Below, piece after piece: positions 1-64,000 of a stretch of DNA of 64,000 nucleotides; position 1 is the stretch's first letter; the number at the start of each line of letters is the position of its first letter. Origin of the DNA: SAR86 cluster bacterium AG-422-E19 (GTDB taxonomy: Bacteria; Pseudomonadota; Gammaproteobacteria; Magnimaribacterales; AG-339-G14); the NCBI GenBank assembly GCA_003213595.1, contig QCMR01000001.1:90015-154014 (forward strand), written 5' to 3'. The notes beneath the pieces are model-generated. The model saw nothing but the letters and a program-made list of their open reading frames with translations. It did no database searches and was not told the origin of the DNA. The position numbers and the translations under genes are program-made.

Positions 1-1
1 T

Positions 2-292
2 GAAAAAAAGGAAATAAATTTTAGAAAAATTCATAAAATGGATGATGAAAATCTAGTACAAGAAATCACAAAAATTAAAGGTATTGGTCCATGGACGGCT
101 CAATGTTACATGCTTGCTTCATTAAATCGAGATGATGTGTGGCCAGTTGCGGATTTAGGTTTAATGGAAGCAGTGAAACGAATAAAAAAACTCAAAGAGA
201 GGCCTTCAGAAGAAGATATGGAAAAAATTTCTCAAATTTGGAGGCCTTATAGAAGTACTGTAGCTAATGTGTTATGGGCATCTTATGACTAA
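2..292 (+). CDS. DNA-3-methyladenine glycosylase II-like (HhH-GPD), C-terminal fragment cut by window start
   Basis: IKGIGPWTAQCYMLASLNRDDVWPVADLGL matches the HhH-GPD region of AlkA-like glycosylases; frame stays open to base 2, upstream of the listed ATG at 38. Confidence 0.8.
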   Translation, partial: EKKEINFRKIHKMDDENLVQEITKIKGIGPWTAQCYMLASLNRDDVWPVADLGLMEAVKRIKKLKERPSEEDMEKISQIWRPYRSTVANVLWASYD

Positions 293-328
293 ATTTTAAA
301 ATAAATAAAATCTCTATAGACTGGATAA

Positions 329-769
329 ATGTTTAAAACCTATCGAAACTTAAAAAGCTTGCATAGCCTTTATGAGCAGAATTTTGTTTTGATAAATAAA
401 CTCTCTGGCGAGCTTGATAAATATAATGAATTCTCTTTTCAAGTTGGAAATCTTGAAATCAAAAGCAAGGTAAGCATTTCAAAGAAAGAGCTATCAAAAT
501 TTACAGACGAATTAAAATTTCAAATCAAAGATGCTACCGGAATAAAAGATATTGTTATCAAATGCAGAATTTACAAGGAAGCTAAAATGATGGAAGTGAT
601 TGAATTTCAAAATTTTCATAAAGATTTGTTGTCTATTTTTAAATTAAAAAAAATGAATTTCGAAAAGGACGAACGTCTTCAGTGGAATCTTTTTATGAAT
701 CAATTTTTGAATTATTCTATTCTTCATGGAAGAGCAATTGAAGATTATTTACCTTCACGGGTTCAATAG
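329..769 (+). CDS. yqiB: DUF1249 family protein (YqiB-like)
   Basis: 146 aa, size and motifs as YqiB; directly followed by a YqiA-like esterase as in other gammaproteobacteria. Confidence 0.7.
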   Translation: MFKTYRNLKSLHSLYEQNFVLINKLSGELDKYNEFSFQVGNLEIKSKVSISKKELSKFTDELKFQIKDATGIKDIVIKCRIYKEAKMMEVIEFQNFHKDLLSIFKLKKMNFEKDERLQWNLFMNQFLNYSILHGRAIEDYLPSRVQ

Positions 770-1301
770 TTCAGCAGAATCAAAAAAGTCAAAAATTTTA
801 GATTCTTACTTAGAAAAAGAAAAACTAATTAATCTAGAATCTCCTAACTTAAATAACTCTCCTGAGAAAGCAATCTTTCAAATAGAAAAAATAATTAGAG
901 AAAGTTCAAGTAGGGTTTGTTTAGTAGGAAGTTCTCTCGGGGGCCTTTATGCAACTTTTGTTGCAGATAAATACAATCTTAAATCAGTGACCATAAATCC
1001 AGTTGTGACAAATCACATCTCTGGAATGAGAGATCTAGTGGGTTCACATAAAAACTTTCACTCGGATGAAGAATATGAATTTACATTGAAAGACTACTTT
1101 GATTTACAAAAATTAGGATTAGAAAAACTTAAGAAGCCTTTAAATCACTTTTGTTTAATTAAGATGTCTGATGAAGTTTTGGATCACAATATAACTTTCG
1201 CGTTTTTTTCAAAATCTTATGTGCTAAGTGAAAAAGGAGGAAATCATAGTTATGATGACTTTTTTAAAAAAATTCCTTTGATTTTAGAATATTTGTACTA
1301 A
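726..1301 (+). CDS. yqiA: YqiA/YcfP-family alpha/beta-fold esterase
   Basis: IIYLHGFNSSAES and GSSLGG nucleophile motif; 44-bp overlap with the upstream ORF. Confidence 0.8.
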   Translation: MEEQLKIIYLHGFNSSAESKKSKILDSYLEKEKLINLESPNLNNSPEKAIFQIEKIIRESSSRVCLVGSSLGGLYATFVADKYNLKSVTINPVVTNHISGMRDLVGSHKNFHSDEEYEFTLKDYFDLQKLGLEKLKKPLNHFCLIKMSDEVLDHNITFAFFSKSYVLSEKGGNHSYDDFFKKIPLILEYLY

Positions 1302-1310
1302 AATAGTGCA
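1294..1310. promoter_or_regulatory. Putative NtrC-binding palindrome 1 (TGTACTAAAATAGTGCA)
   Basis: One mismatch to TGCACTAAAATAGTGCA, an instance of the enteric NtrC consensus TGCAC-Y-N5-R-GTGCA; upstream of glnII-ntrBC. Confidence 0.6.
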
Positions 1311-1337
1311 AAATAAGCTCTAAATAAAGACAAAAAA

Positions 1338-1354
1338 TGCACTATTTTATAGCA
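1338..1354. promoter_or_regulatory. Putative NtrC-binding site 2 (TGCACTATTTTATAGCA)
   Basis: TGCACTATTTTA is the exact reverse complement of TAAAATAGTGCA in site 1; centre-to-centre distance 44 bp. Confidence 0.5.
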
Positions 1355-1402
1355 ATTAGTTTGTTAATATTTTCTTCTAATTTTATTTATACGGAGAATA
1401 TA

Positions 1403-2383
1403 ATGACAGATTTTAAAACGTACGAATATATTTGGCTAGACGGATACACTCCCGAAGCAAATATGCGAAGTAAAGTAAAAGCTACTGATGAAGATACAGC
1501 ACCAGACTGGTCTTTTGATGGTTCATCAACACTACAAGCAGAAGGAGGAAGTTCAGATTGTCTTCTCTTGCCTGTGCAAACTTACGAAAATCCCAATGGG
1601 CATGACTTAGTAATGACTCAGGTACAGGCAGCAGATCATACTACTCACCCTTCAAATTTTAGAGCTGCAGCTGCAGAAGTTGTTACAGATGAATGGTGGT
1701 TTGGATTCGAACAAGAATTTTTCTTCACCGATGCGAAGACAGGAGAACCACTTGGTTGGGAAGATGAAACCCCCAGAGAACAAGGTGAGTATTACTGTGG
1801 TGTAGGAGCTAATAATGTTGTGGGCAGAGAAATTTCAGACGCTCATTTACATGCTTGTCTTGATCTTGGAATTACTCTAACAGGAACTAATGCTGAGGTT
1901 GCCTTAGGACAATGGGAGTACCAGTGTTTTGGAAAAGGTATTAAAGCTGCTGATGATCTTTGGGTAAGCAGATATCTTTTGTTCAAAATTGCTGAAGAAT
2001 TTGGTGTCGGTGTGAATATTCATCCAAAGCCTAAGACTGGGGACTGGAATGGTTCAGGTATGCACACAAACTTTTCTAATGAAGAAATGAGATCAAAGGG
2101 TTCAAAAGAATTATTTGAAGGAATGTGTGAAAAACTTGGAAAGGTTCACGAAGAAGGAATAGCTTCATATGGTTCAGATAATGATATGAGGTTGACAGGA
2201 TTACACGAAACTCAAAAAATCACAGAATTTTCATATGGTGTAAGTGATAGAGGAGCTAGTATAAGAATTCCAGTTTATACGGTTGAACATGACTGGAATG
2301 GATATCTAGAAGATAGAAGACCTGCTTCAAATGCAGATCCATATAAAATTTTGGCTCACATTGTAGGGACTCTTACTAAGTAA
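1403..2383 (+). CDS. glnII: Glutamine synthetase type II (eukaryotic-like GSII)
   Basis: EYIWLDGYTPEANMRSK, WSFDGSSTLQAEGGSSDC, FGFEQEFFF, NGSGMHTNFS, GASIRIP motifs of GSII; about 326 aa. Start set to ATG 1403 (ggag ribosome-binding site) rather than ORF-track 1337. Confidence 0.95.
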   Translation: MTDFKTYEYIWLDGYTPEANMRSKVKATDEDTAPDWSFDGSSTLQAEGGSSDCLLLPVQTYENPNGHDLVMTQVQAADHTTHPSNFRAAAAEVVTDEWWFGFEQEFFFTDAKTGEPLGWEDETPREQGEYYCGVGANNVVGREISDAHLHACLDLGITLTGTNAEVALGQWEYQCFGKGIKAADDLWVSRYLLFKIAEEFGVGVNIHPKPKTGDWNGSGMHTNFSNEEMRSKGSKELFEGMCEKLGKVHEEGIASYGSDNDMRLTGLHETQKITEFSYGVSDRGASIRIPVYTVEHDWNGYLEDRRPASNADPYKILAHIVGTLTK

Positions 2384-2405
2384 GTCTCAAAAGTGTAAAG
2401 ATGTA

Positions 2406-2461
2406 TGAGACCAAAGGAATAACTCTTTCAAAAGAAGTTAAGAGTTTATTCCTAGGTCTCA
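2406..2461 (+). promoter_or_regulatory. Large intercistronic hairpin between glnII and ntrB
   Basis: TGAGACC (2406-2412)/GGTCTCA (2455-2461) enclosing AGGAATAACTCTT (2415-2427)/AAGAGTTTATTCCT (2440-2453, one bulge). Confidence 0.65.
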
Positions 2462-2503
2462 ACATTTCTTGTTCCATAAATTTAAATTTAATGGTTTTCA
2501 GAG

Positions 2504-3598
2504 ATGATTTTTTTTGAAAATATCTTAGATGAGTTATCAGCAAAAATTCTTGTTACTGACGATAACTTGGATGTCCTATTTCTTAATAAATCAGCTGAAG
2601 ACTATCTGTGTGCTACTCTTGAGGAATCAAAAGGAGAAAACATAGACAAAGTTTTTAAAGAAAAAATTAGTAATGAATTGGAACTCCAAGAGATTTTAGA
2701 GAATAAAAAGTCCCTTAAACGTCACATTACAACAATTTTTTTAAAAGACAATCTTCAAAAAAAAGCTTCTTTCACTGCTTCCTATTTTGCTAATGAAGAA
2801 TTCAAAGGAATTATTTTTGAATTTTTTGATAATTCTAAGCCGGAATCTATAGCTGATAAAATGAAGAAAAGAACTGCAGCATCGGTAACTCAAGCCTTCT
2901 CTAGAGGACTTGCGCACGAAATCAAAAATCCATTGAGCGGTATTCGTGGTGCAGCTCAGTTACTGGCTCAAAAAATTGAAGATCCAAAGAAAAATAAATT
3001 AGCAAATATTATTCTCAAGGAGTCTGACAGACTTGCAGGCATCGTAAATAAAGTTTCTGATAATGGTTTTAAGCTAGAACAGACTTTTCAAAACATTCAT
3101 ACCATCCTGGAAAAAATTCCCGCTTTTGTAAAAAACATTGAAAATCAAAAGGTCCAAATTGTTAAGGATTATGATCCTAGTTTGCCTCTAATTGAAATCG
3201 ACAATGCTCTTATTTCTCAAGTATTTTTTAACTTAGCGACCAATTCTATTGAAGCGTTTAAAAAAAATAATTCTTCAGGAAAAATTACTATAAGAAGTAG
3301 AGTTACTTATGAAGTCTTCATTAACAACAAAAAATATAATACCGCCTGCCAAGTAGAATTTATTGATAATGGTCCGGGCATTCCAGATGACATTATTGAC
3401 TCTGTTTTCTTCCCTTTAGTTTCATCAAAAGAAATTGCCTCAGGATTAGGTTTGTCTATTGTTAAAGGAATCATCAATCAGCACCATGGATCTATTGATT
3501 GTTCTAGCGATGACACAGGAACAACATTCACAATTCTTTTGCCTATTTCAGAAATAAACTTTGAAAAGACAAAAGCAAGCGAAGGAATAAATGGCTAA
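2504..3598 (+). CDS. ntrB: Nitrogen regulation sensor histidine kinase NtrB (GlnL)
   Basis: PAS region, H-box RGLAHEIKNPLSGIRGAAQLL, DNGPGIPDD and GLGLSIVKGII; followed by ntrC. Confidence 0.93.
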   Translation: MIFFENILDELSAKILVTDDNLDVLFLNKSAEDYLCATLEESKGENIDKVFKEKISNELELQEILENKKSLKRHITTIFLKDNLQKKASFTASYFANEEFKGIIFEFFDNSKPESIADKMKKRTAASVTQAFSRGLAHEIKNPLSGIRGAAQLLAQKIEDPKKNKLANIILKESDRLAGIVNKVSDNGFKLEQTFQNIHTILEKIPAFVKNIENQKVQIVKDYDPSLPLIEIDNALISQVFFNLATNSIEAFKKNNSSGKITIRSRVTYEVFINNKKYNTACQVEFIDNGPGIPDDIIDSVFFPLVSSKEIASGLGLSIVKGIINQHHGSIDCSSDDTGTTFTILLPISEINFEKTKASEGING

Positions 3599-4988
3599 AA
3601 ATAAAAAAATCTGGATTGCCGATGACGATGAATCAATAAGATTTGTTCTAGAATCAGGTTTATCAGAAGCTGGTTTTAATGTTTCGACTTTTGAAGACGG
3701 TAACGAAGTTGTAAATAAGTTAGACATCGAATCACCCCATCTTTTACTTACTGATCTAAAAATGCCGGGTAGAGATGGAATGGATTTATTAGAAACTTTT
3801 CGTAATGAGCATCAAAAAATTCCCATTATTATTATGACCGCACATTCCGATTTAGATACTACTGTAGATGCTTTTGAAGCAGGAGCTTGGGATTACATAG
3901 CCAAACCTTTCGATTTAAATACAGCAATAGAAAAAATTAATAAGGCTATCTCTGAAAAGAAAAATGTTCAAAAGAAACTTACAGAAAAAGAAGAGATAAG
4001 CCTCAGGGCAGGAAAGATTCTTGGAAAGTCACCTGCTATGCAAGATCTGTTTAATTCCATAGGTAAATTGTCTCACTCTGACAGCACGGTATTATTAGTC
4101 GGTGAGTCAGGAACCGGAAAAGAATTAGTTTCTCAAGCGATTTTTGAGCACTCAGATAGATCCAATAAAAAGCTTATTTCGCTTAATGTAGCTGATATAC
4201 CTGTTGAGCTATTAGAGTCTGAATTATTTGGTCACGAAAAAGGAGCATTCAAAGGTGCCGGCGATCAGAGAATAGGTAGATTTGAGCAAGCTGATAAGGG
4301 AACTTTATTTTTAGACGAAGTTGGGGATATGCCCCTAGAAACTCAAACGAGATTAATAAGAGTTTTATCAAGTGGTGAATTTTATAGAATTGGGGGAAAT
4401 AGCCCTATTAAAGTTGATGTCAGGATTATTGCTGCTACAAACCAAAATCTCGAAGAAAAAGTTAGAAATAGATCATTTCGAGAAGATCTTTATCACAGGC
4501 TTAATGTCATTAAAATAAATTTACCTCCTTTGAGAGATAGAAAAGAAGATATTCTTTTATTAACTAGTTATTTCTTGAAGAAGTTTTCTGAAGAAGCAAA
4601 AATCAAAGTTAAAGTTCTCAGCAAAGAAGTTGAAGAGTTATTTGAAAATTTAATCTGGCCTGGAAATGTTTTGCAGTTACAAAATGTTTGCCAGTCACTA
4701 ACTTTATTATCCTCTGGTCAAGAGATTTCAATAAGTGATATTCCTAAAGACCTTTCTTTGCAGCGTAAAGGTCCAGAAATGAGTTGGAGCGACATGCTTG
4801 AATCATGGGCATCAAAAAAACTTCTTAAAGGTGATCATCATATTCTGAATAGCGCTACTCCGATATTTGAAGGAACTATGATTAAAGCAGCGCTGAAAGT
4901 GACAAAAGGTAAAAAAAGTGAAGCAGCTAAGCTATTGGGCTGGGGAAGAAATACTCTTGCTCGAAAGATTACTGAACTCGACCTTTAA
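3591..4988 (+). CDS. ntrC: Nitrogen regulation response regulator NtrC (GlnG)-like AAA+ activator
   Basis: REC domain (WIADDDES, LLTDLKMPGRDG), Walker A GESGTGKE, Walker B GTLFLDEVGDMP, Fis-type HTH at the C-terminus; GAFTGA replaced by GAFKGA. Confidence 0.93.
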   Translation: MAKNKKIWIADDDESIRFVLESGLSEAGFNVSTFEDGNEVVNKLDIESPHLLLTDLKMPGRDGMDLLETFRNEHQKIPIIIMTAHSDLDTTVDAFEAGAWDYIAKPFDLNTAIEKINKAISEKKNVQKKLTEKEEISLRAGKILGKSPAMQDLFNSIGKLSHSDSTVLLVGESGTGKELVSQAIFEHSDRSNKKLISLNVADIPVELLESELFGHEKGAFKGAGDQRIGRFEQADKGTLFLDEVGDMPLETQTRLIRVLSSGEFYRIGGNSPIKVDVRIIAATNQNLEEKVRNRSFREDLYHRLNVIKINLPPLRDRKEDILLLTSYFLKKFSEEAKIKVKVLSKEVEELFENLIWPGNVLQLQNVCQSLTLLSSGQEISISDIPKDLSLQRKGPEMSWSDMLESWASKKLLKGDHHILNSATPIFEGTMIKAALKVTKGKKSEAAKLLGWGRNTLARKITELDL

Positions 4989-5428
4989 TTTACTAAAGGT
5001 AATTTTTCCGAAATCCAATTATTTATTCCGCCCTTTAAAACAAAAACACTAATTTCCTCTTTTTTTAGATCTGAAGCCATGCGAGATGAGTTTGTGCCGT
5101 TTTGACAAACCAATATTACTGGTTTGCCATCAGCTTTTGCTATTTCCTTCTTACAAACATCTAAATCAGGACCGACATGTCTTGCTTGACTAATTTTTCC
5201 TTCGTCGAATTCTTTTTGAGATCTAATATCAATAACAAGAGCATTTTTTTTATTGATCAAAACAACTCCTTTATGAGGTTCTAAATTTATTGCTTTCGAA
5301 ATCTTGTCCAACAAGAAAAGGGCAAATAATGAAAAGATTAAAGGAATAACAATAAACCAATTGTCGATTAAAAATTCAATAAAATATGGCATAAGCGCGA
5401 TATGATAAACGGAAAACTGATTTGACAC
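4985..5428 (-). CDS. Membrane-anchored rhodanese-like protein (YibN-like)
   Basis: N-terminal TM segment plus rhodanese fold [31 protein letters not shown]; real start may be the internal Met near 5392. Confidence 0.8.
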
Positions 5429-5429
5429 T

Positions 5430-6047
5430 ATGAATTCGGAAGAAAATTTTTCTCACTTGGTTCTTGTAAGGCATGGCCAAAGTGAGTGGAATGCAAAGAA
5501 TCTCTTTACAGGTTGGAAAAATCCGGGTCTTACCGAAAAAGGCTTGGAAGAGGCAAAAATTACAGGAGAAAAAATAAAGGAAGAAAACATTATTTTTGAT
5601 ATCCACTTTACCTCGGAACTTAAAAGGGCTCAGTTAACAGGAGAAATAATTCTTTCTGAAATAGAACAAGAATCCTTAGAGACAGTAAAAAATATATCTT
5701 TAAATGAGAGAGACTACGGCGAATTGTCTGGGCTTAATAAAGATGAATCCAGAGAAAAATGGGGAGAGGAACAGATTCACATTTGGAGAAGATCTTTTGA
5801 TCAGCCTCCACCAGGTGGAGAAAGTTTAAAAGATACTGCTGATAGAGTTATACCGTATTTTGAGAAAGTTATAGAGCCCGTTCTTAATGAAAAGAAGAAT
5901 GTATTGATATGTGCTCATGGAAACTCTCTTAGAGCGCTTGTAATGCATATAGAAAAAATATCACCTGAAGAGATTGTTAAAATAGAAATAGCTACGGGTG
6001 AACCTATTTTTTACAAATTCCAGAATAAAGAATTTTTCAGAACTTAG
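5430..6047 (+). CDS. gpmA: 2,3-bisphosphoglycerate-dependent phosphoglycerate mutase
   Basis: [51 protein letters not shown]. Confidence 0.95.
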
Positions 6048-6802
6048 AGTCTTACTTCAAAACCTTCAGTTTGTAGAGCTTGTTTAACTTTTTTAATCGA
6101 AATTTCCTCGTAATGAAAAATACTTGCTGCAAGTAAGGCGTCAGCTTTTCCAAGCTTTACAGCATCAACTAAATGCGAAAGTTCCCCAGCTCCACCAGAT
6201 GCGATAACAGGAATCGATAAATTGTTTGAAAGCTTCATATATAGGTTGTTATCGAAACCGCTTTTAGTTCCATCTTTGTCCATAGAGGTCATGAGAATTT
6301 CCCCTGCACCTAAATCCTGACCTTTTTTTGCCCACTCAATAGCGTCTAATTCGGTTTTGTTTTTTCCGCCGTGAGTATAGACGTTCCAGATTTCCCCATC
6401 CTGCTTAGCATCTATAGCTAAAACAATACATTGCGCTCCATACTCTTTGGAAGCCTCTTCTATAAGATCAGGATTTAAAATAGCACTTGTATTAATAGAA
6501 ACTTTATCAGCCCCTGATTTAAGAAGCATATCAATATCTTTAAGAGATTTTATTCCACCTCCAACAGTAAACGGGATGAAGACTTGTGAAGCTATTGATT
6601 TAACAGTCTCAATTGTGGTGGAACGTTCCTCAAAAGACGCGTCGATATCCAACATGCATATCTCATCAGCACCTTCAGCATCGTATCTTTTAGCAGCTTC
6701 TGCTGGATCTCCAGCGTCAACAATATCCTTAAAATTAATACCTTTAACTACTCTGCCCCCTCTGACATCTAAACAAGGGATAATTCGAACTGCTAAACTC
6801 AT
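6044..6802 (-). CDS. hisF: Imidazole glycerol phosphate synthase subunit HisF
   Basis: [35 protein letters not shown]. Confidence 0.97.
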
Positions 6803-6805
6803 TTT

Positions 6806-7522
6806 TTAAAACATCTCTAAGGCTTCTTTGAAGTTTATTTTATTTTCATAAAGCGAAACACCGCAGATAGCCCCAATAACGTTGGGAATTTTTGAAAGAT
6901 TTGTTAAATCATTTATATCTTTTACTCCTCCCGAAGCTATGACTGGAAAAGGAGATAATTTTGCAACTGCAGATGTTTCTTCTAAATTTGGTCCAGAAAG
7001 CATGCCGTCTTTATTGATGTCTGTATAAATAATTGATTTGATAGGCAGCTCTTTATAAGAACTGATTAAGTCTGAGGCTGATAATTTTGAAGCTTCTGTC
7101 CATGCTTCTGCAGCAAGAAAACCATTCATTGCGTCGATACCCAAAATAATCTTTTCTGGAAAGGTTATACAGGCTCTCGTGAACAATTCTTTATCCTTTA
7201 TAGCAATGCTTCCTAAAATTACATTATCTACTCCAGATGAAAAGATTAAATCTAGAGTTTCCAGATCTCTTACTCCTCCTCCCAGCTGAAGATTTACATG
7301 TGGGAATTTTTCTTTAATCTCTAAAACGCATTGTAAGTTTTCAGGTTTACCCGACTTAGCACCATCTAAATCAACCAAATGAAGTCTTTTTGTTCCTTCT
7401 TTTATCCAATGAGCTGCTGCATCGACGGGTTTTTCAAAATAAACTTTAGTTGAGGACAAGTCACCTTTTTGCAAACGAACACATTTTCCACTTTGGATAT
7501 CAATTGCAGGAATTGGCAACAT
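6806..7522 (-). CDS. hisA: Phosphoribosylformimino-5-aminoimidazole carboxamide ribotide isomerase HisA
   Basis: IPAIDIQSGKCVRLQKGD, LHLVDLDGAKSG, LQLGGGVR. Confidence 0.96.
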   Translation of the reverse strand: MLPIPAIDIQSGKCVRLQKGDLSSTKVYFEKPVDAAAHWIKEGTKRLHLVDLDGAKSGKPENLQCVLEIKEKFPHVNLQLGGGVRDLETLDLIFSSGVDNVILGSIAIKDKELFTRACITFPEKIILGIDAMNGFLAAEAWTEASKLSASDLISSYKELPIKSIIYTDINKDGMLSGPNLEETSAVAKLSPFPVIASGGVKDINDLTNLSKIPNVIGAICGVSLYENKINFKEALEMF

Positions 7523-8131
7523 TTAAATTTTCCAATTGATAAAATTTTCTAAAAATTTGAGACCTATCTCTCCACTTTTTTCCGGATGAAATTGAGTAGC
7601 AAAAATGTTTTCAGTGGCTAACGATGAAACAAACTCTTCCCCATAGTGTGTAGTGGTGATACTGGTTTCTGTGTTTGAAGCCACAAAAGAATGAACAAAA
7701 TAAAAAAACTGTTTATCTTCTATTCCTGAAAATAATTCGTGTTTTTTTTCAATCTTCACATTATTCCAGCCCATGTGAGGTATTTTTAGATTTTCTTTAT
7801 TTATGTCTTTTATTTTAGTGATGCTTCCATTAATTACACCTAAGCCTTTTTCTTTGCTTTCTTCGCTTGAATCAAAGAGGATTTGAAGGCCTAAACAAAT
7901 GCCAAGAAAAGGTTTCGATTTAATTGCATCCGATAAAGGATTAATCATTTCCGTTTCATTTAATTTTTTTATGCAAGAACCCATAGAACCTTGCCCAGGA
8001 AAAACAAGCTTATCGATACTTTTAAATTTATCAGGAGTATCGACAATTGAAACTTTTGAACCAAGTGATTGAAGAGCTCTAGCTACTGAATGTATGTTGC
8101 TGGCTCCATAATCAACTACTCCAAGGTGCAT
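7523..8131 (-). CDS. hisH: Imidazole glycerol phosphate synthase glutaminase subunit HisH
   Basis: GVVDYGASNIHSV, FLGICLGLQILF, FVHSF, ATQFHPEKS; start set at MHLGVVDYG just after the hisB stop rather than 8167. Confidence 0.95.
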   Translation of the reverse strand: MHLGVVDYGASNIHSVARALQSLGSKVSIVDTPDKFKSIDKLVFPGQGSMGSCIKKLNETEMINPLSDAIKSKPFLGICLGLQILFDSSEESKEKGLGVINGSITKIKDINKENLKIPHMGWNNVKIEKKHELFSGIEDKQFFYFVHSFVASNTETSITTTHYGEEFVSSLATENIFATQFHPEKSGEIGLKFLENFINWKI

Positions 8132-8135
8132 TAAT

Positions 8136-8723
8136 TTATAGCAACCCTTTAGTGGAAGGAAGAACATCTCCTTTAGAAGGATCTACCATACATGCGGTTT
8201 TGAGAGCTAAAGCAAATGCTTTGAATATAGTTTCAGCTTGGTGATGAGCGTTTTCACCTTTGAGGTTATCAATGTGAACAGTTGCAAGAGCTTTGTTAAC
8301 AAAACCATGGAAAAATTCTTTTAACAAGCTCAAATCAAAATCGTTAATCGATTCTTTTGTAAAATTTACATTCCAACTTAGCCCTGGTCTTCCTGAGAAA
8401 TCTACAACAACCCTTGATAAAGCCTCATCCAAAGGAGCATATGCAGAGCCAAATCTGAAAATACCTTTTTTATCACCTAGAGCATTATTGAATGCTTCTC
8501 CAAGACTAATGCCTACATCTTCTACTGTGTGGTGAGCATCCACCTCTAAGTCCCCTTTTGCATCTAAGTCGATATCAAATCCGCCATGTTTGGATAGCTG
8601 ATCTATCATGTGAACAAAAAAAGGTAAATCTGCTTTTAGATTGCTTTCTCCTTTACCATCTAAAGCTAGAGAAAGTTTGATTTGAGTCTCTTTGGTATTT
8701 CTTTCTAATTCAGCTTTTCGCAT
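8136..8723 (-). CDS. hisB: Imidazoleglycerol-phosphate dehydratase HisB (monofunctional)
   Basis: [38 protein letters not shown]; no HAD phosphatase domain. Confidence 0.96.
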
Positions 8724-8779
8724 CTTAATCCTCTTTCAAAAAGACATTATAGCGGACAGAAATCAGTAAAATAATAAAC

Positions 8780-9793
8780 ATGAATCAATTTTCAAAAAAA
8801 ATTATTGATTGGCAAAAGAGTCAAGGAAGAAATAATCTTCCCTGGCAGAAAAAAAGTGCGTATAAGGTTTGGATTTCTGAAATTATGCTTCAACAGACTC
8901 AAGTTGAAACTGTAATCCCATACTACAAGGCATTCATAAAAACCTTTCCTCAAATAAAAACTTTGGCTGAAAGCTCTGAAGAACAGGTTATGAGTTTGTG
9001 GAGTGGCTTGGGCTATTACTCTAGAGCAAGAAATATTCATAAAACTGCAAAAATAATCCTGAATGAATACAAAGGAAAATTCCCTCAAGATTTTAAAAAT
9101 TTAGTTGAACTGCCGGGTATCGGTCCCTCTACAGCAGGAGCAATACTTTCCCTTGCATTTGAGTTACCTGGAGTAATTTTAGATGGGAACGTAAAAAGAG
9201 TGATTGCTAGGTTTAAAGGCATTACTAATCCAATAGATAATAATGAGACTCAAAAAGAAGTGAAAAGTTTTGCTGAAGGATTTTTGCCAAAAGACTCATT
9301 TAGAGAATATTCTCAAGGAATAATGGATTTAGGTTCCTTGTTATGTAAGCCAAAAAATCCTATATGTAACAGTTGTCCCGTAAATAAAAATTGCCAGGCT
9401 TTAAGATTAGGCATTCAAGAAAAAATTCCATTAAAAAAAACTTCCAAACCGAAAAAAGAAAAAAAGATTGATTGGTTATTGATATCTTCGAAAAACAAAA
9501 TTTTGCTAAAGCGAAATGATAACAAAGGCATCTGGAAAAATTTGTGGCTTTTTCCTGATAAAGATATTTTGAGTAAAGACAATATCTCTTTACTTGAGAA
9601 AAAAGAGTCTCTCCCTGAAATTATTCATAATTTATCTCATCGAAAACTAAATATCTCAACGGTCAAATACCAAATAAAAAACAAAGACAGATTAAAGATA
9701 GATAGATCCAGCTCAGTTTGGGTTAGCAAAGCAGATTCAGTTAAAATGGGAATGCCCAAACCTATTAAAGAGATAATAGAAAATTATTTATGA
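8780..9793 (+). CDS. mutY: A/G-specific adenine glycosylase MutY
   Basis: NLPWQ, SEIMLQQTQVETVIPYY, LPGIGPSTAGAI, C-x6-C-x2-C-x5-C FeS motif (CKPKNPICNSCPVNKNC). Confidence 0.96.
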   Translation: MNQFSKKIIDWQKSQGRNNLPWQKKSAYKVWISEIMLQQTQVETVIPYYKAFIKTFPQIKTLAESSEEQVMSLWSGLGYYSRARNIHKTAKIILNEYKGKFPQDFKNLVELPGIGPSTAGAILSLAFELPGVILDGNVKRVIARFKGITNPIDNNETQKEVKSFAEGFLPKDSFREYSQGIMDLGSLLCKPKNPICNSCPVNKNCQALRLGIQEKIPLKKTSKPKKEKKIDWLLISSKNKILLKRNDNKGIWKNLWLFPDKDILSKDNISLLEKKESLPEIIHNLSHRKLNISTVKYQIKNKDRLKIDRSSSVWVSKADSVKMGMPKPIKEIIENYL

Positions 9794-10059
9794 AAACTGT
9801 TTTTTGTAGAAAATATCAAAAGGATTTGCCTAAGATGGATAGAGCTCCTTTTCCAGGAGAAAAAGGAGAAGAAATTTTTTCAAGCGTTTCCAAGCAAGCT
9901 TGGATGGAATGGCTTAAACAGCAGACGATGCTTGTGAATGAAAAGCAATTAGATTTATCAAAAAAAGAGTCCAGAGATTATCTCAGTCAGCAACTCGAAA
10001 ACTTTTTGAATAATGAATCTTTTGATAAAGCTGAAGGATTTGTCCCTTTAGATAAATAA
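9790..10059 (+). CDS. yggX: Probable Fe(2+)-trafficking protein YggX
   Basis: VFCRKYQKDLPKMDRAPFPGEKGEEIF and WLKQQTMLVNE; ATGA overlap with mutY. Confidence 0.95.
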   Translation: MKTVFCRKYQKDLPKMDRAPFPGEKGEEIFSSVSKQAWMEWLKQQTMLVNEKQLDLSKKESRDYLSQQLENFLNNESFDKAEGFVPLDK

Positions 10060-10103
10060 CTTTATTAGCTTGCTAAATATCTATAGAATTTGATTTTCTT
10101 TTT

Positions 10104-10179
10104 GCCCAGATAGCTCAGTCGGTAGAGCAAAGGACTGAAAATCCTTGTGTCGGTGGTTCGATTCCACCTCTGGGCACCA
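10104..10179 (+). tRNA. tRNA-Phe (GAA), CCA encoded
   Basis: gcccaga...tctgggc acceptor stem, anticodon stem-loop aagga-ctgaaaa-tcctt, ggttcgattcc T-arm, terminal cca. Confidence 0.95.
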
Positions 10180-10193
10180 TCAAAAAAAATACT

Positions 10194-10571
10194 TTATGCT
10201 TTTGCCTTGAGCAAATAAAAAGTAATTCCTGCAGCAATAAATTCAAAAATCATAAAGAACACAAAGATCGTATCTGGCATTCCATCTAGAATTAAACTGA
10301 GTGCTCTTCCAAGGCCAATCCCAAGCATAAAGACAAACATGCACCATAAAGCGGGAACCATTAGACTTTTGTTAAAAGCTCCAGAAATCCATAACAGCAC
10401 ACAACCGATATATAGGCCCATTACGGCTCTAAAGATATTGGACAAATTATTATCTGCAACTTCAATTCCATAAAGAATTGGTAGAAACTCTTTTGGATTT
10501 AATCCGTATCCCAAAGCAGCTGGAAATACTCCGATAGAAATGAATAATAAAAAATAGGATTCTTTGGTCAT
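10194..10571 (-). CDS. DUF4345-like integral membrane protein
   Basis: 125 aa, four hydrophobic segments, GLYIGCVLLWISG pattern. Confidence 0.6.
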   Translation of the reverse strand: MTKESYFLLFISIGVFPAALGYGLNPKEFLPILYGIEVADNNLSNIFRAVMGLYIGCVLLWISGAFNKSLMVPALWCMFVFMLGIGLGRALSLILDGMPDTIFVFFMIFEFIAAGITFYLLKAKA

Positions 10572-10664
10572 GATTACCTTCTTAAATTTGATTTTTAAAA
10601 TTACTATAATTTTCTAATTAATGATAAAACTTTTCTGCAATGTATGCGCGTCCTTGTGTAATAT

Positions 10665-11897
10665 TTGTCCATGTCTGAAAAATTACTTTTAGAAGGTTTA
10701 AAGGTTATTGATGCGGGAAGTTTTATTGCAGGACCGGTATCAACCACAATCCTTTCTGATTTCGGTGCAGAAGTTATCAAGATCGAACCGCCAAAAATAG
10801 GAGATAGCTTAAGACATTTAATTGCTCGAACAAAAAGAGTAAATCCAGTTTCCGATAAGGACTATTGTTGGCATTTAACCTCAAGAAATAAAAAAAGCTT
10901 GGCCTTAAATCTAGGCGACCCAAAAGGACAAAAGATTTTGCAAGAACTGGTAAAGGTTTCTGATGTATTTGTAACCAATATGCCTAAAAGGATAAGAGAT
11001 AAATTGAAAATTAATGCCTCAGACTTACTGCCTTTGAACGAGAGACTTATCTACGGATCTTTGACAGGCTATGGTGAAGAAGGTCCAGACTCACATAGAA
11101 CAGCCTTTGATACAATGGCTTGGTGGGCAAGAAGTGGTTTGATGGATATTGTAAGGCCATCAGATAATTCAACTCCAGGCATGCCTCCCATAGGCATGGG
11201 AGATCAACCTACTGGAGTATCTTTATTTGCAAGCATCATGACAGCTCTTTATAGAAGAGAGAAAACAGGCAAAGGTGGAGAAGTAAATACTTCTTTAATG
11301 GCCAATGGTGCCTGGTCTAATGGATCTTTCATTCAAGCAGCACTTTTTGACGCCAATTTTCCAGAAAGACAGACTGAAGTTACTCCTCACCCTTTTGGTG
11401 GACGTTATGAAACTAAAGATAGCAGATATCTTTTGTTAGCAATCATTGATGCAGCTAAAGAATGGCCAAAATTATTGAAAGCTCTCGATATAGAATATTT
11501 AAATGCTGATGAAAGATTTTCAACCTTTCAAAAAATGAACGAAAATCATCAAGAGCTTTATAAGGAACTTGAAAAAATTTTTAAGCAATATGAGTTGAAT
11601 GAAATAGTTGAAAAACTAAGATTCTCTGAAGTTACCTTTGGAATTCTTAGTAAATCTATAGATCATAAAAAAGACGAACAATTTTTAAAAAGTGAGGTAT
11701 TGGTTAACTTTTCAAAAGACAGTTTTGAAACAGAAAACTTAACAGTCAATAGTCCGGTATTTCTTAAAAATGAGCCTAAAAAAACCCCCTCCAGAGGTCC
11801 TGCCTTAGGAGAGCATTCCAAAGAAATTCTGTCTGACATTGGCATAGATTCAAATGAACTTGATAAGCTCAAAGAAGATGGGGTTATAGATTTTTAA
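10665..11897 (+). CDS. CaiB/BaiF family (class III) CoA-transferase
   Basis: LEGLKVIDAGSFIAGPVSTTILSDFGAEVIKIEPP, SLTGYGEEGP; start may be 10671. Confidence 0.92.
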   Translation: MSMSEKLLLEGLKVIDAGSFIAGPVSTTILSDFGAEVIKIEPPKIGDSLRHLIARTKRVNPVSDKDYCWHLTSRNKKSLALNLGDPKGQKILQELVKVSDVFVTNMPKRIRDKLKINASDLLPLNERLIYGSLTGYGEEGPDSHRTAFDTMAWWARSGLMDIVRPSDNSTPGMPPIGMGDQPTGVSLFASIMTALYRREKTGKGGEVNTSLMANGAWSNGSFIQAALFDANFPERQTEVTPHPFGGRYETKDSRYLLLAIIDAAKEWPKLLKALDIEYLNADERFSTFQKMNENHQELYKELEKIFKQYELNEIVEKLRFSEVTFGILSKSIDHKKDEQFLKSEVLVNFSKDSFETENLTVNSPVFLKNEPKKTPSRGPALGEHSKEILSDIGIDSNELDKLKEDGVIDF

Positions 11898-11954
11898 AAA
11901 GTAGAGAAAGATACTTTAAAAAACTAGAATATAATATTCAAAACAGGGGAAATC

Positions 11955-12482
11955 ATGAGAACAATAGAAAATCTATTAGAGGGTTTAATCTATGCCAGCA
12001 GATGGCTTTTAGCACCCATTTATATGATTTTGTGTCTTTGCTTGGCACTGATCGCCATAACTACAATTCAACACTTCATTCAATATGCTCCGGGTTTAAT
12101 GAGCATGAAGTTAAAAGAAGTACTTTTGTTTGTTCTGCAAGTGGTAGACCTTGCTTTGATCGCTAACCTTGTTGTGATGATTATTTTTTCCGGCTACGAA
12201 AATTTTATATCTAAAATTGATGTAGCAAAGGATGATCGAGATAGACCGGATTGGATGGGCTCGGTAGATTTTAGCGATTTAAAAATAAAACTGGTCGCCT
12301 CAATCTTGGCTATATCAGGCATTGGACTGCTTGAAACCTTTCTTAAAATAGCTGGTTCAGGCGATCTTGCAGTGAGCGAAGTTGAGATTAAGTGGATGGT
12401 TATCATTCACATCATTTTCATAATCTCGGGATTGCTTTTAGCAATGATGGATTATGTAGCCCATCGAAGCAGCAAACATTAG
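11955..12482 (+). CDS. UPF0114 / YqhA family membrane protein
   Basis: ENLLEGLIYASRWLLAPIY, FSGYENF, SDLKIKLVASILAISGIGLLE. Confidence 0.85.
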   Translation: MRTIENLLEGLIYASRWLLAPIYMILCLCLALIAITTIQHFIQYAPGLMSMKLKEVLLFVLQVVDLALIANLVVMIIFSGYENFISKIDVAKDDRDRPDWMGSVDFSDLKIKLVASILAISGIGLLETFLKIAGSGDLAVSEVEIKWMVIIHIIFIISGLLLAMMDYVAHRSSKH

Positions 12483-12486
12483 ATAT

Positions 12487-13122
12487 TCAAAAATATCTTT
12501 TTGCTAAAAGCCAAAATAAGAAAGGTATTATTGCAATACCTAAAAATGCTATTGAGGCTGATTGACTGGTAAGGGCTGCTGTACCTATGAAGGAGTAAAC
12601 TACTGCAATCAATAAATTACTCACAATCATTACAGTTAAAAAAGTACTCCATTTCATACCAGCTAAACCAGCAGCTACAGTAGAAATTTCCGCTAGAGCT
12701 GGAGCAGGTCTTGCAATCAATAAAATACTAACGCCAAATTGTTTTGCCGCCTCTTCTGATCTTGCTAAATCTTCTTGGCTGAGTATTTTTTTTGCTAAGG
12801 GTTTGGCAGCATACTTTCCTATCGCAAAGCCAATTATCGAACCCAAAGTAAGTCCTATCCATATAACAGGAATAGATAAATAAAATCCCAAAATGGCTCC
12901 AGCAAAAGTATTGGTAACCCCGTTTGGAATTGGTAAAAAAACATCTGCTGCTAACGCAAAGATAACCAGAATAGAGTTTAAAAATTGGTTGTTACCACTC
13001 CATTCAATAAACTCATTTGTTAAGTCTGCCATAGATGATTCAAGTAACGACAAAGGCAGAATTATGGATGTTAAAACAATTATGATTAAACCTAGGAACT
13101 TTAAGAGAGTATAGATATTCAT
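12487..13122 (-). CDS. VTT (DedA/SNARE-associated) domain membrane protein
   Basis: Multiple TM; LPIPNGVTNTFAGAILGF, RPAPALAEISTVAAGLAGM. Confidence 0.75.
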   Translation of the reverse strand: MNIYTLLKFLGLIIIVLTSIILPLSLLESSMADLTNEFIEWSGNNQFLNSILVIFALAADVFLPIPNGVTNTFAGAILGFYLSIPVIWIGLTLGSIIGFAIGKYAAKPLAKKILSQEDLARSEEAAKQFGVSILLIARPAPALAEISTVAAGLAGMKWSTFLTVMIVSNLLIAVVYSFIGTAALTSQSASIAFLGIAIIPFLFWLLAKRYF

Positions 13123-13187
13123 TACTTTTTACATTTTATACGTTTGTCCAATAGGAAAAAATTTTATTCAAGATTTTTGCGAATGTT

Positions 13188-13216
13188 AAGATATGACAGT
13201 TATACTGTCATTTCTT
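13188..13216. promoter_or_regulatory. 29-bp imperfect palindrome directly before the DUF3604 gene start
   Basis: AAGATATGACAGT-TAT-ACTGTCATTTCTT: 13-nt arms with one mismatch, 3-nt spacer. Confidence 0.6.
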
Positions 13217-15190
13217 ATGTTTAAAAATATATTTTATTTTTTATTTTTATTTGCGTTTTTTTCCTCTTGTTCTGAATTTGAGATGAAAACAGAAAAAGAT
13301 TTAGCTCTAGAAAAATTCGGAGATATTCCTATCGAATACAAGCCTAGTCCCAATCCAGATAAAAATGCTTATTTTGGTGACTTACATGTTCATACAGAGA
13401 ATTCTTTTGATGCTTATACCTTTGGCACTACTGCTTCTCCTACTGATGCTTATAAATACGCTAAAGGTGAAGCAATAAAACATCCTACTGGTTATCACAT
13501 TCAGTTATCAAGGCCTTTGGATTTTTATGCAGTTACCGATCATGGAGTTTTTCTCGGTGTGGTTAAAGAAGCTGCTGATCCAGATAGTGAAATAGGACAA
13601 TATGAAATTACTAAGCCTCTACATAATTTGAATGAAAATGTAAGTAATAGTTTTTTCTCCATTATTAGAAGAGGAGGAACGTTTAGACCATTTGCCCAAG
13701 AATTAGCAAATAGCATTCAAGATGGAACTGTAGATATGAAGATTTTACAGAAAGTTATGAATGATACTTGGCTCAAAACGATTGAAGCTGCAGATCAAGC
13801 CTATGTTCCAGGTACTTTCACAACCTTTGCTGCCTATGAGTATTCTTCATCGGTTGAGATTTATGATACTTATTTGCACAGAAATGTAATTTTTAGAGAC
13901 ACAAAAAGCCTACCTAAAAGAATTTTTACACGCGCCGACAGTTTAAATCCGGAAGACCTTTGGAAATGGATGGATGGTCTTAGACAAAAAGGTATAGAAA
14001 GCTTGGCAATTCCGCACAATTCGAATATTTCAGGAGGTGCTGCTTTTAAAATGACTTACTATGACGGCAAACCCATAGATGAAGCATATGCCCTGCAAAG
14101 AACAAGAAATGAGCCCTTAGTTGAAGTTACTCAAGCAAAGGGCTCCTCCGAAACGCATCCTTTACTATCGAAAAATGATGAATGGGCAGCATTCGAAATA
14201 CCGGTAGAAAAGCAAGCTAAAGTTTTAGAAAATGCGAAAGGAAGTTATGTCCGAAACGCTTACTTAAGAGGTCTGACTTTAGCTGAACAAGGCATTACAA
14301 ATCCCTACAAATTTGGCCTCATAGGGGCAAGTGACACTCATGTTGCTGGAGGTTCTTACAGTGAAGAAACTTTCTTTTCAAAAATTGGTCTATTGGATGG
14401 AACTCCAGAGCTTAGAGGTTCAGTTCCTTTTAATTGGGCTTTAGCTAAAGCTGCAAAAATCTTTAGACCAAAATCTTTTGCTGAGATTAATGGTAAAGAC
14501 TATATGGCAGTTACAGACAGGCTGATAGGCTTTTCAGCCTCTGGCCTTACTGGAGTTTGGGCGAAAGAAAATACTCGTGAGGATATTTATGATGCCTTTA
14601 GAAGAAAAGAAACCTTCGCTACCAGCGGTCCAAGAATAAAGGTACGCTTTTTTTCAGGGTATGATTTTGAAGATACTAAAATTAATGACTTAGATCTTGT
14701 TAAAAAAGCCTATGAGGATAATTTATCTATGGGTTCCACCATTAATATAGAAAAAGAGAGGGAACCGAAATTTTTGGTATGGGCTTCTGCAGACCCATTA
14801 GGTGCGCCGCTTCAAAGAATTCAAATTATCAAAGGTTGGTTAGAAAATGGAAAACATCAAGAAAAAGTATATGACGTTGTATGTTCAGATGGATTAGTTG
14901 TCAATTCATCCACACATCGTTGTCCTGATAATGGAGCTAAAGTTGATATTGAAAATTGTTCTGTAATTAAAAATTCGGGAGCCTCAGAGTTGAAGACTTT
15001 TTGGTTAGATCCTGATTTCTTGATGGATCAAAAAGCTTTTTATTACGCAAGGGTTTTAGAGAATCCGGTTTGTCGATGGTCAACTTGGGACTCGATTAGA
15101 GAAGGCGTCGAGCCAAGGTCTGATATTCCAGCAACTATACAAGAAAGAGCCTGGACTTCACCAATTTGGTTTGAGCCTGTTAAATCTTGA
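13217..15190 (+). CDS. DUF3604 domain lipoprotein (PHP-like metal-binding fold)
   Basis: Lipobox-like FAFFSSCSEFE; AYFGDLHVHTENSFDA, YAVTDHGVFLG, LIGASDTHV; start set at internal Met 13217 so that a lipoprotein signal begins the protein. Confidence 0.85.
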   Translation: MFKNIFYFLFLFAFFSSCSEFEMKTEKDLALEKFGDIPIEYKPSPNPDKNAYFGDLHVHTENSFDAYTFGTTASPTDAYKYAKGEAIKHPTGYHIQLSRPLDFYAVTDHGVFLGVVKEAADPDSEIGQYEITKPLHNLNENVSNSFFSIIRRGGTFRPFAQELANSIQDGTVDMKILQKVMNDTWLKTIEAADQAYVPGTFTTFAAYEYSSSVEIYDTYLHRNVIFRDTKSLPKRIFTRADSLNPEDLWKWMDGLRQKGIESLAIPHNSNISGGAAFKMTYYDGKPIDEAYALQRTRNEPLVEVTQAKGSSETHPLLSKNDEWAAFEIPVEKQAKVLENAKGSYVRNAYLRGLTLAEQGITNPYKFGLIGASDTHVAGGSYSEETFFSKIGLLDGTPELRGSVPFNWALAKAAKIFRPKSFAEINGKDYMAVTDRLIGFSASGLTGVWAKENTREDIYDAFRRKETFATSGPRIKVRFFSGYDFEDTKINDLDLVKKAYEDNLSMGSTINIEKEREPKFLVWASADPLGAPLQRIQIIKGWLENGKHQEKVYDVVCSDGLVVNSSTHRCPDNGAKVDIENCSVIKNSGASELKTFWLDPDFLMDQKAFYYARVLENPVCRWSTWDSIREGVEPRSDIPATIQERAWTSPIWFEPVKS

Positions 15191-15228
15191 AATATTTATT
15201 TCTCTGTTAGAAAATTCTTTCATCTGAT

Positions 15229-16530
15229 ATGAAATCTATTTTCTCAAAATTTAAAAATTCTTTGCTAATAGGAGCCTACAAAATCCTGGTAATTTTTGAA
15301 AAATTAACTAATAAGGGAATAGCCTTAGACTTCATTTCGAAAGATTACATAGACGATCCTTATAAGACTTACAACTTGATGAGATCTCACAAACCTATTT
15401 TGTTTTCTCAAACAACAAGATTGCATTGGGTTACAAAGATGGAGTTCGCGCAGGAAATGTTAAGAGATAAAAGATTTAGTGTTGATGATCGTAAATATCC
15501 AATAGCTGAAAAGAGGAGAAAAGAATTTAAAAAAGCTGGTAGAGAAATCATGTTAGAACAGTTCGAGAATCCTAGTATGTTAAAACTTGATCCTCCTGAT
15601 CACTCACGAATAAGAAAATTGGTGCAATATGGTTTTACTAATAGATACATAACATCCCTTGAACCAGAAATAAAAAAAATAGTAGAAGATTGTCTCAGTA
15701 AGGTTCATAACCAAGATTCTTTTGATTTGATTGAAGACTTAGCAAAGCCACTTCCAGCAATTGTGATTGCTAAAATGATGGGATTACCAAATGAAGACTT
15801 GGATCAATTTCAAGCTTGGTCTGAAGATTTATTAGTTGGTGTTGGAGGAATTGGTACCTCAAGAGAGGATATTAAAAAATCAGGAGATGCTTATGAAGCA
15901 TTAATAAATTATTTTGAAAGAACCATTCTTAGTAGAAAAAATTTTCCTGGGGACGACTTTATTGGCAAACTAATCCAAGCAGAAGAAGCGGGAGATAAAT
16001 TAAACATCAAGGAAATGTATGGTACCTGTTTGCTTCTCTTAATCGCCGGACATGAGACTACTACGCGCTTAATTGGTAATGGTATGTTCACGCTTTTTAA
16101 TCATCCTGAGAATATAACTCACTTGAGAAATGATTTTTCTTTGATACCCAATGCCATAGAGGAAATGCTTAGATACGAACCTCCTGTACATGCAACTGTC
16201 AGATTCGCTGAAAGTGATATGGTCTACAACAATAAATCCTACAAAAGGGGAACCCCTTTTGCGGTAAGTATTGCAGGTGCGAACAGAGATCCTGAAGCAA
16301 ATGATAACCCCAATGAATTTAATATTTTTAGAGAAGATATCAATCACATCTCTTTTGGCTATGGACCGCACATGTGTATTGGTGCGAGCCTCGCTAGAAT
16401 TGAATCCAGAATTGCTTTTGAAGCTTTATTTGAAAGATTTAGTAATCTTCATCTTTTGGATAAAAATCCCAAGTGGGGAAAAAATCTTATTTTTCGAGGC
16501 TTTGACAACCTTCAAATAAAAATCAATTAA
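15229..16530 (+). CDS. Cytochrome P450
   Basis: I-helix LLLIAGHETTTRLIGNG, EEMLRYEPPV, heme-binding FGYGPHMCIGASLAR. Confidence 0.96.
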   Translation: MKSIFSKFKNSLLIGAYKILVIFEKLTNKGIALDFISKDYIDDPYKTYNLMRSHKPILFSQTTRLHWVTKMEFAQEMLRDKRFSVDDRKYPIAEKRRKEFKKAGREIMLEQFENPSMLKLDPPDHSRIRKLVQYGFTNRYITSLEPEIKKIVEDCLSKVHNQDSFDLIEDLAKPLPAIVIAKMMGLPNEDLDQFQAWSEDLLVGVGGIGTSREDIKKSGDAYEALINYFERTILSRKNFPGDDFIGKLIQAEEAGDKLNIKEMYGTCLLLLIAGHETTTRLIGNGMFTLFNHPENITHLRNDFSLIPNAIEEMLRYEPPVHATVRFAESDMVYNNKSYKRGTPFAVSIAGANRDPEANDNPNEFNIFREDINHISFGYGPHMCIGASLARIESRIAFEALFERFSNLHLLDKNPKWGKNLIFRGFDNLQIKIN

Positions 16531-16560
16531 AAAAGGCGTTCTAAGAAGAACGCCTTTTTT
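16531..16560. terminator. Bidirectional rho-independent terminator
   Basis: aaggcgttct (16533-16542) loop aaga, agaacgcctt (16547-16556), flanked by A and T runs, between convergent genes. Confidence 0.92.
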
Positions 16561-16572
16561 TAAAGAGTCTGA

Positions 16573-19302
16573 TTAGAATCTATGAATAACTTCTAATCCA
16601 GCTCTAATACCAGGATAGTATTTAACTCTCGCTCCTCCTCCTTGGCTTTGAGGATAGATTAAAGAGAAAGCTAGGTCGTCTTTTTCATCTAAACAATTGG
16701 TACAAAACCCTCTAAGAGTGGTTCCATTATTAAATTCAATTGCAGTTGAAAAGTTCAATCTTTCAATCGTGTCATTAAGAGTTAATCCTTCTACACGCTC
16801 ATCACCTAAAGCAATATCAGATTTGTAAGAATAGCTCGCACTAATAACTACGTCACCAATACTGGTAGGTTCTATATGATCAAAAGAAAAGATCATTGCT
16901 TGTTCTGGGGTCCAAGGCATTTTGCCTCCAGCTCTTTGGTAAGCACCTGCAGCTGTAGCGCTACAAGAAGTAAAGGATCCATGAACTTCTGTCCAATCTC
17001 TTGAGTCATCACAATAATCGTCATATTGAGCGTCTATATAAGCATAATTAAAATTAAGAGTTGTACCTTGAGAAACTCTTGCAGTTAGATTTAAGTCCAA
17101 TCCATTAATGGTGGAAGCACCTGCATTTTGTTTAATACCTAAAGGCAAACCCTGAACAACTTTTACTTTGATAAGTTGTTTATCAGTCCAATCGTAAGTA
17201 TAAGCTGCAGCGCTTAAACGAAGGGAATCAGATAGAAAAGTACCTTTATAACCAATTTCATACATTTCAAGCTCTTCAGGATCGAATCCTTGTTCTACCA
17301 AATCTCTAAAGTAATTAGCAAATTGCCAACCACCGCCTTTGTAACCCGTAGCTACTGTGAACCAGAGCATACTGTTATCGTTTGGTTTGTAATCAATAGT
17401 CATTTTAGGATCTGTTGAAGACCAACTTGCTTTTTTGTTGACTTCAAATACATTTGCTGACGAAGCAATTGGTGCAATACCTATACCTTGCAATTCAACA
17501 ACTTTTGCAAAAGCAGCACGATAATCGGCGTCTCCAGCCACGCTATCATCATCTATGGCAGCTAGTTCTGCTACTTGTAGAACAGATGCAGCTGGTAAAG
17601 CTGCAATGGCACCATCAACAACAGCTTTGTGTTTGGCAAATGTTACAGGTGTATACCATGTACCTGGTTGAGCTTGGTTAAAACCATTAGCAGGATCTGT
17701 ATTATCTGGGGCAATTAACTGAGAAGGTACACCTACTGAATTTGAACCAGTAATATATGTCATTCCTTTCACATCGTAACTGTATCTTGCTCCTAAAGTG
17801 ATGTTCCATTGGTCGGCCATAGGGATTGTCACCTGACCGAAGGCAGCAGAAGATTTGTTATTGATCCTTAAATCAAGATCAGCTGTACCCCAATTATCAT
17901 AGTCCTGAGCAGTTGCTGTAGACCAAGTTTTGTATAACAAAGATTTTGTGGTACTTGGTCCAGTGTATGCGCCAGCTTTGAAGAGAGCAACGTTAGTTAA
18001 AGAACCTGCTTGAAATAATCCACCATCTGCAACCGCGACAGCAGCAGCAGCGCCCTGATTAAACAAACCTTCAGGCCCTGTTTTAAATCCATCAAATCTA
18101 TCACCATAATCCAGGAAAGAATAAAAGCCTGCAACCCATTGGATTTCGTCTTCTGGCTTGGAATTCCATCTCAATTCAAAACTAGATTGATTGGTTTTTT
18201 GAAAAGAAGATTGAGTAAATGATTTAGCTGCAGTAGCATCGAAATCTCTTCGTTCTTCCCCTTGGTTTTGATTTGTGGCAGCAAGAAGGGTTAGGTCATA
18301 ATCGTCTCTGAAGAATTTAATTTTCGCTGAAATCAAGTTGTCCTCGTTGACCGCAAAAGTATCTAGGTCACTGGCCGAAGAATATTTATCTGCTCTAAAA
18401 GACGCAAGAGCTGCTGCATCAGTAGCATAAGCTTGAGCACCAGCTAAGTTTGTTTGGAAAATATCTATACCTAACGCAACCATTCCTGGACTTGCTTTGA
18501 TCAAGTTGTATTGAGCGGCATTACAAGATGTAACAGCATCCTCACAAACAACCGGTTCTGCTATAAGCTCACCTACATCTGATTTTGAATAATCTGCAGT
18601 AAGAGACCATTCGTAATCATTACCTTCACCAAATAGTGAAAATCTTAAATTTTCATTTTTTGGACCATCGTCATCACCACGTGTAGTTTCTGTGTGAGGC
18701 CCTTCAACATCTTGATAACCAAGAATCATTCTTCCGAAGAGATTATTTCCCAGCTCTCCAGAAACCATATAACTTAAAGATTCGTATCCTGAATCTCCTA
18801 TTCCAGCTTTAAGCTTTTGTTCAAATTCACTTGTGGGTTTTTTGTAATAGATACTAATAGCTCCACCTAAAGCATTTCTACCATATAAAGTTCCTTGGGG
18901 ACCTTTTAAAATCTCAACCCTCTCAATATCAACTAAACCTGTCATGACAGATTGAGCTCTAGACATAAAAACTTCGTCTACAAAAAGCGCGTTGGAACTT
19001 TCAGATCCTACATCGAAAGCAGTTGAACCGATTCCTCTGAGCCAAATGTTTGCTCTTCCAACGTCTTCTCCGGACATCAGCATGTCAGGAACCATTCGAG
19101 TAAGATCATTAGTATCTCTTACTCCAGCATCTTCAAGCATATCTCCTGAGAAAGCTTGCAAAGCAGAAGGTACGTCTAATAAATTTTGTTCTCTTTTTTG
19201 AGAAGTAACTACCATTTCTTCTAAAGCAACTTGAGTTAAAGAAATAGTAGAGGTTAAGAATAACGATAAAGTAATCGTATATTTCAAAAAGGATTTAATC
19301 AT
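16573..19302 (-). CDS. TonB-dependent outer-membrane receptor
   Basis: Signal peptide, TonB box EEMVVTSQKR, plug VEILKGPQGTLYGRNALGGAISI, C-terminal GLEVIHRF. Confidence 0.95.
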   Translation of the reverse strand: MIKSFLKYTITLSLFLTSTISLTQVALEEMVVTSQKREQNLLDVPSALQAFSGDMLEDAGVRDTNDLTRMVPDMLMSGEDVGRANIWLRGIGSTAFDVGSESSNALFVDEVFMSRAQSVMTGLVDIERVEILKGPQGTLYGRNALGGAISIYYKKPTSEFEQKLKAGIGDSGYESLSYMVSGELGNNLFGRMILGYQDVEGPHTETTRGDDDGPKNENLRFSLFGEGNDYEWSLTADYSKSDVGELIAEPVVCEDAVTSCNAAQYNLIKASPGMVALGIDIFQTNLAGAQAYATDAAALASFRADKYSSASDLDTFAVNEDNLISAKIKFFRDDYDLTLLAATNQNQGEERRDFDATAAKSFTQSSFQKTNQSSFELRWNSKPEDEIQWVAGFYSFLDYGDRFDGFKTGPEGLFNQGAAAAVAVADGGLFQAGSLTNVALFKAGAYTGPSTTKSLLYKTWSTATAQDYDNWGTADLDLRINNKSSAAFGQVTIPMADQWNITLGARYSYDVKGMTYITGSNSVGVPSQLIAPDNTDPANGFNQAQPGTWYTPVTFAKHKAVVDGAIAALPAASVLQVAELAAIDDDSVAGDADYRAAFAKVVELQGIGIAPIASSANVFEVNKKASWSSTDPKMTIDYKPNDNSMLWFTVATGYKGGGWQFANYFRDLVEQGFDPEELEMYEIGYKGTFLSDSLRLSAAAYTYDWTDKQLIKVKVVQGLPLGIKQNAGASTINGLDLNLTARVSQGTTLNFNYAYIDAQYDDYCDDSRDWTEVHGSFTSCSATAAGAYQRAGGKMPWTPEQAMIFSFDHIEPTSIGDVVISASYSYKSDIALGDERVEGLTLNDTIERLNFSTAIEFNNGTTLRGFCTNCLDEKDDLAFSLIYPQSQGGGARVKYYPGIRAGLEVIHRF

Positions 19303-19377
19303 TTTTTTCCCCCGTAATTAAAAAGCGTTTTGATGCCGCTGTAAAAAAAAGATTCTATCAAAAAGGAAAATGATTTG

Positions 19378-19394
19378 TGCACTAAAATAGTGCT
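19378..19394. promoter_or_regulatory. NtrC-like palindrome (TGCACTAAAATAGTGCT) in a divergent intergenic region
   Basis: 16/17 to TGCACTAAAATAGTGCA; shares 13-mer ACTAAAATAGTGC with the site at 1294-1310. Confidence 0.55.
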
Positions 19395-19499
19395 GGGTAG
19401 CATACGAAGTATTTGCTGTCAAAATGGTTAAGAACATCACTAGTCTTTCCCCGAGAAACTAAATATGATTATATTAATTCCCAATATGGAGAAAGTGTT

Positions 19500-20630
19500 A
19501 TGCAACTAAGATATTTCAATCAACCCCATTTCGAAAATGGTTCTTTAAAACTAATATCACAAGTTTTAAAAGAACACGGAATTAAAAATCCATTGATTTG
19601 TACCGACCCAGGATTGGTAGCTATTGGGATGACGGATAAAATCAGAAATCTTCTTTCAAATGAACTTTCGCCAACCTTTTATACAGAAACCCCTGCAAAT
19701 CCTACTGAACAAGCTGTAAATGACGCTTTGGAACTCTATAAACAAAATAAATGTGATGGTGTAGTTGGGTTTGGAGGAGGCTCAAGTATGGATCTTGCCA
19801 AGACAGTTGCATTAATGGCAAATCATCAGGGTAATGTCGTAGATTATTCAGTTAATGAAGGTGGTACTGGAAAAATTACAGAAACAGTTCCAACGATTGC
19901 AATTCCTACCACCTCAGGAACAGGGAGTGAGGTCTCTCTTGGAGCGGTCATAATTATGAATGATGGAAGAAAGTTAATTTTAGCAAGCGATCATTTAGTA
20001 CCAAATGCAGCCATTTGTGACCCCGAATTAACTTTGGGTCTTCCTCCAGTGCTTACAGCTGGCGCAGGAATGGATGCTTTAACGCATTGTATCGAAGCTG
20101 TTTTATCTCCTTTGGATGACCCGCCAGCTGAGGCAATTGGCTTAGACGGTGTAGAAAGGATTATAAGAAAGGAAAGTCTTGTCAGGGCTTGCGAAGATGG
20201 CCAAGACAAAGACGCTAGATGGAATATGATGATGGCATCTACCGAAGGAGCAATGGCTTTTTCAAAAGGCTTGGGTGCAGTGCATTCAATGAGTCATGCA
20301 GTTGGAGCTGATCAAGAACTTAGATTGCATCATGGCACATTGAATGGTGTGATTTTGCCAACGATCTTGAGATTTAATAAAGATCATGTTGGAGATAAAT
20401 ATGCGAGGATTTCTAGAGCAATGGGTAAGGATGAATCAACCGATTTAGCAGACGAAATTGAAAAATTAAATGAAAAAATTGGTCTTCCAAATGGATTAGC
20501 TGCAATGGGAGTCACAGAAGATATGATTCCTGCTTTAGTAGCACACTCAATGACTGATCCTAGTAATATGACAACACCGAGATTGCCTTCTCAAGAAGAA
20601 TGGGAAAAACTATTTTTGGAGGCAATGTAA
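19500..20630 (+). CDS. Iron-containing alcohol dehydrogenase
   Basis: GFGGGSSMDLAKTVA, IPTTSGTGSEVS, AGMDALTHCIEA, GAVHSMSHAVGA; start set at ATG 19500 (ggag RBS) rather than 19413. Confidence 0.93.
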   Translation: MQLRYFNQPHFENGSLKLISQVLKEHGIKNPLICTDPGLVAIGMTDKIRNLLSNELSPTFYTETPANPTEQAVNDALELYKQNKCDGVVGFGGGSSMDLAKTVALMANHQGNVVDYSVNEGGTGKITETVPTIAIPTTSGTGSEVSLGAVIIMNDGRKLILASDHLVPNAAICDPELTLGLPPVLTAGAGMDALTHCIEAVLSPLDDPPAEAIGLDGVERIIRKESLVRACEDGQDKDARWNMMMASTEGAMAFSKGLGAVHSMSHAVGADQELRLHHGTLNGVILPTILRFNKDHVGDKYARISRAMGKDESTDLADEIEKLNEKIGLPNGLAAMGVTEDMIPALVAHSMTDPSNMTTPRLPSQEEWEKLFLEAM

Positions 20631-20648
20631 TTTAAAAAGGATTTGAAT

Positions 20649-21407
20649 ATGGAAAAAGTTTGTTTAGTAATTGGAGCAGGAGCCGGTATTGGCGGAACAG
20701 TAGCTAAAAGATTTGCTAAGGAAGGATACCATGCCTATTTAGCTCGAAGAACCGATGAAGATGGTCTTAATAAACTAATCAAAGATATTACTGATTCTGG
20801 GGGACAAGCATCGGGTTCTTTGCTCAACGTAATTGAGGAAAATTCTATTGAGGATTTAGTAAATAAAATCGAATCTGAAATTGGTCCTATTGATACAGTT
20901 ATTTACAACATCGGAGCTCAAATAGGAGATCGTGCTTTAGCCGAAACAAGTTATAAAGCATTTGAGATGGGTTGGCGCATGGCAACGTTTGGCTTGTTTA
21001 GACTTGCTCAGGTTTTGACTCCTAAAATGAAAGAAAGGCAGACAGGTAATATCATTGTGACTTCTGCTACTTCGGCAGTTAGGGGTAATAAAGGCCAACA
21101 CTCCCATGCAGCTGCAATGGGGGGGAGAAGGATGTTATGCCAGTCTTTGAATGCCGAGTTTGCGAAAGATGGAATTCATGTTGCTCATGTCATTATTGAT
21201 GGAGCGGTAGATGCACCAGATACTCTGGGAAAAATGTTAGGTTCTGAATTGTTTGAAAAATTTAAAGAACAAAAAGGTGATGACGGTATGATCTTGCCTG
21301 AGAATGTAGCTGATACCTACCTTTTTCTAGCACAACAAACTAAATCAACCTGGACACATGAAATAGACATAAGGGCTTTTTCAGACCAAGCTTGGTGGAA
21401 TCATTAA
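20649..21407 (+). CDS. SDR-family oxidoreductase
   Basis: Rossmann VIGAGAGIGGTVAKRFAKEGY; variant active site region (SATSAVRGNKGQHSHAAAMGG). Confidence 0.85.
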   Translation: MEKVCLVIGAGAGIGGTVAKRFAKEGYHAYLARRTDEDGLNKLIKDITDSGGQASGSLLNVIEENSIEDLVNKIESEIGPIDTVIYNIGAQIGDRALAETSYKAFEMGWRMATFGLFRLAQVLTPKMKERQTGNIIVTSATSAVRGNKGQHSHAAAMGGRRMLCQSLNAEFAKDGIHVAHVIIDGAVDAPDTLGKMLGSELFEKFKEQKGDDGMILPENVADTYLFLAQQTKSTWTHEIDIRAFSDQAWWNH

Positions 21408-21425
21408 TTTTTATTGGAGAATTTC

Positions 21426-21890
21426 ATGAGATATCTTTCATTACTTTTACTAATTACCTCCACATCTATTTTTAGCATGCATCATGAAAAACTTGATGTC
21501 ATAGTTTTTGCAATTGATTTGGAAATTATTGACGGGCAGAAAAATAGTGCTAGGAACTTTGTTTCAAGAATCACTGACAATGTAAACAATAAAGAGCCTC
21601 AAACTCTAGTTTATCAATACCATTTTTCAAAAGAAGAAAATAAAGTCTTTCTTTTAGAAATTTATCCAAATAACGAAGCTGCCCTTATTCATATGAACAA
21701 CTTTCTAGGAAGCAAATGGGAAGCAGAGTTTGTTAGAAACTTTTTAATAAGCAATTTCCAAGTTCTTGGAAATGCAAATTCTAAACTTAAAAAATCTTTA
21801 GAGCCATTTACTAAAGATTTCCGAAGTAACCTAATAGGTTTCGATAGAGTTGCAGAACAACTTGGAGTAGAAATTTCTAAGATAAAATAA
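21426..21890 (+). CDS. Exported small protein, possibly dimeric alpha/beta-barrel (ABM-like)
   Basis: N-terminal signal-like hydrophobic stretch; weak ABM-like pattern (VYQYHFSKEENKVFLLEIYPNNEAALIHM). Confidence 0.5.
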   Translation: MRYLSLLLLITSTSIFSMHHEKLDVIVFAIDLEIIDGQKNSARNFVSRITDNVNNKEPQTLVYQYHFSKEENKVFLLEIYPNNEAALIHMNNFLGSKWEAEFVRNFLISNFQVLGNANSKLKKSLEPFTKDFRSNLIGFDRVAEQLGVEISKIK

Positions 21891-21896
21891 TTTTTC

Positions 21897-23036
21897 TTAA
21901 CTCACAAAGTTATTTAGACGCTCAAAAGCGTTAATAAAATCCTCTTTAAACTCTTGTACAACATCACTAGCAGAGATGCTTTGGTTCATAAGACCAACGC
22001 CCTGTCCTACCCAATAAGTTGCAAGATCTTTTGCTCCTTCATGGCCTCCAGCAGCTAGTTTATTTACCTTTTGTAAAGCTGGCTCAGCGACCATTGGTTG
22101 TAATGGCATTGGTAAGGGCTCTGGAGCACTGTCTGCTTCCCATGCCTGAGTCCATGGAGTGACTAACTGTCTAGAGTGTTTACCAGTTCTACTTCTTGAC
22201 CTAACCGTCTGACTAGAATTTGCTGCAACCATTTTTTCTTTTATCACAGGCTCTACTTCTGACTCAATTGTAGTTAACCAGACTGAGCCACACCAAGCCC
22301 CTGAGGCACCCATCGCCATAGCTGCCGCCATTTGCTTACCAGTTACAATACCGCCAGCTGCTAAGATAGGAACATCGCCATAAGGCTGAATAGCTTGGTG
22401 AACTTCTGGAATTAAAACCATAGTGGAGACACTTCCACAGTGCCCTCCTGCTTCAGTTCCGGAAACAACTAAAATATCAACTCCGGCTTTAACTTGGTTG
22501 ATTGCATGTTCTGCAGTTCCTAATAATGCAGCAACTTTACAGTCGTTATCTTTACCCATTTGGATCATCCAGTCTGGAGGAACGCCAAGTGCATTGGCAA
22601 TGATTTTTATTGGGTGTTTAAAAGCAACATCCAGAAGAGCCTTTGCTCCGTCGGATTGTGTGTTTTGAGCAAAACTAGAACCGCCGGAGTCTATTTCTCT
22701 TAATTCAGGAGCTTCAATACCATGATTTTCCAAAACATCAGTTCTGAAATCTGCATATTCTTGAGGAATCATTTTTACTAATTTATCGGCATCAAATTTT
22801 TCATCTTTACCAACCATTTTGTTCGGAATTAATACGTCTACTCCATATGGTTTTCCATCAATGTGGTCATCGATCCATTTCAGCTCTTTTTCCAATTGTT
22901 CTGGAGACATACCGACTGCACCTAAAACTCCACATCCTCCTGCTTTGGAAACTGCTACAACAACATCCCTACAGTGTGTAAATGCTACAAGTGGAAACTC
23001 TATGTCTAACATTTCACAAATTCTTGAATTCATCAT
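21897..23036 (-). CDS. Nitronate monooxygenase / NPD-like FMN protein
   Basis: IEFPLVAFTHCRDVVVAVSKAGGCGVLGA, VSGTEAGGHCG, VPILAAGGIVTGKQMAAAMAMGASGAWCGS. Confidence 0.88.
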   Translation of the reverse strand: MMNSRICEMLDIEFPLVAFTHCRDVVVAVSKAGGCGVLGAVGMSPEQLEKELKWIDDHIDGKPYGVDVLIPNKMVGKDEKFDADKLVKMIPQEYADFRTDVLENHGIEAPELREIDSGGSSFAQNTQSDGAKALLDVAFKHPIKIIANALGVPPDWMIQMGKDNDCKVAALLGTAEHAINQVKAGVDILVVSGTEAGGHCGSVSTMVLIPEVHQAIQPYGDVPILAAGGIVTGKQMAAAMAMGASGAWCGSVWLTTIESEVEPVIKEKMVAANSSQTVRSRSRTGKHSRQLVTPWTQAWEADSAPEPLPMPLQPMVAEPALQKVNKLAAGGHEGAKDLATYWVGQGVGLMNQSISASDVVQEFKEDFINAFERLNNFVS

Positions 23037-23112
23037 TTCTATACCTCTTAATTTCTATTGATTAATATCTTCTAATTTTCAATTCAAATCAAGAATTTTG
23101 TATTAAAATTTA

Positions 23113-23985
23113 TTGATGCCAAATAAGACTACTATCCCAGCCTCTTTCATTGTCATATTGCTATCTACTCTAATAGCTTTTGCTGCCAATCAAGGAAGTG
23201 TTTCTATATCAAACATCCCACTCTTTGGATTTGTAGTGTTTCTGATTTTTGTAATTCAATGGCTTGTTTTTATCCCATCTTTTATTAATAGGACAGAACA
23301 TTTTTTTGACTTAACAGGATCGCTAACTTTTATGTCGGCTTCTCTTTTTACCCTTATGGCAATCCCGGAAATTTATTTAAGGGACATCGTAATCACGTTG
23401 TTAGTCGTTGTCTGGGCTACCAGACTTGGCTCTTTTTTGTTTTTTCGAGTAAGAAAAGATGGAGGCGATGGAAGATTTGACATCATGAAAACTAAATTTT
23501 GGTGGTTTTTAATGACGTGGAATATTCAAGGAATGTGGGTATTTTTGTCTTTGGCAGCTGGACTCGCTGCGATGACTTCGCAAAATAAGATTGAGGCAGA
23601 CATCTTTTTAGTCTTGGGTGCTTTGATTTGGATTTTGGGTTTCTCCATAGAAGTAATCGCAGATAATCAAAAATCTAAATTTAGATCAAATCCAGAAAAT
23701 AAAGACAAATTTATTACAACTGGAATTTGGTCCTGGTCTAGACATCCAAATTATTTTGGTGAAATTCTTTTGTGGATCGGGATTACAATAATCGCTTTAC
23801 CAGTTCTTCAGGGCTGGCAATTTATTACGCTCATCTCTCCTATCTTTATAATAATCCTTTTGACTCAAATAAGCGGAGTTAGGTTACTTGAGTTAAGAGG
23901 TAGAAAAAAATGGGGAGAAGATGAAGAATATAAAAACTACATAAGAAATACTTCGGTTTTAATTCCCTTGCCGCCTAAAAAATAA
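23113..23985 (+). CDS. DUF1295 membrane protein (steroid 5-alpha-reductase/isoprenylcysteine methyltransferase-like)
   Basis: TGIWSWSRHPNYFGEILLWIGI and multiple TM segments. Confidence 0.88.
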   Translation: MMPNKTTIPASFIVILLSTLIAFAANQGSVSISNIPLFGFVVFLIFVIQWLVFIPSFINRTEHFFDLTGSLTFMSASLFTLMAIPEIYLRDIVITLLVVVWATRLGSFLFFRVRKDGGDGRFDIMKTKFWWFLMTWNIQGMWVFLSLAAGLAAMTSQNKIEADIFLVLGALIWILGFSIEVIADNQKSKFRSNPENKDKFITTGIWSWSRHPNYFGEILLWIGITIIALPVLQGWQFITLISPIFIIILLTQISGVRLLELRGRKKWGEDEEYKNYIRNTSVLIPLPPKK

Positions 23986-24014
23986 TGATAGGAAAACTAA
24001 CCTTTAGGCATTCA

Positions 24015-24443
24015 TCAAATTTGATAACTCAATCCTGCTGCTTCTACTCCCGCTATCGCACAAATCTCATCACGATCGGGTAAATCTCCTGAGACGCCAA
24101 CTGAGCCTATTACATCATCTCCTTTCTTAATCATTATCCCTCCAGGAGATGGTGCTATTTTATTTCCAGATATAGCTCTGGCCGCATTAAAAAAATGAGT
24201 TTGTTCAGGTTGAGCGCCGTAAAGATCTCTTATCGCTCTGCTAGAAAAGCCAATTCCAACACAGCCCCAGGCTTTGGCAAATGCTATGTCCGGCCTTATA
24301 AGAGCTGAATTATCTTCCATTGCTGAACTTACTAATACTCCTCGAGTATCAAGAACTGCAATTGTTACAGGATTCATATTCTCTTCTCTGGCTTTTTTTA
24401 AGCAACCTTCAATTATTTTTTGTGCATCTTTAAGGGTAATCAT
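24015..24443 (-). CDS. GlcG/HbpS-family heme-binding-like protein (DUF336)
   Basis: VAVLDTRGVLVSSAMEDNS, FAKAWGCVGIGFSSR, GGIMIKKGDDVIGSVGVSG. Confidence 0.88.
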   Translation of the reverse strand: MITLKDAQKIIEGCLKKAREENMNPVTIAVLDTRGVLVSSAMEDNSALIRPDIAFAKAWGCVGIGFSSRAIRDLYGAQPEQTHFFNAARAISGNKIAPSPGGIMIKKGDDVIGSVGVSGDLPDRDEICAIAGVEAAGLSYQI

Positions 24444-24471
24444 ATTTATCTCCTAAATTAAAAAAATTATG

Positions 24472-25104
24472 TTATTTCTCTTCAAACTTATAAGACTTAG
24501 ATCTTTTAAAGGCTTCTCTTTCAAAAAGCATCTCCGTGTATCTTTTAATATTAGGTTTGAATGCTTGCTCTATTCCAAGTGATTCAGCAACAACAAAAGC
24601 ATAGCTCACACAAATATCTGCAATCGTAAAACGATTTGAACATAAGTATTCTCTGTCATTTAAAGTTGTCTCTAACAATTTACATCTTGAAACAAACCAT
24701 CTGCTGTAACCTTCTACAGCAGCATCTGCAACACCAGGCTCTTGAAGTTTGTATCTAAGAACAACCGTCTGAGGGAAGGTTAAAGTTGCATCAGAGTGGA
24801 AAAGCCAATTTAAATAAGCTGGATAGTCAGGCTCATCAGGCATAACTCTTAAATCAGTCGGTCCATATTTCTCAACTAAATATTGAGACATCGCAACAGA
24901 TTCGGTCATTTTCACATCTCCGTCTATCAAATAAGGAATTGTTCCTAACATGTTGATATCCAAATACTCTTTCATGAACATCCTCGGCGGAAAAGGCATC
25001 ATTTCGAGCTCATAATCTATGCCCATTTCCTCTGCGGTCCAAATTGGTCTCATTGCTCTTGAAGCTTCGGTTCCCCAAATCTTAATCATTTTCTTTTCTC
25101 CCAA
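24472..25104 (-). CDS. Glutathione S-transferase family protein
   Basis: Thioredoxin-fold N-term with GTIPYLIDGDVKMTESVAMSQYLVEKYG; CSNRFTIADICVSYA. Confidence 0.88.
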   Translation of the reverse strand: MGEKKMIKIWGTEASRAMRPIWTAEEMGIDYELEMMPFPPRMFMKEYLDINMLGTIPYLIDGDVKMTESVAMSQYLVEKYGPTDLRVMPDEPDYPAYLNWLFHSDATLTFPQTVVLRYKLQEPGVADAAVEGYSRWFVSRCKLLETTLNDREYLCSNRFTIADICVSYAFVVAESLGIEQAFKPNIKRYTEMLFEREAFKRSKSYKFEEK

Positions 25105-25159
25105 TATGATTTAGCCTTATATACTAAACTTTTAAATAATATTTATTATAGGAGAAATC

Positions 25160-25447
25160 ATGATAGGAGTACTTGTTAAATTAAACATTAAAGAAGGCAG
25201 CGAAAAAGACTTTGAAGAAAATATGCTCAAGCTTGTTGAGGCAACGAATGCAAATGAACCTGGAGTCTTTTACTATGGTTTATTGAAAACAGATAATCCT
25301 CAAACCTATCAAATGATAGAGATCTACAAAGATGCTGAAAGTCATGCGCATCATTCTCAAACTGAACACTTTAAAACACTGGGTGGAGCACTTGCGCCAT
25401 TTCTTGCTGGCGCTCCAGAGATCACTGTTCATGAGGAAATAAAATAG
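25160..25447 (+). CDS. Antibiotic biosynthesis monooxygenase (ABM) domain protein
   Basis: GVLVKLNIKEGSEKDFEENM...EPGVFYYGLLKTDNPQTYQMIEIYKDAESHAHHSQTEHFK. Confidence 0.85.
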   Translation: MIGVLVKLNIKEGSEKDFEENMLKLVEATNANEPGVFYYGLLKTDNPQTYQMIEIYKDAESHAHHSQTEHFKTLGGALAPFLAGAPEITVHEEIK

Positions 25448-26496
25448 CTCTTAAAGAAAACTATTTAAAAGCGGTCTCAAACCAAGAAATTTCTTTAGAT
25501 GATGCTCAACTCAAATTAGCTGAGCGTCTGGATATTTCTCTTCAAGAAATCAATAAGAAAAAAAGTATTCTGCAGTTTTTTTCTAAGCCAGACCCTCAAA
25601 GAATTTATATTCATGGGGATGTCGGACGTGGAAAGACGTTTCTCATGGATATGTTGTTTGAGGAAATCAATCATGAAAAAAAAATTAGACTTCACTTTCA
25701 CCGTTTCATGCAAAATCTTCATGAAAGTCTAAAGCAATATGAAGGAACAGATCCTTTAAAAAAAATTGTTAAAGATTTATCAAAAAAATATGAATGTCTT
25801 TGCTTTGATGAGTTCTATGTTGAAGATATTGCAGATGCCATGTTGCTTGGCAAATTTATGACCGAGCTTTTCAAATCTGATTTATCTTTTTTTGCAACTT
25901 CAAATATAGCGCCAATAAATCTTTATGAAGGGGGTTTGCAGAGGAAGCTATTCATCCCAGCAATAAGAGCTATTGAAGCTGCTTGCGAAATCTATCATCT
26001 AAATTCTGATGTTGATTTTAGATTAAGAGCCTTAGAAAAAAGTGGAAGTTACTTTTATCCATCTGATAAAAATATTGAAATCATTGAAAAGATTTTTAAA
26101 GAAATTACCCAGAACAAAAAAAACAAAGAAACTTTCATAACCATAAACAATCGAAAAATAGATATCCTAGCCTTTTGCAAAGGAGTCTTATGGGTTAATT
26201 TTTTCCAAATCTGTTCTTCTCCTAGAAGTGCTGCAGATTACATAGAAATATCAAAAGAGTTTCATACTGTTATTCTATCCGATGTGCCCATCATCAATTC
26301 AGATGACGAAGCAAGACGTTTCATTTCTTTTATAGATGAATGTTATGACAGAAAAGTAAAATTAATCATCTCAGCAGCTGAACTACCCGAAAAAATTTAT
26401 GTCAAATCTAGGCTTGAAGAAAAATTTAAAAGAACTATCAGCAGATTAACTGAGATGCAGTCTAAAGATTACCTTTCTCAAGCACACTTGGCTTGA
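25444..26496 (+). CDS. zapE: Cell division protein ZapE (AFG1-like ATPase), apparently non-ATG start
   Basis: The ORF-track start 25645 omits Walker A; frame is open upstream: (I)ALKENYLKAVSNQEISLDDAQLKLAERLDISLQ...RIYIHGDVGRGKTFLMDMLFEE. First stop upstream is TGA 25432-25434; ATA at 25444 follows an agga. Confidence 0.82.
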   Translation: MALKENYLKAVSNQEISLDDAQLKLAERLDISLQEINKKKSILQFFSKPDPQRIYIHGDVGRGKTFLMDMLFEEINHEKKIRLHFHRFMQNLHESLKQYEGTDPLKKIVKDLSKKYECLCFDEFYVEDIADAMLLGKFMTELFKSDLSFFATSNIAPINLYEGGLQRKLFIPAIRAIEAACEIYHLNSDVDFRLRALEKSGSYFYPSDKNIEIIEKIFKEITQNKKNKETFITINNRKIDILAFCKGVLWVNFFQICSSPRSAADYIEISKEFHTVILSDVPIINSDDEARRFISFIDECYDRKVKLIISAAELPEKIYVKSRLEEKFKRTISRLTEMQSKDYLSQAHLA

Positions 26497-26519
26497 AAAT
26501 ATATGGATAGACTCCATAT
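26492..26519 (+). promoter_or_regulatory. Sigma32 (heat-shock) promoter of hspQ
   Basis: CTTGAAA-N13-CTCCATAT against consensus CTTGAAA-N11..16-CCCCATNT; 28 bp before the hspQ start codon. Confidence 0.72.
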
Positions 26520-26546
26520 AAAAGGTATAAATGTTAAGATAATAAA

Positions 26547-26879
26547 ATGAAAGATATAGTAGAAACTAATTTCGCAATCGGCCAAGTAGTAAGACATAAA
26601 CATCTCGATTTTAGAGGTGTAATATTCGATGTTGATCCTGAATTCAATAACACTGAAGAGTGGTACCAAAGCATACCTGCTCAAATAAGGCCAAAAAAAG
26701 ATCAACCTTTCTATCATGTCTATGCAGAAAATGAGGAAGTCTTTTACACTGCCTATGTTTCTCAACAGAATTTATTAGCTGACAATTCTTTAGAGCCTGT
26801 AGCTCATCCAGACGTTCATGAGAACTTTGGTCCATTTGATGGGAAAAAATACGAGATTTTAGAAGTTACTAGGAACTAG
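26547..26879 (+). CDS. hspQ: Heat shock protein HspQ
   Basis: FAIGQVVRHKHLDFRGVIFDVDPEF, QPFYHVYAEN, AYVSQQNL. Confidence 0.95.
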   Translation: MKDIVETNFAIGQVVRHKHLDFRGVIFDVDPEFNNTEEWYQSIPAQIRPKKDQPFYHVYAENEEVFYTAYVSQQNLLADNSLEPVAHPDVHENFGPFDGKKYEILEVTRN

Positions 26880-28087
26880 CTTTCTTCGGCTAGTAATACG
26901 CAAATACAAAATAAATCCATAGCATCCGATAACTCATCAAGTTCTATTTGAGTCGGAGCGATCCTAATATTCTTATTTTCCAAGTCTTTGCCATAAGGAA
27001 AGGTTGCTCCCAAGGGAGTAAGTTTTAAACCTGCTTCCTCACAAAGCTTATGAATTTTGGAAGCATTTCCATTTAAAGAATCAAAAGAGACAAAATAGCC
27101 GCCGCTTGGCTTGGTCCACTTTGCTACACCATCTGGCAATTCATTCAACTTTTCTTGGACAAGATCGAACTTGGGTTTGATTATCGTTGCTAATTTTTGC
27201 ATGTGCTCTGTAAGTGCATCTTTTGAATTAAAAATCCTTGTATGCCTTGCTTGATTTACTTTGTCAGAACCCAGAGAAAACTTAGAAAAATAATTAACAA
27301 AGTTTTCCATATTGTTTGGCGACATAGAAATAAACGCCAACCCAGATCCTGCTAATGAGATCTTACTGGTACTTCCAAGCATAATGAGAGAATCATGTGA
27401 ATTTTTATCAATGAAAATTTTTTCTATATCAGGTAGTTTTTTTGATTCATCAAAATCATGAACAGCATAAGCGTTATCAAAAATAATTTTGAAACCATCC
27501 CTATTTATGCTTGCCAAAGCTTCTATTTTCTCTTTAGAGAAAATCTCTCCAGTAGGGTTTGAATGTTTGGGTACACAAATCATCCCTTTTATGGTTTGAT
27601 CAGTTTCTAACAAGTTTTCTATTGAATCCAAATCAGGTCCATCTCCGTCTAAAGGAACAGGTATCATTCTTATCCCTAATTTTTCCAACATTGCAAAGTG
27701 ACGATCGTATCCGGGTACAGGACACAGAAAAGTAACTTTATCTAAGTCTTTCCAGGCTGATTGTCCATCGCCATGAAAAATCATGCTATGCAAATAATGT
27801 CCTAGCAAAGTCAAACTACTAGTACCGTTTACAAGAATATTTTTTGGATCAGAGTTAAGAACCCAACCGGCTAATTTTCTAGCAGAGGGAAGTCCCTCTA
27901 GCAGTCCATAATTTCTTGTATCAACCTTATCTTGAATAAAGTCTCCTTTCATTACAGTTTCCAAATTATCAGACAAGTCTAGTTGTTCAGAGGAAGGTCT
28001 ACCCCTGGTTAAGTCTAGAAGTTTTTTTGAATTTTTAAATTTTTGATATTCTTCTTTTATCTTGGAGATATCGTCACTTAGATTCAT
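26876..28087 (-). CDS. Aspartate aminotransferase, class Ic-like PLP enzyme
   Basis: LDLTRGRPSSEQLDLSD, NYGLLEGLPSARKLAG, PKHSNPTGEIFS, LGSTSKISLAGSGLAF. Confidence 0.85.
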   Translation of the reverse strand: MNLSDDISKIKEEYQKFKNSKKLLDLTRGRPSSEQLDLSDNLETVMKGDFIQDKVDTRNYGLLEGLPSARKLAGWVLNSDPKNILVNGTSSLTLLGHYLHSMIFHGDGQSAWKDLDKVTFLCPVPGYDRHFAMLEKLGIRMIPVPLDGDGPDLDSIENLLETDQTIKGMICVPKHSNPTGEIFSKEKIEALASINRDGFKIIFDNAYAVHDFDESKKLPDIEKIFIDKNSHDSLIMLGSTSKISLAGSGLAFISMSPNNMENFVNYFSKFSLGSDKVNQARHTRIFNSKDALTEHMQKLATIIKPKFDLVQEKLNELPDGVAKWTKPSGGYFVSFDSLNGNASKIHKLCEEAGLKLTPLGATFPYGKDLENKNIRIAPTQIELDELSDAMDLFCICVLLAEES

Positions 28088-28096
28088 GAAATTTTG

Positions 28097-28744
28097 CTAT
28101 CTGTTAATTATTTGTAAATTATTATTTTCTGCGTGCTTTTTAAGCCTTTCATCAGGAGATACTACTATAGAATTTTTACATTTTTCTACTAAAGGTAAAT
28201 CATGAATTGAGTCTGTGTAGAAAGTAGCCATTTCTAAGTTTAATTTTTTATTTCTACACCACTCCGAAACATGCACTAACTTGCCCTTGTCAAAATTTGG
28301 CTCTCCTGTAGTTTCACCTGTCACTTTATCTTCTACGAACTCTGTTTTTGTTCCTAAAAACTCATCTACTCCAAAATAATTAGCAAAACCCTTTACTATA
28401 AAATCCAAAGCTCCTGAGGCAATGAGCAAGTCATCTTTTTTATGTTTTTCTAATAACTCAAAAGTTAAATCATCAATCAAAATATCCTTTGAAGAATTTA
28501 TAAAACTTGTAACCAATAAATCTACTTCATTTTTGGTTTTTCCAATCAACGGATACAAAAGAAATCTCATGTAATCCTTAAAATTTAAGTTTCCCGAGCG
28601 ATAATCTTTGTCGAATGCTTTTATTTTCTCAAGATAAAAATCTTTATCTAACATTCCTTGCTTAACAATGTATTTAGTGAAATGGAATTCGCTATCGGCA
28701 CACAAAAGCGTATCGTCTAAGTCAAAAATTACTAGCTTTCTCAT
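28097..28744 (-). CDS. HAD-IB family hydrolase (phosphoserine phosphatase-like)
   Basis: LVIFDLDDTLLCADSE, IASGALDFIVKGFANYFGVD, FYTDSIHDLPLVEKC. Confidence 0.88.
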   Translation of the reverse strand: MRKLVIFDLDDTLLCADSEFHFTKYIVKQGMLDKDFYLEKIKAFDKDYRSGNLNFKDYMRFLLYPLIGKTKNEVDLLVTSFINSSKDILIDDLTFELLEKHKKDDLLIASGALDFIVKGFANYFGVDEFLGTKTEFVEDKVTGETTGEPNFDKGKLVHVSEWCRNKKLNLEMATFYTDSIHDLPLVEKCKNSIVVSPDERLKKHAENNNLQIINR

Positions 28745-29214
28745 TTTGTTATTTGATTTTTAAGCTCTATTAAAGCACTTCTGTATGCTTCTTTTTTAAA
28801 ATCTACAACTTGATTTAATGGGTACCAAAAAGGCACCCAACTATATTCATCAAATTCAGGAGTATTTTCTCTATTTAAATCTACATCTCCAGAAATAAGT
28901 TTAAGTAAGAAATATTTTTGAGCCTGACCTTTAAATTTTCCGCCGAGAACCCTAGATCGAATACTTTTTGGAATATCGTAGTAAATTAAATTTTGACTTA
29001 CGGCTTTTATCTCAACATTATCCTTTTCTAAGCCAACTTCTTCATTTAATTCTCTGAACATCGCACTCTCGATATTTTCATTTTCATCTACTCCTCCTTG
29101 AGGAAATTGCCAATTTTCTGTATTTCTTCTTTTGCAGAACAAAACTTTGTTATCTTCGTTAAGAACAATCATTGCAACATTCAATCGATAACCGGTCTTA
29201 ATTTTTAGGGTCAT
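28741..29214 (-). CDS. rppH: RNA pyrophosphohydrolase RppH (Nudix)
   Basis: GYRLNVAMIVLN, WQFPQGGVDENENIESAMFRELNEEVGL. Confidence 0.93.
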   Translation of the reverse strand: MTLKIKTGYRLNVAMIVLNEDNKVLFCKRRNTENWQFPQGGVDENENIESAMFRELNEEVGLEKDNVEIKAVSQNLIYYDIPKSIRSRVLGGKFKGQAQKYFLLKLISGDVDLNRENTPEFDEYSWVPFWYPLNQVVDFKKEAYRSALIELKNQITK

Positions 29215-29981
29215 TTAATCTCGAGTTTAAATTTTTTCGATTTAACTATTTCTCTGGCTTCATTGAAAGAAGTCTCTTCTATTTCGGCGTCATTATTCTT
29301 ATCAATTATTATGGATGTTGTAGATCTAGTTCCATAAATATCAGTAGCTATAAATCTGTAAGGGAACTCCCTACCATGATTTTCTTTAGTGAAGGCTTCT
29401 GAGAATTCTAATGGTTTATTGACCGGTGCTTGCATCATTGCAAAAAGATTTTTTCCAGAAATTTCAGAAGATAAGATTTTTGCAAAATCTTCTTCTGCGC
29501 TTAGTATTTTTTCTGACTTAATTTCTATAGGTTTATTTCCTATTGCGTAGGTCTCTCCTTCAATGAGTTTTTTCTCAAAGCCTCTATTGGAGCAAATCAA
29601 TCCATCGGTTCCATCAAATAAAATCAAATTAAAGCCTTGATAATTTAGACAATCAATTTCACTTAGATATTCTGATGCAGAATGATTTGATAAGACAAAA
29701 TCTTTTACCAAATCTCCTCTGCTTGCTAAATTTTCCAAGGTTTTTTTTTGAGTGCTGAGTGAAGTAAATTCTCTTACATTTGTAACAGCTGCAAACTTCC
29801 CTTTTTCGCTTAAAGCCATCCATGTTCCATCAAAGTTTTTGTCTTTTCCAGCTAAAACTCTTGGGCTTGAATCCCACCAATGCATACTCTTTGTTGGTCT
29901 TTCATAAAATTCATCTCGATTTGAAGTAAGAACTAATTTGTACTCACTTTTTGGATTAAGAGATAAAACAATTAGGCACAT
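29211..29981 (-). CDS. NRDE/TANGO2-family protein
   Basis: N-terminal MCLIVLSLNPKSEYKLVLTSNRDEFYERPT. Confidence 0.92.
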   Translation of the reverse strand: MCLIVLSLNPKSEYKLVLTSNRDEFYERPTKSMHWWDSSPRVLAGKDKNFDGTWMALSEKGKFAAVTNVREFTSLSTQKKTLENLASRGDLVKDFVLSNHSASEYLSEIDCLNYQGFNLILFDGTDGLICSNRGFEKKLIEGETYAIGNKPIEIKSEKILSAEEDFAKILSSEISGKNLFAMMQAPVNKPLEFSEAFTKENHGREFPYRFIATDIYGTRSTTSIIIDKNNDAEIEETSFNEAREIVKSKKFKLEIK

Positions 29982-30035
29982 AAAAAAGGAAAAAGTTTAT
30001 CAGACAGTTTTAATAAGGGATAATCATACTTCTAC

Positions 30036-30836
30036 ATGTTTGAATTTTTTCTAGGCTTAGTTTTATTAGGCGTCTTAGCTGGTCTTTTATCTGGATTCTT
30101 TGGAATTGGCAGTGGAGTGATTTTAGTTCCTGCCTATGTCTTTTTATTCAATTTGTTAGATCTGCCTCCAGAAATAATTCCTATATTAGCTACTGGTACA
30201 TCAATGACGACCATGGCTATAACCATTCCAATGGCTGCCTTTATTCATTTTAAAAATAATAATGTAGAGCTTGAAATCGTAAAAAAAATGTTTTGGATGG
30301 CATTTGCCATGACTTTATTGGGTAGATATATAGCTTTGTTTATTGAAAGCTCGACTCTCCAAATAATCATTGCAGTTTCCTTAATTTTGGCAGCCCTTCA
30401 AATAGCTTTTGACTTTTCACCAAAAACAAAAAACCTTAACAAAAGTTCTTTTGAATTGATTTTTGTTGCAGGATTATTGGGGTTAGTCACTTCTTTCGTT
30501 GGAATAGGTGGAGGAATTCTTATGGTTCCCTATTTTTTATATAAAGGATTAGATCCTCATAAGGCAATTGGTACTTCTTCTTTGATGGGCTTTGCCTTAG
30601 CGGTTTCCGGAGCCTTGGGAGCATTATTGTTTGCCCCCATTGCCTCAAAAGATATTGAATTTTTTGTGGGTTCAGCATTCGTGCCCGCAGTAATAATTAC
30701 AGGACTATCAAGCATTTACTTTGCAAGGCTTGGAGCCAATCTTTCTGCAAAAACTGATAGTAGATACCTTAAGCAAGCATTTTCTGTTCTCATCATAATT
30801 GCTGCTATAAGAGTCTTTTACATTACTTTCGTATGA
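30036..30836 (+). CDS. TauE/SafE-family sulfite exporter-like permease
   Basis: GLLSGFFGIGSGVILVPAY and repeat GLLGLVTSFVGIGGGILMVPYF. Confidence 0.93.
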   Translation: MFEFFLGLVLLGVLAGLLSGFFGIGSGVILVPAYVFLFNLLDLPPEIIPILATGTSMTTMAITIPMAAFIHFKNNNVELEIVKKMFWMAFAMTLLGRYIALFIESSTLQIIIAVSLILAALQIAFDFSPKTKNLNKSSFELIFVAGLLGLVTSFVGIGGGILMVPYFLYKGLDPHKAIGTSSLMGFALAVSGALGALLFAPIASKDIEFFVGSAFVPAVIITGLSSIYFARLGANLSAKTDSRYLKQAFSVLIIIAAIRVFYITFV

Positions 30837-31636
30837 CTATAGACATAGATCCCATAGCATTTTATATACCTCTTCCATTTTTTGGTTGGTGGCCAATCTA
30901 TTGGTATGGAATTTCTTGGTTAGTTGCAATTTTATCAATTAATTACATGGCTAGACTTAATGCGCCCGCTAATGGAATTATTAATAAGAAGCTTGTTGAC
31001 GACTTTATTTTCTATGGTGTTTTGGGAGCAATAATTGGAGGAAGAATTGGCTATATGTTCTTTTATGGATTTGAAAATCTAATTAGAGATCCAATAGCTC
31101 TCTTTAGAATTTGGGAAGGAGGTTTGTCATTTCACGGAGGGCTGCTAGGCGTACTAACAAGCTTTTTAATTTTTTCAGAAAGCAGAAAAATTTCTTTTTT
31201 TGATTTATCGGATCATATGGCAATTTATCTACCATTAGGTTTGGGTTCTGTAAGGATTGGAAATTTTTTGGGAGGAGAGCTTCTTGGAAGACCAACAGAA
31301 ATGCCTTGGGGAATAATTTATTCAAATGATCCTTTAAGCCTAGTAAGACATCCCTCGCAACTTTATCAAGCATTTTTTGAAGGTCTTGCAATGTTTGTTA
31401 TTTTATTTTTAGTCGCAAAAAAAAATCCACCAAAAATGCTTTTATCGGGAATGTTCTTGCTTTTGTATGGCTCTTTTAGATCGATTACAGAAAATTTTAG
31501 AACCCCCGATTCTCACATAGGATTTGATTTGTTTGATACTTTTACTAGAGGACAGCTCTTATCATTACCAATGATAATTTTTGGTATAGTTTTAATATAT
31601 TTAAGTTTAAAAAAAAATAATGAAACAGTATCTTGA
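30833..31636 (+). CDS. lgt: Prolipoprotein diacylglyceryl transferase
   Basis: [51 protein letters not shown]. Confidence 0.97.
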
Positions 31637-32414
31637 ATTAGTAGAAAAAATACTTGAAGAAGGTGTAGAGAGATCCGACAGAACCGGAACGGGAAGGAAA
31701 AGCATCTTTGGATACCAAATGCATTTTGATCTAGAAAAAGGATTCCCTTTAGTGACTACTAAGAAAGTTCATTTGAAATCAATCATCCACGAACTAATAT
31801 GGTTCTTAGCTGGTTCGACAAATATTAAATATCTCAAAGATAACGGGGTTTCAATTTGGGATGAGTGGGCAGATGAAAATGGAGATTTAGGTCCGGTTTA
31901 TGGGGCACAATGGCGATCTTGGCCAAATCCCAATGGCGGAAAGGTTGATCAGATTAAAAACCTTGTTGAAAGCATAAAAAATAATCCAAATTCAACAAGA
32001 CACATTGTTAGTGCTTGGAATCCTGCGCTGGTTGATGAAATGGCTCTCCCGCCTTGTCATGCTTTATTCCAATTCTTCGTGGCGGATTCAAAAATATCAT
32101 GTCAGCTCTATCAGAGAAGTGCGGATGTCTTCCTTGGGGTGCCTTTTAATATTGCTTCCTATGCCCTCTTGACGATGATGATTGCTCAAGTTTGTAACTT
32201 GAAACCTGGTAAATTTGTTCATACTTTAGGAGATGCACATTTGTATTTAAATCATTTGGATCAGGCAAAGCTTCAAATATCTAGAAAACCTTTTAATTTA
32301 CCCACCATCAAAATTAATTCTGAGATAAGTAAATTAGAAGATTTTACCTATGAAGATTTCGAAATTTTAAACTACGAAAGCCATCCAGGTATTTCCGCGC
32401 CAATTTCAGTTTAA
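31620..32414 (+). CDS. thyA: Thymidylate synthase
   Basis: [50 protein letters not shown]. Confidence 0.98.
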
Positions 32415-32905
32415 TGTCCATCAAGCTAATTTGTGCTATTTCTAAAAATAATGTCATTGGCAATGAAAACAAGCTACCTTGGAATATTTCTGAAGATTTA
32501 AAAAGATTTAAAGAGCTTACTTCAAATAATTGGATTGTGATGGGCAGAAAAACATTTGACTCTATTGGAAGGCCCCTTCCCAATAGAAAAAATATTGTTT
32601 TGAGCAAAGATAAAAATCTCAATATTGATTCTGTAGAAGTATTTAATTCTCCTAAAGATGTAATTGATTCCTATAAAAAAAATTCGGACCAAAAAGATCT
32701 CTACGTCATAGGAGGAACATATATTTACAAACTATTTTTTGAACACTGTGAATATTTATACATTACCTATGTAGATAAAGAATATTTAGGAGATGCTTTC
32801 TTCCCAAAAGTGGATTGGAACAAATGGAAGTTAATTGGCGAAGAAAGTGGATATGACGAAAAAGAAGAAGTTAAGTTTTATTTTAGAAACTACGAAAGAA
32901 TTTAA
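32414..32905 (+). CDS. folA: Dihydrofolate reductase
   Basis: NNVIGNENKLPWNISEDLKRFKELT, IVMGRKTFDSIGRPLPNRKNIVLS. Confidence 0.97.
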   Translation: MSIKLICAISKNNVIGNENKLPWNISEDLKRFKELTSNNWIVMGRKTFDSIGRPLPNRKNIVLSKDKNLNIDSVEVFNSPKDVIDSYKKNSDQKDLYVIGGTYIYKLFFEHCEYLYITYVDKEYLGDAFFPKVDWNKWKLIGEESGYDEKEEVKFYFRNYERI

Positions 32906-34290
32906 CTTTCTTCTAGGTCTTTGATTCTAAGTTGAAGCATCTCAACTCTTTTCTTTTCTTTTTCAGTATAGGTAAGCCAATTTAAAGCTTGGGTTCTTAA
33001 CTTATCTTGTTTTTTCTCTCGAGCTTCTTTATCTTTAATTTTTATGTCAGATAGCCTATCAATAGCAGTTCTAAAGAATTTAGTAGCATCTTCAAAATCT
33101 TGGAGCTCATAGGCAACTTGGCCTAAAAGAATGTTTACTGTAACAGGATCTTTTAGTTTTCCTTTTTTAAGGCCTAGTTGAAGAGCTTGTTTGGCTTTTT
33201 TATATCTATCGGTAGCTAAGTAGATTTGGCCAAGAAAAACATACAACTCACCTTCTTCAGATTTAATAGCTGCTTTTTCGTAAACAGGTTCTGCTTTATC
33301 AAGCTCTTGAGCCATATGCCATCCTTGAGCAAGATATTTAAGATGTTTTTCATTTTCTTTTACAAATTCTTTTTCGATCCCGTATTGAATCACCCTTGCA
33401 GCTTTCAATGGCGCTTCAGCTCTCATCAATAATTGATAGAGAGAAACGTACTCAGTTTCTTTATCAAGAAGCCTCTGATCATGAGCTGCCTCCAAAGATG
33501 AAAGTTGTTTCTTTTCTTGTTTAAGTTCTCCATAAACTCCGGAAAGCTGAGTCCAATACCTTTTCTTTGGATAAAACCTGACTAACTCTTCGAACAAAGG
33601 AAGCATATCTTTTATTCTTTGATTTTCGTTATAGAGAGCAATTAATAAATTGTAAGTTGATTCTTTTGGTTTAGATTTGTTTGCTTTTGCAACACATAAT
33701 GCACGTTCGGAAAACTTAAGAGCCTTTTTTTTATCTTTCAGTTGCCAATAAGACGCAGCGATAATGTCAAACCCTAAAGAGCTAGGATTGGTTTCCATTG
33801 CAATCCATTGTTCCATGTAATCTATAGCAGTTTTATAGCTTCCTTCTGCGTAAGAAAGCTGCCCTAACATAGATATAACGTTGGATTTTAATCTTGGATC
33901 AGCATCATCTATAGAAAGAAATTTCTTATAATTTTTTTTAGCAGATTTAATGTCATCATTTATCGAATCTATGTAAGCAAAATAATAGTACATTTGAGCC
34001 TTATCAGGATCTGTCAGACTGGAATCAGCTTGCATTTTGGTTAATACATTTTTAGCCTTTACTAAGTCTTCATCCTCTGCTTGTAAAAAAGCAAAAAGTT
34101 CTTTCAAGTACCTTTGAGCCTGTTTACTAGGCAATTTAGCTACTTGTCTTTTTGGTTTCGACAAATCAGAGCCCAAACAACCTTTTAATGTGTAACCTGG
34201 AAAGTCAAATTTTTTTTGTTCTGGATTATCTTTATTTTGCAAAAAAGAAAAATTTGAAAATAAAAAAAGTAAAAAAATTATTCTAATCAT
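32902..34290 (-). CDS. TPR-repeat protein of the TonB2-like cluster
   Basis: Signal peptide plus TPR-like helices; last gene after tonB as in Vibrio-type TonB2 clusters. Confidence 0.8.
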   Translation of the reverse strand: MIRIIFLLFLFSNFSFLQNKDNPEQKKFDFPGYTLKGCLGSDLSKPKRQVAKLPSKQAQRYLKELFAFLQAEDEDLVKAKNVLTKMQADSSLTDPDKAQMYYYFAYIDSINDDIKSAKKNYKKFLSIDDADPRLKSNVISMLGQLSYAEGSYKTAIDYMEQWIAMETNPSSLGFDIIAASYWQLKDKKKALKFSERALCVAKANKSKPKESTYNLLIALYNENQRIKDMLPLFEELVRFYPKKRYWTQLSGVYGELKQEKKQLSSLEAAHDQRLLDKETEYVSLYQLLMRAEAPLKAARVIQYGIEKEFVKENEKHLKYLAQGWHMAQELDKAEPVYEKAAIKSEEGELYVFLGQIYLATDRYKKAKQALQLGLKKGKLKDPVTVNILLGQVAYELQDFEDATKFFRTAIDRLSDIKIKDKEAREKKQDKLRTQALNWLTYTEKEKKRVEMLQLRIKDLEES

Positions 34291-34293
34291 ATC

Positions 34294-35040
34294 TTAACCT
34301 TGTATGCCTCTACAGTTTTCTGGAACATAACCAGGACCTTTACCTTCTCCCTCAAGAACAAATGTTATCCTTTGAGTTACGCCTTCAACTTCTACAGCAT
34401 TTCCATCTCTTATGAGAGGTTTATATTTATATCTTAGCGCAGCTCTTACTGCTGCTCTATCAAAAATTCCTTGGGGAATAGACTGGATAACTTCTGGATC
34501 TCTTACAGACCCCACTTCAGTGACAACATATTTGAGTACAACACATCCTTCGATACCCCTTTCAGCAGCTCTTCTTGGATATTGTGGTGGCACTTGAAAG
34601 ATTGGAACATATGAACCATCCATAAAAACTCCAGATCTTCTCCTTTTGAAATTCAAATTGGGATTAATTGACTGATCAAGAAGTTCTTCAATATTTTCAA
34701 TATCGACTTCCGGAGGTAATTGGTCTGGTTCAGGCTCAGCTTCTTCTGGTCTTTCAACAGAATCAATTAATTCGGGGTCTCTGACTGGCATTACCACGTC
34801 TACAATTTTTCTAAGATTTGAATCGTCTAAAGAAACTTCTCCAGTGGCAATTAACAAGGCCATCAGTAAAATTGAAGCAAAAGAAACTACAGTCCCGCCC
34901 GCAGCAGCTAATCCATATTTTTGATAAGGACTGTCGTCAACCATAATTTTTTTTAAAGAAAAGGAATTTTCATCCTTTAACTGCAATGTGAAAACTTTGT
35001 TTAAAAGGTTTGAAAATAGTTGTCTAAAATAACTTTTCAT
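34294..35040 (-). CDS. tonB: Energy transducer TonB
   Basis: TM segment, acidic/proline linker, PPQYPRRAAERGIEGCVVLKYVVTEVGSV...FDRAAVRAALRYKYKP. Confidence 0.9.
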   Translation of the reverse strand: MKSYFRQLFSNLLNKVFTLQLKDENSFSLKKIMVDDSPYQKYGLAAAGGTVVSFASILLMALLIATGEVSLDDSNLRKIVDVVMPVRDPELIDSVERPEEAEPEPDQLPPEVDIENIEELLDQSINPNLNFKRRRSGVFMDGSYVPIFQVPPQYPRRAAERGIEGCVVLKYVVTEVGSVRDPEVIQSIPQGIFDRAAVRAALRYKYKPLIRDGNAVEVEGVTQRITFVLEGEGKGPGYVPENCRGIQG

Positions 35041-35450
35041 TAAAAATTAGGTTCAGAGGCAATAGAGATATCTATCACTCCGGCTTCTCTTACTTCATCC
35101 ATAACGTCAATAATTGTATCAGCCGTCGATTTTTCGTCAGCCTGAATGACAACCGTCCCCTGAGGATTTTCTGCAATCATTCTAATGACATTTGCTTTTA
35201 CCTGCCTTACATCAATTCTTCTACCATCCATATAAATTTCACCCGCAGAACCAATTGCGATAAGGATCGCTGCATTTTCAGTTACTTCAGCTGTTTCTGA
35301 GTCAGGTCTATTGATTTCTAAACCAGGTTCTTTGATAAAGTTTGCAGTAACAATAAAGAAAATCAAAAGAATAAATACAACATCCAACATGGGAGTAATA
35401 TTAGGTTCGTCCTTTTCTTCTACTGCTTGACTAATTAGTGATCTTCTCAT
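35040..35450 (-). CDS. exbD: ExbD/TolR family protein
   Basis: EKDEPNITPMLDVVFILLIFFIVTANFI, VVIQADEKS. Confidence 0.95.
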   Translation of the reverse strand: MRRSLISQAVEEKDEPNITPMLDVVFILLIFFIVTANFIKEPGLEINRPDSETAEVTENAAILIAIGSAGEIYMDGRRIDVRQVKANVIRMIAENPQGTVVIQADEKSTADTIIDVMDEVREAGVIDISIASEPNF

Positions 35451-35455
35451 TTTTT

Positions 35456-35980
35456 TTACTCAAAAGTTAAATGTTCTTGTAATAAATCCGATTGTTTTTT
35501 TGCTTTTTGTTCCAATATTCTTGAAGCAAAAGTTGCAGGTATTGCAGCCATCAAACCAGCCATTGCTGGGATTGTAGATTTAGCCACACCACCAGCCATT
35601 GCCTTAGCGTCTCCTCCACCCGTTACAGCCAAGATGTGAAAAACTTCTATCATGCCCAAAATAGTTCCTAACAAACCCAGTAACGGAGCTAATACTATGG
35701 CAACTCTAATATACTCTAAGTTACTTTGTATTTTTACATTTGCTTTTGAAATCAACATGGATCTTATCTGATGACCTGACCATGATTTGCGATCTGGAGT
35801 TTCCTTCCAAGCATTCTGTATATCTTTTTCTACATCTCCATGTATGTACTTGAAATACCAAAAACGCTCCAAAATAAAGCTCCACATTAAGATAATTAAA
35901 AATCCTATGAAGACAACAACTCCACCTCCCTTTTCAAAAAAGTCCAGGAGAGTATCTTGTAATCCAAATAGGAAAGCCAT
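35456..35980 (-). CDS. exbB: ExbB/MotA/TolQ family proton channel
   Basis: VAIVLAPLLGLLGTILGMIEVF, STIPAMAGLMAAIPA. Confidence 0.94.
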   Translation of the reverse strand: MAFLFGLQDTLLDFFEKGGGVVVFIGFLIILMWSFILERFWYFKYIHGDVEKDIQNAWKETPDRKSWSGHQIRSMLISKANVKIQSNLEYIRVAIVLAPLLGLLGTILGMIEVFHILAVTGGGDAKAMAGGVAKSTIPAMAGLMAAIPATFASRILEQKAKKQSDLLQEHLTFE

Positions 35981-35985
35981 GATTA

Positions 35986-37359
35986 TTAAGCTTTGTTTTC
36001 TTCAGATGCTGCAGCCACCATTCCTGTACTTTGCTCTTCAAGAACAGTAAGAATGTTCTTAGCATAATTTGCCATGATAGCAGCCATAAAAGTTGCTGGA
36101 ATAGCAGTCATCAAGCCAAGCATGGTTGTAACAAGAGCTTCTGAAATACCATTTGCCATTGTTTTTGGATCTCCAGTACCAAATAAGGTAATAGCTTGGA
36201 AAGTATTTATCATCCCAGTTATAGTTCCAAACAATCCTAACAAAGGGGCTACAACTGAAATTAATCTAACTAACCAAATACCAGTATCTATAGATGCTCT
36301 CTCCACTAATATTTGTTCCGCTAATTTTAATTCTAATGTTTCAACATCTGATCCTTTATTTTGTTCAGCAACATCGAAAATTCTAGATAGAGGATTATTC
36401 CCTTGTCTGGAGCCTGAAGCTTCTTTCTTCACATTTTTGTCAAGATTAAACAAGATATAAGTTCTCCAACCAAAAATTCCTGTAGCTAATAAAAAGAGAA
36501 GGATGATGGTATAACCTGTGATTCTTCCATACTGAATCTGCTCAAAAAAACTTGGAAGAGATATTAGGTTTGTAAGTAAAGCTCCTCCCTGAGGTCCTGT
36601 AGGATCGACTGCAAACTCAACAAATCCTGTTGAAGTATCATGTACGTCATAGGTTCCTCCAAGATATCTACCAGGTTGTCTTGGCAGAGTTTCATAAGCT
36701 CCTCTGGCAGGAAGGTAAGTTAAATATTGCCCTTCAGTTACAGCATTGAAATTTCCAACTCTCACTACGTTTTGTTGAGATGTTTGACCTTCGTTATCTA
36801 CTACCGTAGCTTGGAATTTTTGAACATTTCCTGAAGCAACTAATTCTCTTGATAATTCATACCAAAGTCTTTCTAATTCTTCTATCGAAGCCAAACTAAT
36901 ACCTTCGCCCATTCTTTTTGCTAGGTCCTTCAGGAAAATTTCCCTATCCTGGCCAAATTGTCCAGAAGTTACTGCAGACTCAAATTGTTGTTGTGTATCT
37001 GAAGCTACTCCTTGCAGATGACCAAAAGTTTCATACAAAGATCCCAGTCTAGTTTTTAACTGTTCTTCTAAAACAACAAGTTTTGCATCATTAGCTTCAA
37101 ATCTTGATTCTAGTTCTGTAGCAATTGCTTCAAGCCTTGACCTTTCTGCTTTTGCATTTGCCAATAATGTTGCTTGGCGACTTCTTTCCCTAGCAAATTT
37201 CTGTTCTCTTTCAGTTGCTTCTTCAGATTCTGCAAATTTACCCTGTTGAACAAGTTCTAAAAGCTGTTCCAAAGACAGTGCAGTATCAGGCTTCTCTTCT
37301 TGTGAATATGAAAAGGGAAGAAATAAAGCAAAAATAATTATTAGTAACTTTGATTTCAT
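35986..37359 (-). CDS. TtpC-like MotA/TolQ/ExbB protein with periplasmic extension
   Basis: Signal peptide, coiled-coil, then ISVVAPLLGLFGTITGMINTFQA and EALVTTMLGLMTAIPA. Confidence 0.9.
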   Translation of the reverse strand: MKSKLLIIIFALFLPFSYSQEEKPDTALSLEQLLELVQQGKFAESEEATEREQKFARERSRQATLLANAKAERSRLEAIATELESRFEANDAKLVVLEEQLKTRLGSLYETFGHLQGVASDTQQQFESAVTSGQFGQDREIFLKDLAKRMGEGISLASIEELERLWYELSRELVASGNVQKFQATVVDNEGQTSQQNVVRVGNFNAVTEGQYLTYLPARGAYETLPRQPGRYLGGTYDVHDTSTGFVEFAVDPTGPQGGALLTNLISLPSFFEQIQYGRITGYTIILLFLLATGIFGWRTYILFNLDKNVKKEASGSRQGNNPLSRIFDVAEQNKGSDVETLELKLAEQILVERASIDTGIWLVRLISVVAPLLGLFGTITGMINTFQAITLFGTGDPKTMANGISEALVTTMLGLMTAIPATFMAAIMANYAKNILTVLEEQSTGMVAAASEENKA

Positions 37360-38123
37360 TGGGTCACCTCCGCAGCTGGAACAGGTAACTCCAGAATATC
37401 AACGGTTTTTACCTTTTTAGCCATTGCTATGCCGTCTCTGATTGAGTTTCTGTATCTGCCAGGTAAAGATTCCCAAGACTGAGTTTCTTTGTTGTAGATA
37501 CCAGTCTCAGAAAGATCAGAGGTTTGATAAGCAAGAACCAATCTACCAATCCTAAGGATATTTACATCTCTTTCTTGGTCGTCAATCAAAATTGTATCTT
37601 TATAAGTGTCTATTTTTCGTCCATATTCAGACTCCACAGAATAACCATCCAAAACCTGTCTGAGTTTTTCAGCAGGAGATACAACTGGGTTATCTAAAGC
37701 TGCTTGAATAAAAGATAATCTTTCCGTTCTTTCTCCAGCTCTGAAGGGGATATCAAGAGCTATGAATTGCTTTAAACCTTCAAACATTCTTCTAGCAAGA
37801 GGGGGAATTTGACGTTGAAGAACAGTTGAGTCTTTCATAGTTTTTTCAATCTCTTTCATTCTTTCAACTTGACGTTTTATCTGTTTTCTTTTCTGAGCGT
37901 TATAGACCTTCAAACCTTCGATTTGCTTGCTAACACTTTTGTATTCAGCAGAATCTTTATCGGTTTTATCTTGAAAAGAATCTATTTTTTGTTGTGAACC
38001 TTGGGCAAGAAGAGCTCTTTCTTTATTAACTTCCAGTACTGGCTCAAGTTGAGCGCTTAAATATAATGATGCAGTTAATAAAAAAAGCGTTAAAATTGCC
38101 CTATTTAACTTAGTTATAAACAT
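37356..38123 (-). CDS. DUF3450 family periplasmic coiled-coil protein
   Basis: Signal peptide MFITKLNRAILTLFLLTASLYLSAQ; FIALDIPFRAGERTERL, first gene of the TonB2-like operon; start set at 38123 rather than 38192. Confidence 0.88.
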   Translation of the reverse strand: MFITKLNRAILTLFLLTASLYLSAQLEPVLEVNKERALLAQGSQQKIDSFQDKTDKDSAEYKSVSKQIEGLKVYNAQKRKQIKRQVERMKEIEKTMKDSTVLQRQIPPLARRMFEGLKQFIALDIPFRAGERTERLSFIQAALDNPVVSPAEKLRQVLDGYSVESEYGRKIDTYKDTILIDDQERDVNILRIGRLVLAYQTSDLSETGIYNKETQSWESLPGRYRNSIRDGIAMAKKVKTVDILELPVPAAEVTQ

Positions 38124-38162
38124 TATTAATCCCCTGATTATTTTAAGATTAAAGCAAAAAAA

Positions 38163-38192
38163 ATGGTCTAAAACTAGCACTGTTTTGACCAT
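38163..38192. promoter_or_regulatory. Imperfect palindrome upstream of the TonB operon / efp divergent pair
   Basis: ATGGTCTAAAAC-TAGCACT-GTTTTGACCAT: 11-12 nt arms, one bulged base. Confidence 0.45.
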
Positions 38193-38274
38193 AAGAAAGA
38201 AACTTTATGGTTAAAACAAGATATTTGCAACTTGTATTATTCTTTTTAAAAAGGTAAGGGTTAGAAGCAACGAA

Positions 38275-38844
38275 ATGAGTCAAATTAGTACAAACGAATT
38301 TAAACAAGGGTTAAAAATAATCCTAGACGAATCTCCATGTGAAATCATTGAACATGAATTTCATAAGCCAGGAAAAGGACAAGCGGTGATGAGAATTAAA
38401 TACAGAGATCTCTTGTCTAATAGAGTTCTAGAAAAAACTTTTAAGACAGGAGAATCTGTTGAGAAAGCTGAAATTTCTAGCAAGGAAATGCAATTTTTAT
38501 ATCAACAAGATAATAAAGTTATTCTTATGGACACAACGAATTACGAACAATTCGAATGCGATCAATCAAAAATTGAAAAACAGGTAGTTTGGATGAAAGA
38601 AGGTGCTAGCTACGAAATCATTTTCTGGGAAGATACTTTAATTACTGTTGAAATTGATAATTTTGTCGATATTTCCGTAAAAGATACAGACCCCGGATTA
38701 AAAGGAGATACAGCAACAAATACTTTTAAACCAGCTATTTTAGAAAATGGAATTGAAATAAAAGTTCCTCTTTTCATTTCTCCAGGAGATTTCATTTCAG
38801 TAGATACAAGAAGTATGGAATATCAAGGAAGAGTTAATAAATGA
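38275..38844 (+). CDS. efp: Elongation factor P
   Basis: EFHKPGKGQAVMRIKYRDL, PGDFISVDTRSMEYQGR. Confidence 0.97.
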   Translation: MSQISTNEFKQGLKIILDESPCEIIEHEFHKPGKGQAVMRIKYRDLLSNRVLEKTFKTGESVEKAEISSKEMQFLYQQDNKVILMDTTNYEQFECDQSKIEKQVVWMKEGASYEIIFWEDTLITVEIDNFVDISVKDTDPGLKGDTATNTFKPAILENGIEIKVPLFISPGDFISVDTRSMEYQGRVNK

Positions 38845-40532
38845 AGGATGAAATTTTTAATTCTTTACAGAAAGCCTCTTTAAAAATTTTTCCAGAGTTC
38901 GCTGGCAGCTTTCAAGTTACCAAACCTCAAGATTCACAACATGGAGATTGGTCTTCAAATATAGCCTTGATTATGGCTAAAGAAATGAAAAAAAATCCGC
39001 GTGAACTTGCGAATGAAATTATAAGTGCTCTTGAAGAATTAGATTATTCAGAAAAGATAGAAGTTGCCGGGGCTGGATTTATAAATATTTATCTAAAGGA
39101 GGATTTATTTTTTAGTCAGATAAAAAACTATGCCTTAGGAGATTTCAAAGATCTATTACAAGAAAAAGAACCAAAAAAAATTCTTCTGGAGTATGTTTCC
39201 AGCAATCCAACTGGTCCCATCCATGTTGGACATGGAAGATCTGCAGCCTTTGGTTCAGCTTTAGCAAATTTATTAAAAGTAGCGGGAAATAAAGTAACCC
39301 AAGAATATTATGTAAACGATAGGGGTCTGCAGGCCAAAACTTTGGGTTTGAGTGTCTTTATTAGAATGCAAGAATTGGATAATAAAAAGATTGTATTGCC
39401 GGAAGGTTGTTATGCAGGAGAGTACATAAAAGATCTTGCTAAAAAAGCAAAAAAACATTTTAAAGGGAAATACGTTGTAAAAAAAGATGACAATCTTTCC
39501 TTTGAGACACTTAACGAATGGTTTGAGTATGTAGATGCAACGTATGAAAATTTTTTAGAATTAGCAAACTACGTCATTGAGCTTCAGACAGAAGAAATAA
39601 AAAAGGATTTGGAGGTTTTTCAAGTCAAATATGATAACTGGTTCAATGAATCAAGCTTGTATGAAAAAGATTTGATTCAAAAAAGTATAAAAAATTTAAA
39701 ACATAATGAAGTAGAAAAAAAAGATGGCGCTTTATGGTTCAAATCTACTAATTATGGTGATGAAAAGGACAGAGTCCTAATAAGAGACAATGAAGAGCCC
39801 ACATATTTTGCATCGGATATTGCTTATCACAAGGATAAGTATGATAGGGATTTTGATGAAATCATAAATATTTGGGGAGCAGACCATCATGGTTATATTC
39901 CCAGAGTAAAGGCATCCATTGAATCCTTAGGTTTAGACGCTAAAAAGCTTAAAACTCTGCTCATACAGTTTGTTTCTCTCAAAGAGAAAGGGCAAAAGGT
40001 CCAAATGTCCACAAGATCTGGAGAATTTGTTGAGTTGTCTGATCTGGTAGATGAAGTTGGTATTGATTCGGCTAGATATTATTTCTTGGCGAGAAAGCCT
40101 GAGCAAGCCCTAGAATTTGATATCGATTTAGCTAAAAAAACAAACAAGGATAATCACGTTTATTACATCCAGTATGCTCATGCGAGGATTTGCAGTATAA
40201 AAAAAGAGCTTAAAAAAAGAAAAATAGATTTCAACCTTAAAGAATCATTAGAAAAGTTAAGTTTATTAAAAGAGACTGAAAAAGAAATCATATCGTTGGT
40301 TAATGGCTATCCTGAAATACTTGAGCAATGCTATAAAAATAATGAGCTTCACCCGTTATGTTTTTACCTAAGGGATTTAAGTTCTAAATTTCATAGCTTT
40401 TACAATGCTGAAAAGATTATTTCTGATGATAAAGATTATTCAGATGCCAAGATTGCGCTTTCTATTGCAATAAAAGAAATAATAAATAATGGTCTTAATA
40501 TTTTGGGAATTGGCTGTCCGGAAAAAATGTAA
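38841..40532 (+). CDS. argS: Arginyl-tRNA synthetase
   Basis: VSSNPTGPIHVGHGRSAAFG, YYVNDRGLQ, VQMSTRSGEFV. Confidence 0.97.
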   Translation: MKDEIFNSLQKASLKIFPEFAGSFQVTKPQDSQHGDWSSNIALIMAKEMKKNPRELANEIISALEELDYSEKIEVAGAGFINIYLKEDLFFSQIKNYALGDFKDLLQEKEPKKILLEYVSSNPTGPIHVGHGRSAAFGSALANLLKVAGNKVTQEYYVNDRGLQAKTLGLSVFIRMQELDNKKIVLPEGCYAGEYIKDLAKKAKKHFKGKYVVKKDDNLSFETLNEWFEYVDATYENFLELANYVIELQTEEIKKDLEVFQVKYDNWFNESSLYEKDLIQKSIKNLKHNEVEKKDGALWFKSTNYGDEKDRVLIRDNEEPTYFASDIAYHKDKYDRDFDEIINIWGADHHGYIPRVKASIESLGLDAKKLKTLLIQFVSLKEKGQKVQMSTRSGEFVELSDLVDEVGIDSARYYFLARKPEQALEFDIDLAKKTNKDNHVYYIQYAHARICSIKKELKKRKIDFNLKESLEKLSLLKETEKEIISLVNGYPEILEQCYKNNELHPLCFYLRDLSSKFHSFYNAEKIISDDKDYSDAKIALSIAIKEIINNGLNILGIGCPEKM

Positions 40533-41197
40533 TGGAAAGCATCAAAGAAAAAATAAAAATAGTCCAATCCAAGATAGATGCGTCGAAAACAGATAAAAAT
40601 GTAAAACTTGTTGCAGTTAGTAAAAAAAAGTCATGGCAAGAAATTTCAGAGGCTTATGAAAATGGAATTTCTGATTTTGGAGAAAATTATTTGCAAGAGT
40701 CTTTGGAAAAGATTTCTAAACTGAAAGATTTAAAAATTAATTGGCATTTTATTGGGAATATTCAATCAAATAAATGTGAAGAAATAGCTAAAAATTTCGA
40801 CTGGGTTCATACGATTGATAGATTAAAAATTGCTAAGTTAATTGATAAGTATTGCCCAGATGACAAGTGTATAAAGTGCCTGATACAAATAAATATAGAT
40901 AATGAAGAATCAAAATCCGGCATAAGAGTGGAAGAAGTAAAAAATTTTTTAAATGAGTTATCTGACTTAAAAAAAATCAAAATTTGTGGATTAATGATTA
41001 TTCCCAATCCAAATGTAGCATTGTCAGATCTTCAACAAACCTTTAAGAGAATCAAGATGCTTGCAGATAGGCTAATTGAAAATTATGAGAATCTAACTGA
41101 GATCTCTATGGGAATGTCTAGAGATTTCGAATTAGCAATCAAAGAAGGTTCTACTATAGTAAGATTGGGTGAGACCATATTTGGGGCAAGAAATTAA
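40532..41197 (+). CDS. yggS: PLP homeostasis protein YggS/PROSC family
   Basis: VKLVAVSKKKSWQEI, FGENYLQE, INWHFIGNIQSNK, SMGMSRDFELAIKEGSTIVRLGETIFG. Confidence 0.96.
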   Translation: MESIKEKIKIVQSKIDASKTDKNVKLVAVSKKKSWQEISEAYENGISDFGENYLQESLEKISKLKDLKINWHFIGNIQSNKCEEIAKNFDWVHTIDRLKIAKLIDKYCPDDKCIKCLIQINIDNEESKSGIRVEEVKNFLNELSDLKKIKICGLMIIPNPNVALSDLQQTFKRIKMLADRLIENYENLTEISMGMSRDFELAIKEGSTIVRLGETIFGARN

Positions 41198-41953
41198 ATG
41201 AAAATAGGTTTTATCGGTGTCGGGAATCTTGGAGAAAAAGCAGTTACAAAGCTTTCTAAAGATTATGATCTATTTTTGTCTGATCCAATTGAAAAAGACG
41301 AACTCAAAAAAATTACAAATGGTTATTTTTCTTTAGAGGAGATAATAAATTCTTCTGATGTAATCTTTTTTACTATTAAACCTAATATGATTGGGGAGTT
41401 ATTTTCTAAAAATGACTTTAAGTTGCAAGATAAAACCTTTATCTCATTTATGGCAGGATTAAGTCTTGATAAAATTCATGCGCTAATAGGGGAAAAAACA
41501 AATCTCATCAGAGGAATGCCAACTGTTGGCATTGGAACAGGAGACAGTACCATTGCCATTACATCAAACTTTTCCATATCTGAAGAGGTCAAGAATATGC
41601 TTTCCAATCTTGGCTCAGTAATTGAAATGAAAGAAAAACATTTTGATGCTTTTACTGCCATAGTTGGAGCCGGACCTGCATACTTTGCCCTTTTGGCAGA
41701 AACTTTAGTTGAGATTGCTCAGAAAGAAGGTTTTGAAAAACCTGAATCCTGGGTAAATACTCTCATGTTGGGAACATCAAAAATATATGATGAAGAGAAA
41801 GAAATTGGTTTTGAGAGCATCATGTCCATGGTGGCCTCAAAAGGTGGAGTTACTGAAAAGGCATTAGAAACAATGAAAGAAAATGGCTTCAAGACAATAG
41901 TTTCTGATGCTATAAAAAAGGCAATAGAAAGATCAAAAGATTTAGGTAAATAA
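41198..41953 (+). CDS. proC: Pyrroline-5-carboxylate reductase
   Basis: IGFIGVGNLG, RGMPTVGIGTGDSTI, VGAGPAYFALLAETL, ASKGGVTEKALETM. Confidence 0.96.
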   Translation: MKIGFIGVGNLGEKAVTKLSKDYDLFLSDPIEKDELKKITNGYFSLEEIINSSDVIFFTIKPNMIGELFSKNDFKLQDKTFISFMAGLSLDKIHALIGEKTNLIRGMPTVGIGTGDSTIAITSNFSISEEVKNMLSNLGSVIEMKEKHFDAFTAIVGAGPAYFALLAETLVEIAQKEGFEKPESWVNTLMLGTSKIYDEEKEIGFESIMSMVASKGGVTEKALETMKENGFKTIVSDAIKKAIERSKDLGK

Positions 41954-41955
41954 AT

Positions 41956-42510
41956 ATGAATCCAAACTTTGTGATATTCACATTCATTAATTTGATATCG
42001 ATTGTTCTTTCTATTTACTTTTTTTTTAGGATCTTTGAAGTAAATTTCAACAACATTATTGTTAGTCGTTCTTACTCTTTTATAGAGCCTTTTTTAAGAC
42101 CCTTTCGCATGATTCTTCCAGTGATATATCGAATCGATTTATCCTGTTTAGCTCTAATTTTTTTCTTTAAAGCTTTAGGTTTTTATATCTTTCTTTTAGG
42201 GAGTGAAATAGATTTTAACTTGAATGAGGCTTTGGCTTGGACAGCAATCAGTGTGTTGTTGATGTTTAGTCAAATCTTAAGATATGGGTTATTCATATCC
42301 ATCATTGGTAGCTGGGCTTTTCCTGCATCAACTAATCAGTTTTTATCACTTTGTAACTCCATCACCAATGTCTTATTAAAGCCATTTCAAAAATTTACTA
42401 TTTTTGGCGGAATGGACTTCTCGCCCATAATTGTTTTTTTTCTTTTGATACAAATTGATAGAATTTTGTATAACGCAAAATTTTCTTTAGGTTTAACCAG
42501 TCTAATATAA
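41956..42510 (+). CDS. YggT family membrane protein
   Basis: Position after yggS-proC; SYSFIEPFLRPFRMILPVIYRIDLSCLALIF and second repeat FLSLCNSITNVLLKPFQKF..GGMDFSPII. Confidence 0.88.
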   Translation: MNPNFVIFTFINLISIVLSIYFFFRIFEVNFNNIIVSRSYSFIEPFLRPFRMILPVIYRIDLSCLALIFFFKALGFYIFLLGSEIDFNLNEALAWTAISVLLMFSQILRYGLFISIIGSWAFPASTNQFLSLCNSITNVLLKPFQKFTIFGGMDFSPIIVFFLLIQIDRILYNAKFSLGLTSLI

Positions 42511-43617
42511 ATGTCAGAAGATAATCACCTCATTGTTGAGCCACGAAAGTTTAAACACCGCCAAAGTTTTCGCCTTGAATCTGGTGAGAGTTTGAATGGT
42601 TTTGAACTCATTTATGAAACTTATGGAGAGTTAAATAAAGAAAAATCTAATGCCATTTTGATATGTCATGCACTAAGTGGTAATCATCATGCCGCTGGTG
42701 TTTATTCAAAGGAAGACAAGAAACCTGGATGGTGGGATGAACTTATTGGCCCAGAAAAAGCCTTTGACACGAACAAATACTTTATTGTTTCTTTGAATAA
42801 CCTTGGCGGATGTCATGGCTCTACCGGACCAGGTTCAATTGACAATCAAACCGGTAAAGAATTTGGTGCTAATTTTCCAATCGTTACAGTTTCCGATTGG
42901 GTTAACAGCCAAAATCTTTTAAGAGAAGAGCTCAATATTGAAAAATGGCTTAGTGTTGCTGGAGGTAGTCTTGGAGGGATGCAAGCCTTGCAATGGGCGA
43001 TTGAATTTCCTAACAAATTGTCAAAGGCTATCATCATTGCAGCTGCTCCAAAGCTAAGTACTCAAAATATCGCTTTCAATGAAGTTGCAAGACAATCCAT
43101 TATTTCAGATCCTGATTTTACAAAAGGAGATGCGCACCCTGAAAAGGGATTGGGACTTGCAAGAATGTTAGGGCATATTACATATCTTTCTGAAGAATCA
43201 ATGAAAAATAAATTTGGCAGAGAGTTGAAGAAGGAAAAAATTGCATACGGCTATGATGTTGAATTTGAAATAGAAAGTTATTTAAGATATCAAGGAGCAA
43301 ATTTTTCAAAAAGTTTTAATGCACATACGTACTTACTGATGACGAAAGCTTTAGATTATTTCGATCCTGCAAAAAAAGATGACGGTAATCTATCTAAAAC
43401 CCTTTCAAAGGCATCATGTCAGTTCTTGGTAGTGTCTTTTAAATCTGATTGGAGATTTCCCTCAGAAAGATCTAAAGAAATCGTAGATGCCTTAATTCAT
43501 GCAGAAAAAAAAGTAAGTTACTTGGATATTGATTCCATTCAAGGCCATGATAGTTTTTTAATGAAAAACGATAGATATGAAAATGCTATTAATAGTTTTT
43601 TAAAGGCAGATGTTTAA
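42511..43617 (+). CDS. metX: Homoserine O-acyltransferase MetX
   Basis: [47 protein letters not shown]. Confidence 0.95.
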
Positions 43618-44194
43618 GATAAATGATTGGATTTCTCGAGACTCCAAAGTTCTAGATCTTGGTTGTGGAGATGGGTCTCTTCTTAACGATTTAAGGAAAG
43701 AAAAGTCTGCTTCCGGTTTAGGTATTGAAATAGATGCAGAAAAAATAAAAAGCTGTTTAAAAAAAGGAATCTCAGTTATCGAACAAGATATCGATAGTGG
43801 TTTGGAAAATTTTGGCAACCAATCTTTTGACTATGTTGTGATGAGTCAATCTATCCAGGCTCTTAAAAAACCGGAAGTAGCATTAGAAGAGATTGTTCGA
43901 ATTGGAAAAGAATGTATTGTTTCTATTCCAAATTTTGCAAATATCAAATGCAGGCTTCAACTTTTTTTTAAGGGACAAATGCCAGTTTCGAGTGCTTTGC
44001 CTTACGATTGGTACTCAACGCCAAATTTACATCTTTGCTCTTTGGAGGATTTCGAGGAACTTTGTAAGAAATCTAAGATCAAAATTGTTGAGAGAAAACT
44101 TTCAAAAATAAATGGTGAAGAAAGCATTCTAATGAAACTTTTACCAAATCTATTTTCAGAAGTGGCTCTCTATAAGCTTGTCAAAGAAAATTGA
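43610..44194 (+). CDS. metW: Methionine biosynthesis protein MetW
   Basis: [15 protein letters not shown], follows metX with 8-bp overlap. Confidence 0.94.
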
Positions 44195-44778
44195 AGATAG
44201 TTATTGCAACTTTTAACAAAGGTAAATTCAAAGAATTCAAAGACTTATTTAGCAACTCCTGTTTTGAGATTCTTTCGTTAAAAGACTTCACAACTGAAGA
44301 CATCGATGAGACCGGAAGCTCTTATGAAGAAAATGCGATGTTAAAAGCTAAAAAAGCGAGTGAGCTTAGTAATCATCCCTCGCTTGGAGATGACTCAGGC
44401 CTTGAAGTAAAATTACTAAATAACGATCCCGGGCTTTTTTCTGCTAGATATTCAGGAAAACATGCAACTGATGAGACAAATATAAAAAAATTGCTCAAAG
44501 CAGTTAAAAATTTAGAAAATACTAAAGCAAAATTTGTTTCCACATTAGCGTTTTACGATCCACAAAAGAATCTTGAGCTTTTTTCTTTTGGCGAATTAGA
44601 AGGAGAAATCATCAAGGAAAAAAAAGGCGATAAAGGATTTGGTTATGACCCAATTTTTAAAATTAAAAATTCTTGTCAAACTTTGGCAGAGGTCTCATTT
44701 GAAGAAAGAATGAAAATAAGTCACAGAGCAAAATCTACTCAAGAAATGCTTAAGCATTTAAATCAGTTATATAAGTAA
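44191..44778 (+). CDS. rdgB: XTP/dITP pyrophosphatase (RdgB/Ham1), TTG start
   Basis: IVIATFNKGKFKEFKDLF, ENAMLKAKKAS, LGDDSGLEV, GDKGFGYDPIF; TTGA overlap with metW. Confidence 0.96.
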   Translation: MKIVIATFNKGKFKEFKDLFSNSCFEILSLKDFTTEDIDETGSSYEENAMLKAKKASELSNHPSLGDDSGLEVKLLNNDPGLFSARYSGKHATDETNIKKLLKAVKNLENTKAKFVSTLAFYDPQKNLELFSFGELEGEIIKEKKGDKGFGYDPIFKIKNSCQTLAEVSFEERMKISHRAKSTQEMLKHLNQLYK

Positions 44779-45403
44779 AAACTTCTCTACCCTCTTCTAT
44801 CGCTTTCCCCTCATATTTTGTTTGTATGGGTTTGAGTGACTGCAAAACATTTGAATCATGCAATACTTTGAATTCTGCAAAGTCTTTTTTTATATCATCG
44901 GCATAATCTTGCCAGTCTGTCTTGACGATCAAGTGACCCTTTTCTTTTAGATTTTGTTTTATGAGATTTAGAAAATTATGGTCTATCAACCTTCTTTTCC
45001 AATGTTTTTTTTTCGGCCAAGGATCTGGAAATAAAATAAAAATAAAATCAAAAAAAGGTTTTTCAATTTTTTCTAAAAAATCTTTTGCATCGCCATAAAA
45101 TAAACATATGTTTTTTAAATCATGAATTTGCACCTGTTTCAAAACGGAGGCAATACCAGACTTAAAAACTTCGATCCCATAAAAGTTAATATTAGAGTTG
45201 GCCATTGCCTTTTCAATTAAGTTGTTACCATCTCCAAAGCCTATTTCAAGAATATTAATTTTTTTTTCTGGAAGTAATTTTGAGATATGGCTAACTTCTT
45301 TTGAATCAAAAAAATTCTTATTTTTAAATTTCTCGAAAATTTCTAGATCTTTTTTGGATGTTCTGCTGCGAACATGCACAAAAGATTTAACCTCTCTTTT
45401 CAA
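44750..45403 (-). CDS. trmB: tRNA (guanine-N7-)-methyltransferase
   Basis: ILEIGFGDGNNLI, FPDPWPKKKHWKRRL. Confidence 0.96.
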   Translation of the reverse strand: MKREVKSFVHVRSRTSKKDLEIFEKFKNKNFFDSKEVSHISKLLPEKKINILEIGFGDGNNLIEKAMANSNINFYGIEVFKSGIASVLKQVQIHDLKNICLFYGDAKDFLEKIEKPFFDFIFILFPDPWPKKKHWKRRLIDHNFLNLIKQNLKEKGHLIVKTDWQDYADDIKKDFAEFKVLHDSNVLQSLKPIQTKYEGKAIEEGREVFTYITDLNA

Positions 45404-46179
45404 GACTCAATGATGCCTTTTTCTGGAGAGCTAGGACTAGGTTGGGATTTAGGAATTCTTCCTGAATTGTGGGCAAGCCTTCCTGCTTCAACTGCTAATT
45501 TCATTGCTAAGGCCATCTGAGTAGGATTTTCAGATTTTGCAATGGCGGTGTTTAATAAAACTGCATCAGCCCCCATTTCCATTGCTATTGAAGCATCTGA
45601 AGCAGTACCAATACCAGCATCAATAATGACTGGCACAGAAACTGAATCTATAATTTTTTGAATTTTTTGAGGCTCTGCAATACCCTGGCCAGAACCAATG
45701 GGTGCAGCTAATGGCATTATGGAAACACATCCAATATCTTCAAGTTTTATGCAACTTTCATAATCAGCTGTGCAATAAACCATTACCTCAAAACCGTCTC
45801 TTACTAAAATTTCTGCTGCCTCTATGGTCGAATCCATATTTGGTAGTAACGTTTTTGGATCATCAAGTACTTCTAACTTTAGTAAGTTTTTACCGCCCAA
45901 AATCTCTCTACCTAATTTTGCCATCCGCACTGCATCTTTTGTTGAATAGGCACCAGCAGTATTAGGAAGAATTGTGTATTTATCCGGAGATATATAATCA
46001 AGAATTGAAGAATCTTTATCGTTTTGAAGGTCTATTCTTCTAACAGCAACGGTAACAATTTCTGCTCCCGAAGCTTCAATAGAGGCGATTGCTTCAGCTT
46101 CATCTTTATATTTACCTGTACCTACTAGAAGTCTTGATGAGTAGTTTTTTCCCGCAACGACTAAGCTGTCCTGAGTCAA
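45400..46179 (-). CDS. thiG: Thiazole synthase
   Basis: SRLLVGTGKYKD, LPNTAGAYS, PVIIDAGIGTASDASIAMEMGADAVLLNTAIA. Confidence 0.97.
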   Translation of the reverse strand: MTQDSLVVAGKNYSSRLLVGTGKYKDEAEAIASIEASGAEIVTVAVRRIDLQNDKDSSILDYISPDKYTILPNTAGAYSTKDAVRMAKLGREILGGKNLLKLEVLDDPKTLLPNMDSTIEAAEILVRDGFEVMVYCTADYESCIKLEDIGCVSIMPLAAPIGSGQGIAEPQKIQKIIDSVSVPVIIDAGIGTASDASIAMEMGADAVLLNTAIAKSENPTQMALAMKLAVEAGRLAHNSGRIPKSQPSPSSPEKGIIES

Positions 46180-46395
46180 TTAACCACCACCTATCGCTTT
46201 TACAATTTCTACTTTATCTCCATCTTTAAGATTGGTTTCCTGCCAATCCGATCTAAAAACCAAATTTTCATTTATTTCAATTGCAATGTGTTTGGAAGAT
46301 ATATTTAGAGACTCTAAGACAGAGACGATATTTGTTTCTTGAGGAAATTTTTTTAAATCGCCGTTTATGAAGATTTTTATTGGAGAGCTTACCAA
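46180..46395 (-). CDS. thiS: Sulfur carrier protein ThiS
   Basis: C-terminal GDKVEIVKAIGGG, adjacent to thiG. Confidence 0.95.
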   Translation of the reverse strand: MVSSPIKIFINGDLKKFPQETNIVSVLESLNISSKHIAIEINENLVFRSDWQETNLKDGDKVEIVKAIGGG

Positions 46396-46398
46396 AAT

Positions 46399-47250
46399 TT
46401 AGCTCAATTTTTCCTTTATCACGTCCATGGCAGATTTTTCAATTTGCCTTATTCGTTCTGCACTAACTCCATATTTATCAGATAGTTCGTGAAGAGTGGG
46501 TTTCATGTCACTAAGCCAACGATCCATTAAAATTTCTTTGCTTCTTTGGTCTAATTCAGAAATAGCAGAAAGAAGTTCTCTATTGTTGTGTTTTTCTAAA
46601 TCATTTTTTTCAATGAGCTCTGCTGGATCCATGCTTGAATCAGAAATGTAATTAGCGGGGCTGTAAGATGCCTGATCGTCATTGGCTTCTGCAAGTGGGT
46701 CAAAAGAAACATCTGAAGAATTCATTCTGGATTCCATTTCTTTTACAGATTTTTCATCTACACCTAATTCGGAGGAAATCATTTTTACTTCATCAGAAGA
46801 GAGCCAATTTAACTCTTTTCTTTTACTTCTAAGATTAAAGAAAAGCTTTCTTTGAGCTTTGGTAGTTGCTACTTTGACGATTTTCCAATTCTTTAAAATG
46901 TATTCATGAATTTCAGATTTTATCCAATGAATCGCAAAGGATATGAGCCTGACGCCAACTTCTGGATTGAATTTCCTTACAGCTTTCATAAGGCCAACGT
47001 TTCCTTCTTGAATAAGATCTGCTTGAGGAAGGCCATATCCGGAATAGCCTCTGGCCACATGAGCGACAAACCTCAAATGAGCCATTACAAGTTTTCTAGC
47101 CGCTTCCAAGTCATTATTATAGTAAAGCTCTTCGGCAAGTTTTTTCTCCTCTTCGGGAGTCAAAATAGAGATATTTTGAATAGAATTAAGATAGGACTCC
47201 AGGTTTTGTCCTGGAGAAGAAATATCCATAGGTTGTAGTTCTTTACCCAT
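46399..47250 (-). CDS. rpoH: RNA polymerase sigma-32 factor RpoH
   Basis: DLIQEGNVGLMKAVRKFNPEVGVRLISFAIHWIKSEIHEYILKNWKIVKVATTKAQRKLFFNLR is the RpoH region 2 plus RpoH box. Confidence 0.97.
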   Translation of the reverse strand: MGKELQPMDISSPGQNLESYLNSIQNISILTPEEEKKLAEELYYNNDLEAARKLVMAHLRFVAHVARGYSGYGLPQADLIQEGNVGLMKAVRKFNPEVGVRLISFAIHWIKSEIHEYILKNWKIVKVATTKAQRKLFFNLRSKRKELNWLSSDEVKMISSELGVDEKSVKEMESRMNSSDVSFDPLAEANDDQASYSPANYISDSSMDPAELIEKNDLEKHNNRELLSAISELDQRSKEILMDRWLSDMKPTLHELSDKYGVSAERIRQIEKSAMDVIKEKLS

Positions 47251-47318
47251 AATTGCGAATTTTATACCTTTTTTTCATCTTTTTAGAAATAATTTACTAA
47301 AAAAGTTATAAAAATAGT

Positions 47319-48122
47319 TTAAGAATCTATTTGCCTCAGAAAATCCAACCTTTTTTTATTAGAAAAAGCAAAAAATCCCTTAATTAACTGTTTTTCGTTC
47401 ATATCATAAGAAATCTCTTGAAGGTCTGTATCCAATACATCTCCTCCAAAAGCTTTTAAAATAGCGTGTCCAGCTGCGATATCCCAGGAATAAATATCTC
47501 CAAATCTAGGGTAAAGGTCTGCTATTCCTTCACAAATCCTACAAAACTTTATCGAACTTCCCATTCTAATAACTTTAGATCCCTTAAATTTAGACATTAC
47601 TTTTGCACAAAAATCCATTTCTTCTTCACTGCTGTGAGATTTACTAATTAAAACATTGCAGATTTGATTGTTCTTATTAGAAAGAGACACCATTTTTTCA
47701 TCAATAATTTTTTTTGGTGGTAAATCAGTACCGCCTAAAAAGATGCTATCTTTCATGGGTTGATAGATAGCGCCAAGTATTGGTTTTTGTTTGTTAATTA
47801 GGGCAATGTTTAAAGTAAATTCATCACTGCCATTTATTAATTCTTTTGTACCATCTATAGGATCTATGATCCAAGCGTATTCAGAATTTGCTTGTTCTTG
47901 GCTGGTCTCTTCAGAGATGAGTGCAAAATCTTGATTAATTTTTTTTAGCTCTTTTCTTATGAATTGGTCTACCTCGGTATCTAAGATTGTCAGAGGAGAG
48001 TTATCTTTTTTATAACTTACCTTAAGATCTATTGAGTCAAAATTAACAAAAAACTTTTTCGCGCTTTTGAATATTTTAATTAACTTTTCTGAGATATGAA
48101 TTTGATTCACTTTATTCATCAT
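47319..48122 (-). CDS. cysQ: 3'(2'),5'-bisphosphate nucleotidase CysQ-like
   Basis: SEETS, WIIDPIDGTKELINGSDEFTLNIAL, YSWDIAAGHAIL. Confidence 0.93.
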   Translation of the reverse strand: MMNKVNQIHISEKLIKIFKSAKKFFVNFDSIDLKVSYKKDNSPLTILDTEVDQFIRKELKKINQDFALISEETSQEQANSEYAWIIDPIDGTKELINGSDEFTLNIALINKQKPILGAIYQPMKDSIFLGGTDLPPKKIIDEKMVSLSNKNNQICNVLISKSHSSEEEMDFCAKVMSKFKGSKVIRMGSSIKFCRICEGIADLYPRFGDIYSWDIAAGHAILKAFGGDVLDTDLQEISYDMNEKQLIKGFFAFSNKKRLDFLRQIDS

Positions 48123-48178
48123 TATTTTTATAAATACTATTTATAAATTACAATAACACTTTAATTAGAGAACATATT

Positions 48179-48346
48179 ATGGTTGATAAAGAAGATTTAT
48201 TGAAACAAGCTGAAGACATCCATTCCGGTCTAAAGAGACTTAGTCTGAAAAATAGAAAGGTTGTAATGCCTCATCATAAAGAGTTTGAGTTAATTGAGGA
48301 ACTTGAAGAGCTTTCAATAGATTTGATTGAAAAACTTAAAAAGTAA
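48179..48346 (+). CDS. Small hypothetical protein (55 aa) absent from the ORF track
   Basis: ATG 48179 to TAA 48344-48346: MVDKEDLLKQAEDIHSGLKRLSLKNRKVVMPHHKEFELIEELEELSIDLIEKLKK; fills the gap before the next gene. Confidence 0.55.
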   Translation: MVDKEDLLKQAEDIHSGLKRLSLKNRKVVMPHHKEFELIEELEELSIDLIEKLKK

Positions 48347-48358
48347 AAAGGAGTTGAA

Positions 48359-49237
48359 ATGACAAATAAATATACTTGTTTTGATTTAGAAATAAAAAAC
48401 AAAGTGGCGTATGTAACCATGTGTCGACCAGATGAATACAATACAATGAATAAAGCATTTTGGTCAGAATTGCCACATCTTGTTGAAAAAATATCTGATG
48501 ATGCCAGTGCAAGGGTAATAGTCCTATCTTCTACAGGAAAACATTTTTGTGCAGGTATGGATTTAGCTAACTTTTCATTGAGCGACAATCCCACTGAGCC
48601 AAAATCTTCCAATACCCATAATGGAATGAAAAAGGAAGCAGGTTTTAGAATCACTCTAGACCTTCAACATACAATCACTTCTCTTGAAAAAGCAAGAATT
48701 CCAGTTATTTCAGCTATTCAAGGAGGTTGTATAGGTGGTGGTTTAGACCTGGCAACAGCAACAGATATGAGATTCTGTACTAAAGAAGCTTTCTTTTGTA
48801 TCCAAGAAATTAATATTGGGATGGCAGCAGATGTTGGAACCTTGCAAAGAATTCCAAGATTGATTCCAGAAGGAGTAGTAAGAGAATTAGCCTACACAGG
48901 CAGAAGGTTTTTTGCTGATGAAGCAAAAGCTCATGGCTTGGTAAACAAAGTTTTTGATTCCCATGAAGAAATGATGTCAGCTGTGGAAATTATTGCAGAA
49001 GAAATTGCTTCCAAAGGTCCTTTGGCAGTTGCGGGAACAAAAGAAATTCTTAATTATGGACGAGATCATACAATTGAAGAGTCTTTGAATCATGTTGCTT
49101 TGTGGAATGCTGCAATGGGAATTAGTGACGAGATGTCTGTAGCCTTTGAAGCAAAAGCAAATAATAAAGATCCAGAGTTTGATGATTTAATTCCAAGAAC
49201 TGGAAAAAAATATCTTGATGGTGGATATCAAGGGTAG
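48359..49237 (+). CDS. Enoyl-CoA hydratase/isomerase (crotonase) family protein
   Basis: GKHFCAGMDLANF, AIQGGCIGGGLDLATATDMRF; RBS aaggag. Confidence 0.93.
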   Translation: MTNKYTCFDLEIKNKVAYVTMCRPDEYNTMNKAFWSELPHLVEKISDDASARVIVLSSTGKHFCAGMDLANFSLSDNPTEPKSSNTHNGMKKEAGFRITLDLQHTITSLEKARIPVISAIQGGCIGGGLDLATATDMRFCTKEAFFCIQEINIGMAADVGTLQRIPRLIPEGVVRELAYTGRRFFADEAKAHGLVNKVFDSHEEMMSAVEIIAEEIASKGPLAVAGTKEILNYGRDHTIEESLNHVALWNAAMGISDEMSVAFEAKANNKDPEFDDLIPRTGKKYLDGGYQG

Positions 49238-49238
49238 A

Positions 49239-50003
49239 TTATTTTCTTAGGAAAACTGGGCTATCTTCAGTCGAATCTTTTTTGGAAAATTTATAGCCGT
49301 CTAGATTGAATTTTTTAAGATCTTCAGAAGTTTTAGCTCGGTTTTCAATCAAATACTTGGCCATTAATCCTCTAGCCTTTTTCGCGTAAAAGCTAATTAT
49401 CTTGAATTGGCCGTTTTTAAAATCTTTAAAGACCGGACTGATGACTCGGCTTTTCAACTTTTCAGTGTCAACAGATGAAAAATATTCAATAGAAGCAAGA
49501 TTCACCAAAATAGAAGTTGCTTTGAGATCTTTGTTTAAATGATTGGTAATTTCTTCTTTCCAAAACTCATACAAGTCCTTGTTTTTTGAAACAGAAATTT
49601 TAGTACCCATCTCAAGACGGTAAGGCGAAATAATATCTAATGGTTTTAAAACTCCATAAAGTCCGGAAAGGATCCTGAGGTGTTTTTGTGCAAAATTTAT
49701 GTCTTGTTTTGAAAGTTTTTCAAACTCCAGTCCTTGATAGACATCTCCTTTAAAAACAAATCCAGCTTGTTTCGCATGAGTTGAAGGCTTGGTTGCTTGA
49801 GACCAATTCTGGAATCTATCATGGTTTAAAGCAGAAATTTTTTCACTGACTCCCATTAAAGAAGACAACTCAGATTTATTTAATTTCTTCATAGTAGACA
49901 CTAAATTTTTAGATTTAGGCAAAAAAGGCGGTACTGAGAAATCCAGTCCCTTTTCTGAAAAAGAATAATCTAACGTCTTAGCTGGAGATAGAACTATAAT
50001 CAT
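49239..50003 (-). CDS. yaaA: Peroxide stress protein YaaA (DUF328)
   Basis: MIIVLSPAKTLDYS, SGLYGVLKPLDIISPYRLEMGTK, SFYAKKARGLMAKY. Confidence 0.95.
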   Translation of the reverse strand: MIIVLSPAKTLDYSFSEKGLDFSVPPFLPKSKNLVSTMKKLNKSELSSLMGVSEKISALNHDRFQNWSQATKPSTHAKQAGFVFKGDVYQGLEFEKLSKQDINFAQKHLRILSGLYGVLKPLDIISPYRLEMGTKISVSKNKDLYEFWKEEITNHLNKDLKATSILVNLASIEYFSSVDTEKLKSRVISPVFKDFKNGQFKIISFYAKKARGLMAKYLIENRAKTSEDLKKFNLDGYKFSKKDSTEDSPVFLRK

Positions 50004-50028
50004 TACAGTATTATTAAATCATATTTCA

Positions 50029-50535
50029 ATGCTCAAAAAAATTACCAAAACCATTGAGAATATACTTAATTTATTTCCTTTCTTTTTCGGAAATATTTCT
50101 TCTTGGCTCATTTTATTAATGATTTTTCTAAGCTCGATGATTGTCATCTTAAGATACGTTTTTGAAATCGGAGTAGTTGCAATGCAAGAACTGCTCGTCT
50201 ATTCACATGGGATGCTTTTTCTATTTTATGCCGCATTAGCTCTAAAAGATGATGCGCATGTCAGAGTAGACATTTTCTACAGAGAATTGTCGGATAAAAG
50301 AAAAAGAATGGTAAATATTTTTGGAAATCTGTTTTTTTTACAACCCTTTGCTTGGGTAATTTTAATATTTTCATTTGAATACGTTTACTTCGCTTGGTCT
50401 ATCAATGAAATTTCTCCAGAACCAGGCGGTCTTCCTTTTGTGTATCTTTTCAAAACAAGCTTAATTATTTTTCCTGTTCTTTTGATCCTTCAGAGCTTTT
50501 CAGAGCTGATTAAATTGGTTTTCAAAAATGATTGA
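50029..50535 (+). CDS. TRAP transporter small permease (DctQ)
   Basis: Four TM; DDAHVRVDIFYRELSDKRKRMVNIFG. Confidence 0.88.
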   Translation: MLKKITKTIENILNLFPFFFGNISSWLILLMIFLSSMIVILRYVFEIGVVAMQELLVYSHGMLFLFYAALALKDDAHVRVDIFYRELSDKRKRMVNIFGNLFFLQPFAWVILIFSFEYVYFAWSINEISPEPGGLPFVYLFKTSLIIFPVLLILQSFSELIKLVFKND

Positions 50536-51886
50536 TTTTCTGCCACTGATCCTTTTTGCCTTGGTTTGTATCTTTTTACTTTTTGGTTTCCCTGTTGCTT
50601 TTACTTTAGCTGGGGTTTCAATAATTTTTGCTTTGATAACAAGTTTTTTTGGTGTTTTTGATTTGTTTCTTTTAGAAACTCTACCAAATAGGATTTTCGG
50701 CGTGATGACAAATTCTACTTTGATAGCAGTTCCTTTGTTTATTTTTATGGGAGTATTACTGGAAAAATCGAAAGTTGCAGAAGAACTTCTGCTTAAAATG
50801 TCTGACTTTTTTTCTGGTTTTAGAGGTGGTCTTGGTCTTTCGGTAATTTTTGTTGGAGCTTTACTTGCAGCCAGTACAGGCATTGTTGGAGCTACAGTTA
50901 TTACGATGGGTTTGATTTCTTTACCCGCATTTTTAAAACAAGGATATCCACACGATCTTTCTACTGGTTTAATTTCTGCTACCGGTACTTTGGGACAAAT
51001 CATCCCTCCTTCTATTGCCTTGGTAATTTTAGGAGATGTGTTGTCTTCAGCCTATCAACAATCGCAGCTTAGTCAGGGAATTTTTACAGCCAAAACAATT
51101 TCGGTGGGGGATCTATTCTTGGCAGCTATAGTTCCAGGATTAATGTTGCTGTGTTTTTATGCAATTTATTTTCTTTTCAAATCAAGAAACTTGGAACTTA
51201 TCTCAAATGATGTAGAAAGCTCAACAAAAGCTATTGATTTCATAAAAGTCATTGCCCCGCCTTTTATTTTGATCATAACTGTTTTGGGCAGCATTATTTT
51301 TGGAATTGCTTCGCCAACAGAGGCATCCGGTTTGGGCGCTTTGGGAGCAATTCTGATTGCAATGCTAAATAATAAATTAAATTTTCAAACTTTAGCTGAA
51401 ACTGTAAAACAATCAGCCGCCATAACTTCTATGGTTTTCATCATTTTAATAGGTGCTTCTGTTTTTTCTTTGGTTTTTAGAGGTTTGGGAGGAGAAGAAC
51501 TCATTGAGCAAATATTTAACTCTATTCCAGGAGGCCTTTTCGGTTCCATGATTTTAGTTATGGTTTTAATCTTTCTGTTGGGTTTTATCCTGGATTTCAT
51601 CGAAATAAGTTTTGTCATAGTGCCAATTGTAGGGCCAGTGTTGATGGCAATGGGAGCAGATCCAATTTGGCTTGGTATTATGATTGCAATCAATTTACAA
51701 ACTTCTTTCTTAACTCCACCATTTGGTTTTGCTTTATTTTATCTGAGAGGTGTTGCACCAGAAAACATCAAAACAATTTCTCTATATAAAGGAGTGATAC
51801 CATTTATAATAATCCAACTAGGTCTTTTGATTTTATTAGCTATTTTTCCAACAATCGTAACTTTTTTACCAAGTTATTTATATTAA
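50528..51886 (+). CDS. TRAP transporter large permease (DctM)
   Basis: Multi-TM; LFGFPVAFTLAGVS, PLFIFMGVLLEKS, TGIVGATVITMGLISLPAFLKQGY, IIPPSIALVILGDV, FGIASPTEASGLGALGAI. Confidence 0.95.
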   Translation: MIDFLPLILFALVCIFLLFGFPVAFTLAGVSIIFALITSFFGVFDLFLLETLPNRIFGVMTNSTLIAVPLFIFMGVLLEKSKVAEELLLKMSDFFSGFRGGLGLSVIFVGALLAASTGIVGATVITMGLISLPAFLKQGYPHDLSTGLISATGTLGQIIPPSIALVILGDVLSSAYQQSQLSQGIFTAKTISVGDLFLAAIVPGLMLLCFYAIYFLFKSRNLELISNDVESSTKAIDFIKVIAPPFILIITVLGSIIFGIASPTEASGLGALGAILIAMLNNKLNFQTLAETVKQSAAITSMVFIILIGASVFSLVFRGLGGEELIEQIFNSIPGGLFGSMILVMVLIFLLGFILDFIEISFVIVPIVGPVLMAMGADPIWLGIMIAINLQTSFLTPPFGFALFYLRGVAPENIKTISLYKGVIPFIIIQLGLLILLAIFPTIVTFLPSYLY

Positions 51887-52174
51887 ATGAATAACAAACA
51901 TCTGGTTAACTTGGGATATTTCTTCATATGGGGAGATTTTTTGTTAGTTATATTTTTTGTTCATTCTCTGTTTGTGAGTCCAATTACCGTTGAGATGTAT
52001 TTTTCTGAATATCTGCAAATAGCCTTGTATTTATTCAATTGGATTAAAACTTGGAGCGAATTTTTTGATTGGTGGGTGGGAATTATTTATACCTGGCCAG
52101 CAGCACTTATTTTCTTTATCAGATATTTTGTTTCAACCTCGATAGGTATTTGGTTGGTAAGAAAATATAGTTAG
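51887..52174 (+). CDS. Small membrane protein of unknown function following dctM
   Basis: 95 aa, two to three TM segments, starts one base after the dctM stop. Confidence 0.65.
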   Translation: MNNKHLVNLGYFFIWGDFLLVIFFVHSLFVSPITVEMYFSEYLQIALYLFNWIKTWSEFFDWWVGIIYTWPAALIFFIRYFVSTSIGIWLVRKYS

Positions 52175-53280
52175 TTTAGTTCCCTCATTTCATACACTGC
52201 TTTTTCTGAAATTTTGTGATACTCGGAAACATTCTTTTTGAAATTTTCTTGAGACTCAAATATCCTTTTGGATAAAGAATCTTCAGCAATCAACTCTTTC
52301 AAAAGTTTAGAAGTAATTTCTTTAAATTTTTTCAAAACATCGTCAGGAAGTCTTTTTAGTATCACCCCGTGAGTATTTACCAATGTTTTCAAAGCTTGAT
52401 TATTCCTAGCAGTGTATTCATCCAACATATCCTGATTCACTGCCCTGCTTGCAGTTCTTACTATTTCTTGAAGATCAGAAGGTAAAGAAGCGAAAGCGTC
52501 TTTATTGATAATTACTTCTAAAGTTGGACCCGGTTCATGCCACCCTGGATAGTAATAATATTTTGCTGCTTGGTGTAATCCAAAGGTCTGGTCATTATAT
52601 GGCCCAATCCATTCTGCAGCATCTATAACTCCTGTTTGGAGATTCGTAAAGATTTCGCTGCCTGGCATTAAGACTGCTTCCCCACCTGCCTCTGTCCAAA
52701 CTTTTCCAGCCAAGCCAGGAATTCTCATTCTGGTTCCTTTGATATCCTCTAGAGAATTTATTTCTTTATTAAACCAGCCTGCCATTTGCACACCAGTATT
52801 ACCGCCTGCCAGAGGAATCAAATTAAATTTATCATAAGCTTCCTCCCAAAGCTCTAAGCCACCTCCATAATGGAGCCAAGCATTCATCTCTTGAGCGTTT
52901 AAGCCAAAGGGCAAAGCAGTAAAAAATTGTGCCGAAGGAGCTTTGCCAATCCAGTAATAAGATGCTCCATGACCGATCTCAACTGTGCCTCTAGAAACCG
53001 CATCAAAAACCTCTAAAGCAGGAACGAGCTCTCCACTGCCATAAACTTTTATTTGCAGTCTGCCTGCTGACATTTTGTTTACTAATTTGGAAAGATTCTC
53101 AGCTCCTAAGCCGACCCCAGGGTAATTTTTGGGCCAAGTAGTTACCATTCGCCAAGTAAATGTCTTTTCGGATTCTTTAAATGCAGTATTTGCTTCTTCT
53201 TGCTCACATGCAATGAAGAAAGTTAATACAAAAAGTAAAACTAAACTTTTTTTAAATTTGCGAAACTTAAAACCAGCCAT
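52171..53280 (-). CDS. TRAP transporter solute-binding protein (DctP/TakP-like), lipoprotein
   Basis: Lipobox LTFFIAC; WRMVTTWPKNYPGVG, SGELVPALEVFDAVSRGTVEIGHGASYYWIGK, GWHEPGPTLEVIINKDAF. Confidence 0.92.
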   Translation of the reverse strand: MAGFKFRKFKKSLVLLFVLTFFIACEQEEANTAFKESEKTFTWRMVTTWPKNYPGVGLGAENLSKLVNKMSAGRLQIKVYGSGELVPALEVFDAVSRGTVEIGHGASYYWIGKAPSAQFFTALPFGLNAQEMNAWLHYGGGLELWEEAYDKFNLIPLAGGNTGVQMAGWFNKEINSLEDIKGTRMRIPGLAGKVWTEAGGEAVLMPGSEIFTNLQTGVIDAAEWIGPYNDQTFGLHQAAKYYYYPGWHEPGPTLEVIINKDAFASLPSDLQEIVRTASRAVNQDMLDEYTARNNQALKTLVNTHGVILKRLPDDVLKKFKEITSKLLKELIAEDSLSKRIFESQENFKKNVSEYHKISEKAVYEMRELN

Positions 53281-55406
53281 TTTATTCCTTCTTTGGTGAA
53301 ATTAACTTCAACTCTAGCATTGGCACCCTCTCCTTCATAGTTAAGAATGATTCCTTCACCAAATACATCGTGCGTTACCAAGTCACCCAAAGAAAACTCT
53401 TCGCCTTTAAACTCAGTACCACCAACAATTTTGGGGACGAAGCCTTTTGAACTTGGTGTTTCTGATGACATTCTTATCTCATACTTCAGCTCATCAGGAA
53501 TTTCTTTTAAGAATCTAGATATCGGACTGAAACTTTCCATCCCATACATGTTTCTTACTTCTGCATAGGTTAAATAAAGTCTTTCCATTGCTCTAGTGAT
53601 ACCAACGTAACAGAGCCTTCTTTCTTCTGCCAATTGCCTTGGGTCTTCTAAAGATCTTTTGTGAGGGAATAAACCTTCTTCGCATCCAGTCATAAATACC
53701 AGTGGGAATTCTAAACCCTTAGCTGAATGGAGAGTCATCATTTGTATTGCATCTTCGTCAATATCCGCTTGATTTTCGCCTGCATCTAAAGAAGCCTGGT
53801 CAAGAAATATCTCCAATTCGTTTCTATCGTCATCAGCGTCTTCACCTATGGGATTGAAACCAGATGCTGCAGAAACAAGTTCCTCTAAATTCTCTTTTCT
53901 TGATCTGCCTTTTTCCCCAGGTTCTTTTGCGTGAAAATCTTTCAAACCAGTTATGTTGATAATTTCATCAAAAATTTCTCCAAGACCTTTGTTTTCAGTA
54001 TCAGTTTTTAGCTGAGAAACTGTTTCGATGAAATGAGATAAGGCTCTAGAAGATTTCTTTAAATTGTCTTTAGAAATAGATTCTGCTGCTTTCCATAAGG
54101 ATATGTTTTCAGCTCTGGCATGCTCTCGTACGCTGTCTAAGGTTTTTGCACCAATGCCTCTTGTAGGTACATTTACTATTCGCTCAAAAGCTGCGTCATT
54201 ATCAAAATCTACGAGTAATTTTGAGTAACTCAGGGCGTTTTTAATCTCCATTCTTTCATAGAACCTTACGCCGCCATAAATTCTATAGGGCAACTCAGAC
54301 CGCAAAATACTATCCTCCAAAACACGGGATTGGGCATTTGATCTGTACAAAATTGCTACGTCATTAAGAGACCTTCCCTCGTCGATCCAGTTTTTTATGA
54401 TGTCGACAATAAAACTTGCCTCGTCTCTTTCGTTGAATGCGCGGTAAATTTTTAAAGGCTCGCCTTCTTTGTTCTCCGACCAAAGTTTTTTGCCTAATCT
54501 TTCGGGATTATTTGCAATAACTGCATTAGCAGAGGAAAGAATATTTTTTGTGGATCTATAGTTTTGCTCGAGCTTAATAGTTTTCACTTTCTTAAAATCT
54601 TTTTGAAACCTTTTGATGTTTGCACTTTTTGCCCCTCTCCAGCTGTAAATTGATTGATCATCATCTCCAACAACTGTCATAAAACTTTTTTTACCTAAGA
54701 GTTTTTTTAATAAAAGATATTGAATTTCATTGGTATCTTGAAATTCATCAACCAAAATATGTTCAAACCTATTCTGATAGTGCTCTAAAATTGCTTTGTT
54801 ATTGGATAGCAGTTCGAAAGACCTTAAAAGGATTTCAGCAAAGTCAACCAATCCCTCTTGGTCACAAACTTTTTGGTACTCATTCATGATGTCGACCATT
54901 TTTTCTTCAACAAAAGAAGCACTAGACTTTATTTTTGCTTTTCTTCTGCCTTCTTCTTTTTGATTGTTAATAAACCATTGTGCCTGTGAGGGCTGCCAGG
55001 TTGCATCATCTAATTCTAGAGATTTTATGACTCTCTTTATCACTCTATTCTGATCTTCCGAATCTAAAATAGAAAAGCTTTTTGGCAAGCCAGCTTCTTC
55101 CCAATGTCTTCTTAACATCCTATGAAATAAAGAGTGAAAAGTGCCACACCACATCTGATTAAGTTGTTCGCCAAGAATGTTTTCTATTCGGCCTCTCATT
55201 TCTTTTGCTGCTTTATTGGTGAAAGTAACAGTTAATAAAGACATGGGATTTAGGTTGTGAACCTTACACAACCAAGCAACCTTATGCGTGATAACTCGGG
55301 TTTTTCCTGAGCCAGCTCCTGCAAGAATCAAAGAAAACTGAGATTCGTCTGATACGGCTTCTCTCTGAGGAGAATTTAGATCATCCAATATATAAGATAC
55401 ATCCAT
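53241..55406 (-). CDS. uvrD: DNA helicase II UvrD
   Basis: LNSPQREAV, LAGAGSGKTRVITHKVAWL, VDEFQDTNEIQ, GDDDQSIYSWRGA, MTLHSAKGLEFPLVFM. Confidence 0.97.
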   Translation of the reverse strand: MDVSYILDDLNSPQREAVSDESQFSLILAGAGSGKTRVITHKVAWLCKVHNLNPMSLLTVTFTNKAAKEMRGRIENILGEQLNQMWCGTFHSLFHRMLRRHWEEAGLPKSFSILDSEDQNRVIKRVIKSLELDDATWQPSQAQWFINNQKEEGRRKAKIKSSASFVEEKMVDIMNEYQKVCDQEGLVDFAEILLRSFELLSNNKAILEHYQNRFEHILVDEFQDTNEIQYLLLKKLLGKKSFMTVVGDDDQSIYSWRGAKSANIKRFQKDFKKVKTIKLEQNYRSTKNILSSANAVIANNPERLGKKLWSENKEGEPLKIYRAFNERDEASFIVDIIKNWIDEGRSLNDVAILYRSNAQSRVLEDSILRSELPYRIYGGVRFYERMEIKNALSYSKLLVDFDNDAAFERIVNVPTRGIGAKTLDSVREHARAENISLWKAAESISKDNLKKSSRALSHFIETVSQLKTDTENKGLGEIFDEIINITGLKDFHAKEPGEKGRSRKENLEELVSAASGFNPIGEDADDDRNELEIFLDQASLDAGENQADIDEDAIQMMTLHSAKGLEFPLVFMTGCEEGLFPHKRSLEDPRQLAEERRLCYVGITRAMERLYLTYAEVRNMYGMESFSPISRFLKEIPDELKYEIRMSSETPSSKGFVPKIVGGTEFKGEEFSLGDLVTHDVFGEGIILNYEGEGANARVEVNFTKEGIKWLVLSFANLKKV

Positions 55407-55453
55407 ATATTTTTATTTTAAGCTAAAGTAGATTCTTTATATTAATAACATTT

Positions 55454-56038
55454 ATGAAAGATTTTGAAAATTCTTTGGATACGATGCTTGAAAAAGCTTT
55501 TTTGACCATATCTAACGGAGTTGATGATGCTAAAAGTTACTTTCATACCCCAACTGTATGTACTTTTGAAGGGCAAGATATATCAGCAAGAACAGTTGTC
55601 CTCAGGGATTTTAATGAACAAGAAAGAGTTTTGAGGTTTCATACCGATCAAAGATCACCAAAAATATCTCAGATTAAAGAAAACAACAAAGCTACGGTTC
55701 ATGCTTATGATCAAGAAGAAAAAGTTCAAATTAGATTAAAAGGAAATATTGAAGTTCATCATCAAGATTCCATAACTGAAAAGGCATGGGAAGATACTAG
55801 AGAAATGTCCAAAGAATGTTACTCAGTAAAAGACTCTCCTAGCAAAAAGATAGACAATCCTGTTGAGTTTGATATTGATAAAAGCAAAATTGATAGAGAA
55901 ATGGGTTATGAGAATTTTGCCGTTAATCTCTTTACTTTCCACTGCCTTGAAATCTTATATTTAAAAAGAGCAGGTCACAGAAGAGCAATCTTCGAATGGC
56001 AAAATAATGATATGAAAAAGAACTGGTTGATACCTTAA
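55454..56038 (+). CDS. Pyridoxamine 5'-phosphate oxidase-family flavoprotein
   Basis: ISARTVVLRDFNEQERVLRFHTDQRSPKISQI, LKRAGHRRAIFEW. Confidence 0.85.
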   Translation: MKDFENSLDTMLEKAFLTISNGVDDAKSYFHTPTVCTFEGQDISARTVVLRDFNEQERVLRFHTDQRSPKISQIKENNKATVHAYDQEEKVQIRLKGNIEVHHQDSITEKAWEDTREMSKECYSVKDSPSKKIDNPVEFDIDKSKIDREMGYENFAVNLFTFHCLEILYLKRAGHRRAIFEWQNNDMKKNWLIP

Positions 56039-56361
56039 TTTACGGTATTAGCTAAAACTAAAATAACGCCAGTTACGATCAAAAGAATTCCAAAAGAAAC
56101 CAGCAAAGATGGAAACTCTTGATATTTGATTGCTCCCAAAATTGCTATTAAAACAATTCCTACTCCAGACCAAATTGCATAAGCAACTGAAACCGAAATA
56201 TGTTGAAAAGTTAAAGATAAAAAATAGAAACTTGCAGCATAGCTAAAGACAACAACAAGGTTAGGAATCATTTTTGTGAAGCCTTCTGTATCTCTTAAAA
56301 AAAGAGTGCCAACAACTTCTAAAATGATTGCTAAAAAGAGAAAGGCGTAAGGCAAAACCAT
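56035..56361 (-). CDS. SMR-family small multidrug exporter
   Basis: 108 aa, 4 TM, LAIILEVVGTLFLRDTEGF, VAYAIWSGVGIVLIAILG. Confidence 0.93.
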   Translation of the reverse strand: MVLPYAFLFLAIILEVVGTLFLRDTEGFTKMIPNLVVVFSYAASFYFLSLTFQHISVSVAYAIWSGVGIVLIAILGAIKYQEFPSLLVSFGILLIVTGVILVLANTVN

Positions 56362-56452
56362 AATTCTTTTGTATGATTGTAATCAAAAAATTAAAAACTA
56401 TCTCGGAAAGTTAAGCTATTCAATTTTTTATATTTCAAGTTAAAATTAACCC

Positions 56453-57211
56453 ATGAGTAAACATAAAGCTTTGGACATGTTCGGCAGGTCTGGGAATCCT
56501 ACATTGAGTGATGCGACTTTTGCTGATTTTGAAAACGTAGATCAAAAAACCATGACTTTACAGGGTACTGTTAACAAGGTGGGTATTCTTTTAGCTCTTG
56601 TAGTTTTAAGTGCCGCCTATACTTGGAATGTTTATTTTGTAACTGGCAGTCCTGGAGCATTGATGCCAATTGGACTTTTCGGGGGTATGATTTTTGCTCT
56701 TATTACCATTTTCAAAAAAAACTGGGCGATGTATACCGCACCCATTTATGCCATATTGGAAGGTCTCTTTTTAGGTGGAATTTCCGCCATTTTTGAAAGT
56801 CAGTATCCAGGAATTGTGATTCAAGCAACTGGCCTAACTTTTGGCACTTTGGCTTCTTTATTGGTACTTTATAAAACAGGAGTTATAAAGCCTACAGAGA
56901 ATTTCAGACTGATGGTAGTTTCAGCCACTATGGGGATTGCATTGCTCTATGTGGTTAGCTTCATTATGAGTATGTTTGGCACAGGTATCGGTTTTATTCA
57001 TGACAATGGTATTTTTGGTATTGGATTTAGCCTTTTTGTTGTGGGTATTGCGGCTTTGAATTTGGTTCTAGACTTTGACTTCATTGAAGAGGGATCTGAA
57101 AAAAATGCTCCAAAATATATGGAGTGGTTTGGTGCCTTTGCCTTAATGGTCACCCTGATTTGGCTTTACTTGGAAATGCTTAGACTGCTTGCAAAACTCA
57201 GAAGCAGATAG
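56453..57211 (+). CDS. Bax inhibitor-1/YccA-like family membrane protein
   Basis: SDATFADFENVDQKTMTLQGTVNKVGILLALVVLSAAYTW, MEWFGAFALMVTLIWLYLEMLRLLAKLRSR. Confidence 0.9.
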   Translation: MSKHKALDMFGRSGNPTLSDATFADFENVDQKTMTLQGTVNKVGILLALVVLSAAYTWNVYFVTGSPGALMPIGLFGGMIFALITIFKKNWAMYTAPIYAILEGLFLGGISAIFESQYPGIVIQATGLTFGTLASLLVLYKTGVIKPTENFRLMVVSATMGIALLYVVSFIMSMFGTGIGFIHDNGIFGIGFSLFVVGIAALNLVLDFDFIEEGSEKNAPKYMEWFGAFALMVTLIWLYLEMLRLLAKLRSR

Positions 57212-57212
57212 C

Positions 57213-57422
57213 GTGTCTCTGACCAATATCTTTTTTTTACTTCTAACGATTGTCTCACTTGCAGTATTTTTTTTATTTGGCCGCTATAGAGCATCGGAAA
57301 AGCAACTAAATAGAGAAGATCGGATTGATTGGTCCAACAGAAGATATGATTTTCTAAAATACTTTCTGCTTATTCTTTTTTTGGCGATAGGTATAGCGTT
57401 TTTGATCAGAACTTTCGCCTAG
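57213..57422 (+). CDS. Small two-TM membrane protein of unknown function
   Basis: In-frame GTG at 57213 just after the previous stop is more plausible than TTG 57189; VSLTNIFFLLLTIVSLAVFFLFGRYR. Confidence 0.5.
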   Translation: MSLTNIFFLLLTIVSLAVFFLFGRYRASEKQLNREDRIDWSNRRYDFLKYFLLILFLAIGIAFLIRTFA

Positions 57423-57432
57423 AATAATTTTA

Positions 57433-59001
57433 ATGATTGATACCGAAGTTTTAATAATTGGTGGGGGTGCTGCTGGGTTAACTGCAGCAATTGAGCTTAG
57501 TCAGAAACATAAAGTATCTGTCATTTCAAAAGAAACCATTGTTGATAGCTCTACTTGGTATGCCCAAGGAGGAATAGCTGCAGTGATGGGAGAAAAAGAT
57601 ACGGTCGAAGAACATATTGCTGATACCTTGGAGGTTGGAGATGGAATTTGTGATAAGGATGCTGTTGCCCACTGCGTAAAAAATAGTAAATCAGCAATTG
57701 ATTGGCTTATTGAGATGGGCGTCAACTTCACAATGACGCAAGATGGGGAAAAATTACACCTCACTCAAGAAGGCGGACATTCAAAAAGACGTGTTGCACA
57801 TTCTAAAGATACTACTGGAAAAGAAGTATCAAATTCTTTAATAGCTAGAGCAAGAAAAATAAAAAATATAACAATTTATGAAAATCATCTTGCCGTTGAT
57901 TTGATAACAGGCAATCGGTCTTGTCTGGGAGCTTACGTATTCGATAAGAAAAAAGAAGAAGTCGTAACTTTCAAATCAAGTGCAACAATTCTGGCATCTG
58001 GAGGAGCGAGTAAGGTTTATTTATATACTAGCAATCCAGATGGAACTAGTGGTGATGGTATGGCGCTAGCTTGGCGAGCAGGCTGCAAATTATCCAATAT
58101 GGAATTTAACCAGTTTCATCCAACTTGTCTTTATCATCCAGAAGCAAAATCTTTTTTAATTAGTGAAGCTTTAAGAGGTGAAGGTGCTTACTTACTCAAT
58201 CATGAAAACGAAAGATTCATGAAAAAGTATCACAAAAAAAATGAATTAGCTCCAAGAGATGTGGTGGCTAGATCCATTGACGAAGAAATGAAAAAAACAG
58301 GTAAAGACTTTATGTTTCTAGATATTAGCCATAAGCCAAAAAATATGATTCTAAAATCATTTCCTGCAATTCATAAAAAATGTTTGAGTTATGGATTTGA
58401 TATCACAAAAGACAAAATACCCATTGTGCCAGCAGCTCACTACTCATGTGGCGGTGTTAAGACGGGCTTGTCAGGAGAGACAAATGTAAAGAATCTCTAT
58501 GCTATTGGAGAAACAGCGTGCACTGGGCTGCATGGTGCCAACAGAATGGCAAGCAACTCTCTATTAGAATGTGTTGTGTTTGCAAAATCTGCAGCTTCGC
58601 ACATCGACAAGAATTTTAATGTAAATAAGAAAAAACTTAAGGACTGGGATTCCTCAAAAGTCATCAGATCAGGAGAGAATGTTCTTATCTCTCATAATTG
58701 GGATGAAACGAGAAGATTGATGTGGGACTACGTTGGTGTAGTTAGATCAAATGATCGGTTGTTAAAAGCGAAAGAAAAAATAAAAATCATTCAAAATGAA
58801 GTAGAGAGTTTTTACAAAAACTTTGAGTTGAATTCAGATTTTATTGAGTTGAGAAATTTGGTTCTAGTTGCGAGGCTGATTATCGAAAGCGCTATTTTGA
58901 GAAAAGAAAGCAGAGGTCTACACTACAACATAGATTTCCCAGATAAAATCAGAAGCGCTTCTTCTTCAGTAATTTCAAAGAAAGAACTTAAAGTTGCTTA
59001 A
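57433..59001 (+). CDS. nadB: L-aspartate oxidase
   Basis: VLIIGGGAAGLTAAIEL, STWYAQGGIAAVMGEKDT, EFNQFHPTCLYHP, HYSCGGVKTGLSGET, GLHGANRMASNSLLECVVF. Confidence 0.96.
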   Translation: MIDTEVLIIGGGAAGLTAAIELSQKHKVSVISKETIVDSSTWYAQGGIAAVMGEKDTVEEHIADTLEVGDGICDKDAVAHCVKNSKSAIDWLIEMGVNFTMTQDGEKLHLTQEGGHSKRRVAHSKDTTGKEVSNSLIARARKIKNITIYENHLAVDLITGNRSCLGAYVFDKKKEEVVTFKSSATILASGGASKVYLYTSNPDGTSGDGMALAWRAGCKLSNMEFNQFHPTCLYHPEAKSFLISEALRGEGAYLLNHENERFMKKYHKKNELAPRDVVARSIDEEMKKTGKDFMFLDISHKPKNMILKSFPAIHKKCLSYGFDITKDKIPIVPAAHYSCGGVKTGLSGETNVKNLYAIGETACTGLHGANRMASNSLLECVVFAKSAASHIDKNFNVNKKKLKDWDSSKVIRSGENVLISHNWDETRRLMWDYVGVVRSNDRLLKAKEKIKIIQNEVESFYKNFELNSDFIELRNLVLVARLIIESAILRKESRGLHYNIDFPDKIRSASSSVISKKELKVA

Positions 59002-59386
59002 TTAAGTCTCGCATAGAAAGAACTCCAACAAGTTTTTCTTTGTCCATAACCGCAAGGTGGCGAATCTGATTTTCCATCATCAGATCTAGAGCATCAAGTT
59101 TTGTACATTGCGGTGTCACGCTAATGATATTTTTAGACATTATTTCTTTGACCTCGTTATTTAAGGCTTCTTTTCCTTTTCTGGAAATAAGCTCGATGAC
59201 ATCTCTTTCTGTAACGATCCCCTCAAGGTCTTGTGGGTCATTTGTGTCTGAACAATATACCAATAAAGCGCCAATCCTATTTTTGTCCATTATTCTGCAT
59301 GCCTCGTCAATAGAAGAGTTTCTGGCAACAGCAAATATGTCCCAATATCTTTGGTTTAAAAGCAACGATTCTATGTTTTCAGACAT
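58988..59386 (-). CDS. CBS-domain pair protein
   Basis: Two CBS repeats: IMDKNRIGALLVYCS...GIVTERDVIELI and LMMENQIRHLAVMDKEKLVGVLSMRDLIK. Confidence 0.92.
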   Translation of the reverse strand: MSENIESLLLNQRYWDIFAVARNSSIDEACRIMDKNRIGALLVYCSDTNDPQDLEGIVTERDVIELISRKGKEALNNEVKEIMSKNIISVTPQCTKLDALDLMMENQIRHLAVMDKEKLVGVLSMRDLIKQL

Positions 59387-59447
59387 TAAGTGAGATGATT
59401 TATGGAGTTTTTTGTTTATAATACTTCAAATCTTAGGAGATTTAAAA

Positions 59448-59831
59448 ATGATATTTAAAAAAGGAATTAAATTATTGTCTCTGTATATTCTTTTCTTGGG
59501 ATTAAGTTCTCTTGTTTATGCAGATAAAGGCTTTATTACTGTCGACGGGAAAAACATCGAAATGGATGTTGAAAGACAATATCAAGCACCTGCAAGCTAT
59601 CCAAGAAAAGCTTTGAGACTTGCTAAAGAAGGTTACGTAATCGTTGAATTTGATGTCAGCGCTGATGGCGATGTCATAGATCCTTTTGTTTTAGAAGGAG
59701 AACCTGCCGGACTTTTTGATAGAGCAGCAATGAAATCTATTAGAAAGTGGATTTACCAGCCGCCAATATATGAAGGCGTGCCTGTTCAAGTAAATGATGT
59801 GCAAGTTAAATTATCTTTTCGAGTTCAATAA
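59448..59831 (+). CDS. Exported stand-alone TonB C-terminal domain protein
   Basis: Signal peptide ending SSLVYA-DKG, then YPRKALRLAKEGYVIVEFDVSADGDV...FDRAAMKSIRKWIYQPP; start set at 59448 (taggag RBS). Confidence 0.85.
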   Translation: MIFKKGIKLLSLYILFLGLSSLVYADKGFITVDGKNIEMDVERQYQAPASYPRKALRLAKEGYVIVEFDVSADGDVIDPFVLEGEPAGLFDRAAMKSIRKWIYQPPIYEGVPVQVNDVQVKLSFRVQ

Positions 59832-59853
59832 GATCTTAAATTTTTGCGCGTAA

Positions 59854-62847
59854 ATGCGTATCAGAACAGTATTAATTGGAATAGGCCTAGCAGGAAACTT
59901 ACTGCTGGCCCTTTCCTTGTTTTTTCTATTCAACTACAGGGATACCACACAGAAAAGTTTTGCCAATGAGTCTCTGGTTTCAACGTACGAGGCTGCATGG
60001 TTTCAGACCCTCGAAACTTCAATTGATGCGATTTCTGCCTGGCTTCCAGTAACTGGAGAAAGAGGTAATTATTGGGATCCTGAGAACCCCATTTACCCTG
60101 AAGAAGAATTTTCCTCTCCTGATGACTCTTATGCCAACCCATTGATTCAATTCATTACGGATAAAAACATTGGGGAAGCAGGATATCTCCTGGATCTGAT
60201 GTTTGAATTTGATTTGGATGAAGGGAATTTAAGTTTTATTAAAGCTTATTATCCAAATGGACAAAGATTTTATTGTTCTAGTGCGCTGGACTTATCTGGA
60301 ATCGATGCGTGTAGTCCCCAAGCCAAAAATGAATACGATGATAATCTTGATGAATTTCTCATTGATGCAGGCAAGAGGCCAAGAAGATTTTTACAAAAAA
60401 TCGTAGACTCATCTGGAGAAAAAATTTCTACCTTAAACCAGATGATGGCCTTCCCGATAAAGGCTTTTAGTAGAAATGCTGAAGCAATTATTGTCATGGG
60501 AATAGATGTAAGAAAATCTATGGAAACCTTTGGTGATGAATTTGAACTTGTTACTGCAGTTCAAACAGAAGAAGGAATCATTTCATTGGGTGACGATTAT
60601 GCGAGGTATGAGTCAGGCCTAGAGTTAGATGAAACCTCTAATTTTGGAATTACCAACATTAAAGGTCATGTTGATAAAGCAAATTTAAACTTAGAAGAAT
60701 TTGGTAATAGAACGTCTACACGAGATTCCGACCTAGGATCACTTATAACCCTTCTTCCATTGAGTTCATACCTTTCATCAGATAAAGCACAATTATTTAT
60801 TTTCAGAGATGAAAGCGAAAGTATCGCTCAAGAAAATGCGATCCTTAATTCAATCTACATAATCATTACAATAGTAATCTTCTTGGTGATAGCTTTAACT
60901 TCAGGGATTCTTGCTAATGTTTTTGGATCAGTAAATAAGGCAATTGAAGTTTTACAAGCTCTCACCAGTGGAGACTTATCTAAAACTATGCCTCAGAGAA
61001 GAGGTCTTTTGAGATCTGAGAATGATGAGGTTGGTGAGCTTGCAAAAGCTCTGGAAATTTATAGAGGCCATCTGAATGAGATGGAAAATATTAGAACTGA
61101 ACAAGCACGCAGAAGAAAAGAAAGAGATACTGCGATCATAGAAAAAATGAGCATTCTTGCTGATGAACTTGAGGGAGATTCAAGAACTTTGATTCTTAAC
61201 GATATTAATAAAATGCAAAATCTTGCTCAAGAAAGCTCACAAGATAAGGGGGAAGAAGCTTCGGTTGAATTAATGACAGTTGCGTTCACTAGAATGGCAG
61301 ACGAAGTACAAGTTCTCATAGATACAAGAACTAAAGAGATGGAAGAGTCTCGTGATGAAGCGCTGGAAGCTAATGAACAAAGAAGTAAATTCTTTGCCAA
61401 TATGAGTCACGAACTCAGAACGCCATTGAACGCAATTTTAGGATATGGCGAAATGCTTTACGAAGAATGTGAAGACTTAGGTTATGAAGATTTAATGCCT
61501 GATCTTAAGAAGATTACTACCTCTGGAACACATCTCTTGTCTCTGATTAATAATATTTTGGATCTTTCAAAAATAGAATCAGGGAAAATGGAACTTTTCA
61601 TAACCAGCTTTGAAATTGAAAAAGTGGTTGAAACTCTTCGAGATATAAATGCACCTCTGGCAGCGAAAAATGACAATGGTTTCAAAATAAATATTCAAGA
61701 AGCTATCGGGTCAATGTCTCAGGACGAAACGAAGCTTAGACAGTGTGTGACAAATTTCCTAAGCAATGCCTTTAAATTTACCAATAATGGCCTAGTTACC
61801 TTAGATGTTAGTGCTTTCATGAAAGATGAAGTTGAGATGATTGAATTCAAAGTAACTGATGATGGGGAGGGTATGAGCAAAGAAGGAGTAGCAAAAGTCT
61901 TCGAAGAGTATGAACAAGCTGAAAGGTCCACCTCGGCAACTCATGGTGGAACTGGTCTTGGTCTGCCTATAAGTAAAAGATTTGCTGAATTAATGGGTGG
62001 TGGCGTAACAGTATCCAGTGAAAAAGGAGTTGGTTCAGTATTTACGATCTTTATTCCTAGAATATGCGATGAATCTGAAGAACTTGAAAATGAAGAAATA
62101 TCTTCCTTAGAAGGTGAAAACCTATGTGTACTTATCGATGACGATATCGCAATGCATGACTTAATAAAAAGAACGGTAAAAAAAGCTGGGATGACATTGA
62201 TTGGCGCGACCAATGGTGAACAGGGTTTGAATATGATCAGAGAGTCAAAACCAAAACTCATTTTATTAGATGTCTTAATGCCTGGAAGAGATGGTTGGTC
62301 TATCTTAAAGGAGTGTAAATCCGATGAATCAATAAAAGATATTCCAGTGATAATGGTTTCACAAATGTCGCAAGAGACTTTGGCATTTTCCTTGGGAGCA
62401 GATGATTACCTCACTAAGCCAATTGATCGAGACAAATTCCTTAAGATGGTAACGAACTTACTTGGTAGCTCAACTAACAAAAGAATCTTAATTGTTGATG
62501 ATGATTCAAATACAAGAGATATTTTGGGTAGAGCCTTAAATGATGCCGGATACGAAGCCTTTTTAGCTAGAGATGGAAAAGAAGGACTAGAGAGTTTGGA
62601 TAAAAATCCTGCGCTTATTGTTCTAGATCTAGAAATGCCGCGCATGGATGGTTTTGAATTTTTAGAAAACTTTGTTGAGATGGATTTTGAAGATAGGCCT
62701 AATATTCTTGTTTATTCAGGGAAAGATTTATCTGAGGTACAAGAAGAACTTTTAAGAAAGAACGTTGCTGGGCTTGTTAAAAAGGATGAGGTATCCATTA
62801 ATCAACTTCCAGGAATGGTTACTAAACTTTTAGGAGCTAAGAACTAA
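59854..62847 (+). CDS. Hybrid sensor histidine kinase (TM-periplasmic sensor-TM-HAMP-HisKA-HATPase-REC-REC)
   Basis: FFANMSHELRTPLNAILGYGEML, GGTGLGLPISKRFAELMGG, REC1 CVLIDDD...LLDVLMPGRDGW, REC2 LIVDDDS...VLDLEMPRMDG. Confidence 0.95.
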   Translation: MRIRTVLIGIGLAGNLLLALSLFFLFNYRDTTQKSFANESLVSTYEAAWFQTLETSIDAISAWLPVTGERGNYWDPENPIYPEEEFSSPDDSYANPLIQFITDKNIGEAGYLLDLMFEFDLDEGNLSFIKAYYPNGQRFYCSSALDLSGIDACSPQAKNEYDDNLDEFLIDAGKRPRRFLQKIVDSSGEKISTLNQMMAFPIKAFSRNAEAIIVMGIDVRKSMETFGDEFELVTAVQTEEGIISLGDDYARYESGLELDETSNFGITNIKGHVDKANLNLEEFGNRTSTRDSDLGSLITLLPLSSYLSSDKAQLFIFRDESESIAQENAILNSIYIIITIVIFLVIALTSGILANVFGSVNKAIEVLQALTSGDLSKTMPQRRGLLRSENDEVGELAKALEIYRGHLNEMENIRTEQARRRKERDTAIIEKMSILADELEGDSRTLILNDINKMQNLAQESSQDKGEEASVELMTVAFTRMADEVQVLIDTRTKEMEESRDEALEANEQRSKFFANMSHELRTPLNAILGYGEMLYEECEDLGYEDLMPDLKKITTSGTHLLSLINNILDLSKIESGKMELFITSFEIEKVVETLRDINAPLAAKNDNGFKINIQEAIGSMSQDETKLRQCVTNFLSNAFKFTNNGLVTLDVSAFMKDEVEMIEFKVTDDGEGMSKEGVAKVFEEYEQAERSTSATHGGTGLGLPISKRFAELMGGGVTVSSEKGVGSVFTIFIPRICDESEELENEEISSLEGENLCVLIDDDIAMHDLIKRTVKKAGMTLIGATNGEQGLNMIRESKPKLILLDVLMPGRDGWSILKECKSDESIKDIPVIMVSQMSQETLAFSLGADDYLTKPIDRDKFLKMVTNLLGSSTNKRILIVDDDSNTRDILGRALNDAGYEAFLARDGKEGLESLDKNPALIVLDLEMPRMDGFEFLENFVEMDFEDRPNILVYSGKDLSEVQEELLRKNVAGLVKKDEVSINQLPGMVTKLLGAKN

Positions 62848-63209
62848 GCGCCTAAATTTGACTCAATTTTTTCTAAAAGCCTCTTAAAATCAACAGGCTT
62901 TGTATCGAAATCATCTGCGCCGCATTCCAAAGCCTTTTGCCTATCGTGCTCCATTGCATGGGCAGTTAAAGCAATGATTGGAATATTTGAAATCTCGGGA
63001 TCCGCTTTTGCTTGAGTGGTCGCATCCCAACCATCTAGGACCGGAAGGCCCATATCCATTAAAACCAAATCTGGGTTTTCTGATTTCATTTTATCAAGCC
63101 CTTCTTGGCCATCAAAAGCAAAGATGACTTCATATTCTCTTCTTGTCAGTCTTCTGCCCAACATATCGCGATTCATTTCATTATCTTCGACATAAAGAAT
63201 CTTTTTCAT
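62844..63209 (-). CDS. Single-domain response regulator (CheY/DivK-like)
   Basis: ILYVEDNEMNRDMLGRRL, LVLMDMGLPVLDGWDATTQ, IIALTAHAM, FDTKPVD. Confidence 0.95.
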   Translation of the reverse strand: MKKILYVEDNEMNRDMLGRRLTRREYEVIFAFDGQEGLDKMKSENPDLVLMDMGLPVLDGWDATTQAKADPEISNIPIIALTAHAMEHDRQKALECGADDFDTKPVDFKRLLEKIESNLGA

Positions 63210-63220
63210 AACTTTCTCCC

Positions 63221-64000
63221 TCAGCTATAAATAAACTGATTTCTTCCCCCCTCTTTTGCTTTATAGAGCCTTTCGTCTGCAAGGTTAACAAGTTCTTCTT
63301 GATCCTTAACCTCAGATGAATTAATAACTCCTCCACTAATAGTAATATTTATTTCAACATCTTGGAAGGGAATTGATAATTCAACTACAGTATTTCTAAT
63401 ACTCTCACAGTAGTCGTTTAGGCTCATTCCTTCTTTGTTTTCTAAAACCGCAATAAATTCTTCCCCGCCTACTCTGCCAATAACATTTTCACCGCATGCA
63501 TCTCTCAAACCATTAGCAACAGCTTTTAGGACCTCATCACCTCCAGGGTGTCCATAAGTGTCATTTACGGATTTAAAAAAATCTATATCCATGGAGAGCA
63601 AAGAAAATTCGTAATCTTTTTCTTGCTTCAATTTCTCGAAACATTCCTCAATTTTGTCAAAAACAACCTGTCTGTTATAAATTCCAGTTAATGGGCAAGT
63701 TGTCGCTCTAAGGTTTAATTCTTTCAAAAGTTCTTGTTCTCTTGCTCTGAAATATTTTGCTTCTAAACTTGCGATTGATTTCGCCATTAAAATGGTTCCA
63801 TTCAGTGGTTTAGGGAGGTAGTCTGAGGCGCCTAATTTAATACATTTAGCTGTACTATCAACATCATTGAATGCCGAAACCATGATGATTGGCAGTTCGT
63901 CTCTTTCGTGATTTTTTCTAAATCTTTTTAGAAGCTCTAATCCATTAATGTCCGGCAACATGACGTCCAATAAGATTAAATCAGGAGTTTGCTTATCGAC
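63221..64000 (-). CDS. REC-GGDEF response regulator / diguanylate cyclase, N-terminus cut by window end
   Basis: REC remnant LILLDVMLPDINGLELL, GGEEF motif (RVGGEEFIAVLE), DIDFFKSVNDTYGHPGGDEVLK; frame open through base 64000. Confidence 0.94.
   Translation of the reverse strand, partial: VDKQTPDLILLDVMLPDINGLELLKRFRKNHERDELPIIMVSAFNDVDSTAKCIKLGASDYLPKPLNGTILMAKSIASLEAKYFRAREQELLKELNLRATTCPLTGIYNRQVVFDKIEECFEKLKQEKDYEFSLLSMDIDFFKSVNDTYGHPGGDEVLKAVANGLRDACGENVIGRVGGEEFIAVLENKEGMSLNDYCESIRNTVVELSIPFQDVEINITISGGVINSSEVKDQEELVNLADERLYKAKEGGRNQFIYS

Follow-up and report, generated by a model that had tools for sequence, protein, structure and literature searches.

The region between glnA and glnL (ntrB) of enterobacteria carries a Rho-independent terminator of moderate strength and the GlnZ sRNA (PMC9731577). 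In E. coli, loss of this glnA 3′ terminator leads to a slightly lower level of GlnA, with NtrC nearly constant (PMC9731577). Of 34 E. coli gene pairs in which the first gene is stabilised, 26 end at a stable hairpin that has no U-tract (PMC5927463).

Here we describe the spacer between glnII and ntrB in a SAR86 gammaproteobacterium with a genome of ~1.1 Mb, starting from a 64,000-nt stretch of its DNA, hereafter the window. SAR86 counts among the most abundant groups of bacteria in surface ocean waters. One of its members has now been cultured (PMC11582366). SAR86 genomes are so compact that a structured spacer of 120 nt within an apparent operon stands out, and the site presents a structure that selection has retained across an order while the sequence turned over. 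Our main reading, to which we give a probability of about 0.62, is that a single stable hairpin at 2400–2466, just 3′ of glnII, acts as a barrier between the cistrons and so holds glnII mRNA at a higher level than ntrBC.

The glnII-ntrB spacer and its hairpin

The gene order, identified by Pfam and NCBIfam, is a YqiA-like esterase gene (726–1301), glnII for a type II glutamine synthetase (1403–2383), ntrB for the nitrogen regulation sensor kinase (2504–3598) and ntrC for the response regulator (3591–4988); the last three, and all features given below for the window, lie on the + strand. The ATG start of glnII at 1403 is backed by relatives, and the GlnII model is the top match to its product, yet with a score under that model's cut-off. 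The original prediction, in which glnII (stop 2383) and ntrB (ATG 2504) had been named from the sequence, agrees with both databases. The spacer (2384–2503) is unusual for this contig, as its 120 nt compare with a median of 2 nt and a 90th percentile of 70 nt for co-directional gaps in the 395-kb contig C1, which was the only background for gaps and gene 3′ ends and whose genes came from a simple ORF caller.

The large stem at 2400–2466 consists of 5, 7 and 13 bp and has a folding energy of about −27 kcal/mol. At its base, GATGT (2400–2404) pairs with ACATT (2462–2466) in a partly conserved stem, above which TGAGACC (2406–2412) pairs with GGTCTCA (2455–2461). The inner stem, formed by AGGAATAACTCTT (2415–2427) and 2440–2453, encloses a 12-nt loop of variable sequence (2428–2439), and the inner, outer and basal 3′ arms together occupy 2440–2466. 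The outer stem and the 13-bp inner stem had both been proposed originally and are borne out in the fold, the latter with one bulged base, while the basal pairing makes the structure longer than had been described. The remark that there is no textbook U-tract also holds: the 3′ side reads ...CAACAUUUCUUGUUCC, and the tail past the last GC pair, ATTTCTTG, has five T in eight positions and lies partly within the stem.

The fold exceeds chance, with a z-score of −4.0 for a 134-nt segment and −5.75 for the 68-nt hairpin (−27 kcal/mol), and 0 of 200 shuffles were as good. Of the 255 co-directional gene 3′ ends in the 395-kb contig, that of glnII, taken as the first 100 nt past the gene, ranks second by z-score and third by energy. 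Scans of the window spacer revealed neither a consensus intrinsic terminator, a GC-rich stem followed directly by at least five U in eight positions being absent, nor a sigma-70-like promoter site. An Rfam covariance-model search of the window returned tRNA only and nothing near threshold in 1290–2620; a known RNA family or riboswitch was rejected, as no match exceeded the gathering score. A repeat element was likewise discarded, since the spacer has a single match in its own genome and others only within the genus, and no phage match to the spacer was found.

An alignment of 13 distinct congeneric glnII-ntrB spacers demonstrated that the large stem is a real, conserved RNA structure. Standard pairs fill 194 of the 195 cells of the 15-pair core (99.5%), and five pairs show two-sided compensatory changes, two of them in the outer stem and three in the inner stem, whose first eight pairs are common to all 13 congeners. 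The compensatory substitutions called for by the original prediction are thus present in this stem. The core covariation score of 0.266 compares with 0.138 ± 0.017 in shuffles, none of 500 being as high, and with at most 0.067 in slid registers; RNAalifold independently gave the same structure, with 23 pairs of which eight have two-sided changes. One-sided departures in the core comprise ten G·U and no A·C, the pattern to be expected if selection acts on the + strand RNA. Furthermore, genera g10, g16 and g18 carry another hairpin, unrelated to this one, that is 97.2% paired, with two-sided changes in 6 of 11 pairs and four G·U to no A·C departures. A DNA palindrome or transcription-factor dyad was rejected on this count of 14 G·U versus 0 A·C over two clades, and the better folding of the + strand in 54 of 80 spacers also counts against it.

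The original prediction had centred on mutually exclusive hairpins, in which 2384–2389 and 2455–2461 would compete for 2406–2412 and switch between two regulatory states by attenuation. GTCTCAA is indeed present twice (2384–2390 and 2456–2462), although the window as a whole holds ten copies against 9.3 expected by chance. Partition functions for the growing window transcript place the probability of the upstream pairing, 2384–2389 with 2406–2411, near 1 up to ~71 nt and at 0 by 80 nt, so that it dominates the partial transcripts; at full length the large stem (−23 to −27 versus −6.3 kcal/mol) wins completely. This upstream pairing is perfect in the window genome only and mismatched in the other 12 congeners, its first and fifth of six pairs being non-standard in 9 of 13 congeners and its fourth in three of the four closest genomes; it hardly forms in L006 and L007, the two more distant congeners examined. 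None of the 13 congeners carries a two-sided change in it, and the two alternative pairings are not both conserved among them. Thus the sequences stand and a transient pairing is possible, whereas the competition of two GTCTCAA copies for one partner fails by the refuting condition that the original prediction had set itself, showing neither covariation nor conservation among the congeners. Attenuation by such a switch is almost certainly not the function of the spacer, and the competing hairpin is best seen, on the folding model, as a transient intermediate of the window's small immediate clade.

Persistence of structure with sequence turnover in SAR86

Spacers were then gathered at the genus, family and order levels. 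Among 80 distinct SAR86 glnII-ntrB spacers, 79 have a z-score below −2 and 72 below −3, and the 80 fall into 29 groups without any common 12-mer. It is therefore the structure, not the sequence, that has been maintained across SAR86, while the sequence has been replaced again and again. Within the window's own genus, the two most divergent members, G012 (L032) and G013 (L031), have spacers of 161 and 217 nt with a hairpin that differs from that of the window, both sharing the core AACTGTTGCTGCC.

The form and placement of the hairpin vary widely. Some SAR86 spacers are textbook terminators and others have no U-tract, the order ranging from none to eight T; in several genera (e.g. L080, L083, L134, L144, L164) a GC hairpin is followed by seven to eight T directly before ntrB. 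The distance from the hairpin end to the ntrB start is about 1–10 nt in families f2 and f3 and 37 nt in the window's genus. In many genera the core ends 5–13 nt before ntrB, so no promoter fits between them there, and transcription of ntrBC must either pass through the hairpin or begin within glnII.

This variable distance bears on the idea that the hairpin masks the ntrB start site or governs translational coupling. The close approach of the hairpin to ntrB in f2 and f3 would suit such a role, but in the window's genus it lies 37 nt from the ATG, and no Shine-Dalgarno-like sequence precedes ntrB in the window. As the distance is unconserved and the window lacks such a sequence, start-site masking cannot be the shared function, and we consider it extremely unlikely as an explanation of the element.

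Loci in which glnII has a different neighbour were also surveyed. In SAR86 members without ntrBC (family f4 and genus g11), a T-tailed hairpin is often found at the end of glnII. At L064, L145 and several of L089–L143, which cover some members of SAR86 genus g4 and loci titled Pelagibacteraceae, the place of ntrB after glnII is taken by another glutamine synthetase-like ORF. As a control, spacers between glnII and a second glutamine synthetase were only partly clean: those of 14–17 nt in SAR86 L064 and L145 have no hairpin, whereas several alphaproteobacterial glnII-GSI spacers of ~75 nt fold, so that a hairpin can follow glnII whether or not ntrB comes next.

The NtrC circuit and the glnII promoter

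The sigma-54 gene, rpoN, was found in 0 of 16 genomes of the window's genus and 0 of 7 of genus g3, and most of the tested f2 and f3 genomes encode a full-length sigma-54. In genera g2 and g4, all that is left in ten genomes is an ORF of 78–91 aa with the C-terminal RpoN box (L256:2356–2592, L257:2353–2589, also L261–L270), which in the two loci read occupies the usual place of rpoN, between lptB and an mgtE-like gene. Weak matches of this mini-RpoN query in genus g1 were dismissed as chance, as they run antisense to other genes with long open frames.

The NtrC proteins track this distribution, and so does the glnII promoter. In the window, GAFKGA replaces the sigma-54-contacting GAFTGA, as it does in all five genomes of the genus that were read (NtrC loci L227–L255). 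The NtrC of sister genus g3 is a protein of 256 aa with receiver and HTH domains, from which the AAA+ domain has been deleted. NtrC proteins that accompany a full-length sigma-54 have GAFTGA or GSFTGA, and those of g2 and g4 have GAFTGA.

Two NtrC-like sites lie upstream of glnII, TGTACTAAAATAGTGCA (1294–1310), which overlaps the stop of the preceding gene, and TGCACTATTTTATAGCA (1338–1354). They are followed by an extended −10-like element, TGTTAATAT (1362–1370), that is conserved in the family in place of the sigma-54 −24/−12 element. The latter was found at the glnII promoter in 16 of 21 f3 loci versus 0 of 22 in the window's family, all 22 of which have the extended −10-like TGnTA, 24 nt past the second NtrC half-site wherever that half-site is intact. 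From these motifs, the glnII promoter of the window's family appears to have switched from the sigma-54 to the sigma-70 type. In Rhodobacter and Caulobacter, NtrC proteins without GAFTGA act with sigma-70 (PMC10274813). If such a switch took place step by step within a gammaproteobacterial order, it would make a more compelling story than the hairpin does.

Possible function and comparison with known systems

In the proposed mechanism, an NtrC-controlled promoter would drive glnII, and part of the transcription would continue into ntrBC. From ends created by an endonucleolytic cut further downstream, or by leaky termination at the hairpin, 3′-5′ exonucleases could proceed only as far as the hairpin, so that a stable glnII mRNA would stay and the ntrBC part would decay. 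The outcome would be much enzyme and little regulator from one promoter. A stable hairpin between co-directional first and second genes is what such a decay barrier calls for, and one is found here (z-score −5.75, rank 2 of 255, covariation). Nearly all of the genomes encode PNPase and RNase E, which fits a decay barrier and/or a leaky terminator lowering ntrBC relative to glnII. Precedents come from E. coli, in the effect of its glnA 3′ terminator (PMC9731577) and in its hairpin-bounded gene pairs (PMC5927463). Cotranscription, a 3′ end of the mRNA at the hairpin and the glnII:ntrBC ratio that would follow are inferred; the model predicts glnII mRNA 3′ ends at the hairpin base and glnII levels above those of ntrB.

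The same arrangement could be chiefly a leaky intrinsic terminator, which would stop transcription with moderate efficiency and leave ntrBC to readthrough only, decay protection being minor. The T-tailed hairpins of several SAR86 genera, the five T of eight in the window tail and the moderate strength of the enterobacterial glnA terminator (PMC9731577) all speak for it. In the window's genus, however, the T-rich bases sit inside the basal stem and are interrupted (ACAUUUCUUGUUCC), the consensus scan of the window site was negative, and most members of the order have no T run. A predominantly terminating role is thus a possibility that we consider unlikely. Termination may still be compatible with the sequences, since the hairpin tails match true 3′ ends of this genome in T content (on average 4.2 versus 4.3 T of 8). 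As it has no clean U-tract, the hairpin of the window's genus more probably acts, in our view, by protection from decay than by termination; across SAR86 the two modes probably interchange, since other genera have textbook terminators at the same place.

GlnZ is released from the same place in E. coli and Salmonella (PMC9731577), and the hairpin could by analogy form the 3′ end of a 3′UTR-derived sRNA whose seed would be the moderately conserved TCTCAA..GTGTAAA before it; within the genus, spacer columns 1–16 are 72% identical, as against 58% past the hairpin. We set this reading aside as very unlikely, since searches of 61 SAR86-order genomes (G000–G060) detected no Hfq and no ProQ (0/61 each), with a positive E. 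coli control; there is also no common seed outside the genus and no U-tail.

An intercistronic barrier therefore remains our preferred account. The original proposal that an RNA structure sets the glnII:ntrBC ratio by 3′-end protection, processing or leaky termination emerges as the best-supported reading, by covariation and order-wide presence, shorn of attenuation by competing repeats. A broader version is more speculative and, as a whole, rather improbable: that the hairpin is the main enzyme:regulator ratio device in Hfq-less, streamlined SAR86, where selection would keep a hairpin at this place as its sequence is repeatedly replaced, and terminator and decay-barrier modes would switch as lineages rebuild the NtrC circuit, as with the sigma-54 loss in the window's family.

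Like the enterobacterial glnA-glnL region, the SAR86 locus places a strong hairpin immediately after a glutamine synthetase gene and ahead of ntrBC; the sequence of the spacer diversifies while the hairpin stays, and the synthetase mRNA is likely stabilised. It differs in enzyme type (II in SAR86, I in enterobacteria), in the lack of a clean U-tract in the window's genus and in the absence of Hfq and ProQ; no separate ntrB promoter was recognised, and there is no homology between the two. Glutamine riboswitches (glnA RNA, downstream-peptide RNA) are also RNA elements tied to nitrogen genes in marine bacteria; unlike them, the hairpin has no Rfam match even at E 5, lies 3′ of the synthetase gene and is unconserved in sequence between genera. 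Ordinary SAR86 intrinsic terminators occur at the same site in some genera with 7–8 T, but the T stretch of the window is interrupted and within the basal stem. As in malE-malF, Rhodobacter puf and the E. coli set (PMC5927463), a stable hairpin, in the window one without a clean U-tract, follows the leading gene of an apparent operon, the gene whose product is required in surplus; unlike all of these, the SAR86 hairpin is held at one site order-wide despite repeated sequence replacement. It is an ordinary kind of device at a place where one is expected, and what sets it apart is chiefly that it has persisted while its sequence turned over.
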